Assembly (NCBI GenBank): GCA_020724775.1
Contig: DYGG01000010.1
Coordinates: 32,623-69,544 of the forward strand
Source: Ignavibacterium sp.
GTDB lineage: Bacteria > Zixibacteria > MSB-5A5 > GN15 > PGXB01
Direction of reading: 5' to 3'
Length of the DNA stretch: 36,922 bases
Made by a program: the position numbers and the translations under genes. Shown here piece after piece: positions 1-36,922 of this stretch. Within the stretch, counting starts at the first letter, position 1. Every line of letters starts with the position of its first letter. Below the pieces are notes generated by a model that was not told the origin of the DNA, searched no databases, and worked only from the letters and a program-made list of their open reading frames with translations.

Positions 1-122
1 GTTTCCAGGTCGGCTCCGATATTGACTATGGTATGGACTCCTGCCTGGCGAGCCGCTTCGATAACAGAATCGAGCCGCCCGCGAAATTCTTTGAAGTCAA
101 GATGGCAATGCGAATCGGTCAT
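1..122 (-). CDS. tatD: TatD family metal-dependent hydrolase, N-terminal part (cut by window edge)
   Basis: Only the first 40 codons are in the window. Translation from the ATG at 122-120 gives MTDSHCHLDFKEFRGRLDSV, continuing to VNIGADLE. The DSHCHLD start carries the HxH metal-binding pair of TatD family nucleases, and the spacing to the GV..I..IGAD strand is as expected. TatD enzymes are cytoplasmic TIM-barrel metal-dependent DNases linked to DNA repair and quality control. The start codon overlaps the metG stop by one base (TGATG), so the two are translationally coupled. The order metG-tatD is common in bacteria. The rest of the protein, including the catalytic Asp and Glu, lies outside the window. 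Confidence 0.88.
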   Translation of the reverse strand, partial: MTDSHCHLDFKEFRGRLDSVIEAARQAGVHTIVNIGADLE

Positions 123-2041
123 CAGCTGATTATCGCGCCGGCCGGAAGGTCACTCTCCGGCACTACCAGGCAGAGTCTGCCGTCCTTTTTCGCCGCCAGG
201 AGCATGCCGTTGGATTCCACCCCGCGGATCTTTGCCGGCTTGAGATTTTTGACCACTACTATCTTCTTACCTTTAATCTCTTCTGGAGAGTAATATTCCG
301 CCACGCCGGCGATGATTTGCCGTTTTTCTTCGCCGATGTCTATCTGGAGCCGGAGAAGTTTATCGGAACCGGACAGTTTCTCGGCATCCAGCACTTCCGC
401 CACCACCAGTTTCAATTTGCCGAAATCGGCAAAATCAATCAGGCCATCGACCGACTCACTCGTTTTCTTCCGCGACGGCTCGGTCTTTGATTCGGAAACA
501 TCCTGACGGGGAAATATAGATTCCACAAAATGGACCCGGGCGCCCGGTTCGAGGTGGTAGAATATGGCGGCATTTTCTTTGCGGAGATGGTCTTTTCCCA
601 AGCCGAATATGGATAGAATTTGAAGTGACTTATTGGGCATTACCGGCGAAAGCATGATGGCGGCGATTCGGATGACCTCGGAACAGGCATAGAGGACGCC
701 GCCCGCTTTCTCCTTCTCTCCATTTTTGACCAGTTTCCACGGTGCATTGGTATCGAAGAAGCGGTTGGTCATCCGGACCAGATTCATTGCTTCTTCAATG
801 GCCGCCGTTATCTCGAATTTATTGATATGTCCCAAAATTTTGTCAGGGACATCTTCGGCTGATTCGATTAGTTCCTGAAGCCCCTCAAGGTTCTTTACGG
901 GAGTCGGCACCCGGCTGTCAAAATTGGCGACAATCATCTTGGCCACGCGCGAAACGAGATTACCGAGGTCGTTGGCGAGGTCGCTGTTGTACTTAGTCGC
1001 CAGCCGCGACACCTGAATATCGCCATCGGCTCCAAACGGATATTGCGTCAACAGAAGATAGCGGGTGGCATCGGCGCCGAACTGCGCCACCAGGTCGTTG
1101 GGGTCAATCATATTTCCCAGCGACTTGGACATTTTCTCTCCATCGACAGTAAAGAAACCGTGAACAAAGATGGTCTCCGGCAAGGGAAGTTTTGCCGCCA
1201 TTAAGATGGCGGGCCAATAGATGCAGTGAAACTTAAGGATATCCTTTGCCATCAAATGCACCACTTCGGCATCATACCACCACTTCCGGAATTTAGTCTC
1301 GTCACTGCCGTATCCAATGGCGGTGATATAGTTGGAAAGGGCGTCAACCCAGACATAAGCCGACTGAGAGGGGTCAAACGGAAGGGGGATACCCCATTCA
1401 ACTCTCTCTCGGGAGGCGGAGAAATCGCCCAGGTCCTGATTCAATAAGCCCAGGACTTCGCGCCGTCTCTCATCGGGAAGTATCACCAATTCATTCGATT
1501 CAATCAAAGTCTTAATTCTGTCAAGATAGGCAGTCAGGCGGAAAAAATAGTTTTTCTCTTTCAGTATTTCCGGTTTCCTTTTGTGGTTGGGGCAGAGACC
1601 ATCGACCAGCTCTTTTTCGGTCAGAAATTTTTCGCAACCGACGCAATAGATGCCTTCATAAACACCGGGATATATGACTGTCTGACCGTTATCGGTTCTG
1701 GCGTCATTGAGCAAGGTGAGAAGTTTCTGAACCGCTTCTTCGTGACGGCGGTCGGTGGTGCGGATGAAGTCGTCATACTCAACCGATAGCGCTGACCAGG
1801 CTTTCTTGAAGTGCTGAACGACCTCGTCACAAAACTCTTTGGGGGCTTTGCCGGCGGCGGCCGCCGCTTCGGCGATTTTGGTCCCGTGCTCATCGGTGCC
1901 GGTCAGAAAGTACGCCTCCCGTCCGGCCAGCCTCTGATAGCGCGCCAGAAGGTCGGCGGCAATCGTGGTGTAGGAATGGCCTATATGAGGACGGTCATTC
2001 ACATAGTAAATCGGCGTCGTTACATAGTACGGTTTCGGCAC
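122..2041 (-). CDS. metG: Methionyl-tRNA synthetase with C-terminal tRNA-binding domain
   Basis: A class I aminoacyl-tRNA synthetase of 639 residues that charges tRNA-Met in the cytoplasm. The HIGH signature (PHIGH) is at residues 18-22 and KMSKS at 303-307. A zinc knuckle C133-x2-C136...C150-x2-H153 marks the MetG connective-peptide insertion. An anticodon-binding helical domain follows (about 350-500). The last ~110 residues (about 530-639, LIDFADFGKLKLVVAEVLDA onward) are an EMAPII/Trbp111-like OB fold that binds tRNA and often mediates dimerisation. Full length for the MetG1-plus-OB architecture. It lies 14 nt downstream of ricT and overlaps tatD by one base. No anomalies seen. Confidence 0.97.
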   Translation of the reverse strand: MPKPYYVTTPIYYVNDRPHIGHSYTTIAADLLARYQRLAGREAYFLTGTDEHGTKIAEAAAAAGKAPKEFCDEVVQHFKKAWSALSVEYDDFIRTTDRRHEEAVQKLLTLLNDARTDNGQTVIYPGVYEGIYCVGCEKFLTEKELVDGLCPNHKRKPEILKEKNYFFRLTAYLDRIKTLIESNELVILPDERRREVLGLLNQDLGDFSASRERVEWGIPLPFDPSQSAYVWVDALSNYITAIGYGSDETKFRKWWYDAEVVHLMAKDILKFHCIYWPAILMAAKLPLPETIFVHGFFTVDGEKMSKSLGNMIDPNDLVAQFGADATRYLLLTQYPFGADGDIQVSRLATKYNSDLANDLGNLVSRVAKMIVANFDSRVPTPVKNLEGLQELIESAEDVPDKILGHINKFEITAAIEEAMNLVRMTNRFFDTNAPWKLVKNGEKEKAGGVLYACSEVIRIAAIMLSPVMPNKSLQILSIFGLGKDHLRKENAAIFYHLEPGARVHFVESIFPRQDVSESKTEPSRKKTSESVDGLIDFADFGKLKLVVAEVLDAEKLSGSDKLLRLQIDIGEEKRQIIAGVAEYYSPEEIKGKKIVVVKNLKPAKIRGVESNGMLLAAKKDGRLCLVVPESDLPAGAIIS

Positions 2042-2055
2042 GAGACATCCTCCCC

Positions 2056-2916
2056 TTATTCGGATTTATCGATACTGAGCGCTTCCCGCCACTTGGAGAA
2101 GAATGAAGTCTGTTTCCGTTCTTTCCTCTTGATATCGCGGCCATATACTTTGACTTCTTCTCCGCTGTCCAGTTTTACAACCATGAAATCTTCGAAGACA
2201 TTGATGCGGTCAACGCTGCCGGGACCGGAGGGAGTAATATACTTCTCGCCGACCTCGGGGTATTTCTTGCGTGTTTCGGAATAATGCTCCGACTCATATT
2301 TGAGGCAGCAGAGAAGTCGCCCGCAGTTGCCGGAGATTTTGGACGGGTTCAGCGACAATCCCTGCACCCGAGCATCGGCCGTAGATATCGGGTCAAAAGT
2401 TTTGAGAAATGATGTACAGCACTGCTGTTGGCCGCAGACACCGTAGCCGCCGATTCGCTTGGCTTCATCCCGGACACCAATCTGCCGCAATTCAATACGG
2501 GTCTTATATTCCGAGGCAAGGTCGCGCACCAGGGCGCGGAAATCGACACGATGCTCGGCAGTGAAATAGAATGTCATCTTGTTGCGGTCAAACTGGTATT
2601 CGATATCGACCAGTTTCATTTCGAGATTGTGTTTCTTTATAAGTTCCAGCGTCTGTTGCCAGGCTTTTTCTTCATCCGAGCGGTTCAGTTCCAGTTTCCG
2701 CCTGTCTTCTTCACTGGCGGGTCTGAGGATTGAGCGCGGCTTATCTTTATCGGAAAAATCGATGGGTGTTAAGATTTTCTTGTCAAGCAAACCGATATCT
2801 TCACCCCGGTCCGCTTGCACTATAACATGCTCCTTGGGATTCAAAGAATGGTAGAAAGTATTGTAGTAGTACTCCCGTCGATTTCCCTTGAACGCCACTG
2901 TATATAATTCCGGCAT
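2056..2916 (-). CDS. ricT: RicT/YaaT-type PSP1 domain protein
   Basis: A 286-residue PSP1 C-terminal domain protein of the RicT (YaaT) family. In Bacillus, RicT forms the Ric (Y) complex with RicA and RicF, carries iron-sulfur clusters, and affects RNase Y-dependent mRNA maturation and the sporulation phosphorelay. The family cysteine signature is intact: C161 then C166-C167 in VCGQQQCCTSF, and C198 then C203-C204 in CGRLLCC. The N-terminus MPELYTVAFKGNRREYYYN is typical. It sits between holB and metG, the same neighbourhood as yaaT in Firmicutes, which supports the call. No ricA or ricF is visible, and sporulation is not implied. The precise role outside Firmicutes is unsettled. Confidence 0.88.
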   Translation of the reverse strand: MPELYTVAFKGNRREYYYNTFYHSLNPKEHVIVQADRGEDIGLLDKKILTPIDFSDKDKPRSILRPASEEDRRKLELNRSDEEKAWQQTLELIKKHNLEMKLVDIEYQFDRNKMTFYFTAEHRVDFRALVRDLASEYKTRIELRQIGVRDEAKRIGGYGVCGQQQCCTSFLKTFDPISTADARVQGLSLNPSKISGNCGRLLCCLKYESEHYSETRKKYPEVGEKYITPSGPGSVDRINVFEDFMVVKLDSGEEVKVYGRDIKRKERKQTSFFSKWREALSIDKSE

Positions 2917-2961
2917 ATAATCTCCCTTAAAAGACTTAAAATATCAATACGGTAGGTAGTG

Positions 2962-4131
2962 TCAAGGAGATTGATTGATAACACGGCGCATTCTTATCGC
3001 CAGCGCCGCTATCGCCAGCCGGGGATGGGTATTGCGACGAAGCCCCAAGACAGTCAATTTTATCTCTTCTGTTAAACGTGAAAAAAGGTCAGAATCATAT
3101 ATTTTCGCCGAAAAACCGTCAATATCATGGACAAAATCGGAATTGACGATTCCGGCCTGATTGCCATACTTGGCGGAAATCATATCGCCGAGGAAAGACT
3201 GCCACTGCTCCAAAACTCTCTCAACATCTCCGCGGTCGTTGCTCTTGAGCAGGTTGTCAATGGTGTCGAGCGCGGCAGGGGTATCCTTGGAGAATAGCCC
3301 TTTAAACATCAGGAACGACTTCTGTCTGAAGGAGATGGCGGTTTCGGCCGCTTCGGAGACCTCCTCACTCTCCGGTTGTTCCGGGTCGGTCGGAAGCGGC
3401 ATGTAATTGAGGGCTTTTCCAATAGAGCCTCTTCCCAGTCGGGCGGCAATGGCCGCTTTTTCCTCGGGAATTCTGTAACGTTTAATAAGGTAGGCAACCG
3501 CTTCCGACTGTGAGACAGGAGCAAACCTGATCTTCTGCGAGCGAGATTGTAAGGTCGGCAGGAGATTACCGGGAGAATTCGCCGTCAGAATTATGACCGT
3601 TTCAGGGGGCGGTTCTTCAATCAATTTTAAGAGAGAATCGGCCGACGCCTGCAGCATTTTTTCCATCTGGTAAAAGAGCACGACCCGCTTCAGTCCGGCC
3701 GGCGGCCGGATGGCACATTTCCTTTTTATCTCGCGCGCCGCATCGATCGGGATAGTCAATTGACGGGCGCCGGTGACAATATGATACGGTTCCGCTTTTT
3801 TGGTCCGAAGGAACTCGAGAAATAATTCGGTATATTCCTTGTCGTTCTTGTGCGGTGGCAGCGGCAGGGCGAAAAGCATTTCGGGGAAATTGAATCCGGC
3901 AATCTGACGGCAATTGCGGCAGATGCCGCAGGCATCGATTACTTTCCCTTCGGTGTCCCGCGCCGGTTTTTCGCAATTGAGCAGGGCGGCAAGAGAAAGA
4001 GCCATCCGCCACTTGCCCACCCCGTCATCGCCGTAGAATAGATAGGTGGAGGCGACTTTCCCGCTATTGAGAGAGCCCAGCAGGATTTTTTTGGGGGTCG
4101 CCTGCCCCGGAATATCATTTAAGGTACTCAA
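2962..4131 (-). CDS. holB: DNA polymerase III delta' subunit-like clamp-loader ATPase
   Basis: A 389-residue AAA+ clamp-loader subunit of the delta'/tau family, which loads the sliding clamp during replication. The Walker A region is GDDGVGKW at 34-41, with Trp in place of the usual Thr/Ser after the lysine. A zinc module follows (C53, C68, C71, C74). LLKLIEEPPPETVIILTA is the Walker B/sensor-I-like stretch. The SRC motif is changed (LQSRSQKIRF), so there is no arginine-finger Cys context. These losses fit delta', which need not hydrolyse ATP. The start is TTG at 4131, with GGAG about 10 nt upstream, and it overlaps the end of envC by 17 nt. An ATG slightly downstream is out of frame. Confidence 0.88.
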   Translation of the reverse strand: MSTLNDIPGQATPKKILLGSLNSGKVASTYLFYGDDGVGKWRMALSLAALLNCEKPARDTEGKVIDACGICRNCRQIAGFNFPEMLFALPLPPHKNDKEYTELFLEFLRTKKAEPYHIVTGARQLTIPIDAAREIKRKCAIRPPAGLKRVVLFYQMEKMLQASADSLLKLIEEPPPETVIILTANSPGNLLPTLQSRSQKIRFAPVSQSEAVAYLIKRYRIPEEKAAIAARLGRGSIGKALNYMPLPTDPEQPESEEVSEAAETAISFRQKSFLMFKGLFSKDTPAALDTIDNLLKSNDRGDVERVLEQWQSFLGDMISAKYGNQAGIVNSDFVHDIDGFSAKIYDSDLFSRLTEEIKLTVLGLRRNTHPRLAIAALAIRMRRVINQSP

Positions 4132-5302
4132 TCCTTATCCACTCCACCGGGTCGATAGGTTCTTTGCCCTGGCGCAGTTCAAACTTAAGCAGTCCGTTTT
4201 CGGAGAGACCGAGCCGCTCGCCGCGCCGCATCACCTGTCCTGATTCGGCGGAAACGCCGGTCAGTCCGGCATAGGTCGAATAGTAGCCGTCCTCATGCTC
4301 AATAATAACAAAGACGCCATAGCCGCGCAAGTTGCCGACATAAGCGATAACGCCGTCGGCAACGGCGACAACAGGACCCTTGACCTCTCCTTTCAACTCA
4401 ATTCCGGGAGAAAATGATTTGAGTTTAGTGACCGGGTGGGTGCTCCACCCAAATCCTTTGATTACCTTGCCGGACATAGGAGCGATAAGGCGCCCTTTAT
4501 AAGAGGCGAAATTGCCGGTTTTGAAATCGAAATCAGTTACGACTTCGGACCGTTCCCGTTTCTGACGTTCCGATTCGAGACGGCTGATCAAATCTTCCAT
4601 CTGGCGGGCCGCCTCTGACAGCGAGAGAAGACGGTCCGCTTCGGCATCTCGTTTTCGTTTCAGCCGCGAAAGGTCCCGCTCGCGACGCTCCTTCTGTGTC
4701 GCCGCCAGAGTATATTCCTGTCTTTTTCTCTTTTGGGCAGAGCCAATGGTTTTCTCCTTATCCATCAGGGTGGCGTAGTCGGTCTCCGCCTCTTTCAGGT
4801 ATTCGGAGGCGCGCGACAGACGGGTGCGGTCATAGCCGGCGAATGCTTTCAGATAGAGATAACGCCGGAAGGCGTCCTCCTCAAGTTCGATAGCTCCTTC
4901 CTGTTGCAAGAAGTTCTCCTGCAACCCCTTATAGTAAACGGCGAGGTTCTCGATATATCTGCCGCGCGTCGCCTGATACTTGCTCTGGGACTGCTCCAAT
5001 TCCGCTTTGGCGTTCCGCACGCTCTTACGGGTTGCTTCCAGTTGACTGGTCAGCCGCTTGAGAACGGTTTCGTTAATCGATGTCCGTTGCTCATAATTTA
5101 TCAATTCTTTCTGAAGTCGCTTCTCAACCGCCTGAAGAGAATCGATATTCCGCTTCGACTGCTCTATCTCCTGTTTAATCTTTTCCAGTTCTCCTTTATG
5201 TTCCAGTAGATTCTCCTGCTGCGATTGAACCGGAAGATACGTCAGCGTCAGTATCAGCAGAAAAGCTGAGCGCTTAAGTAAAAAAGAAATCATTTCTTCC
5301 AT
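4115..5302 (-). CDS. envC: EnvC-like murein hydrolase activator (coiled coil plus degenerate LytM/M23 domain)
   Basis: A 395-residue exported protein: hydrophobic N-terminal signal (about 9-27), long charged coiled coil (about 30-260), then a C-terminal LytM/M23 fold (about 275-395, LIAPMSGKVIKGFGW onward). The M23 zinc ligands are lost. The usual HxGxD is SPGIE, the usual HLHFE is LLKFE, and the YAH position reads YAG. This is the pattern of EnvC, which does not cut murein itself but activates amidases when driven by FtsEX. The gene overlaps ftsX by 13 nt and holB by 17 nt. The start ATG at 5302 has GGGG about 5 nt upstream; a second ATG three codons later is possible. Confidence 0.9.
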   Translation of the reverse strand: MEEMISFLLKRSAFLLILTLTYLPVQSQQENLLEHKGELEKIKQEIEQSKRNIDSLQAVEKRLQKELINYEQRTSINETVLKRLTSQLEATRKSVRNAKAELEQSQSKYQATRGRYIENLAVYYKGLQENFLQQEGAIELEEDAFRRYLYLKAFAGYDRTRLSRASEYLKEAETDYATLMDKEKTIGSAQKRKRQEYTLAATQKERRERDLSRLKRKRDAEADRLLSLSEAARQMEDLISRLESERQKRERSEVVTDFDFKTGNFASYKGRLIAPMSGKVIKGFGWSTHPVTKLKSFSPGIELKGEVKGPVVAVADGVIAYVGNLRGYGVFVIIEHEDGYYSTYAGLTGVSAESGQVMRRGERLGLSENGLLKFELRQGKEPIDPVEWIRIEYLK

Positions 5303-6141
5303 ACGGTCCCCATGAATCCGGCGAATAGACCGACAGCGGCAGCGCCCAGATAGAAAATAATCTGCCCGTCGCTGGAAGGATAGACAATTGTAACCTCCCG
5401 GATACTGATATAGCGCAAACTGTAATGGATTAGCATCCAGGAGGCAATCCCCGAAAGCAGAGACAGAAGCAATCCTTCGAGAATATGAGGCAGTGAGGTA
5501 AGCGAGATACCGCCGCCCATCAACTTAATCTGCGCAATTTCATCCTGGTCATTGCGCGCCGAAAACCGGACCGATTGAATCAGGTTGAGAGTGGCGGCGA
5601 CGATAATGACAATACTGAGGAAGAGAACTATTCTGCCGATAAGACGGCGTGCCTCCTCCGCTTTCTCCAGCCACCGCTGGGCGTAGAAAATCTCGGTTAC
5701 ACCCTGAAGGCTAAAAAGTTGATTGCGGAACGATTCCAGTGAGCGACTGGTCAGATAATCTTCCTTGAACCTCATAACCAGGGAGCGGGGAAGCGGGTTC
5801 TCCTCGAAACCGTCCATCAGGTCAAGTCCCATCAGATTTGTCAGCCGGGCGCGGGCTTCATCTTTAGAAATAAAAACAACGGTTTGCACTCCATCCAGTT
5901 TACTCAGGCTCTCGACAAAGAGAGCGACAGTCGAATCGGGAACGGAATCATCCAGGAACGCTTCCACATCGATTTGCGAAATCATTTTGGCATAGTATGC
6001 CCCGGTGCTCAAAGAGGACGTCCATGCCAGATTGAGCAGGAGATACAGCAGGGTTAAGGAGAGAAATGTTCCCAGTGACGCCAGGGGACGTCGATACAGA
6101 TTGGTAAACATCCTGCCCATGACATAAATGGCGCGATTCAC
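5290..6141 (-). CDS. ftsX: Cell division ABC transporter-like permease FtsX
   Basis: A 283-residue FtsX family protein. One N-terminal transmembrane helix (about 18-37) is followed by a periplasmic loop (about 45-165) containing VEAFLDDSVPDSTVALFVE, typical of the FtsX extracellular domain. Three more membrane helices follow near 170-190, 215-240 and 255-280. FtsX passes the FtsE signal across the membrane to a periplasmic activator such as EnvC, encoded directly downstream. It starts with GTG at 6141, overlapping the ftsE TGA (GTGA). GAGGGG lies about 8 nt upstream of the start. Length and topology are normal. Confidence 0.93.
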   Translation of the reverse strand: MNRAIYVMGRMFTNLYRRPLASLGTFLSLTLLYLLLNLAWTSSLSTGAYYAKMISQIDVEAFLDDSVPDSTVALFVESLSKLDGVQTVVFISKDEARARLTNLMGLDLMDGFEENPLPRSLVMRFKEDYLTSRSLESFRNQLFSLQGVTEIFYAQRWLEKAEEARRLIGRIVLFLSIVIIVAATLNLIQSVRFSARNDQDEIAQIKLMGGGISLTSLPHILEGLLLSLLSGIASWMLIHYSLRYISIREVTIVYPSSDGQIIFYLGAAAVGLFAGFMGTVWKK

Positions 6142-6806
6142 TGCAACTGCCCCTCGCTGAGTTGGTACTCCCGAGCCCCCGGGACGGTAATTGTCTTCTG
6201 CCCCGAGGTCAGAATCAACAGAGTATGCCCGGCGGCAGAGAGTCTCTTTAGAATATTTGTGGTTTCATCAAAGCGCGGCTGTTCCAGTAGTTCCAGAGGC
6301 TCATCGATAAGTAGAAGAGGCTGGTCGGCGATAATCGCCCGCGCAAACATGACCATCAGTTTTTCCCCCCGGGACAATGCCGAAACCCGGTCGGCTTTTC
6401 GTCCCGTAAGATTGAACTGTAACAGCACCTGATGCAGCCGTGTTTTAATAAAGGAACGAGCGTCGCCTCGAATTAATAACGGATAGAGGATATTTTCGGC
6501 GACGGAGAGACGCTCAATCAGAGAGAAAATACCGCCAACACCGCCTATACGGCGGCGGGTCTGTCTCAGAATCGCCGAGTTGCGCGGAGTGAGGATATTG
6601 CCGAACAGGGAGACGGTTCCTGATTCGGGCTGACGTCGGCCAACAATGATTTCGGCAAGAGCGGTCTTGCCGGAGCCGGTCGCGCCGCGAATGACCGCGG
6701 TTTCCCCGGCCGTAAGGGTGAAGTCAAGATTCCGGAACACGACATAGCCGGCATCGCTTCGGGCCGTTATTCCGTGCAGTTCAACCAGTTTCTCGCGACT
6801 ATTCAA
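6138..6806 (-). CDS. ftsE: FtsE-like ABC ATPase with degenerate motifs
   Basis: A 222-residue ABC ATP-binding protein beside ftsX, hence FtsE by context and length. Walker A is intact (GATGSGKT, 41-48) and Walker B keeps its catalytic Glu (LLLIDEP, 164-170). Other elements are eroded. The signature reads LSRGE (144-148) rather than LSGGE. The Q-loop Gln is replaced by Gly near residue 92. The D-loop Asp is absent (LELLEQ), and the H-loop His is missing (ILTSGQK). ATP binding looks possible, but hydrolysis may be slow or altered. The start is TTG at 6806, with GAGGA about 10 nt upstream. It is the first gene of the ftsEX-envC-holB-ricT-metG-tatD operon. Confidence 0.88.
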   Translation of the reverse strand: MNSREKLVELHGITARSDAGYVVFRNLDFTLTAGETAVIRGATGSGKTALAEIIVGRRQPESGTVSLFGNILTPRNSAILRQTRRRIGGVGGIFSLIERLSVAENILYPLLIRGDARSFIKTRLHQVLLQFNLTGRKADRVSALSRGEKLMVMFARAIIADQPLLLIDEPLELLEQPRFDETTNILKRLSAAGHTLLILTSGQKTITVPGAREYQLSEGQLQ

Positions 6807-6890
6807 TTTGACATTTTCCTCACATACCTTAACTTAAATGAAACATATAATAATGCGGCGAGCAATTCAATTATTTTGGGAGATAATATA
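6807..6890. promoter_or_regulatory. Divergent intergenic region between the ftsE operon and the Asp-box gene
   Basis: An 84-nt AT-rich gap between two divergently transcribed genes must hold both promoters. On the plus strand TTGACA (6808-6813) is followed after 16 nt by TAACTT, and a separate TATAAT lies at 6846-6851 with a poor -35. On the minus strand only weak boxes are seen (TTGAAT with TATATG-like sequence). GGGAG (6878-6882) is the ribosome-binding site of the plus-strand gene. The exact promoter positions are uncertain. Confidence 0.35.
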
Positions 6891-7856
6891 ATGAAGATAT
6901 TGCCATTTAAGGTTCTCCTTGCAGTCACTTTAGTCATCATGACGGTCGAAATGCAGGCATACTCCGGAGAATGGAAGAAAATATCGCTTCGTCAGGATAT
7001 AAACCTGACCGGAATTCACTTATGCTCCGAAACCGACGGTTTTGCGGTGTCGTCGCGGGGAGAGATTATTCAATTCTCCACCGAGACCAATGAACTGAAA
7101 AGCGGCAATATCGAGCCGATTGTGGTTTTGCAGGATGTCTATTTTTCACCCGGCTGTTTGAAAGGAATTCTGGTGGGAAACAAGGGAACAATCTTGGTAA
7201 CTGAAGACGGCGGGAAGGAATGGCGCCATTTGGCGACAGACAGTACCTGGTGGCTCTACCGGATCGGGTTTATCGATTCCCTCCATGGATTTGTGTTAGG
7301 AGCCGATATGGCGACTTCCGGCAGCATGCGGGGAGTGTTGCTGGCAACGGAAGACGGCGGCTCCGCCTGGGATACGGTGTCGATGGATATGGGGCATCAA
7401 TCTAAGAATATGAATATTTCATCGGATGGAATCATTGTCACCCTGGCGGCGGACAAAATTCAGATATCCCGCGACCGCGGCCGAAAATGGGAAACTGTCG
7501 CACTTCCGCCCCGGATAGTAGTCCGCTCGGTTGCCATAAATGAAAATTTCGGGCTGATGGCTGGAATGGGTGGATTTGCGGCAGTGTCTAAAGATGGGGG
7601 AAGAACCTGGAATCCGCTCGAGTACTTTCCTCCCTACATGAATTTTACCGACGTTCTTTTGATTGATTCCAAGAGAGCATTCTTGATTGGCGATAAAGGA
7701 ACAATTTTGTACACTGATGATTCCGGTAAGAATTGGGTGCCGGAACTCAGCGGAGTGACCGGGGAACTGAGCCGGATAGTCCGAATCGGCGGAAGAATTT
7801 TCGCCTGCGGTCAAAAAGGGGCGCTTCTCTACAGCGAGATTGAATCGGGAAGATGA
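6891..7856 (+). CDS. Secreted Asp-box (BNR/Ycf48-like) beta-propeller protein
   Basis: A 321-residue protein with a signal peptide (about 1-23, ending near EMQA). Repeated Asp-box motifs follow: TEDGGKEW, TEDGGSAW, SRDRGRKW, SKDGGRTW and TDDSGKNW, each at the end of a ~45-residue unit and often preceded by G.KGTIL or GGFAAV. This is the layout of BNR/Asp-box propellers related to the photosystem II assembly factor Ycf48. In non-photosynthetic bacteria such proteins are exported and of unknown function; a role in assembly or surface binding is only a guess. The start at ATG 6891 is chosen because GGGAG lies 8 nt upstream and a signal peptide follows directly. It stands alone, divergent from ftsE. 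Confidence 0.8.
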   Translation: MKILPFKVLLAVTLVIMTVEMQAYSGEWKKISLRQDINLTGIHLCSETDGFAVSSRGEIIQFSTETNELKSGNIEPIVVLQDVYFSPGCLKGILVGNKGTILVTEDGGKEWRHLATDSTWWLYRIGFIDSLHGFVLGADMATSGSMRGVLLATEDGGSAWDTVSMDMGHQSKNMNISSDGIIVTLAADKIQISRDRGRKWETVALPPRIVVRSVAINENFGLMAGMGGFAAVSKDGGRTWNPLEYFPPYMNFTDVLLIDSKRAFLIGDKGTILYTDDSGKNWVPELSGVTGELSRIVRIGGRIFACGQKGALLYSEIESGR

Positions 7857-7868
7857 GATTCATTATTA

Positions 7869-7919
7869 GAAACGGTGACACCTAAGTAAGCGGTGGTATC
7901 CTGACCGCACGTCAGTTTC
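7869..7919 (+). other. Possible structured RNA between the Asp-box gene and the next gene
   Basis: GAAAC (7869-7873) can pair with GTTTC (7915-7919), enclosing a hairpin GCGGT (7890-7894) / ACCGC (7904-7908). No T-run follows, so it is not a standard terminator. It could be an mRNA end structure or a leader element of the membrane-protein gene. The pairing is short and may be chance. Confidence 0.22.
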
Positions 7920-7987
7920 CAGATCTGAGATAATAATTCAGAAGTTTGTACTTGACTTCGACTCAAGTAACCGCAAATTTTGAGACA

Positions 7988-9139
7988 ATGAAAATCGAGT
8001 TCGAATACAAGATTTCCGATATTTTATTAATTCCCGGTCGGGCACTGAAAGCCAAGAAGATTATTGTCGCCTCATTTTTTATTTTAAGCGCGCTTGCCGT
8101 ATATGACCTTTTCACTTATCTGGCGGTACTGATTGACGGGGGGAATCTTTCCGCATTTTATTCGCGGTATGGTTTAGTTCCAGTCGGCGCTATATGGTTG
8201 GCCGGGACAACAGCGAAGATAGTCTACTATTTTGGTATTCTGTCGGGAATCTGGGTACTGATGGCCGGGATGGCGGGGGTTTCGATTTTTGATTTCGAGA
8301 TGATGCGGGGGAATCCATTCTTTACTTCGCTGGCGGCGATAAGATTTGCGCTGAGTCGTTTTGGGCAGATTTTTGTTTCCCATCTGGCAATTGCCATCTT
8401 TCTGGGGTTTATTCTGCTGATAGGGGTTCTTTTCGGGCTTCTGACGCGAATACCATACCTGGGGGATTGGATGTATGCCCTCTTTCTGATTTTCCCCAAT
8501 TTCATTATAGCGATATTCTCCGTTTTGATAATTTTTGTACTGGCGCTCTCCGTTCTGATAATGCCGGCGACCGTCGCCGCCGACCGGCATGGCGAGGCGT
8601 TTAATTCTATACTGGAAATTTTCACGGTGATTACTCGTCAGCCGTTTCGCTGGCTGGGTATCACAGTCTATTCGCTGGTCGCGGCGAAAATAAGCGGATT
8701 TGTTTTTGCCTATTTCTCCTATCGCGCCCTGCAGTTTCTTCAGTTCATAACGCAACTGGGAGGCGGGGAAAAAATACAGGACCTGTTTGCCTCCGGCGCA
8801 GCGCATCTGCCACTGCAGAGTCCGGCTGTCAAGCAACTTACAACGGTATTACCCGGTTTAAATTTTGGTTTTACTGTGGAATTTTTGAATGGCGCCGCGC
8901 AGCCCGGTTTAGCCGGTTATCTAATGGCGCTTTCACTCTTCGGAGTCTTCGTTATTATCGTCGCTTATATCTTCTCTATAATCGCTACGGGGCAATCCGT
9001 CTGTTACGCCTTCGTCAGAAAAGCCCGCGACGGGCATCTTTTCTCCAATGAGAAACCGCTCCAGTTTGAGCCGGAGTGGGTGAATCCTCCCATAAAAGGT
9101 CCTGCCGAGGCGCGTCCGGTGGACCCGACGAAGATGTAA
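7988..9139 (+). CDS. Multispanning membrane protein of unknown function
   Basis: I do not recognise the family. From ATG 7988 the product has 383 residues, with about six to seven hydrophobic segments. They lie near residues 25-45, 65-110, 130-155, 165-205, 225-245 and 325-355, with a soluble charged tail rich in Pro at the C-terminus. The region ADRHGEAFNSILEIFTVITRQPF looks like a cytoplasmic loop between membrane helices, a layout seen in uncharacterised permease-like proteins. An upstream in-frame TTG (7946) would add 14 poorly hydrophobic residues, so ATG 7988 is preferred, although no strong ribosome-binding site is visible. A small inverted repeat (ACTTGA/TCAAGT, 7950-7968) precedes it. 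It ends 12 nt before the microprotein gene. Confidence 0.7.
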   Translation: MKIEFEYKISDILLIPGRALKAKKIIVASFFILSALAVYDLFTYLAVLIDGGNLSAFYSRYGLVPVGAIWLAGTTAKIVYYFGILSGIWVLMAGMAGVSIFDFEMMRGNPFFTSLAAIRFALSRFGQIFVSHLAIAIFLGFILLIGVLFGLLTRIPYLGDWMYALFLIFPNFIIAIFSVLIIFVLALSVLIMPATVAADRHGEAFNSILEIFTVITRQPFRWLGITVYSLVAAKISGFVFAYFSYRALQFLQFITQLGGGEKIQDLFASGAAHLPLQSPAVKQLTTVLPGLNFGFTVEFLNGAAQPGLAGYLMALSLFGVFVIIVAYIFSIIATGQSVCYAFVRKARDGHLFSNEKPLQFEPEWVNPPIKGPAEARPVDPTKM

Positions 9140-9151
9140 GCCCCGATTCTT

Positions 9152-9253
9152 ATGAGTTCCTGGACCTATTTCTGGCTCTTTGTCCCCCCGGTTATTTTGG
9201 TCTTCGTTGGGGTATTTTACTTTTTTTATCAGGGCCGAAAGGACAGACAGTGA
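9152..9253 (+). CDS. 33-residue single-span membrane microprotein, putative symporter small subunit
   Basis: A short reading frame, ATG 9152 to TGA 9251-9253. It begins MSSWTYFWLFVPPVILVFV, continues with an aromatic-rich hydrophobic stretch to YFFYQ, and ends in the basic tail GRKDRQ. This is one membrane helix with an inside-positive C-terminus. Its stop overlaps the GTG start of the sodium:solute symporter (GTGA), implying translational coupling. Several transporter families are known to have ~30-40 residue accessory proteins encoded just upstream of the symporter (for example MetS with MetP, and 'symporter small accessory proteins'). Its topology and position match that pattern; a direct sequence relation is not shown. 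No clear ribosome-binding site precedes it. Confidence 0.6.
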   Translation: MSSWTYFWLFVPPVILVFVGVFYFFYQGRKDRQ

Positions 9254-10683
9254 ATCCGGTCCTGCTCGGTTTTGCCGCTTACCTGGTTACCATATTTGTG
9301 GTGGGATTACTCACGGCGCGCCTGAACAAGACTATTGATGACTATCTGCTTGCCGGGCGCAAACTGGGCATCTGGATTATTACTTTCTCCGAGAGGGCTT
9401 CGGGAGAGTCGGCCTGGTTGCTTCTGGGTCTTCCGGGAGTGGTTTTTGTTTCCGGTCTTTCGGAGTTATGGGTGGCTATCGGATGTACCAGCGGCATTCT
9501 CTTTTCCTGGATATTCATTTCGCGCCGCCTTCGGACGGAGTCGGAATATAATTATGCGATTACAATCCCGGAGTTCCTGGAGCATAAGTTCAATGATACC
9601 TCGCGGTCGATTCGCACCTTTGCCACCATAATTATAGTGTTCTTCTTTGCCTTCTATGTCTCGGCGCAATTTATAGGGGCGGGCAAAGTGCTAAATGCTT
9701 CGTTCGGAATCTCCCCATTCTGGGGGATGCTACTGGGCGCCGCGATAATACTCTTCTACACCATTATGGGTGGCTTTTTGGCGGTCGCCTGGACCGACCT
9801 TTTCCAGGGAGCCCTGATGATTGCCACTCTTGTGATACTTCCCCTGGCGGGACTGATAGAAATAGGAGGTTGGGGCAAGATGGTAGAGCATCTGTCGCAA
9901 TCTCATCCTGATCATCTCTCGGTGCTGGGAGGAAACAGCGGTATATTTGCCGCCTTTTCAATCATCTCGGGGTTGGCATGGGGGCTGGGATATATGGGAC
10001 AGCCGCACTTACTTGTGAGATTTATGGCGATTAATAAGCCGGAAGACTTGCGCCGGGGGACGCTAATCGGCATTACCTGGTCGGTTGTCGCTTTCTGGGG
10101 GGCAATTTTTCTGGGACTGTTTGCCCTCGTCATTTTTGGCAATGGGGAGATATCCGATGCCGAAAAGATAATGCCGATGATGGCGACTCGATTGGTGCCG
10201 GCATGGTTGGCGGGGATTTTGATTTCGGGGGCAATCGCGGCAATGATGTCCACGGCGGATAGCCAGTTACTGGTGACAACCTCTGCCGTCGTTAGAGATA
10301 TTTATCATAATTTAATTAATAGGAAAGCAAGCGACAAGCGACTGGTTTCGCTTTCCAGAGTGATTACTTTCCTCGTGGGATTGCTGGCGATGATAATAGC
10401 CCTGATTTCCCAGGAGTTGGTATTCACCATGGTCGGCTTTGCCTGGTCGGGGCTGGGGGCGGCTTTTGGTCCGGCGATGCTTCTTACACTCTGGTGGCGC
10501 AAAACGACTCGTGAAGGGGTGCTGGCCGGAATGGTGGTCGGGACGATGACGGCTATCATCTGGCATTTTACTCCGCAGTTAAGCGGTCTTGTATATGAAC
10601 TTGCTCCCTCTTATATTCTTGCCCTGATTGCCGTCTGGCTGGTGAGCCTCATTACGGCGCCCAGGGACCAACGCTCCGACTGA
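9250..10683 (+). CDS. Sodium:solute symporter (SSS family, PutP-like)
   Basis: From GTG 9250 the product is 477 residues with about 13 membrane helices. AAAGGA lies 6 nt upstream of the GTG, and the upstream in-frame extension would break into the microprotein and the previous gene, so this start is favoured. Family signatures are GESAWLLLGLPG early, corresponding to the PutP stretch that binds substrate and sodium, and AAMMSTADSQLLVTTSAVVRD, the Na2-site helix of PutP-type symporters. The protein imports a solute driven by sodium; proline or a related amino acid is plausible, but the substrate cannot be set from sequence. It follows the microprotein with a GTGA overlap and precedes the pseudouridine synthase gene. 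Confidence 0.9.
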   Translation: MNPVLLGFAAYLVTIFVVGLLTARLNKTIDDYLLAGRKLGIWIITFSERASGESAWLLLGLPGVVFVSGLSELWVAIGCTSGILFSWIFISRRLRTESEYNYAITIPEFLEHKFNDTSRSIRTFATIIIVFFFAFYVSAQFIGAGKVLNASFGISPFWGMLLGAAIILFYTIMGGFLAVAWTDLFQGALMIATLVILPLAGLIEIGGWGKMVEHLSQSHPDHLSVLGGNSGIFAAFSIISGLAWGLGYMGQPHLLVRFMAINKPEDLRRGTLIGITWSVVAFWGAIFLGLFALVIFGNGEISDAEKIMPMMATRLVPAWLAGILISGAIAAMMSTADSQLLVTTSAVVRDIYHNLINRKASDKRLVSLSRVITFLVGLLAMIIALISQELVFTMVGFAWSGLGAAFGPAMLLTLWWRKTTREGVLAGMVVGTMTAIIWHFTPQLSGLVYELAPSYILALIAVWLVSLITAPRDQRSD

Positions 10684-10737
10684 TTGCGGATCCGGGCAAC
10701 CGGGGCGCCATCGTCCCAACTCGGCAGACGATTAGTT

Positions 10738-11727
10738 ATGAATTCGACAGAAAAATATTCCAGAGTGATTGAGTTTATTCATCCGACCGGAGGTGAGCCG
10801 GTGCGATTGGATAAGTATATCGGACAGACATCCTCGTTCGCCCTGACCCGAAGCAAAGTGCAAAAACTTATTGAAGCCGGACTGGTCACCGTCGATGGCA
10901 AGAAAGCGGCGCATCATCAGTTATTGAGCGGAGGGGAAAGGGTTGTCATTCGGGTACCGGAAGAGCCGCCGTCGTTACTGCTGCCGGAAGAAATAAGCCT
11001 CGATATCATTTATGAGGATGATTACCTGCTGGTGATAAATAAACCGGCAGGTATGACAGTGCATCCGGGTGCCGGACAGAAAAGCGGCACGCTGGTCAAC
11101 GCGCTTCTCAACTATGTCGGAAATCTCTCGAAATTGTCCGGGGGAGACCGGCCCGGGATAGTACATCGCCTGGACAAAGATACCAGCGGTCTGGTTCTGG
11201 TCGCGAAAGACGACCGGACTCATCTAGCGCTTCAGAAGTTGTTTCAGGCGAGAAAAATCACGAAAAGGTACACGGCTCTCATTTGCGGTAATCTGAAAGA
11301 GACTGTCGGGCAGATTGAATTGGCAATAAGTCGCTCCCGGAAAGACCGTCAGAAAATGGCCGTATCGCCGGGAAAGGGGAGACCGGCTTTAACCGAATAC
11401 CGGTTGACCAAACGCTACCGCCTTTATGACCTCCTCGATATCCGGATTCATACCGGCAGGACTCACCAGATAAGAGTGCATTTTTCCCATCTGGGGCATC
11501 CGATATTCGGCGACCCGGAATATGGCGGCCGGAGCAAGTGGCACAGGTCTATTTTCAGCGGAGATCGTCAGGTGGCGGCGCAGGCATTGGCAATGATGCC
11601 CCGTCAGGCCCTTCACGCCCGGCTTTTAAAGTTCGATCATCCAGCCACTGCCGCTTCGGTTACTTTTGAAAGTCTGCTTCCGGAAGATTTCAGGGAACTT
11701 CTGGATTTTCTCGACAGGATTTCGTAA
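10738..11727 (+). CDS. rluD: RluD-type 23S rRNA pseudouridine synthase (S4 plus RluA-family catalytic domain)
   Basis: A 329-residue enzyme that isomerises uridine to pseudouridine, most likely in the large-subunit rRNA. An N-terminal S4 RNA-binding domain (about 22-72, RLDKYIGQTSSFALTRSKVQ) precedes the RluA/RluD catalytic domain. The catalytic Asp lies in GIVHRLDKDTSG (Asp146), and RIHTGRTHQIRVHFSHLGHP is the second conserved motif. ATG 10738 is preferred over an in-frame start at 10684, which would begin directly at the symporter stop and adds no conserved sequence. No strong ribosome-binding site is visible. The RluD-versus-other-RluA paralog assignment rests on the S4 domain and length only. 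Confidence 0.9.
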   Translation: MNSTEKYSRVIEFIHPTGGEPVRLDKYIGQTSSFALTRSKVQKLIEAGLVTVDGKKAAHHQLLSGGERVVIRVPEEPPSLLLPEEISLDIIYEDDYLLVINKPAGMTVHPGAGQKSGTLVNALLNYVGNLSKLSGGDRPGIVHRLDKDTSGLVLVAKDDRTHLALQKLFQARKITKRYTALICGNLKETVGQIELAISRSRKDRQKMAVSPGKGRPALTEYRLTKRYRLYDLLDIRIHTGRTHQIRVHFSHLGHPIFGDPEYGGRSKWHRSIFSGDRQVAAQALAMMPRQALHARLLKFDHPATAASVTFESLLPEDFRELLDFLDRIS

Positions 11728-11757
11728 GAGAATCTTCTCCCAACGATTAATACAAAA

Positions 11758-11787
11758 GGGCGCCGCTATCCTGAGATAGCCGCGCCC
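11758..11787 (-). terminator. Hairpin terminator for the M16 peptidase genes
   Basis: GGGCGC-C-GCTATC (11758-11770) pairs with GATAGC-C-GCGCCC (11775-11787) around a CTGA loop, with one C-C mismatch. On the minus strand it is followed by TTTTGT, so it serves the converging peptidase genes. On the plus strand no T-run follows, so termination of the pseudouridine synthase gene is less certain. Confidence 0.7.
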
Positions 11788-11810
11788 TGATATTGCAGTA
11801 AAACCGGCAG

Positions 11811-13265
11811 TCATTCCAGAACCGGGTCAGTCAATTCAATAGTGGTCACTGTACCGAATTCGTCAAGAGGTTTGTCGAATGTCTCGGGCTTGCCCACTAT
11901 TAGGTAAGTCAGACTGTCGGGTTGAAGATATTTCTGGGCGACCGCTTTTACCTGCTCCATCGTGACCTGACGGTAATTATCAAGATAAGTCTTGTAATAA
12001 TCAGCCGGGTAACCGTCGAATTCGAGATTTATCAGACTCTGAACGATTTTCGCCGGGTTATCGAAAGTGAATACGAACCGGTTGATGACGGCGTCGCGGG
12101 CTTCTTTCAATTCTTGTTCGGTAACCCCCTCGTTTCTGATTTTTTCTATCTCCTCGGAAATAATCCGGGTCGCCTTATAAGCGGTAGAACTTTTTGTCTG
12201 GCAATAGGCGTAGAAGGTGCCGTAATCGCGGGAGTTGGTCGAGAAACTGGAGCCGGTAGAGTAAGCCAGGCCCTCATCGGAGCGGACACGTGAAGTCAAC
12301 CGGGATGTGAACGAGCCGCCGCCGAGGATATAATTGAGGAGGTCGATGGCATACTTGTCCGGGTTGCCCCGTCTGACGCCCAGTTGCCCGATTCGGATAT
12401 TGGCTTGATTGATATCCTTTTTGACCAGATAGACGCCGGGCTTAAAGCTGAACGCGACCGGCGGATATGGCGGGACCGGATAGTCCGATTTTTTCCAGTC
12501 GCCAAAATATTTTTCGAACTTCTTTATTAAGTCGGCCTTTTTAAAATCACCCGAGATGGCCACCATCATATTATTAGGCGCGAAAAAGCGGCGATGATAC
12601 TCATGCAAGTCTTCGGGGGTGATAGTCTTGACTGAAGCCCATTCCAGAATGCGGCCGAAGGGGTGGTCGCCATAAATGGTATGATTGAAGAACCTTTCGG
12701 TAATCGAACCGGGCTGGTCGTTGCGTCTCTTGATGCTGTTCTTGAGATCGACTTTAGCCAGGTCAAGTTTCTCTTGCGGAAAAGCGGGATTGCGCAGAAG
12801 GTCGGCAAAAAGTTTGAGTCCCATATCGAGGTCCTGGGAGAGGACATTCAGCTGCGCGCCCCCTTCCTCGGAGCGAATCCAGGTCTCCAGCGACCCACCG
12901 ATAAATTCCAAAAGAATACTCAGGGAATCGCCGCTGATGGTTTTACTTCCACCCGTCCGCATCACCGTTCCGACCAGCCCCGATAGCCCGTCTTTCTCGG
13001 GGGGGTCGAAAATGGAGCCGCAGCGGATTAAGCCATAGACGTTGACTATAGGCAGACGGTGGTCTTCGTAAAGATAGAGAATCATGCCGTTTTTCAACTC
13101 CACCCGGTCGACCTCGACGCCAACTTCCGGAAGGTTCAATTCAAACTCCTCGTATTTAAATCCCCCGATGATTCGGGAGCCGGGGGATTTCAAAGGCGCT
13201 GTTTGGGCGAAAGCGGCTGACGCCAGCAGCGCCATAATTACCATCAATAGAAATATCTTTTTCAT
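11811..13265 (-). CDS. Secreted M16-family peptidase subunit lacking the zinc site
   Basis: A 484-residue M16 (pitrilysin/processing peptidase-like) protein with a signal peptide (about 1-20, ending AAFA). The fold is clear, but the HxxEH zinc motif is replaced near residues 94-102 (LSGLVGTVMRTGG), so it is not catalytic. It keeps the R...Y substrate-binding pair of the non-catalytic half (SRVRSDEGLAYS). In known two-chain M16B enzymes, such as bacterial heterodimers and mitochondrial MPP, an inactive chain pairs with an HxxEH chain. The catalytic partner is encoded 17 nt upstream, which strongly suggests a periplasmic heterodimer. A hairpin terminator follows. Confidence 0.92.
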   Translation of the reverse strand: MKKIFLLMVIMALLASAAFAQTAPLKSPGSRIIGGFKYEEFELNLPEVGVEVDRVELKNGMILYLYEDHRLPIVNVYGLIRCGSIFDPPEKDGLSGLVGTVMRTGGSKTISGDSLSILLEFIGGSLETWIRSEEGGAQLNVLSQDLDMGLKLFADLLRNPAFPQEKLDLAKVDLKNSIKRRNDQPGSITERFFNHTIYGDHPFGRILEWASVKTITPEDLHEYHRRFFAPNNMMVAISGDFKKADLIKKFEKYFGDWKKSDYPVPPYPPVAFSFKPGVYLVKKDINQANIRIGQLGVRRGNPDKYAIDLLNYILGGGSFTSRLTSRVRSDEGLAYSTGSSFSTNSRDYGTFYAYCQTKSSTAYKATRIISEEIEKIRNEGVTEQELKEARDAVINRFVFTFDNPAKIVQSLINLEFDGYPADYYKTYLDNYRQVTMEQVKAVAQKYLQPDSLTYLIVGKPETFDKPLDEFGTVTTIELTDPVLE

Positions 13266-13282
13266 TGCTGCTTTCTCCTGCC

Positions 13283-14806
13283 TCAGTAAGACTGCAGTGC
13301 CGCGCTTGACGGCGATTCCGATTTCGTCTTAACAATATAAACTACGGTGCGATTTGACTTGACCAGGTACTTGCTGACCACCCGCCTGACGTCTTCAGCC
13401 GTAACTTTCTTAATCTGTTCCTGCAATTTAATGAAGTGCGACCAATCTCCGGTGACAACTTCGCTTCCGGAAATTCGGAAGGCGATGCCGAGATTTGATT
13501 CCATTGAGCGAATGAAGGAGGCGTCAATTTGATTGCGCACTTTCTGCAGTTCCCAATCAGAGACCGGTTCGGATTTCAATTTTTCTATTTCGGCATAGAC
13601 AACCTCTTCCAGGTTTTGGAAACTGTTTTCACCATAAGGAGTAATAGAGCAATAAAAGGCGCTGGGGAGACGGGAAGAGTTGTCCACGGCGGCGGAAACG
13701 TTACCGAGTTTCTTTTCGCGAATGTTCTTGTAAAAGCGGCTGGTTCGCCCTGAGGAAAGGAGATTAGCCGCGACCGACAGCGCCGGCAGGTCGGGATGAC
13801 CGACTTCGGGCGTGCGCCAGGCGACAATCCCGATAGGGTTGGCGTCGAATTCAATCTCCACTCGCCGCTCCCCTTTCTGCTCGGCATCGCGCGTTCGCAC
13901 CGGCGGAGGAGTCGGCTGTGCCGGAATCTTGCCGAAATATTTCTCACAAACCCGGAATACTTCTTCAGCGTCAACATCTCCGACGATTGCCGCTACGGCG
14001 TTCGATGGGGCATAATGTGACTTGAAATACTCTTCCACTTCTTCCCGCATGACCATCTCCAGGTCGCTCATCCAGCCGATAACGGGCCAGGAATATGGTG
14101 ACGCCCAGAACATGGTGGCGCCCAGCGCTTCATAGACTATTCCCCACGGTTCGTTTTCGGTGCGTAAACGACGTTCTTCCATTACGACATCACGCTCGGA
14201 ATAAAATTCCCGCAGGACCAGGTTTTCAAGACGGTCGGCTTCCATAAAAGCCCATAGTTCCAGACGATTCTTGGGCAGGGAGACAAAATACTGAGTGCCG
14301 TCATTTCCGGTGGAAGCATTAAGCGTGGAGCCGCCGTTCTGAAGATAGGTACTCCAGAGTTCATCCTTAATAACATATTTTTTCTGCTCGCTCTGAAGCG
14401 CCGCCATTTCTTCCTTGATTACCTTGTAGCGGGTGGAATCGGCCTGATAGAGGGGGCTGTTCAATTTCACCTGCTCGGCATGAAGTAGCGCCGCCAGAGA
14501 GTCGATTTTCCGCATAATGGGGATTTCCGCATCATAATCAGCCGTCCCGAAAATCTTGCTCCCTTTGAAAAGCATATGCTCCAGCAGATGCGAAATACCG
14601 GTTATGCCGGGGCGTTCGTCAACCGAGCCGGTATTGAACCGGATAATGGTGGAGAAAACCGGCGCCGAATGGTTCTCCGCGACGAGGACTCTCATACCAT
14701 TGGATAAGGTTTTCTCTTTGACGTCCAGTTTCAGCACGCCAGTCTGTCCCATAGCTCCCGCGGCCCAGAAAACTCCCAGTGTCAGAAAAGTCAGGAATTT
14801 GCTCAC
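13283..14806 (-). CDS. Secreted catalytic M16 zinc metallopeptidase
   Basis: From GTG 14806 the product is 507 residues with a signal peptide (MSKFLTFLTLGVFWAAGAMGQ). The zinc motif HxxEH is intact (HLLEH, residues 73-77), and the distal Glu lies in MEERRLRTENEPWG. The C-terminal half carries the GRTSRFYKNIREKKLG segment seen in M16B enzymes. It degrades peptides in the periplasm, probably with the inactive partner encoded directly downstream. A longer form from ATG 14848 is possible, but GAGGAG lies about 8 nt upstream of the GTG and the signal peptide then starts cleanly. Between HLLEH and the distal Glu there is a charged helical insertion of about 80 residues (DSLAALLHAEQVKLNS onward). 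Confidence 0.92.
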   Translation of the reverse strand: MSKFLTFLTLGVFWAAGAMGQTGVLKLDVKEKTLSNGMRVLVAENHSAPVFSTIIRFNTGSVDERPGITGISHLLEHMLFKGSKIFGTADYDAEIPIMRKIDSLAALLHAEQVKLNSPLYQADSTRYKVIKEEMAALQSEQKKYVIKDELWSTYLQNGGSTLNASTGNDGTQYFVSLPKNRLELWAFMEADRLENLVLREFYSERDVVMEERRLRTENEPWGIVYEALGATMFWASPYSWPVIGWMSDLEMVMREEVEEYFKSHYAPSNAVAAIVGDVDAEEVFRVCEKYFGKIPAQPTPPPVRTRDAEQKGERRVEIEFDANPIGIVAWRTPEVGHPDLPALSVAANLLSSGRTSRFYKNIREKKLGNVSAAVDNSSRLPSAFYCSITPYGENSFQNLEEVVYAEIEKLKSEPVSDWELQKVRNQIDASFIRSMESNLGIAFRISGSEVVTGDWSHFIKLQEQIKKVTAEDVRRVVSKYLVKSNRTVVYIVKTKSESPSSAALQSY

Positions 14807-14865
14807 CTGGGTTACTCCTCTCTTATTGGTTAAAACAAGATTAATCATCTAAATATTACGGCGAA

Positions 14866-14897
14866 AGTATATCAGTTTACTCCATATGTCAATATGG
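14866..14897 (-). promoter_or_regulatory. Promoter of the M16 peptidase genes with a palindrome over the -35
   Basis: On the minus strand TTGACA (14892-14887) lies 15 nt from TATACT (14871-14866), or 17 nt from TACTTT. The -35 sits inside the palindrome CCATATTGACATATGG (arms 14882-14887 and 14892-14897), a possible operator. The ribosome-binding site GAGGAG follows just upstream of the GTG start. Confidence 0.5.
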
Positions 14898-14979
14898 GAA
14901 TGGAATTCGAAGAGCGCAGAAAGACGGGTCCCTCAAAATATGTTTATAGACCGATTGAAGCGACCGGCACAAAGGAATC

Positions 14980-15008
14980 TTGACTTTTATGACCGAATTT
15001 TGTATAAA
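14980..15008 (+). promoter_or_regulatory. Sigma-70-type promoter of the polysaccharide operon
   Basis: TTGACT (14980-14985) and TATAAA (15003-15008) are separated by 17 nt, a near-consensus pair. The decamer GTATAAAAAG occurs here (15002-15011) and again about 30 nt downstream (15032-15041). Transcription would start near 15015, leaving a leader of about 45 nt before the first gene at 15058. Confidence 0.65.
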
Positions 15009-15057
15009 AAGCCTCTAACTCATTGTGCTAAGTATAAAAAGTATCACAGGTTAATAT

Positions 15058-16554
15058 ATGAAAAAGGGACACGCCGGAGCAGGTTCCAGAGATTGGCATA
15101 AAATTTCCGCGAGAGTATTCATATTCATGTCGCTTCTGGCGACCCTTACTAATGTTGCCGCGGCTCAGGAGGGGTCTCTCAGTTCACTGGTTGACCCGGA
15201 TGAATATATTATAGGACCGGGCGACCGCTTTCGTGTCGATTTCTGGGAGGGCACCTCACCGACCATTGAAGTGACAGTAACGCCGGAAGGGTTTCTTCTT
15301 CTGACCGGCATCGGGCGCGCCGATGTCGGCGATCTTATTTTGAGTGAAGCCCGCGCTCGTCTCAGGGAATTGATAGGCAAGTATTACCCCGATGTTGCCT
15401 ATTCGATTACCCTCGTAGGCATTAGGTCGATCAAGGTTCTTGTCTCAGGGGCAGTGAAAGCGCCCGGAATGTACGAATTCGTAGGGACACAGAGAGTATC
15501 CGAGGCGCTGGAAAAAGCGGGCGGCATCGTGGAGGGTGGCTCGGTCAGGAATATTACTCTAAACGGCGGTGTTCGGGAGTATCTTGTCGACTTGCTCCGC
15601 TACGAACGGGTCGGGGATATGAATGCCAATCCCTATCTTTTCTCCGGTTACCGGATATTCGTGCCTCAAGTAATCGATTCTGCCACCTTCCTGCATATCT
15701 CCGGTGAAGTTGTCAAAGCGGGTGGATATGAATATCGCCATGGCGATAACCTGGGAGGACTTCTGGAAATCGCCCATGGACTTACCGGACAACAGAATGA
15801 CACGGTAATAATTTTTCGCGAGGACCAGGAATTGCGACTCAATGTTGCGGCGGCAGAGTTACCCTTGCAGCCAGGCGACAAGATTGTCGTGGGAAGAAAA
15901 TTGGTTGAAGATGAGGGAGGATATTTCTCGATAACCGGCGAGGTTCTTTCTCCCGGTCGTTACCCTTTAAAGAAAGTAATCGGTCTTGATGCGGCTCTGG
16001 TCAGGGCCGGCGGTGTCACTCCTGATGCCTCCATCTGCTCCGGGGCCATATTCAGAAAGGGAAGCATCAGAAATGACGTGGTTTTCGCATCCCGATTGAA
16101 AGATGAAATTTATTATAATGTCTCTCCCGGCTCACATAATCTTCCCGTGGCGGTGGACCTCTGCCGGTACTACCCGGAAAATCTGGGGAAGATTGTAATC
16201 GTGCCGGGTGATTCCATCGTTATTCCGCCAAAAACGGGGAAAGTGGCTGTTCTCGGATATGTCGCTAATCCGGGGATGCTGGCCTTGAAGGAGAGCCGGA
16301 TGTCGGTACGGGAAATTATCCGGCAGGCAGGCGGCTATTCGCCGGGGGCCGACCACGGGCGGGTGGAAATTGTCCGCGCTGTATCTGGAACCAGAAGTCT
16401 GAATGGTCCGGCGGCATTCATTTATGACGGCGATGCGGTGGTGGTGCCTATCAAATCGGAGCGGAAAGGATTTTTCGACCGGCTCAAGGACTTCGCCATC
16501 CTTGCCGGCGCCGCCGGTGTGGTCTATCTTGCTATCGACAATATGGCGGACTGA
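15058..16554 (+). CDS. Polysaccharide export protein with SLBB repeats (Wza-like)
   Basis: A 498-residue envelope protein. After an N-terminal signal (about 18-37, ending AAAQ) comes the polysaccharide biosynthesis/export domain (YIIGPGDRFRVDFWEG, then VTVTPEGFLLLTGIG). Four SLBB-like units follow, each opening with a (V/I)SG.V..PG-type strand: VSGAVKAPGMYEF, ISGEVVKAGGYEY, ITGEVLSPGRYPL and LGYVANPGMLAL. A hydrophobic C-terminal segment (FAILAGAAGVVYLAI) may be the outer-membrane helix, as in Wza. There is no lipobox Cys. It is the first gene of the polysaccharide operon, 5 nt before the Wzz-like gene, and likely forms the export channel. Confidence 0.9.
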   Translation: MKKGHAGAGSRDWHKISARVFIFMSLLATLTNVAAAQEGSLSSLVDPDEYIIGPGDRFRVDFWEGTSPTIEVTVTPEGFLLLTGIGRADVGDLILSEARARLRELIGKYYPDVAYSITLVGIRSIKVLVSGAVKAPGMYEFVGTQRVSEALEKAGGIVEGGSVRNITLNGGVREYLVDLLRYERVGDMNANPYLFSGYRIFVPQVIDSATFLHISGEVVKAGGYEYRHGDNLGGLLEIAHGLTGQQNDTVIIFREDQELRLNVAAAELPLQPGDKIVVGRKLVEDEGGYFSITGEVLSPGRYPLKKVIGLDAALVRAGGVTPDASICSGAIFRKGSIRNDVVFASRLKDEIYYNVSPGSHNLPVAVDLCRYYPENLGKIVIVPGDSIVIPPKTGKVAVLGYVANPGMLALKESRMSVREIIRQAGGYSPGADHGRVEIVRAVSGTRSLNGPAAFIYDGDAVVVPIKSERKGFFDRLKDFAILAGAAGVVYLAIDNMAD

Positions 16555-16559
16555 TTATT

Positions 16560-17759
16560 ATGGATGAAAACCGGTTCAATCTCTGGCGTTTGCTCGAAAT
16601 CATCGCTGTACGGTTGAGATTTATTGTTGTCTTTGTTCTTGCCGTAACCATTCTATCAGTCATAACCGCCTTTCTTCTGCCGAAATATTACCGGGCGCGA
16701 GTCCTTTTACTGCCACCCAAAGATGAGCAATTGAAATTAGGACAGGGCGCCGGAATACAGGATTTTGTCTCTATCACGTCAGGTTTGGCGCTTCCGGTGC
16801 GGGCGACTCCGACCGACATCTATGCCAGAATTTTGAAAAGCCGAAGTATCGCTGACCGGGTGATTGATGCCAATAAACTGAAAGAGCATTATGATCTTAA
16901 ATCGGCCGTAGATGTTTTAAGCCGGCTGGGGGACCGCTCCGATTTTCGGGTTACTGATGAGGGTCTTCTGGAAATATCGTTTTCCGACCGCAATCCGCAA
17001 ATGGCGGCAGATGTCGCCAACTCTTATGCAGCGGAACTGGACCGGCTGAACCGCGAGGTCACCAGTTCGCGCGCCCGTATCACACGCGAATTCATCGGCA
17101 ACCGGCTTAAGGAGGTAGCGCGGGAACTTGATTCTGCCCGCACCGCACTGCGACAGTTCCAGTCGCGACACAAGGCTATCGACCTTGACCAGCAAACGCA
17201 ACTGGCGATACAGTCGGCCGTAAATCTGAAAGTCGCCCTGGCGGAGAATGAAATCGAACTGAATCTCAAGGAGCAATCGCTGTCGGCGAGTCATCCTGAG
17301 GTCATCACTCTGAAAAGACGGGTAGAGCAGATTCGTGACCAGATAAGCAGTCTTGAATTCGGTTCTAAGGATAGTTCCTTTCTCAATCTGCCGGTGTCGG
17401 AGGTGCCTCTGTTGAAGGTACAACTGGCGGAGTTGAGCAGCCGGGTACAGATATCGGAGGCGCTCTTCCAGATACTGACCGAGCAATACGAGCAGGCTAA
17501 GATTCAGGAGAAGATGGATACTCCAACCATATCGGTGCTGGATGCGGCATATCCGCCGGAACTGCCGTATCGTCCGCAGAAGAAAATGATTGTTGCCGTG
17601 GCGGCGGCTTTGGCGCTTATCCTGGCGATATTTTTTGCGCTGATGCTGGATTACTTCGAAAATCTGCGCAAGAAAGCGCCTGCCGATTATAATCGGGCCG
17701 CCCTCTTTTTCAATACCCTCCTGGGCTGGATTCCGGGAGTGCGCAAATACTTCTCGTAA
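16560..17759 (+). CDS. Wzz/GumC-like polysaccharide chain-length protein
   Basis: A 399-residue inner-membrane protein. It has a transmembrane helix at about 20-42, a long periplasmic coiled-coil region, a Pro-rich motif before the second helix (AYPPELPYRPQKK), and a second helix at about 342-365. This is the polysaccharide co-polymerase (Wzz) layout. The C-terminal tail (NLRKKAPADYNRAALFFNTL) lacks a tyrosine-kinase domain, so this is not a fused Wzc. It starts 5 nt after the export gene, with no strong ribosome-binding site, so coupling is likely. It would set chain length and link the polymerase to the Wza-like channel. Confidence 0.9.
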   Translation: MDENRFNLWRLLEIIAVRLRFIVVFVLAVTILSVITAFLLPKYYRARVLLLPPKDEQLKLGQGAGIQDFVSITSGLALPVRATPTDIYARILKSRSIADRVIDANKLKEHYDLKSAVDVLSRLGDRSDFRVTDEGLLEISFSDRNPQMAADVANSYAAELDRLNREVTSSRARITREFIGNRLKEVARELDSARTALRQFQSRHKAIDLDQQTQLAIQSAVNLKVALAENEIELNLKEQSLSASHPEVITLKRRVEQIRDQISSLEFGSKDSSFLNLPVSEVPLLKVQLAELSSRVQISEALFQILTEQYEQAKIQEKMDTPTISVLDAAYPPELPYRPQKKMIVAVAAALALILAIFFALMLDYFENLRKKAPADYNRAALFFNTLLGWIPGVRKYFS

Positions 17760-17778
17760 GATTCACAGGTGAGGAAAT

Positions 17779-18537
17779 ATGTCGAATGCCATAATTGATT
17801 CCTCGGCGCGTATAGCCGAGGGAGTGCGGGTGGGGAACTTTTCGGTAATCGGAGTCGGGGTGGAAATAGGCCGCGGCTCAGTGATCGGCAACAATGCAGT
17901 GCTGCATGAGGGAACAAGAATTGGCGAGAATGTCCGTATTGATGACGGCACCGTTATCGGCAAACAGCCGATGCGGGCGGCAAATTCGGCGGTGACCAAA
18001 GAGCAGCAACTGCCTCGGGCCGAAATCGGCTCGGATTGTATCATCGGAACCGGCGTGGTTATCTATCGCGGGTGTCAGATTGGAAACAAAGTCCTGATAG
18101 CCGATTTATCGACCGTAAGAGAGAATGTCTCTGTCGGTGATTTCACCATCGTCGGTCGGGGGGTTGCCATCGAGAATTTCTGTAAAATCGGACGGTACTG
18201 CAAACTGGAGACGAATGTTTATATAACCGCTTATTCCGAGTTGGAAGACCGGGTGTTTGTGGCGCCCTGCGTGGCGACGTCGAACGACAATTTTATCGGA
18301 AGAACCGAAGAGCGGTTCAAGCACTTTAAAGGGGTGACGGCGAGGAAGGGAGCGCGGATAGGAGTCAATGCCACGATTCTGCCGGGCAAGACTATCGGCG
18401 CGGACGGTCTGATAGCGGCGGGAGCGGTCCTGACGCAGGATTGCCCGGACAGGAAGATTATGGCAGGGGTGCCGGCGAAAGTATTCCGGGATGTGCCGCA
18501 AGAGCAACTTTTGGAAAATCAGGGATGGAAGGAGTAA
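17779..18537 (+). CDS. Hexapeptide-repeat acyltransferase (WbpD-like N-acetyltransferase)
   Basis: A 252-residue left-handed beta-helix acyltransferase with many hexapeptide repeats (IDSSARIAEGVRVGNFSVIG, VIGNNAVLHEG, LPGKTIGADGLIAAGAV). Its length and its position directly before a DegT aminotransferase and a non-hydrolysing 2-epimerase fit WbpD/WlbB. Those enzymes acetylate the 3-amino group of UDP-GlcNAc(3NH2)A. The C-terminal part (AGVPAKVFRDVP) is typical of sugar acetyltransferases. GAGGAAAT lies directly upstream of the ATG. The product sugar is inferred from context; another amino-sugar acetylation is possible. Confidence 0.85.
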   Translation: MSNAIIDSSARIAEGVRVGNFSVIGVGVEIGRGSVIGNNAVLHEGTRIGENVRIDDGTVIGKQPMRAANSAVTKEQQLPRAEIGSDCIIGTGVVIYRGCQIGNKVLIADLSTVRENVSVGDFTIVGRGVAIENFCKIGRYCKLETNVYITAYSELEDRVFVAPCVATSNDNFIGRTEERFKHFKGVTARKGARIGVNATILPGKTIGADGLIAAGAVLTQDCPDRKIMAGVPAKVFRDVPQEQLLENQGWKE

Positions 18538-18540
18538 GCG

Positions 18541-19641
18541 ATGGCCGTTCCGCTTCTTGATTTGTCGCGCCAGTACCGCAGTATCAAAGATAAATTAGAC
18601 CAGGCGGTGCTGCGAGTGTTTGAGCATAATCAGTTTATACTGGGTCCGGAGGTGACAGAACTGGAGAAGCAACTGGCAGTTTTCTGCGACTGTAAGTATG
18701 CAATAGGCGTAGCCTCGGGCACCGATGCTCTTCTTCTGGCGCTGCGCGCCGCCAGTGTAGGACCCGGCGATGAGGTGATTACTTCTGACTTTTCCTTTTT
18801 TGCCTCGGCCGGCGTTATATCACGACTGGGGGCGGTCCCGGTCTTTGTTGATATAGAAGATGATACTTATAATATCGACCCGAACGCCGTTGAAAAGGTA
18901 ATTACTTCGCGGACAAAGGCTATCATGCCGGTGCATCTCTTCGGACAGTCCGCCGACATGGACCCAATTATGCAGATTGCTCGGAAGCACAACCTGGTGG
19001 TTGTTGAAGATGCGGCGCAAGCAATCGGAGCCCGCTACAGGAATCGGCAGGCCGGGTCAATCGGACATTACGGTTGTTTCTCCTTCTTTCCGACCAAAAA
19101 TCTCGGCGGCGCCGGAGATGGCGGATTGGTCACGTTGAATGATGACGACCGCGCCGATTTTGTGCGCATTCTTAGATTTCACGGCGCCAAACCGAAGTAT
19201 TACCATCGCGTAATCGGATACAACTCCCGCCTCGATACGCTCCAGGCGGCCGTGCTCCTGGTAAAACTCGATTACCTGCCCCGCTGGACCGAAGGGCGCC
19301 GGAAGAACGCCGCCTCGTACGACAGGGCGTTTAAAGGGACGGCAATCAAGACACCGGTAGCAAAAGAGTATGCTTATCATATATACAACCAGTACACCAT
19401 CGCCGTGGAAAACCGTGAAGAACTGATGCGGGTTATGAAAGAAAAAAAGGTCGGGCATGAGATTTATTACCCGGTTCCTTTTCACATGCAGGACTGCTTC
19501 AAGGAACTGGGGTACAAGCCTGAGGAATTTCCGCGGACTTCCCGGGCGGCGGCTTCGGTGGTTTCGCTTCCGATCTTTCCGGAACTGACCCCAGAAGAGC
19601 AGGAAGAAGTAATTGCGGTGGTGAAATCGATATCGGGCTGA
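18541..19641 (+). CDS. DegT/DnrJ/EryC1 sugar aminotransferase (WbpE-like)
   Basis: A 366-residue PLP enzyme that transfers an amino group to a keto-sugar nucleotide. The PLP lysine is Lys186 in FFPTKNLGGAGDGG, and the Asp that binds the pyridine nitrogen is in VVVEDAAQ (157-160). The N-terminus MAVPLLDLSRQY and the segment SDFSFFASAGVISRLGAVPV match the WbpE/VioA-type subgroup. It begins 3 nt after the acetyltransferase, whose last codons contain its GGAG ribosome-binding site. WbpE makes the 3-amino sugar that WbpD acetylates, so the pair forms two successive steps. Confidence 0.9.
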   Translation: MAVPLLDLSRQYRSIKDKLDQAVLRVFEHNQFILGPEVTELEKQLAVFCDCKYAIGVASGTDALLLALRAASVGPGDEVITSDFSFFASAGVISRLGAVPVFVDIEDDTYNIDPNAVEKVITSRTKAIMPVHLFGQSADMDPIMQIARKHNLVVVEDAAQAIGARYRNRQAGSIGHYGCFSFFPTKNLGGAGDGGLVTLNDDDRADFVRILRFHGAKPKYYHRVIGYNSRLDTLQAAVLLVKLDYLPRWTEGRRKNAASYDRAFKGTAIKTPVAKEYAYHIYNQYTIAVENREELMRVMKEKKVGHEIYYPVPFHMQDCFKELGYKPEEFPRTSRAAASVVSLPIFPELTPEEQEEVIAVVKSISG

Positions 19642-19679
19642 CCGATTTCATGCGGTTTCACAAAATCGGAGGGCGGACA

Positions 19680-20774
19680 TTGCCGTTAAAGAAACCGGTT
19701 ATCCTTTCCGTAGTGGGAGCCCGGCCGCAGTTTATCAAACTGGCGCCGCTGGCGCCGGTACTGTCGCGCCAATTCAATCATATTGTTATTCATACCGGGC
19801 AGCATTATGACTTCGAGATGTCGCAGGTTTTCTTTAGAGAATTACATCTCCCCAAGCCGAAGTATAACCTGAACGTCGGTTCCGGGTCGCATGCCTTGAT
19901 GACCGCCAACATCATGGTAAGACTTGAGAAATTGCTGGGGCAACTCCGCCCCGATATCGTTCTGGTATATGGCGATACTAACAGCACTCTGGCAGGAGCG
20001 CTGACAACCGCAAAATTGCAGATACCGGTGGGGCATATTGAGGCGGGACTTCGCTCCTTTCGTCTCGACATGCCCGAAGAGATTAATCGTCGTCTAACCG
20101 ACCAAGTTTCCTCTTTGCTTTTTTGCCCGACATCGACCGCGCTCAAGAATCTCAAAAAGGAAGGGATTACCGCAGAGGTGGTGCATTCGGGCGATTTGAT
20201 GTATGAATTGATTGCCGAGCGGTTAAGAGATTTGAAAAGGTCGCGCTTAGTGCTCAATAGATATCAACTGGCGGCGGGACAATTTCTCCTTGTTACAGTC
20301 CATCGCGCTTCCAACAGCGACCGGAAAGAAAATCTTGAGACAACAGTCGAAATACTTGCCGCTCTGAATGAACGGGTCATATTCCCGGTTCACCCCCGGA
20401 CAGCCGCTAATCTCAAGCGCTTTGGTCTCTGGCGAAAACTCGCTGCTATTGTAAATCTGATCGTCACCGAACCGCTGCCGTATCTGGACAATCTGACGCT
20501 TCTAATGCATGCCCGGGCCGTTTTGACTGACTCCGGCGGCATGCAGAAAGAGGCCGCTTTTATCGGAACACCTTGCATCACGCTGCGCCAGGAAACAGAA
20601 TGGCCCGAGACTCTGATGCAGGGGAATTTCCTGGGAGGGTTATCGCAAAGAAAAATTATCTCCCGCCTGAATCATCTGCCGCAAATTACAACCGGCGGAA
20701 GTTATCGAATCAAGGGGCGAAAACCTTCGGCAATAATTTCGCTGGCACTTAAGAGATTTCTGGGAGCGCGCTGA
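19680..20774 (+). CDS. wecB: Non-hydrolysing UDP-N-acetylglucosamine 2-epimerase family (WecB/WbpI-like)
   Basis: This enzyme epimerises C2 of UDP-GlcNAc or its derivatives. From TTG 19680 it has 364 residues. Motifs seen are SVVGARPQFIKLAPL, HTGQHYD, YGDTNSTLAGAL, HIEAGLRSF, MPEEINRRLTDQ, and TDSGGMQKEAAFIGTPCITLR near the C-terminus; all are characteristic of WecB. GGAGGG lies 6 nt upstream of the TTG; an upstream in-frame ATG at 19650 has no such site but would add 10 residues. Next to the WbpD/WbpE-like genes it may act as WbpI, converting UDP-GlcNAc(3NAc)A to UDP-ManNAc(3NAc)A. Plain UDP-ManNAc synthesis is the alternative. Confidence 0.92.
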   Translation: MPLKKPVILSVVGARPQFIKLAPLAPVLSRQFNHIVIHTGQHYDFEMSQVFFRELHLPKPKYNLNVGSGSHALMTANIMVRLEKLLGQLRPDIVLVYGDTNSTLAGALTTAKLQIPVGHIEAGLRSFRLDMPEEINRRLTDQVSSLLFCPTSTALKNLKKEGITAEVVHSGDLMYELIAERLRDLKRSRLVLNRYQLAAGQFLLVTVHRASNSDRKENLETTVEILAALNERVIFPVHPRTAANLKRFGLWRKLAAIVNLIVTEPLPYLDNLTLLMHARAVLTDSGGMQKEAAFIGTPCITLRQETEWPETLMQGNFLGGLSQRKIISRLNHLPQITTGGSYRIKGRKPSAIISLALKRFLGAR

Positions 20775-20776
20775 AC

Positions 20777-22327
20777 TTGGCTCAGGAGTCCCGCATCGGT
20801 CAGGCGATTTTCGGGGTTACGGGGATAGTTGTACTATCGAAACTTCTGGGATTTGCCCGCGAGATGGTAATTGCCGACCGCTTCGGCACCTCCTGGGAGT
20901 ATGACCTTCTTCTGCTGGGGATGGCCGCTCCGGTATTCATCAATTTGGTTCTGGTAAATTCGACCAATCTTCTGATTGTGCCGTCACTGACAAAAATAAA
21001 AACCGAAACCGATTCCGTGGCGTACCATCGCGCTCTCTGGAGGATATATTCCACGCTTCTGGTAATCTCTTTCATTCTTACGTTAGCGGTAATGTTGCTT
21101 TCGCCCTTTCTGGTGCGGGTAATAGCGCCCCAGATTGCGCCGGAAAATTATTCCCAGGCGGAACTCTATTGCCGCCTGTTCGCTCTGCTGATAGTTCTCG
21201 GCTTTTCGGAATCATATCTTCGCTCGGCGCTGAATATTGAGAAGAATTTCCTCTATCCGGCGGCCGGTACGGTGGTGATAAATATTGTCGCCATTGCCGT
21301 GATTTACTTTTTCTCCGAGCGGCTGTCGGTCATGGCGATTGTGGTGGGACTGTTGAGCGGCGCCTTTCTTCAAGTGCTCTATCTTCTTCGGAAACTGGCG
21401 GGTGGAAAAGGGGGAATCCGTATCAAAGCGGAATTCTTTGGAGAAAATTTCCGGAAAATCATATCGGTCGGTTTTGCCGTTATTGCCGTGGAAATCTTTT
21501 CGCGGACCTATTTTCTGATTGACCGCTACTATGCCTCCGGCATGGAAAGCGGCGTCGTTTCGGCTCTGAACTACTGCAGCATGCTGGTGATGCTTCCGGT
21601 CAATATAATTGCCTTCGCCGTCACCGCCGTCACCTTTCCGTTCTTAAGCGAAAGAGCCTCGGGCGAAGCGGCGGCATCATTTTCAAGTCTGCTCAAGACG
21701 ACTCTTCGCCTCCTCTTAGCCCTGGGCATCCCCTGTGCCCTCTTTTACGGACTATTTTCGCGGGAACTGGTCACGGCGGTATTCTATCGCGGCGCTTTTG
21801 ATAACCAGTCGCTGGAACTGACCTCCCGCATCCTCGTTTATCTGGCGCCGTATCTTCTGTCCATTTTTCTGTATGCGGTCCTGATTCAAGCATGTTATGC
21901 CTCAGGCAGGCAGAAAATCGTGCTGGTTTTTGCCGTCGCTGCGATGACTCTAAAGTTTGTGCTGGCAGGATTTCTCTCCGATAATCTGGGACTTATTGGC
22001 ATTCCTCTTTCCAGTTCTATTGTTCAGGCGGCGATGGTAGCGGCTCTGATTATGGTGCTTGTTGCCGATAGAAAGATCGAACTTGACCGGTCTTTCGGGG
22101 ATGTATTCTTTAAGACTATAGTGGCATCGCTGCCGATAATAATGCTGGCGATTCTCTATCAACAGATTTTCACCGGAGACGATGCCGGTAGCATTTTGTA
22201 TCGTTATCGCATCTTGCCGGCGATACTGATTACAATTATCTTATATTTGATTATCGGAAAAGCGCTGAAATTGCCGGAGACGTCGAAGATATGGGAAATG
22301 CTGCTGGCGGTCAGGAAGACGCGATGA
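20777..22327 (+). CDS. murJ: MurJ/MviN-family lipid-linked oligosaccharide flippase
   Basis: A 516-residue protein with about 14 membrane helices of the MVF branch of the MOP superfamily. The N-terminus GVTGIVVLSKLLGFAREMVIADRFG matches the MurJ signature region, and FFGENFRKIISVG, VSALNYCSMLVMLPV and FYRGAF segments follow the family pattern. MurJ flips lipid II for peptidoglycan; inside a polysaccharide operon such a paralog may flip the lipid-linked repeat unit in place of Wzx. The start is TTG at 20777, 2 nt after the epimerase stop. Its ATGA-type overlap with the next gene shows tight coupling. Which lipid it carries cannot be decided from sequence. Confidence 0.88.
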   Translation: MAQESRIGQAIFGVTGIVVLSKLLGFAREMVIADRFGTSWEYDLLLLGMAAPVFINLVLVNSTNLLIVPSLTKIKTETDSVAYHRALWRIYSTLLVISFILTLAVMLLSPFLVRVIAPQIAPENYSQAELYCRLFALLIVLGFSESYLRSALNIEKNFLYPAAGTVVINIVAIAVIYFFSERLSVMAIVVGLLSGAFLQVLYLLRKLAGGKGGIRIKAEFFGENFRKIISVGFAVIAVEIFSRTYFLIDRYYASGMESGVVSALNYCSMLVMLPVNIIAFAVTAVTFPFLSERASGEAAASFSSLLKTTLRLLLALGIPCALFYGLFSRELVTAVFYRGAFDNQSLELTSRILVYLAPYLLSIFLYAVLIQACYASGRQKIVLVFAVAAMTLKFVLAGFLSDNLGLIGIPLSSSIVQAAMVAALIMVLVADRKIELDRSFGDVFFKTIVASLPIIMLAILYQQIFTGDDAGSILYRYRILPAILITIILYLIIGKALKLPETSKIWEMLLAVRKTR

Positions 22328-23697
22328 ATGAGATAAGTGGCGGCAGAGGGGCACTCCTTGGTCCCGTTTTTATCGGAACCTTAATGTTTTTCTTGTCTGT
22401 TGGGGCAATTTTGTTCGCGGCCGGAAAGACGGTGCCGGCTCTCTTGATAGCGATGATGCTGGCGGCGTTTATCCTGGCGGCGCACCCCCGGCTCGCGATT
22501 TACCTCTATATATTCACTCTATTCATACACTACTATCCGATTCCCGGCTCCACCGTGCTTCTACTGGACTTGGTAACTCTACTATTGCTTGCCTCGTATG
22601 CCATCGATTATCTTCTAAAGGGGCAGGCTTTCATAAAAGCCCCCGGAATAATCAACTACTTCCTGATTTTGATATGCCTGATGGTCTTCAGCGCCATTTT
22701 TGCCTATCATCCGGAGTACAGCGTCAAACCGATTCTGCGGGTAATCTTTCAGATTCCGATAATCATTGCCATCTATAATTCAGTCGGCGCAAAGGATATC
22801 GGGCATTTCCTGAGATTCGGCTTTCTGCTTCTTCTGCTGCATGCAGCGGTCAACGTTATGACCTTTGTCTCCACCGGCGGAAGTTACCGAGTCTTCGGAA
22901 GCGCCAATGTCTATTTTAATGATATTGCCATGCTTTTTGCGCCGGTCGGTATTGCCGGATATCTCTGGGGGAAGTCATCGCGGAGCGCATTGTTCTTTGG
23001 ACTTGCTACAATTGTCATTCTTTTCGGAATGATTGCCACCCAGTCGCGCGCTCCCCTTATCACCGCCATCTGGGTGGGACTGGCGGTGGCATATATTTCA
23101 TATCGAAAGGCAAACCGCCAGGGGAATCTCCTCGTTAAGCGGAGAGCGCGGCTGATACTATTAGGGGTGGGGGTGATGGCGGCGATAATAGTTCTTTTCT
23201 CCGATATCTTTCGCGACGTTGGGGAAAGGTTTCGGACCCTTGCCGACATCGATACCGGCACAGTCTGGCTGCGGGTATCACTCTGGAAAGCGGCTCTGGT
23301 GGCATTTATCAGCGATCCTTTGACCGGCATCGGTCCCGGCAATTACAAATATATCGACAGCATTATACCGTCCCTGAAATTCGACCCGGCACGTTATTAT
23401 GTGACCGGCTATTCTTCGCATAATATATTTCTTCACTATCTTGCCGAGACCGGGATCTTGGGGGCGCTTGCCATGGTCTCTATCTATCTTAAGAATTTCC
23501 GCACGGCGCTTAAGATAAATCGACCGGTGCAACCGGAAGGAGACCTTTCGGTTTCGTACGCTTTGTTCGGCGCCGGGTTGACTATATTTGCGGCGCTCTT
23601 CTATCTGAACGGCTGGATGTGGGGACATTCGGCGTTTCTGGCGCCTCTCTTCATCGCTTTGACCGCCAAATATTACAATTCCATTTCAAATGGCTAA
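22324..23697 (+). CDS. O-antigen ligase/Wzy polymerase-like membrane protein
   Basis: From ATG 22324, overlapping the flippase TGA (ATGA), the product is 457 residues with about 10-12 hydrophobic helices. The Wzy_C/O-antigen-ligase region is seen in the large loop and the next helix: TGTVWLRVSLWKAALVAF, DPLTGIGPGNYKY, then GYSSHNIFLHYLAETGILGAL, with the conserved GxGxGxF-like and H-N...E-G elements. Such proteins either polymerise repeat units (Wzy) or ligate glycans to lipid A or protein. With Wzz-like and flippase genes alongside, a polymerase role is the more likely. A longer start at 22291 is in frame but lies within the flippase gene. Confidence 0.87.
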   Translation: MNEISGGRGALLGPVFIGTLMFFLSVGAILFAAGKTVPALLIAMMLAAFILAAHPRLAIYLYIFTLFIHYYPIPGSTVLLLDLVTLLLLASYAIDYLLKGQAFIKAPGIINYFLILICLMVFSAIFAYHPEYSVKPILRVIFQIPIIIAIYNSVGAKDIGHFLRFGFLLLLLHAAVNVMTFVSTGGSYRVFGSANVYFNDIAMLFAPVGIAGYLWGKSSRSALFFGLATIVILFGMIATQSRAPLITAIWVGLAVAYISYRKANRQGNLLVKRRARLILLGVGVMAAIIVLFSDIFRDVGERFRTLADIDTGTVWLRVSLWKAALVAFISDPLTGIGPGNYKYIDSIIPSLKFDPARYYVTGYSSHNIFLHYLAETGILGALAMVSIYLKNFRTALKINRPVQPEGDLSVSYALFGAGLTIFAALFYLNGWMWGHSAFLAPLFIALTAKYYNSISNG

Positions 23698-24748
23698 ACG
23701 CGTCGTAATACTCGGATATGCTTCCTCCGTGCATATTATCCGCTGGGCTAATGCTATTGCCGGCGACGGATTTGACGTTCATCTGGTTTCTCTTGGCGGC
23801 GAGCCAGTACCGGGAATCGATACCACTATTATTGCGCCGGGAAAGTTCCGCCGGTTATCCTACATAACCAACCTGGTTCGAATGAAGCGCCTGATAAAGA
23901 ATCTTAGCCCGGATATCCTTCATAGCCATTACGCCACCGGGTATGGACTCTGGGGGGCATTCAGCGGATTTCACCCGCATATAATTACTGTCTGGGGAAG
24001 CGATATCCTTTCCTTTCCTTCCAACTTTTTTCGCCGAATCATATTAAGAAAGATACTAATTTCGTCCGACCGCCTGACCGCTGCCGGGAAATTTCTAAGT
24101 CAGGCAACGGAGGAACTGATTCCGGAATGGAAAGGGAAGATTCTTAACATCCCTTTCGGGGTTGTCGTACCGAATGCAATAAACCGTCGCCCTGCCGATG
24201 AAACAGTGCGACTTATCTTTATGAAGGCGCACGAGAAGATTTATGGACCGGATATACTTCTACACGCCTTGAAAATCGCCCATGCCTCAATGTCGCGGAT
24301 ACATTTGACCATGGCCGGAAAGGGAAGCCAGACATCAGAGTTGCGTGTACTGATGGAAAAACTTGGACTGCAAAAAGTCGTCTCGTTTCCCGGAGCCATA
24401 AGTCACGACCAGGTTTACTCAATTCTTGCCGAGCATGATATCATGGTTATGCCATCGCGCCAGGAGTCGTTTGGCGTGGCGGCATTAGAGGCATCGGCGG
24501 CAGGGCTTCCCGTGATCGCATCCAAAATCGGGGGGATTCCGGAGGTAGTAATCAATGGAGAAACGGGCATACTGGTGTCGCCGGAGAATCCTGAGTTGCT
24601 TGCCGGGGCGATTACGAAACTTGCGGAAAACGCCGCTATGCGGGAAAAATTAGGTAATGCCGGACGAAAATTTGTGGCGGAAAGTTATCGCTGGGACGAT
24701 AATATCAAACAGATGACAGAACTCTATAAAAGTCTGATTAAGAATTAA
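23690..24748 (+). CDS. GT4-family glycosyltransferase
   Basis: A 352-residue GT-B fold glycosyltransferase that adds a sugar from a nucleotide donor to the growing lipid-linked unit at the cytoplasmic membrane face. The N-terminal domain starts VVILGYASSVHIIRWANAIA, resembling PglA/PelF-type GT4 enzymes. The C-terminal domain holds the E(x7)E donor site, QESFGVAALEA, followed by GLPVIASKIGGIPEVVINGE. It overlaps the preceding gene by 8 nt. It is the only recognisable glycosyltransferase in the operon. Donor and acceptor are not predictable. Confidence 0.9.
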   Translation: MAKRVVILGYASSVHIIRWANAIAGDGFDVHLVSLGGEPVPGIDTTIIAPGKFRRLSYITNLVRMKRLIKNLSPDILHSHYATGYGLWGAFSGFHPHIITVWGSDILSFPSNFFRRIILRKILISSDRLTAAGKFLSQATEELIPEWKGKILNIPFGVVVPNAINRRPADETVRLIFMKAHEKIYGPDILLHALKIAHASMSRIHLTMAGKGSQTSELRVLMEKLGLQKVVSFPGAISHDQVYSILAEHDIMVMPSRQESFGVAALEASAAGLPVIASKIGGIPEVVINGETGILVSPENPELLAGAITKLAENAAMREKLGNAGRKFVAESYRWDDNIKQMTELYKSLIKN

Positions 24749-24762
24749 CAAGGCGAATTAAG

Positions 24763-25914
24763 ATGAAGGTGCCGTTTTTCAGACTCCGGCTGGGAACACC
24801 AGAGAAGAAGGCGGTCTCAAGAGTAATTGAATCGGGCTGGGTGACCTCCGGTCCGACCGCCCGCGCCCTTGAAGAGAAAATAAAGAAACTGGTGCATGCC
24901 CGGCATGCCGTCGCGGTCTCCTCCGCCACAGCGGGACTGCATCTCTCCCTAAAAGCGGCCGGCATAGGCGCCGGGGATGAAGTGATTACATCGCCATACA
25001 CCATGGCGGCGACGGTGGAAGCGATTCTCTATACCGGCGCCACTCCGGTATTTGCCGATATTGACCCGCTTACATTGAACATTGACCCGGCGCGGGTCAA
25101 AAGCAAAATTACCCGTAAAACAAAAGCGGTCATCCCGGTTGATATCGGCGGACTTCCCTGCGACTATGACGCCTTGCTGAAGATTGCCCGTCAACGAAAA
25201 GTTCTGCTGATAGAAGATGCCGCTCATTCGCTGGGGGCGCAGTTCAAGAGCAGGCCGGTCGGCTCGTTGTGCGACGCCACCGTTTTTTCTTTCTATTCCA
25301 CCAAGAATATTACCACGGGCGAAGGGGGGATGGTGGTAACCGATGACAATTTGCTGGCGTCTCGAGTGCGTCTTCTCTCGCTGCATGGCATGACCTCCTC
25401 CGGCTGGAAAAGATATGCCGGCGGCGGCTGGAAATATGATATCGTAGAACTGGGTTACAAATATAATCTATCCGATTTGGCGGCCGGTCTGGGACTGGGA
25501 CAACTTACACGATTCAGCCAGATGCAGAAAAAGCGGCAAATGCTTGCCGACAGGTATATGAAAAATCTTTCGGCAGTACAACAATTTATAGAGTTGCCCT
25601 GTGTTGACAGGCGGAGCCGTCACGGCTGGCATCTGTTCATCATAAAAATCTGTCCGGAAAGGCTGCGGATAACGCGGGACCGCTACATTAGGGAACTGGA
25701 AAAAAATGGGGTCGGTTGCGGCGTCCATTTCATACCGATATACCGATTCCGTTACTTCCAAGAACATCTGAAATTGAAAATCTCAGACTTTCCGTTCACG
25801 GAGAGAGCCTACCTGAGAGTGATATCGTTACCGTTCTATCCTGACCTCTCAATCAGGGAAGTTGACTATGTTTCAGAGAGAATCGCCGAACTCTGCCGCC
25901 GATTTTCCCGGTGA
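24763..25914 (+). CDS. Second DegT/DnrJ/EryC1 sugar aminotransferase
   Basis: A 383-residue PLP aminotransferase, distinct from the one at 18541. The PLP lysine is Lys181 in FSFYSTKNITTGEGG, and the pyridine-binding Asp is in LIEDAAH (about 151-154). The SGWVTSGPTARALEEKI start and HGMTSSGWKRY segment resemble PglE/ArnB-like enzymes acting on 4-keto-6-deoxy sugar nucleotides. It would make a second amino sugar, possibly UDP-4-amino-4,6-dideoxy-GlcNAc, but no matching 4,6-dehydratase is in the window. AAGGCG precedes the ATG. It is the last gene of the operon; a strong hairpin follows. Confidence 0.88.
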   Translation: MKVPFFRLRLGTPEKKAVSRVIESGWVTSGPTARALEEKIKKLVHARHAVAVSSATAGLHLSLKAAGIGAGDEVITSPYTMAATVEAILYTGATPVFADIDPLTLNIDPARVKSKITRKTKAVIPVDIGGLPCDYDALLKIARQRKVLLIEDAAHSLGAQFKSRPVGSLCDATVFSFYSTKNITTGEGGMVVTDDNLLASRVRLLSLHGMTSSGWKRYAGGGWKYDIVELGYKYNLSDLAAGLGLGQLTRFSQMQKKRQMLADRYMKNLSAVQQFIELPCVDRRSRHGWHLFIIKICPERLRITRDRYIRELEKNGVGCGVHFIPIYRFRYFQEHLKLKISDFPFTERAYLRVISLPFYPDLSIREVDYVSERIAELCRRFSR

Positions 25915-25926
25915 AAAATAAAATGA

Positions 25927-25957
25927 GAGGGCTGTCTGCGAATAAGAGACAGCCCTC
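25927..25957. terminator. Shared hairpin terminator between converging genes
   Basis: A perfect 11-bp stem, GAGGGCTGTCT (25927-25937) with AGACAGCCCTC (25947-25957), closes a 9-nt loop. On the minus strand it is followed by T-rich sequence (TCATTTTATTTTTC), giving a good terminator for the surface-protein gene. On the plus strand it follows the last polysaccharide gene by 12 nt, but the trailing T-run is poor. Confidence 0.8.
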
Positions 25958-25977
25958 ATGTTCAGATTCTCCTCTGC

Positions 25978-26634
25978 TTATTTCATGAGTGACATTTTGA
26001 TGCTTCGAGAGTACTCGGCGGATTGCATTATGGCAAGATAGATTCCGGATGATACCGGCGTGCCGTTCCGGTCAGTCCCGCGCCAGGTAACCTGATGTCT
26101 CCCGGCGGTTCGGAAATCATCGACCAGTACTGCCACCTGCTGGCCGAGAATATTCAATATTGTCAGTTTGACGTGGGAAGCCTTGGGGACGTCAAAGGAT
26201 ATCACTGTCTCAGGGTTGAACGGATTCGGATGATTCTGATACAGGCGATATGTATTCGGAATGAGTTCGGATTCTTCCTTGGCAACGGGGTTCTCAATCG
26301 GCAGCGGCGGTTCTGTCCCGTGGCACTTGCTTCTTACAAGGGCGCCGGTTAGAACCGTGAATTGGCTCACTCCGTTCTGTTTCATTATCGGTTCGGTGAA
26401 GGTCACATAGGAAGAAGTTATGGTTACGCTGGGTTTGAAGCAATCGGCCACGGAGTGATAGGTGATAGTAGCAATCGGGGTATATTCATTCCCATTCGGG
26501 GCAAGGCTGAATCCGCTTGTGGAATAAATCCGTCTCTGATGGGAAGTGATATATTCGACCGCGACATTCAAGCCCGGGTACGGTGTCACCGATGAAATGG
26601 TGTGATTGTTGCCGACATTGACTTTAACGGAAAA
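25978..26634 (-). CDS. Surface protein, C-terminal part with sorting domain, after an in-frame TAG
   Basis: This segment (218 codons) is in the same frame as the upstream 543-residue reading frame and is separated from it only by one TAG at 26637-26635. It starts FSVKVNVGNNHTISSV and ends with a FlgD-like/type IX sorting-type module: YRLYQNHPNPFNPETVISFD, a VKLTILNILGQQVAVL strand, and SGIYLAIM. Such modules anchor or export surface proteins in FCB-group bacteria. The nearest internal GTG start (26589) has no visible ribosome-binding site and no signal peptide, so independent expression would give a useless product. It is most simply the end of one gene with the segment at 26635-28266. Confidence 0.75.
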   Translation of the reverse strand, partial: FSVKVNVGNNHTISSVTPYPGLNVAVEYITSHQRRIYSTSGFSLAPNGNEYTPIATITYHSVADCFKPSVTITSSYVTFTEPIMKQNGVSQFTVLTGALVRSKCHGTEPPLPIENPVAKEESELIPNTYRLYQNHPNPFNPETVISFDVPKASHVKLTILNILGQQVAVLVDDFRTAGRHQVTWRGTDRNGTPVSSGIYLAIMQSAEYSRSIKMSLMK

Positions 26635-28266
26635 CTAATCGAGCGGGAAATTATTGCGAATCGAAAGAACATGAGTCACATTGTAGGAACCGCTGTTGGT
26701 GGCACCGGGAATCTGAAATTCTCCCACTTTGAACTCGACCGGTTCACTGGTCCAGGTCAGGCCGTTGCCATACTCAAGAGTGACACTGACCGACGTATCC
26801 ACCACCCGAGCCGGGAAGAGGTTGAAACCGTCGTAGTAATTGACCGTGAAAGGAAGGGTGGTATAGCGGTTGAGATAAGTTGTGGGACCGGCACCGGTGT
26901 ACTGGAAAGCGACCTTAAACAGGTCTCTGAAATCGGGAGCGGCATCGCGCCAGTTGGTTTTGGTTGCGTCATAAGTATGGAAAAATGATGAAAGCAAAGT
27001 ACCGTTCTGAAAAGTCACCGAGGCAAAGTGAAAGTCATCTGATTCCCAGGTCTTGTTGGGATAATTCCAGTTGCTTCCCAGGTCGAAATTCACTCGGACA
27101 GCCGGTGTGGGACCGGAAGTCCCGGGATTGAGCCCGGCGGGGAAATTGTTCTGCAGCCCGATATTGAACTCAACCGTGCCATTGGGCGATATCATATTCC
27201 CTGCCAGCGGCGATGACTTGTACGATGCCAGATAATCCGGGATTGTGATGCTTCCCGAGTTGAAATCTACTGGGTCAACAAGCATATCGCAGTACGGAAA
27301 AATGCTGTTGGCGTTGTAGGGCCAGCAGAATATATCGTCGGTCAAAAAGGTCAAAGGGATTGTCTGGTTATCGGTCGCCGCAAGTACGCGAAACCGAACG
27401 GTGTAAAGCCAAGTCGGAGTCGGCAGTTCCGGAGTATAACAGATGAAAACGTTGTTCTCATCGTCGTTATTGATAATAGTTATGTCCTGAAAAGTCCCGT
27501 TGTCTGTCGGATAGCAGTAACCATCATAGCATCCGCCCGGAAGCAGGTCCGGGTTATGGACAAAATCGATAAATTCCAGTTTGGAGTGGTCAAACTCAAT
27601 CTTATGATGATAACCGAAAATGCGGAAATTGGTCTGAGCCGTAACCGGTATCTCGACAATGTCCTGGCCCAGGAAGGCAGAGACCTCGGGAATGTCAAAA
27701 TGCGGCTGGTAGTCTTCGATTGTGACCGCGCCGCCGGTCCATCCTTCGGGAGTATAGCAGAAGTAGTCGCCATCAATCACAATGTGGCTGTTTCCACAGT
27801 CGGCTTTGAAGGAGAGTTCATTAACGGAATGCTCATCTTGACAGTTGGCATAAAAGACGAGATTGGCAAAGACCGTCGGTGTGCCGGGGATGGCGCCGGT
27901 GCCGCCGAATACCAGGACAATCTCATCGAGCCCGGCAATTTGATAACGGGTGGCAGTGAAACTTCCACTCCAATTTACTGTTTTGGCGGCGGACTGGTAA
28001 TCCAGTTTGAAGTCATCGTAACGAATGGTGAACCTCATTGGGCCCATGTCGCTTGTCGGCGGAGTCCCTTCGTACCAAATGGCAAGCGGAATGGTGGCGG
28101 TCATTGATGGCACCGATCCCACCGTCCCCTGGACAAAAACTGTCGCTTCACCCAGGTCGACTTTCAGGTTCGGATCATCGACACCAAGAAGGACGGCTGA
28201 TGCCGATGTTGCGAGAGCCATAAGCCCGGTGAGGAGCACAAATATAAATATTTTACGATTAAACAT
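26635..28266 (-). CDS. Secreted surface protein with cohesin-like beta-sandwich domains (ends at in-frame TAG)
   Basis: A 543-residue frame with a signal peptide (about 1-24, ending SASA) and AGGAGA 7 nt upstream of its ATG. Several beta-rich, Asn/Thr/Pro-rich domains follow. Residues about 25-190 and 190-350 look like two cohesin-like sandwiches (each with a FTIRYDDFKLDY- or HKIEFDHSKLEF-type strand). Residues about 350-543 form a third module. The frame stops at TAG 26637-26635, directly after SIRNNFPLD. The motif LQNNFPAG occurs earlier in an equivalent context, which suggests another module begins at the stop. Without the downstream sorting domain the product would not be anchored. Function is unknown; an extracellular structural or adhesive role is likely. 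Confidence 0.8.
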   Translation of the reverse strand: MFNRKIFIFVLLTGLMALATSASAVLLGVDDPNLKVDLGEATVFVQGTVGSVPSMTATIPLAIWYEGTPPTSDMGPMRFTIRYDDFKLDYQSAAKTVNWSGSFTATRYQIAGLDEIVLVFGGTGAIPGTPTVFANLVFYANCQDEHSVNELSFKADCGNSHIVIDGDYFCYTPEGWTGGAVTIEDYQPHFDIPEVSAFLGQDIVEIPVTAQTNFRIFGYHHKIEFDHSKLEFIDFVHNPDLLPGGCYDGYCYPTDNGTFQDITIINNDDENNVFICYTPELPTPTWLYTVRFRVLAATDNQTIPLTFLTDDIFCWPYNANSIFPYCDMLVDPVDFNSGSITIPDYLASYKSSPLAGNMISPNGTVEFNIGLQNNFPAGLNPGTSGPTPAVRVNFDLGSNWNYPNKTWESDDFHFASVTFQNGTLLSSFFHTYDATKTNWRDAAPDFRDLFKVAFQYTGAGPTTYLNRYTTLPFTVNYYDGFNLFPARVVDTSVSVTLEYGNGLTWTSEPVEFKVGEFQIPGATNSGSYNVTHVLSIRNNFPLD

Positions 28267-28572
28267 AATTGTCTCCTGTAGGTTAAAAGGGGTAAGGATT
28301 AACAGAGTGAAAGTCCTTTTCGTGGCGGAGGCAAACCGCTGATAAACTTACCTGTGCTCAAATACATCGCCCTCTCCCCTCATTGTGGGGCGATATTAGG
28401 CTATGAAACTTACTTCTTTGAATTACGCCGACAGTTTCAATTTAGGCCGCGGCACCCGCGCTGTAAAGGACTTTTAACGGAATATGACAAGGATATCGTT
28501 TGATACTGAATTTCCGGTTAATAAATGCTTGTCAAATCGACTTGCGCGAGCAATATTTAAGCGGAGGTTAAT
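28267..28572. other. Divergent intergenic region between the surface protein and the GTPase
   Basis: About 306 nt without a gene. It holds the surface-protein ribosome-binding site at its left end and GGAGG before the GTPase ATG at its right end. A hairpin ATCGCCC (28366-28372) / GGGCGAT (28388-28394) lies in the presumed leader of the surface-protein gene. On the plus strand TTGTCA is followed after 17 nt by AATATT shortly before the GTPase, a weak promoter candidate. No riboswitch class is recognised. Confidence 0.4.
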
Positions 28573-29565
28573 ATGCCTGCCAATCTTCCGCCGCAATATT
28601 ACGAACTCGAAAGAGAGTTCAAAAGAGAACAGGACCCCAAAGAGAAACTTCGCCTGGCGCAGGAACTTCTGGCGATGATGCCGAAGCATAAGGGGACCGA
28701 CAAACTTCAGGCAGAACTGAAAGCCAAAATATCGAAACTTCGTCAGCAACTGGAGACACCGCAGAAGAAGCATGGGGCGCGAACGGTCGAAACGCACGAC
28801 CATATTGATAAAGAAGGCGCCGGGCAGGTGATAATGATAGGTCCGCCCAATTCCGGAAAATCTTCAATTCTGGCGACTCTCACACACGCGCATCCGTTAA
28901 TCGGTGATTACCCTTTCAGCACCCGTGAACCGCTGACCGGCATGATGAGTTTCGAAACCATCCAGATCCAACTGATAGATACGCCGTCAATCTCCGCTGA
29001 TTTCTACGAAGGGTACGTAACCAATCTGATTCGCGCGGCCGATCTGGTGCTTTTTGTGGCTGACATTTCTTCGCCGGAGATTGCAGAGGAAGTGCGGGCA
29101 GCGCGGGAGCAACTGGCAGCCCATAGGATTCATCTGGCGACCCGTTCGGCGCCGGCACCGGACCCTCGTATTTCGCAAAAGGTAACTCTGGTGGTGGGGC
29201 ATAAGGCATTTGAAGATAACAGCGACCGGGGGCTGGAGATTCTGAAAACCATTTTCCCGGAACATCCCATACTGGCGACCTCGATACTTGATGATGATTC
29301 GATGGAGTGTCTGCGAAGAGGAATCTTCCAGGCGCTGGGAATCATACGGGTCTATACCAAGAGAGTGGGGCACGAGGCTGATTTCAATGATCCGATTATT
29401 TTACCGACTGGCGGTACGGTAGAAGAGGCGGCGATGACATTGCACAAGGATTTTGCCCATAAACTTCAGTTTGCCAGAGTCTGGGGCAAAGGGAAGTTTG
29501 AAGGGCAGAGAGTCAGTAAGTCGTATCAACTGTCGGACGAAGATATAATAGAGTTTCACTTGTAA
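28573..29565 (+). CDS. DRG/OBG-like GTPase with C-terminal TGS domain
   Basis: A 330-residue P-loop GTPase. A charged helical N-terminus (about 1-75) precedes the G domain. G1 is GPPNSGKSS (90-98), G2 lies in YPFSTREP, G3 is DTPS (136-139) and G5 is ATS (235-237). The usual G4 NKxD is replaced by VGHKAF (208-213), so guanine specificity may be changed. The C-terminal TGS domain (about 256-330: IIRVYTKRVGHEADF, ILPTGGTVEEAAMTLHKDF) matches the DRG family, found mainly in archaea and eukaryotes and linked to ribosomes and translation. GGAGG precedes the ATG. It stands alone upstream of two tRNA genes. Exact function is unknown. Confidence 0.82.
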   Translation: MPANLPPQYYELEREFKREQDPKEKLRLAQELLAMMPKHKGTDKLQAELKAKISKLRQQLETPQKKHGARTVETHDHIDKEGAGQVIMIGPPNSGKSSILATLTHAHPLIGDYPFSTREPLTGMMSFETIQIQLIDTPSISADFYEGYVTNLIRAADLVLFVADISSPEIAEEVRAAREQLAAHRIHLATRSAPAPDPRISQKVTLVVGHKAFEDNSDRGLEILKTIFPEHPILATSILDDDSMECLRRGIFQALGIIRVYTKRVGHEADFNDPIILPTGGTVEEAAMTLHKDFAHKLQFARVWGKGKFEGQRVSKSYQLSDEDIIEFHL

Positions 29566-29670
29566 GGGAGGCGGGGATGGAGCAGAAGGTGGTAGGCAAT
29601 AACGGTGGGGCTTCCTGTTGACAAGGAAAAGAGAGAGCGACCGATATGGCCGTCGCTGGCAACGTTTGGC

Positions 29671-29703
29671 AAAAAACCTGCGAACGAGAGCGGGAGTTTT
29701 TTT
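29671..29703 (+). terminator. Terminator-like hairpin after the GTPase gene
   Basis: CCTGC (29677-29681) pairs with GCGGG (29690-29694), including one T-G pair, and then, after a 2-nt bulge, A6 pairs with the T7 run (29697-29703). It resembles an intrinsic terminator with an A-tract on its 5' side, so it may work in both directions. Confidence 0.5.
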
Positions 29704-29809
29704 GGCGTCACCTGACGGTTAGTTTATTATCCGATAAGAGGTTTTCGGGCGTGGCCGGCGCGACAGGTGGGTCAAGAGACAGTCGGCGCTATCAAGAAGA
29801 TAAAATAAC

Positions 29810-29841
29810 TTGACGTCAGGGGGGTATATTATTATTATAAT
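29810..29841 (+). promoter_or_regulatory. Promoter of the tRNA genes
   Basis: TTGACG (29810-29815) is followed after 17 nt by TATTAT (29833-29838); an overlapping TATAAT lies at 29836-29841 with a 20-nt spacer. The G-rich, then very AT-rich sequence ends 16 nt before the first tRNA, as expected for a stable-RNA promoter. Confidence 0.6.
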
Positions 29842-29856
29842 AAACTTTAACTTATT

Positions 29857-29930
29857 GGGCCCATAGCTCAGTTGGTTAGAGCAGCTGACTCATAATCAGC
29901 GGGTCCCAGGTTCAAGTCCTGGTGGGCCCA
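29857..29930 (+). tRNA. tRNA with CAU anticodon (Met, or Ile2 read by lysidine)
   Basis: A 74-nt cloverleaf. The acceptor stem GGGCCCA pairs with TGGGCCC, the anticodon stem is GCTGA/TCAGC with anticodon CAT at 29891-29893, and the T arm is CCAGG-TTCAAGT-CCTGG. The discriminator is A, and CCA is not encoded. The first acceptor pair is G-C, so it is not an initiator tRNA of the usual kind. Elongator Met and Ile2 (CAU modified by TilS) cannot be separated with certainty by eye. Confidence 0.95.
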
Positions 29931-29957
29931 GGATATTTGAAAGAATAGGAAGCCGGA

Positions 29958-30031
29958 GGGCAATTAGCTCAGCTGGTTAGAGCGTTCGGTTCACATCCGA
30001 AAGGTCACTGGTTCGAGTCCAGTATTGCCCA
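29958..30031 (+). tRNA. tRNA-Val (CAC)
   Basis: A 74-nt cloverleaf with acceptor stem GGGCAAT/ATTGCCC, anticodon stem TTCGG/CCGAA, anticodon CAC at 29992-29994, and T arm ACTGG-TTCGAGT-CCAGT. The discriminator is A, and CCA is not encoded. It lies 27 nt after the CAU tRNA and is probably co-transcribed with it. Confidence 0.96.
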
Positions 30032-30136
30032 GTTAAAAGATGTCGGAGATGACCGATAGTAAGAGTATGCATTTACCCTTTAGAATAAAAAGGGCAGTTA
30101 AAGCCGGAATAGAGAAAAGCAGGGTAGAAAACTACG

Positions 30137-30172
30137 GCGCAGTCTGAACTCAATTTGGACTGCGCTTTTTTT
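30137..30172 (+). terminator. Intrinsic terminator of the tRNA transcript
   Basis: A perfect 8-bp stem, GCGCAGTC (30137-30144) with GACTGCGC (30158-30165), is followed at once by seven T. It lies about 105 nt after tRNA-Val; nothing else is recognised between them apart from a small CCCTTT/AAAGGG hairpin. Confidence 0.9.
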
Positions 30173-30208
30173 ATTTATGACCGTTGATTTTAGGTAAGGA
30201 GCGCATTA

Positions 30209-30925
30209 ATGCAAAGCGATCTTGAGATGCTTCTCAAATTGCAAGTAATAGACTACGACCTGGGAGAACTGGAGCGTTCGAAGGAGTATCTTCCCGATAT
30301 GATGGAGAACCTCAGGCGGGAAATTGAAGAGGCCGAGCAGCAGCACCAGAATTCGGAAAAAGAAATAAAGGAATCGCGGGTGCTTCAGATGAGTCTTGAG
30401 TTGGAATTAGCCGGGAAACAGGGCGAACTCAAGAAACTCCAGGAACAGATGATGGCTATCAAGACCAATAAGGAATATGATGCTCTGGTAAGCCAGATTG
30501 ATAATGTTAAGGCGGCAATAAGTGAAAAAGAGACACTTCTCCTTGAAACTATTGAGCGGATTGAAAAACTGGACGGCGAGATCGGCGAGTTGGAGAAGAA
30601 GGCAAAGGACATCCGGGAGCGCAATTCCAAGGAACTTTCTATCCTTCAGGAAAAGATGGACTCGGTCGGTTCCAAGATCGGCATCAAGGAGGGGGAGCGC
30701 AGCAACATCGCGGTGCGGGTTCCCAAGCGGGTCATGATGGTCTACGAGCGGGTGCGGAAAGTGCGCGGCGGAACGGTTGTGGTGCCGGTGCGCAAACGGG
30801 CCTGCGGCGCCTGCTACAAGGCGCTCTCGCCGCACCGGATTCAGGAACTTAAACGGAATGACCAGATTATTGTCTGCGACAACTGTGGACGGCTTCTTAT
30901 CTGGCAGAACGGCGAAAGCGAGTAG
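30209..30925 (+). CDS. Coiled-coil protein with C4 zinc ribbon (DUF164/CdsZ-like)
   Basis: A 238-residue protein made of a long two-helix coiled coil (about 1-190, rich in Glu, Lys and Leu) and a C-terminal C4 zinc ribbon. The zinc ligands are CGAC (about 198-201) and CDNC (about 224-227), with [14 protein letters not shown] between them. This is the DUF164/zf-RING_7 family, whose Chlamydia member CdsZ and Helicobacter member have been studied; most are uncharacterised and may bind nucleic acid or act as scaffolds. GGAG lies upstream of the ATG. It ends with TAG, 5 nt before guaB, so the two are probably co-transcribed. Confidence 0.88.
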
Positions 30926-30930
30926 CCCCA

Positions 30931-32397
30931 ATGGCAGAATTTTTCCCGACCGATGGCCTGACCTTCGATGATGTTCTCCTTGTCCCGACCCGCTCGGAGG
31001 TACTTCCCCGAGATGTTGATATTACGACCCGGTTGACGGCCTCCATAGAGTTGAATATTCCGATCATTTCGGCCGCCATGGACACCGTGACCGAATCGCG
31101 CCTGGCCATCGCCCTGGCGCGTCAGGGGGGAATCGGCATCATCCACAAGAATCTTGCTCCTGAAATTCAGATGGGGGAGGTCGACAAAGTCAAGAGATCG
31201 GAATCAGGAATGATAGTGGATCCGATTACACTCCCGCCGGACCGTCCCATAGGCGACGCCCTGGCGGTGATGAAGAAATTCTCCATCTCCGGAATACCGA
31301 TAACGGAGAACGGCAAACTGGTCGGAATAATCACCAACCGCGACTTGCGTTTCCATAAAGAGTTAAATCTTCTCATCAAAGATGTCATGACCAAGAATAA
31401 TCTGGTCACCGCTCACGAGGGAATCGACCTGGAAAAAGCCCAGGAACTTTTGCATAAGAACCGCATTGAAAAACTTCTGATTGTCGACGCCCAGAATAAT
31501 CTTAAGGGGATGATTACAGTCAAGGATATAATGAAGAAGATTCAGTATCCCAATGCCTGCAAGGACGAGCGGGGGAGACTTCGGGTCGGAGCGGCGGTGG
31601 GGGTATCAAGCGAATTGGAGAAGCGGGCGGAACTTCTGGTCAACGCCGGCGTTGACATATTGGTGATAGATTCCTCGCACGGTCATTCGGCCGGGGTGCT
31701 GAGGGCAATAGAATTTTTGAAGAAGAAGTTTCCGGACAAACCGGTTATGGCGGGGAATGTGGCGACCAGAGAAGGGACACAGGCATTGATGGACGCCGGG
31801 GCAGATGCGGTGAAAGTCGGAATTGGACCCGGATCGATCTGCACGACCCGCGTGGTGACCGGCGCCGGTATGCCTCAGGTTACCGCCGTCATGGAAAGCG
31901 TGGAAGCGGCAAGAAAGAAAGATATACCGGTGGTTGCCGACGGCGGCATACGTTATTCCGGCGACATTACTAAGGCTCTGGCGGCCGGGGCTGATGCCGT
32001 CATGATAGGCTCGCTATTTGCCGGGACGGAAGAATCCCCCGGAGAGACGGTGCTGTTTGAAGGACGAAGTTTCAAGGTCTATCGCGGTATGGGCTCGATT
32101 GAAGCGATGAAAGCCGGCAGCAAGGATAGATATTTTCAAGAGCACCAGGAAGAGGTTTCCAAGTTTGTGCCGGAGGGGATTGAAGGGAAGGTGCCGTACA
32201 AAGGGGACCTGGCCGACTCGGTGTATCAACTGGTCGGGGGGCTTCGCTCCGGAATGGGAATCTGCGGGGCGGCAAGTATTAGTGACTTGCACAGGAAAGC
32301 GAAATTTGTTCGAGTGACGCAGGCCGGCATACTGGAATCACATCCGCATTCGGTGAGTATCTCGAAAGAGGCGCCCAATTACCGTCGGATGTTCTAA
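30931..32397 (+). CDS. guaB: IMP dehydrogenase
   Basis: A 488-residue enzyme that oxidises IMP to XMP with NAD+, the committed step of GMP synthesis. The TIM barrel starts [20 protein letters not shown]. Two CBS domains (about 95-205, [20 protein letters not shown] onward) form the regulatory Bateman module. The catalytic Cys loop is [17 protein letters not shown] (Cys near 305), and the flap carries YRGMGS. All key motifs are present and the length is normal. It follows the zinc-ribbon gene by 5 nt and precedes rnpB. Confidence 0.98.
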
Positions 32398-32440
32398 ATT
32401 AGAGAGTTTTTTTGTTAACGATAGATATAAACGAAAGCAC

Positions 32441-32822
32441 AGAAAGAGTGAAACACGGTCGCGCTTTATGAAAACGTAAAGTGAGGAAAGTCCGAGCTCC
32501 ACAGAGCCGGGGTGCCCGGTAACGCCGGGGCGGAGCAATCCGACGGAGAGTGCCGCAGAAACAAGACAGCCGACCCGGGCAGTTTCGCACTGCGCGGGGG
32601 CAATGGTGAAACCGAGGTGTAAGAGACCCCGTTTCTCGCGGGAGACCGCGCGGAAGGTAAACCCCACCCGGAGCAAGGCCAAATAAGGAAAAAGGGGAGG
32701 CTCGCCCCGTTCGATTTCCGGGTAGGCCGCATGGAACCGACAGGCAACTGTCCGGTCAAGATAAATGACCGTTACTCCCGACTGGTCGGGATAAACAGAA
32801 CTCGGCTTATTTCTCTCTTTCT
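32441..32822 (+). ncRNA. rnpB: RNase P RNA, bacterial type A
   Basis: The catalytic RNA of RNase P, which matures tRNA 5' ends. The conserved core GAGGAAAGTCCGAGCTCC lies at 32482-32500. Later comes the GGTAAACCCCACC element of L15 followed by CGGAGCAAGGCCAAATA, and the conserved 3' ACAGAACTCGGCTTA. The terminal helix P1 is formed by AGAAAGAG (32441-32448) and CTCTTTCT (32815-32822), which sets the ends to within a few nucleotides. The GGT in L15, which pairs with tRNA CCA ends, is kept. It lies between guaB and recJ with no obvious promoter or terminator of its own. Confidence 0.95.
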
Positions 32823-32843
32823 GGCTTCTTGAAAAAGGAAGCC
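32823..32843 (+). promoter_or_regulatory. Hairpin covering the recJ ribosome-binding site
   Basis: GGCTTC (32823-32828) pairs with GAAGCC (32838-32843), placing the recJ Shine-Dalgarno AAAGGAAG in the 3' arm. It begins immediately after the last base of the RNase P RNA P1 helix. It may limit recJ translation or shape the rnpB 3' end. Confidence 0.45.
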
Positions 32844-32847
32844 GTCG

Positions 32848-34593
32848 ATGAACTCGGCAACGAAAACCGTCCCGTTGAAATGGGTGGTGGCTGCGGAGCC
32901 TGATCCCGAATTACTGCAGGAGATCAGCAATAAAACCGGGCTGGATAGAATCATCGCCAAGATTCTTTTCAATCGTCAGATAGATACGCCTGAGACTATT
33001 CGTCAATTCCTGCAACCGTCACTCAAAGACCTACAGGACCCGTTCACCCTGTACGGAATGGACCGCGCCGTGGACCGAATTCTGCAGGCGCTTCGGGATA
33101 ACGAGAAGATGATGGTGTACGGCGACTACGATGTTGACGGCATCACCGCCGCCTCGCTTCTGTACCTGGTGCTGAACAAATTGGGAGCGCAGGTCAGTTA
33201 TTATCTTCCCAATCGCCTGATTGAGGGGTACGGCCTTTCCGTGGAGGGGATTAAAGAGGCCTCCGAGCGGGGAGTAACGCTTATCGTCTCAGTCGATACC
33301 GGAGTCACGGCGGTGGAAGAAGTCAAACATGCCGCATCGCTCGGAATAGAATGTATCCTGACCGACCATCATGAGCCGGGGGAAATTCTTCCGGAGCCGG
33401 TGGCGCTGGTAAACCCGAAACAGAAAGATTGCACCTATTCCGGCGGGGAACTCTCCGGCGTTGGTGTCGCTTTCAAAGTGGCGCAGGCGCTTTATCAGAG
33501 ATTGCAGCAAGACCAGGGGGAACTGGAGGAACATCTCGACCTGGTGGCTCTGGGAACCTCGGCCGACATCGTGCCGCTGGTCGGCGAGAACCGGATTCTG
33601 ACCAAGTTTGGCATCAAGCAGATCTCCCGCACCAATAAACCGGGGCTGAAATCGCTGACATTTGTCTCCGGTCTAATGGGCAAAGATATCGGCACCGGGC
33701 AGGTTGTCTTCATATTGGCGCCGCGCATTAATGCCGTGGGCCGTCTCGGTGACGCCGAAATGGCGATTAAACTTCTGACGACCAAAGATGAGCGAATTGC
33801 CGCCGATATTGCCCGCAAACTGGACAAGGAAAATCAGCGGCGAAAATATATCGATGAAAAAACGCTCAATGAAGCCCTGGAGCAGATTCGTCAGGTGGTC
33901 GACTTGAACAACGACCGCGCCATCATACTGGCGTCCGAAGGGTGGCATCAGGGAGTAATCGGGATAGTCGCCAGCCGTCTGGTGGAAAAGTATCATCTCC
34001 CGACCATCATGATAGCGATTGACAACGGCGAGGGGAAAGGGTCGGCGCGCTCCATACCGGGATTCCATCTCTGTGATGCCCTGAAAGAGTGCGAGGATTT
34101 GCTTTTGCGCTACGGCGGTCACAAATATGCCGCCGGATTGACCATAAATCCTGCCAACATCGAGAAATTCCGGGAGCGAATGAAAGAGGTTTCGCGACGG
34201 ATGCTGACTGATGATGACCTGATAGCGAAACTATATATCGATTCCGAAATAGAACTGAGCCAGATTAATGACCGTCTGCTCGACGTGCTGGAGACATTCT
34301 CGCCCTTCGGTCCCCAGAATATGCGTCCGGTCTTCCTGACGCGCAACTGTGAGATACTCGGGCAGCCGTACTGTGTCGGGAAAAATCATCTCAAGATGAA
34401 AGTGCGCAAGGGGGATGCCGTCTTTGATGTCATCGGTTTCGGTTTCGGCGACTGGGTGCGCAATCTCTCCGGGCGGGGGAACCTGGTTGACCTGGTTTAT
34501 GTGGTTGAATATAATTCCTGGAACGACAGCACTCATATACAACTTCGTCTGAAAGATATGAAATTGGCCGCCGGCGATATCGGCTCATATTGA
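32848..34593 (+). CDS. recJ: Single-stranded-DNA-specific exonuclease RecJ
   Basis: A 581-residue 5'-3' exonuclease of recombination and mismatch repair. DHH-family motifs are complete: GDYDVDG (92-98), VDTG (149-152), and TDHH (172-175). The DHHA1 domain has HQGVIGIVASRL and GGHKYAAGLTI, and a C-terminal OB-fold domain follows (about 460-581). Length is standard. The ATG at 32848 lies 8 nt after AGGA, which is part of the hairpin at 32823-32843. It follows rnpB by 25 nt and precedes meaB by 7 nt. Confidence 0.97.
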   Translation: MNSATKTVPLKWVVAAEPDPELLQEISNKTGLDRIIAKILFNRQIDTPETIRQFLQPSLKDLQDPFTLYGMDRAVDRILQALRDNEKMMVYGDYDVDGITAASLLYLVLNKLGAQVSYYLPNRLIEGYGLSVEGIKEASERGVTLIVSVDTGVTAVEEVKHAASLGIECILTDHHEPGEILPEPVALVNPKQKDCTYSGGELSGVGVAFKVAQALYQRLQQDQGELEEHLDLVALGTSADIVPLVGENRILTKFGIKQISRTNKPGLKSLTFVSGLMGKDIGTGQVVFILAPRINAVGRLGDAEMAIKLLTTKDERIAADIARKLDKENQRRKYIDEKTLNEALEQIRQVVDLNNDRAIILASEGWHQGVIGIVASRLVEKYHLPTIMIAIDNGEGKGSARSIPGFHLCDALKECEDLLLRYGGHKYAAGLTINPANIEKFRERMKEVSRRMLTDDDLIAKLYIDSEIELSQINDRLLDVLETFSPFGPQNMRPVFLTRNCEILGQPYCVGKNHLKMKVRKGDAVFDVIGFGFGDWVRNLSGRGNLVDLVYVVEYNSWNDSTHIQLRLKDMKLAAGDIGSY

Positions 34594-34600
34594 GAATGGT

Positions 34601-35542
34601 ATGACGGTTCTGGAGCGATTTCTGGGGGGAGACCAGTCGGCGCTGGCGCGAATAATCACTATCATTGAAGACCGGACTGACGGTTATCAGGATGTTCTGG
34701 CGCGTTTTTATCCCCGAAGCGGCAAAGCGGTCAGGATTGGCTTTACCGGTCCGCCCGGGGCGGGGAAATCGTCACTGGTGAACAGCATCGCCCGGATGCT
34801 GCTCGCCCAGGGGAAGAAAGTCGGAATTATTGCGGTTGACCCAACTTCACCTTTCACCGGAGGGGCGCTTCTCGGCGACCGAATCAGGATGGTCGATATG
34901 CCGTCGGATGGGACCGTCTATATCCGCTCGATGGCGACCCGTGGCTCAACCGGCGGATTGGCGGCGGCGACCGGCAATGCCGCGGTGGCGCTTGATGCCT
35001 TCGGCTTTGACTATGTCCTTATTGAGACCGTCGGAGTGGGACAGGTGGAACTCGATATTATCGATACCTGCGATACGGTGGTGGTGACGCTGGTGCCGGA
35101 ATCGGGTGATGCGGTGCAGGCGCTGAAAGCGGGGCTGATGGAGATTGCCGATATCTTTGCGCTGAATAAATCGGACCGGCCGGGGGCGGAGAATATCGCG
35201 GCGGAATTGAATATGATTCTGGAGATAAAGCGGGAGAAGCAAGAATGGGAATTTCCGGTGGTGATGACCGAGGCAATAAACAACAAGAATATCGACAGGC
35301 TCCTGAGTAAGATTGAAAAGCATATCGCCTATCTGCATAGTTCGGGGCAGTTTGATAAGCATCGGCGGGAGCAGATTCGGAAAAAGATAGTGAGCATCGT
35401 GACGGCGCAGATAAATGTGGTGGTGCGGGAAAAGTTGACCCAGATGGTCGATATTGAGAAAGTGGTGGGGGAGATTTACGAGGGGAAAACCGACCCGTAC
35501 ACGGTGAGCAAGGAACTGATTCGTCTGTCGCGGATGGGGTGA
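34601..35542 (+). CDS. meaB: MeaB/ArgK-family P-loop GTPase (B12-mutase chaperone)
   Basis: A 313-residue SIMIBI-class GTPase. Walker A is GPPGAGKSS (50-58), the VDPTSPFTGGALLGDRIRM and SMATRGSTGG segments are hallmarks of MeaB, the Walker B region is VLIETVGVGQ, and NKSD gives guanine specificity. MeaB guards methylmalonyl-CoA mutase, gating cofactor loading and protecting it from inactivation. No mutase gene is in the window, so it must be encoded elsewhere if this role holds. It is the last gene before a strong terminator, probably co-transcribed with recJ. Confidence 0.94.
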   Translation: MTVLERFLGGDQSALARIITIIEDRTDGYQDVLARFYPRSGKAVRIGFTGPPGAGKSSLVNSIARMLLAQGKKVGIIAVDPTSPFTGGALLGDRIRMVDMPSDGTVYIRSMATRGSTGGLAAATGNAAVALDAFGFDYVLIETVGVGQVELDIIDTCDTVVVTLVPESGDAVQALKAGLMEIADIFALNKSDRPGAENIAAELNMILEIKREKQEWEFPVVMTEAINNKNIDRLLSKIEKHIAYLHSSGQFDKHRREQIRKKIVSIVTAQINVVVREKLTQMVDIEKVVGEIYEGKTDPYTVSKELIRLSRMG

Positions 35543-35568
35543 GGTTGCAGAGATAGCGCAAGTTGGTC

Positions 35569-35591
35569 AAGGCGGCCGAGCCGCCTTTTTT
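35569..35591 (+). terminator. Intrinsic terminator after meaB
   Basis: GGCGGC (35571-35576) pairs with GCCGCC (35580-35585) around a CGA loop, flanked by AA before and six T after. It lies 26 nt beyond the meaB stop. Confidence 0.9.
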
Positions 35592-35968
35592 ATTGTGTTG
35601 GGGCGCAAGGGGTTGCGTTATTCGGGGATTTCGTTCGAGAAGGTAAGTGTTTGGGACACAAGATGTAATAGGTTCGTATTCGTTTCGATTTTTTATTTTC
35701 GCGCTTCCCTGGTCTCCGGGGACCGTGGTTTGCGGGCGGAATACTACGGGTTTGGTATGGGCACATCTGAAATATCTCCTCTATAGTATCACCTTGGGGC
35801 AATCAGCAGCGGTTTGATGGTGAAATTGCGGGGTTGAGAGTGAGATGATGGGGACGAGTAAAGGAGGATTCTGCTTTAGACGGAGCCGCAAACAGTTATA
35901 GAAGCGCGGCAAGTCACGCTCCGACTGACGTCGGACCGAAGACCTGCTGAAACTCTTAAAGAAACCTC

Positions 35969-35997
35969 TTGACAAAGTTCGCAAAATTGCGAACTTA
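35969..35997 (+). promoter_or_regulatory. higBA promoter with palindromic operator
   Basis: TTGACA (35969-35974) is a consensus -35 element. It is followed at once by a perfect palindrome with arms AAGTTCGCAA (35975-35984) and TTGCGAACTT (35987-35996), separated by AA. The palindrome fills the spacer and covers the weak -10 position (AACTTA, 35992-35997). A repressor bound here, most likely the HTH antitoxin, would block RNA polymerase. Confidence 0.65.
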
Positions 35998-36018
35998 TGC
36001 TTAAGTTTGAGGTTATAA

Positions 36019-36387
36019 TTGCCGAAGACAGAAGTAGTCATCTATTGCGAGACAGACGGAACCGCCCCGTTTCTGGAATGGTTTGAGAAGATACCGGAGA
36101 AAGCCCAGGACAAAATCATCGTTCGGCTGGAGCGACTCAAGGAATTGGGTCACGAGCTTCGCAGGCCGGAAGCGGACTACTTGCGAGACGATATCTATGA
36201 ACTTCGAGTCAAGTTGCAGTCGGTCAACTACCGCGTGCTCTACTTCTTCCATGGCCAGCGGATGGTGGTTCTGTCCCATGGATTCTCGAAGCAACAGGCA
36301 AGGGTACCAGAAAACGAATTGCAGTCGGCTTTCAGGCGACGGTCCGCATACCTGCGTTCACCGAGCCGACACACGTTAAAGGAGTGA
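36019..36387 (+). CDS. higB: RelE/ParE-superfamily toxin, HigB/Gp49-like
   Basis: A 122-residue protein of the phage-derived Gp49/HigB group, whose members cut mRNA on ribosomes. Family features are FLEWFEKIPEKAQDKIIVRLERL, then ELR-type strands with YELRVKLQSVNYRVLYFFHG and a VVLSHGFSKQQ strand with the basic and polar residues typical of the active face. The C-terminus is longer than usual (RRRSAYLRSPSRHTLKE). The start is TTG at 36019, with GAGG 6 nt upstream. It precedes the antitoxin, the gene order typical of HigBA. Activity is inferred from the family. Confidence 0.85.
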   Translation: MPKTEVVIYCETDGTAPFLEWFEKIPEKAQDKIIVRLERLKELGHELRRPEADYLRDDIYELRVKLQSVNYRVLYFFHGQRMVVLSHGFSKQQARVPENELQSAFRRRSAYLRSPSRHTLKE

Positions 36388-36392
36388 TGTAA

Positions 36393-36737
36393 ATGAAGAA
36401 GAAAACGACTGATGCGGTTCAGATTCTCCATAACCGCTTTTATAAAGGTAACCGGAAACGCCAGGCATCACTTGAGCGTGAGCGAGTGAATGCCAAAATC
36501 GCAAGGGACATTTATGAACTTCGTACCAGAAGCAGTCTTACCCAGAAGCAACTGGCGAAAATGATAAAGACCACTCCCTCGGTGATCTCACGACTGGAGA
36601 GCGCTGATTATTCGGGGCATTCTTTGAATATATTGCAGCGGATTGCCGCGGTGTTTAATCAGAAAGTGCAAGTTACATTCGTTCCAATTCGCTCGCGAGT
36701 CCGCGCAATAACTGCGGCTAACGAGCGAAGACCTTAG
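36393..36737 (+). CDS. higA: XRE-family HTH antitoxin, HigA-like
   Basis: A 114-residue DNA-binding protein. The helix-turn-helix spans about 53-85 (SLTQKQLAKMIKTTPSVISR, then LESADYSGHSLNILQRIA). A basic N-terminal extension (about 1-40) probably contacts the toxin. It starts 5 nt after the toxin stop, with GGAG about 9 nt upstream of its ATG, so the genes form an operon. It should neutralise the toxin and repress the shared promoter through the palindrome at 35975-35996. It ends with TAG. Confidence 0.88.
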   Translation: MKKKTTDAVQILHNRFYKGNRKRQASLERERVNAKIARDIYELRTRSSLTQKQLAKMIKTTPSVISRLESADYSGHSLNILQRIAAVFNQKVQVTFVPIRSRVRAITAANERRP

Positions 36738-36865
36738 GCGATTTCAACCAGGCAGGGAATTTCACCGGTTGCGTCAGTTCTTGGGTTGGAATCGTTTCGA
36801 GGCGTGGACTGGCGCAACTTTCAGAAGGTGTCGCTGTTGCATTTATTGAAGGGCGGCAGGTCACA

Positions 36866-36920
36866 ATTTTACGCCGCAAGAGCCAGTGATGAATCTGCTT
36901 TGCAGATGTCAGCGTAAAAT
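36866..36920. repeat. Nested inverted repeat at the right edge
   Basis: Outer arms ATTTTACGC (36866-36874) and GCGTAAAAT (36912-36920) are perfect. Inside lies a second hairpin ATCTGC-TTT-GCAGAT (36893-36907). The stretch 36738-36865 shows no gene I can support. The structure could be a transcript end, a small mobile-element end, or a genome repeat; the window stops here. Confidence 0.5.
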
Positions 36921-36922
36921 CA

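Follow-up and report, generated by a model that had tools for sequence, protein, structure and literature searches.

Gene organization at the locus

The window (the whole 36,922-nt stretch of DNA analysed here) carries on its forward strand a gene for a 383-residue membrane protein (7988..9139), a 33-residue microprotein open reading frame running from ATG to TGA (9152..9253), and a gene for a 477-residue PutP-like sodium:solute symporter with a GTG start (9250..10683). The translation of 9152-9253 (+) is MSSWTYFWLFVPPVILVFVGVFYFFYQGRKDRQ, followed by the stop codon (*); the product is predicted to form a single helix and shows the motif M..(W/S)T.FW...PP. As the first-pass annotation had described, the small frame overlaps the symporter start by GTGA, in which the microprotein TGA (9251-9253) and the symporter GTG (9250-9252) are interleaved. 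A putative start signal for the symporter, the Shine-Dalgarno-like GAAAGGA read from the sequence at 9237..9243 (+), lies within the microprotein coding sequence, with the symporter GTG 6 nt further on; the microprotein frame of the window has no clear Shine-Dalgarno sequence before its own start, whereas strong ones are found in many relatives. Because the window has this ribosome site within the small gene, and the stop and start codons overlap or abut, the anatomy suggests that the two proteins are made together, and the two genes are probably co-transcribed.

The upstream membrane-protein gene ends 12 nt 5' of the microprotein ATG. Its start at 7988 is the ATG at which a 38% identical relative in locus L011 (family f3) begins, and its frame is open back to a TTG at 7946. 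Searches of Pfam and NCBIfam with its product gave no match; over 370 residues it shares 38% identity with its counterpart upstream of the microprotein in L011, and C-termini resembling its own were recognized by eye in several other loci. The f3 relative and the similar C-termini suggest that the membrane-protein gene, the microprotein and the symporter may form a three-gene operon in these loci.

The partner symporter

The symporter of the window matches the SSF family (PF00474) over residues 32-431 with an E-value of 1.1e-86 and 291.7 bits, exceeding the gathering score of 22.8. Its best NCBIfam model is PutP (TIGR02121), at 475.3 bits and under the cut-off of 515.5; among partners in other phyla, that of genome G527 scores 499.7, also below the cut-off, and that of genome G437 scores 682.9, above it. 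At about residues 46-55 the window symporter reads SERASGESAW, and the same place in the G437 PutP reads SAGASDMSGW. The aspartate of the latter signature, which we take to matter for sodium in the PutP of E. coli, is absent from the former, and the substrate of the window symporter is probably not plain proline. In two symporters of family f9, L054 (genome G090) and L058 (genome G093), the open frames are 561 and 548 residues long and match in two pieces, which suggests that they carry an internal insertion.

Conservation within the phylum

A symporter search of 132 genomes from the window's phylum, at E <= 1e-60, found the protein in 64, of which 29 have an orthologous symporter (53-100% identity) and 35 a more distant one (38-43%). 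The microprotein is encoded directly upstream of the orthologous symporter in 24 of the 29 (profile E 8e-19 to 2e-11). Among the other five, genome G131 has the microprotein on another contig, G005, G119 and G122 are without it, and the contig of G087 starts inside the symporter gene. The three genomes that have the symporter without the microprotein indicate that the latter is not always needed. Upstream regions were read for 24 of the 35 distant symporters, and none of them has the motif; the stretch of G018 was too short to be counted among these. Counted over all 132 genomes, the microprotein is present in 25 of the 29 with an orthologous symporter and in 6 of the remaining 103 (Fisher p 2e-17, on pooled counts uncorrected for kinship).

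The first-pass annotation had held that its proposal would fail if the short frame were not conserved upstream of orthologous symporters, or if changes were in excess at non-synonymous sites. The frame is conserved in position, in motif and in length: across 37 linked pairs the microprotein has 30-37 residues, and the junction to the symporter start ranges from -4 to +12 nt (for L005, L054 and L055, the conserved start gives junctions of -4, -1 and -1 and the leftmost start -28, -25 and -25). There is likewise no excess of non-synonymous change, pN/pS over codons 2-27 being 0.17-0.56 in all 26 within-family linked pairs, which indicates purifying selection on a protein. The overlap of the GTGA type is conserved in part: a 4-nt overlap occurs in some of the family, and the remaining junctions lie between -1 and +12 nt.

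In a rapidly built tree of 44 symporters, which excludes L055 and L058 (motif missed by the search pattern) and L028 (cut), the presence of the small frame directly upstream requires four changes. A single gain followed by three losses of the microprotein (at L026, at L027, and at L012 with L015) would fit this number, a loss count that is rough on a tree with long branches at L125, L033, L026, L054 and L027. The microprotein-less symporters L026 and L027 sit on long branches (0.7 and 0.58), a pattern that would fit a release from constraint, whereas L012 and L015, also without it, have short ones (0.13 and 0.21) and L054, with the microprotein, is as long (0.67).

Occurrence in other phyla

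Searches with the microprotein alone gave 14 matches outside the window's phylum, 13 of them directly upstream of a symporter; they comprise 11 in a second phylum, one in G527, one in G437 (Bacteroidota) and a weak one in G767. A microprotein profile that made no use of the symporter found the family in G735 and in G527 (the sole genome of its phylum in the search), both of other phyla, and in both the frame stands directly before a symporter with the SERASGESAW signature. In the phylum of G735 the microprotein occurs in 11 of 20 genomes, every time directly upstream of a SERASGESAW-type symporter, and is preceded by AGGAG-type ribosome sites. When 386 genomes around G735 were surveyed, 14 matches were obtained, namely the same 11 together with G527, G125 and G767.

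In 395 genomes from the phylum of a Flavobacteriaceae record there was a single match, in G437, at an E-value of 5.5e-4, which alone would be marginal over that many genomes. The match was accepted because of its position: the small frame overlaps the PutP gene by ATGA. It is likely that the G437 frame is homologous to the others, not merely analogous. Among 247 Bacteroidota genomes a PutP close to that of G437 (E <= 1e-120) occurs in four, including G437, and the small frame is absent upstream of the other three, so that G437 is the only carrier. Nor is there such a frame upstream of the Flavobacteriaceae symporter L001 (34% identity, signature SERATGESSW). In G342 (L128), one of those three Bacteroidota genomes, a hydrophobic 43-residue frame that lacks the motif ends 14 nt before a PutP-like open frame. 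No NCBIfam family matches this frame, which may represent a different small partner or be due to chance.

Several further matches were set aside as chance likeness. They include open frames of 816-846 residues in G110, G111, G113, G119 and G122 (E 9e-4 to 0.09); in the three that were read (G111, G122 and G119) the match falls within the helix at the C-terminus of a large protein, which we take to be ABC-2/GldG-like. The frame of the G767 match (E 1e-3 and 4e-4) overlaps a longer gene encoded in the same orientation, a match in G037 (contig C98, E 7e-4) lies on another contig than that genome's symporter and adjoins none, and a second match in G105 (E 9e-4) covers 13 positions.

Copies without an adjoining symporter

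Relatives of the microprotein that adjoin no symporter were found in seven genomes of two families within one class (G123, G125, G127, G128, G129, G130 and G131), the weakest match being that of G129 (E 4.8e-4). G131, an assembly of about 530 contigs, has the orthologous symporter elsewhere; the other six have no close symporter, their best SSS matches being 26-30% identical. These seven genomes keep the microprotein away from such a symporter, and it is thus not strictly tied to one. The standalone copies are under purifying selection, with pN/pS of 0.12-0.51 in 21 of 21 pairs. In six of the seven (loci L082, L083, L061, L122, L123 and L124) a zinc-ribbon motif, CxxCG.PM, lies 299-420 nt after the stop codon. 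The standalone protein either serves another transporter in trans or has a second role.

Sequence, predicted structure and family searches

In an alignment of 37 members P12 is invariant and F7, W8 and P13 are nearly so, while position 4 is usually W or S; the standalone copy of G129, which is outside that alignment, has SP instead of PP. Conservation falls on the aromatic N-terminal half, where the proline pair lies, and on the hydrophobic stretch behind it. The basic tail noted by the first-pass annotation is less constant: it is net basic in 27 of the 37 symporter-linked members, acidic in nine and neutral in one, and this variation means that a basic tail does not define the family. From the single sequence, AlphaFold predicts one helix from residue 3 to 32 at a mean pLDDT of 90.5, and the best 19-residue Kyte-Doolittle mean is 1.93-2.88 in all 37 members; we infer that the microprotein sits in the membrane.

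The microprotein of the window fits no Pfam or NCBIfam family, and the same holds for twenty aligned members compared with both libraries at E <= 1, the best single-member matches being TadE in Pfam (0.0056) and MerT in NCBIfam (0.064). DUF4212, DUF485, DUF997 and DUF3311 are absent among these matches, and so is the NCBIfam family NF045580 (symport_access, 'symporter small accessory protein'). The latter model (cut-off 35 bits) gave no match at E <= 10 with either P0001 or three further members, and is carried by none of the 132 genomes of the window's phylum and by one of 14 control genomes, Methanosarcina acetivorans. An hhalign comparison of the family alignment with one NF045580 member sequence aligned one column at a probability of 0.4 percent, a weak test against a single sequence. 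PHROGs gave only scattered weak matches (best 0.0054), and a search of solved structures with the microprotein profile returned only CD28, at E 1.1. The suggestion that this is a new type therefore holds at the level of sequence.

Probable function of the microprotein

The small frame codes for a conserved protein that accompanies a single clade of symporters in more than one phylum and for which one helix is predicted. We consider it likely that it is a real single-helix membrane accessory subunit, 30-37 residues long, of a PutP-like SSS symporter, and that it represents a new family. Its gene stands beside an SSS symporter in several lineages: 24 of the 29 genomes with an orthologous symporter within the phylum show the linkage, as do 13 of 14 matches outside it, and the seven standalone copies make this linkage less than exclusive. 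Coupled translation would produce the microprotein in step with the symporter; the most likely action of its helix would then be to pack, in the membrane, on one of the symporter's outer helices, and by analogy with MAP17 on SGLT2 it may aid the symporter in folding, in inserting or in staying active. Binding to the symporter and an effect on transport are what we infer from these observations. Counting against a subunit are the standalone copies, the gaps in G005, G119 and G122, the lack of the frame before L001 and before three of the four close PutP genes of Bacteroidota, and the precedent of CbrX.

CbrX, a 58-residue frame of Pseudomonas putida, has a 17-nt overlap with the gene of the SSS-domain kinase CbrA and is co-transcribed with it, and CbrA synthesis was kept when the N-terminal sequence of CbrX was altered, as expected of translation coupling (PMC6591292). 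By the same token, only the act of translating the present small frame might matter, either by giving ribosomes access to the symporter start or by regulating it, for example through pausing at the proline pair, with no lasting role for the peptide. The nearly invariant proline pair, the overlapping or abutting stop and start codons and the ribosome site within the small gene of the window agree with this, as does the tolerance of CbrX to N-terminal change (PMC6591292). We nevertheless find it very unlikely as the whole explanation, since selection acts on the amino-acid sequence of all 26 linked pairs, and since the protein is retained in seven genomes where no symporter follows it; that these standalone copies persist under purifying selection argues against a pure leader peptide. 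Translation coupling may well coexist with a role as a subunit. Those same standalone copies, six of the seven with the zinc-ribbon motif downstream, are what would favour an autonomous membrane microprotein that acts alone or on other membrane proteins and for which the symporter is one of several settings. We regard this as unlikely: all other accepted matches, 24 within the phylum and 13 outside it, stand directly before a symporter, and since the standalone forms are confined to two families of one class, a single decoupling event may explain them all.

There is next to no chance that the small frame is an annotation artefact or a chance frame and that translation of the symporter really begins farther upstream, in the symporter's own frame. 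In the window that frame can indeed be followed back without a stop to a GTG at 9076; against this, the small frame shows both conservation and purifying selection, which refutes the idea, and the open symporter frames of many orthologues are just 471-490 residues long, which leaves no room for an upstream extension. A wider reading, which we find conceivable but doubtful, is that the subunit is portable and not bound to one transporter: it would have evolved with a SERASGESAW-type symporter, have been carried or inherited across several phyla, have come to precede a true PutP in Bacteroidota and, within a single lineage, have left the symporter and been retained for a different partner, in the neighbourhood of a zinc-ribbon gene. 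If true, this would make it a bacterial counterpart of the single-helix subunits that serve several transporters.

Comparison with known systems

Annotation readily overlooks very short genes, and if a symporter is expressed in the absence of its small partner it may seem inactive. In the literature searched, which for the most part does not include subscription papers, we found no description of this microprotein family. As a kind, the small symporter accessory protein is already known through NF045580, which is likewise tiny (a model of 33 positions) and named as a symporter accessory; the present family matches no family of the libraries searched. Small membrane proteins are also encoded beside SSS transporters in the families DUF4212 (TIGR03647), DUF485 (YjcH), DUF997 (YhdT) and DUF3311, and these partners are larger than the microprotein and of other sequence. 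For DUF3311, a gene near mctP is mentioned in one report (PMC9100948).

Two further comparisons are by description and not by sequence. AcrZ, MgtS, MgtU and other small modulators of 28-49 residues act on the activity or turnover of transporters, as described in a review (PMC10710835), and their transporters belong to families other than SSS. CbrX resembles the microprotein in that it is a small frame overlapping the beginning of a gene whose product has an SSS-type transporter domain (PMC6591292), and differs from it in its 58 residues, its 17-nt overlap and its partner, a sensor kinase.

The closest likeness in mode of action is with human SGLT2, for which MAP17 (PDZK1IP1) is described as a single transmembrane helix that contacts TM13 and is needed for function, its authors preferring a role in localisation and folding (PMC10803289). 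MAP17 is eukaryotic, and we claim no homology. With a partner conserved across a PutP-like clade, natural losses and standalone copies, the bacterial family offers a comparative system for the effect of a single added helix on an SSS transporter, a question that it shares with MAP17 and SGLT2.
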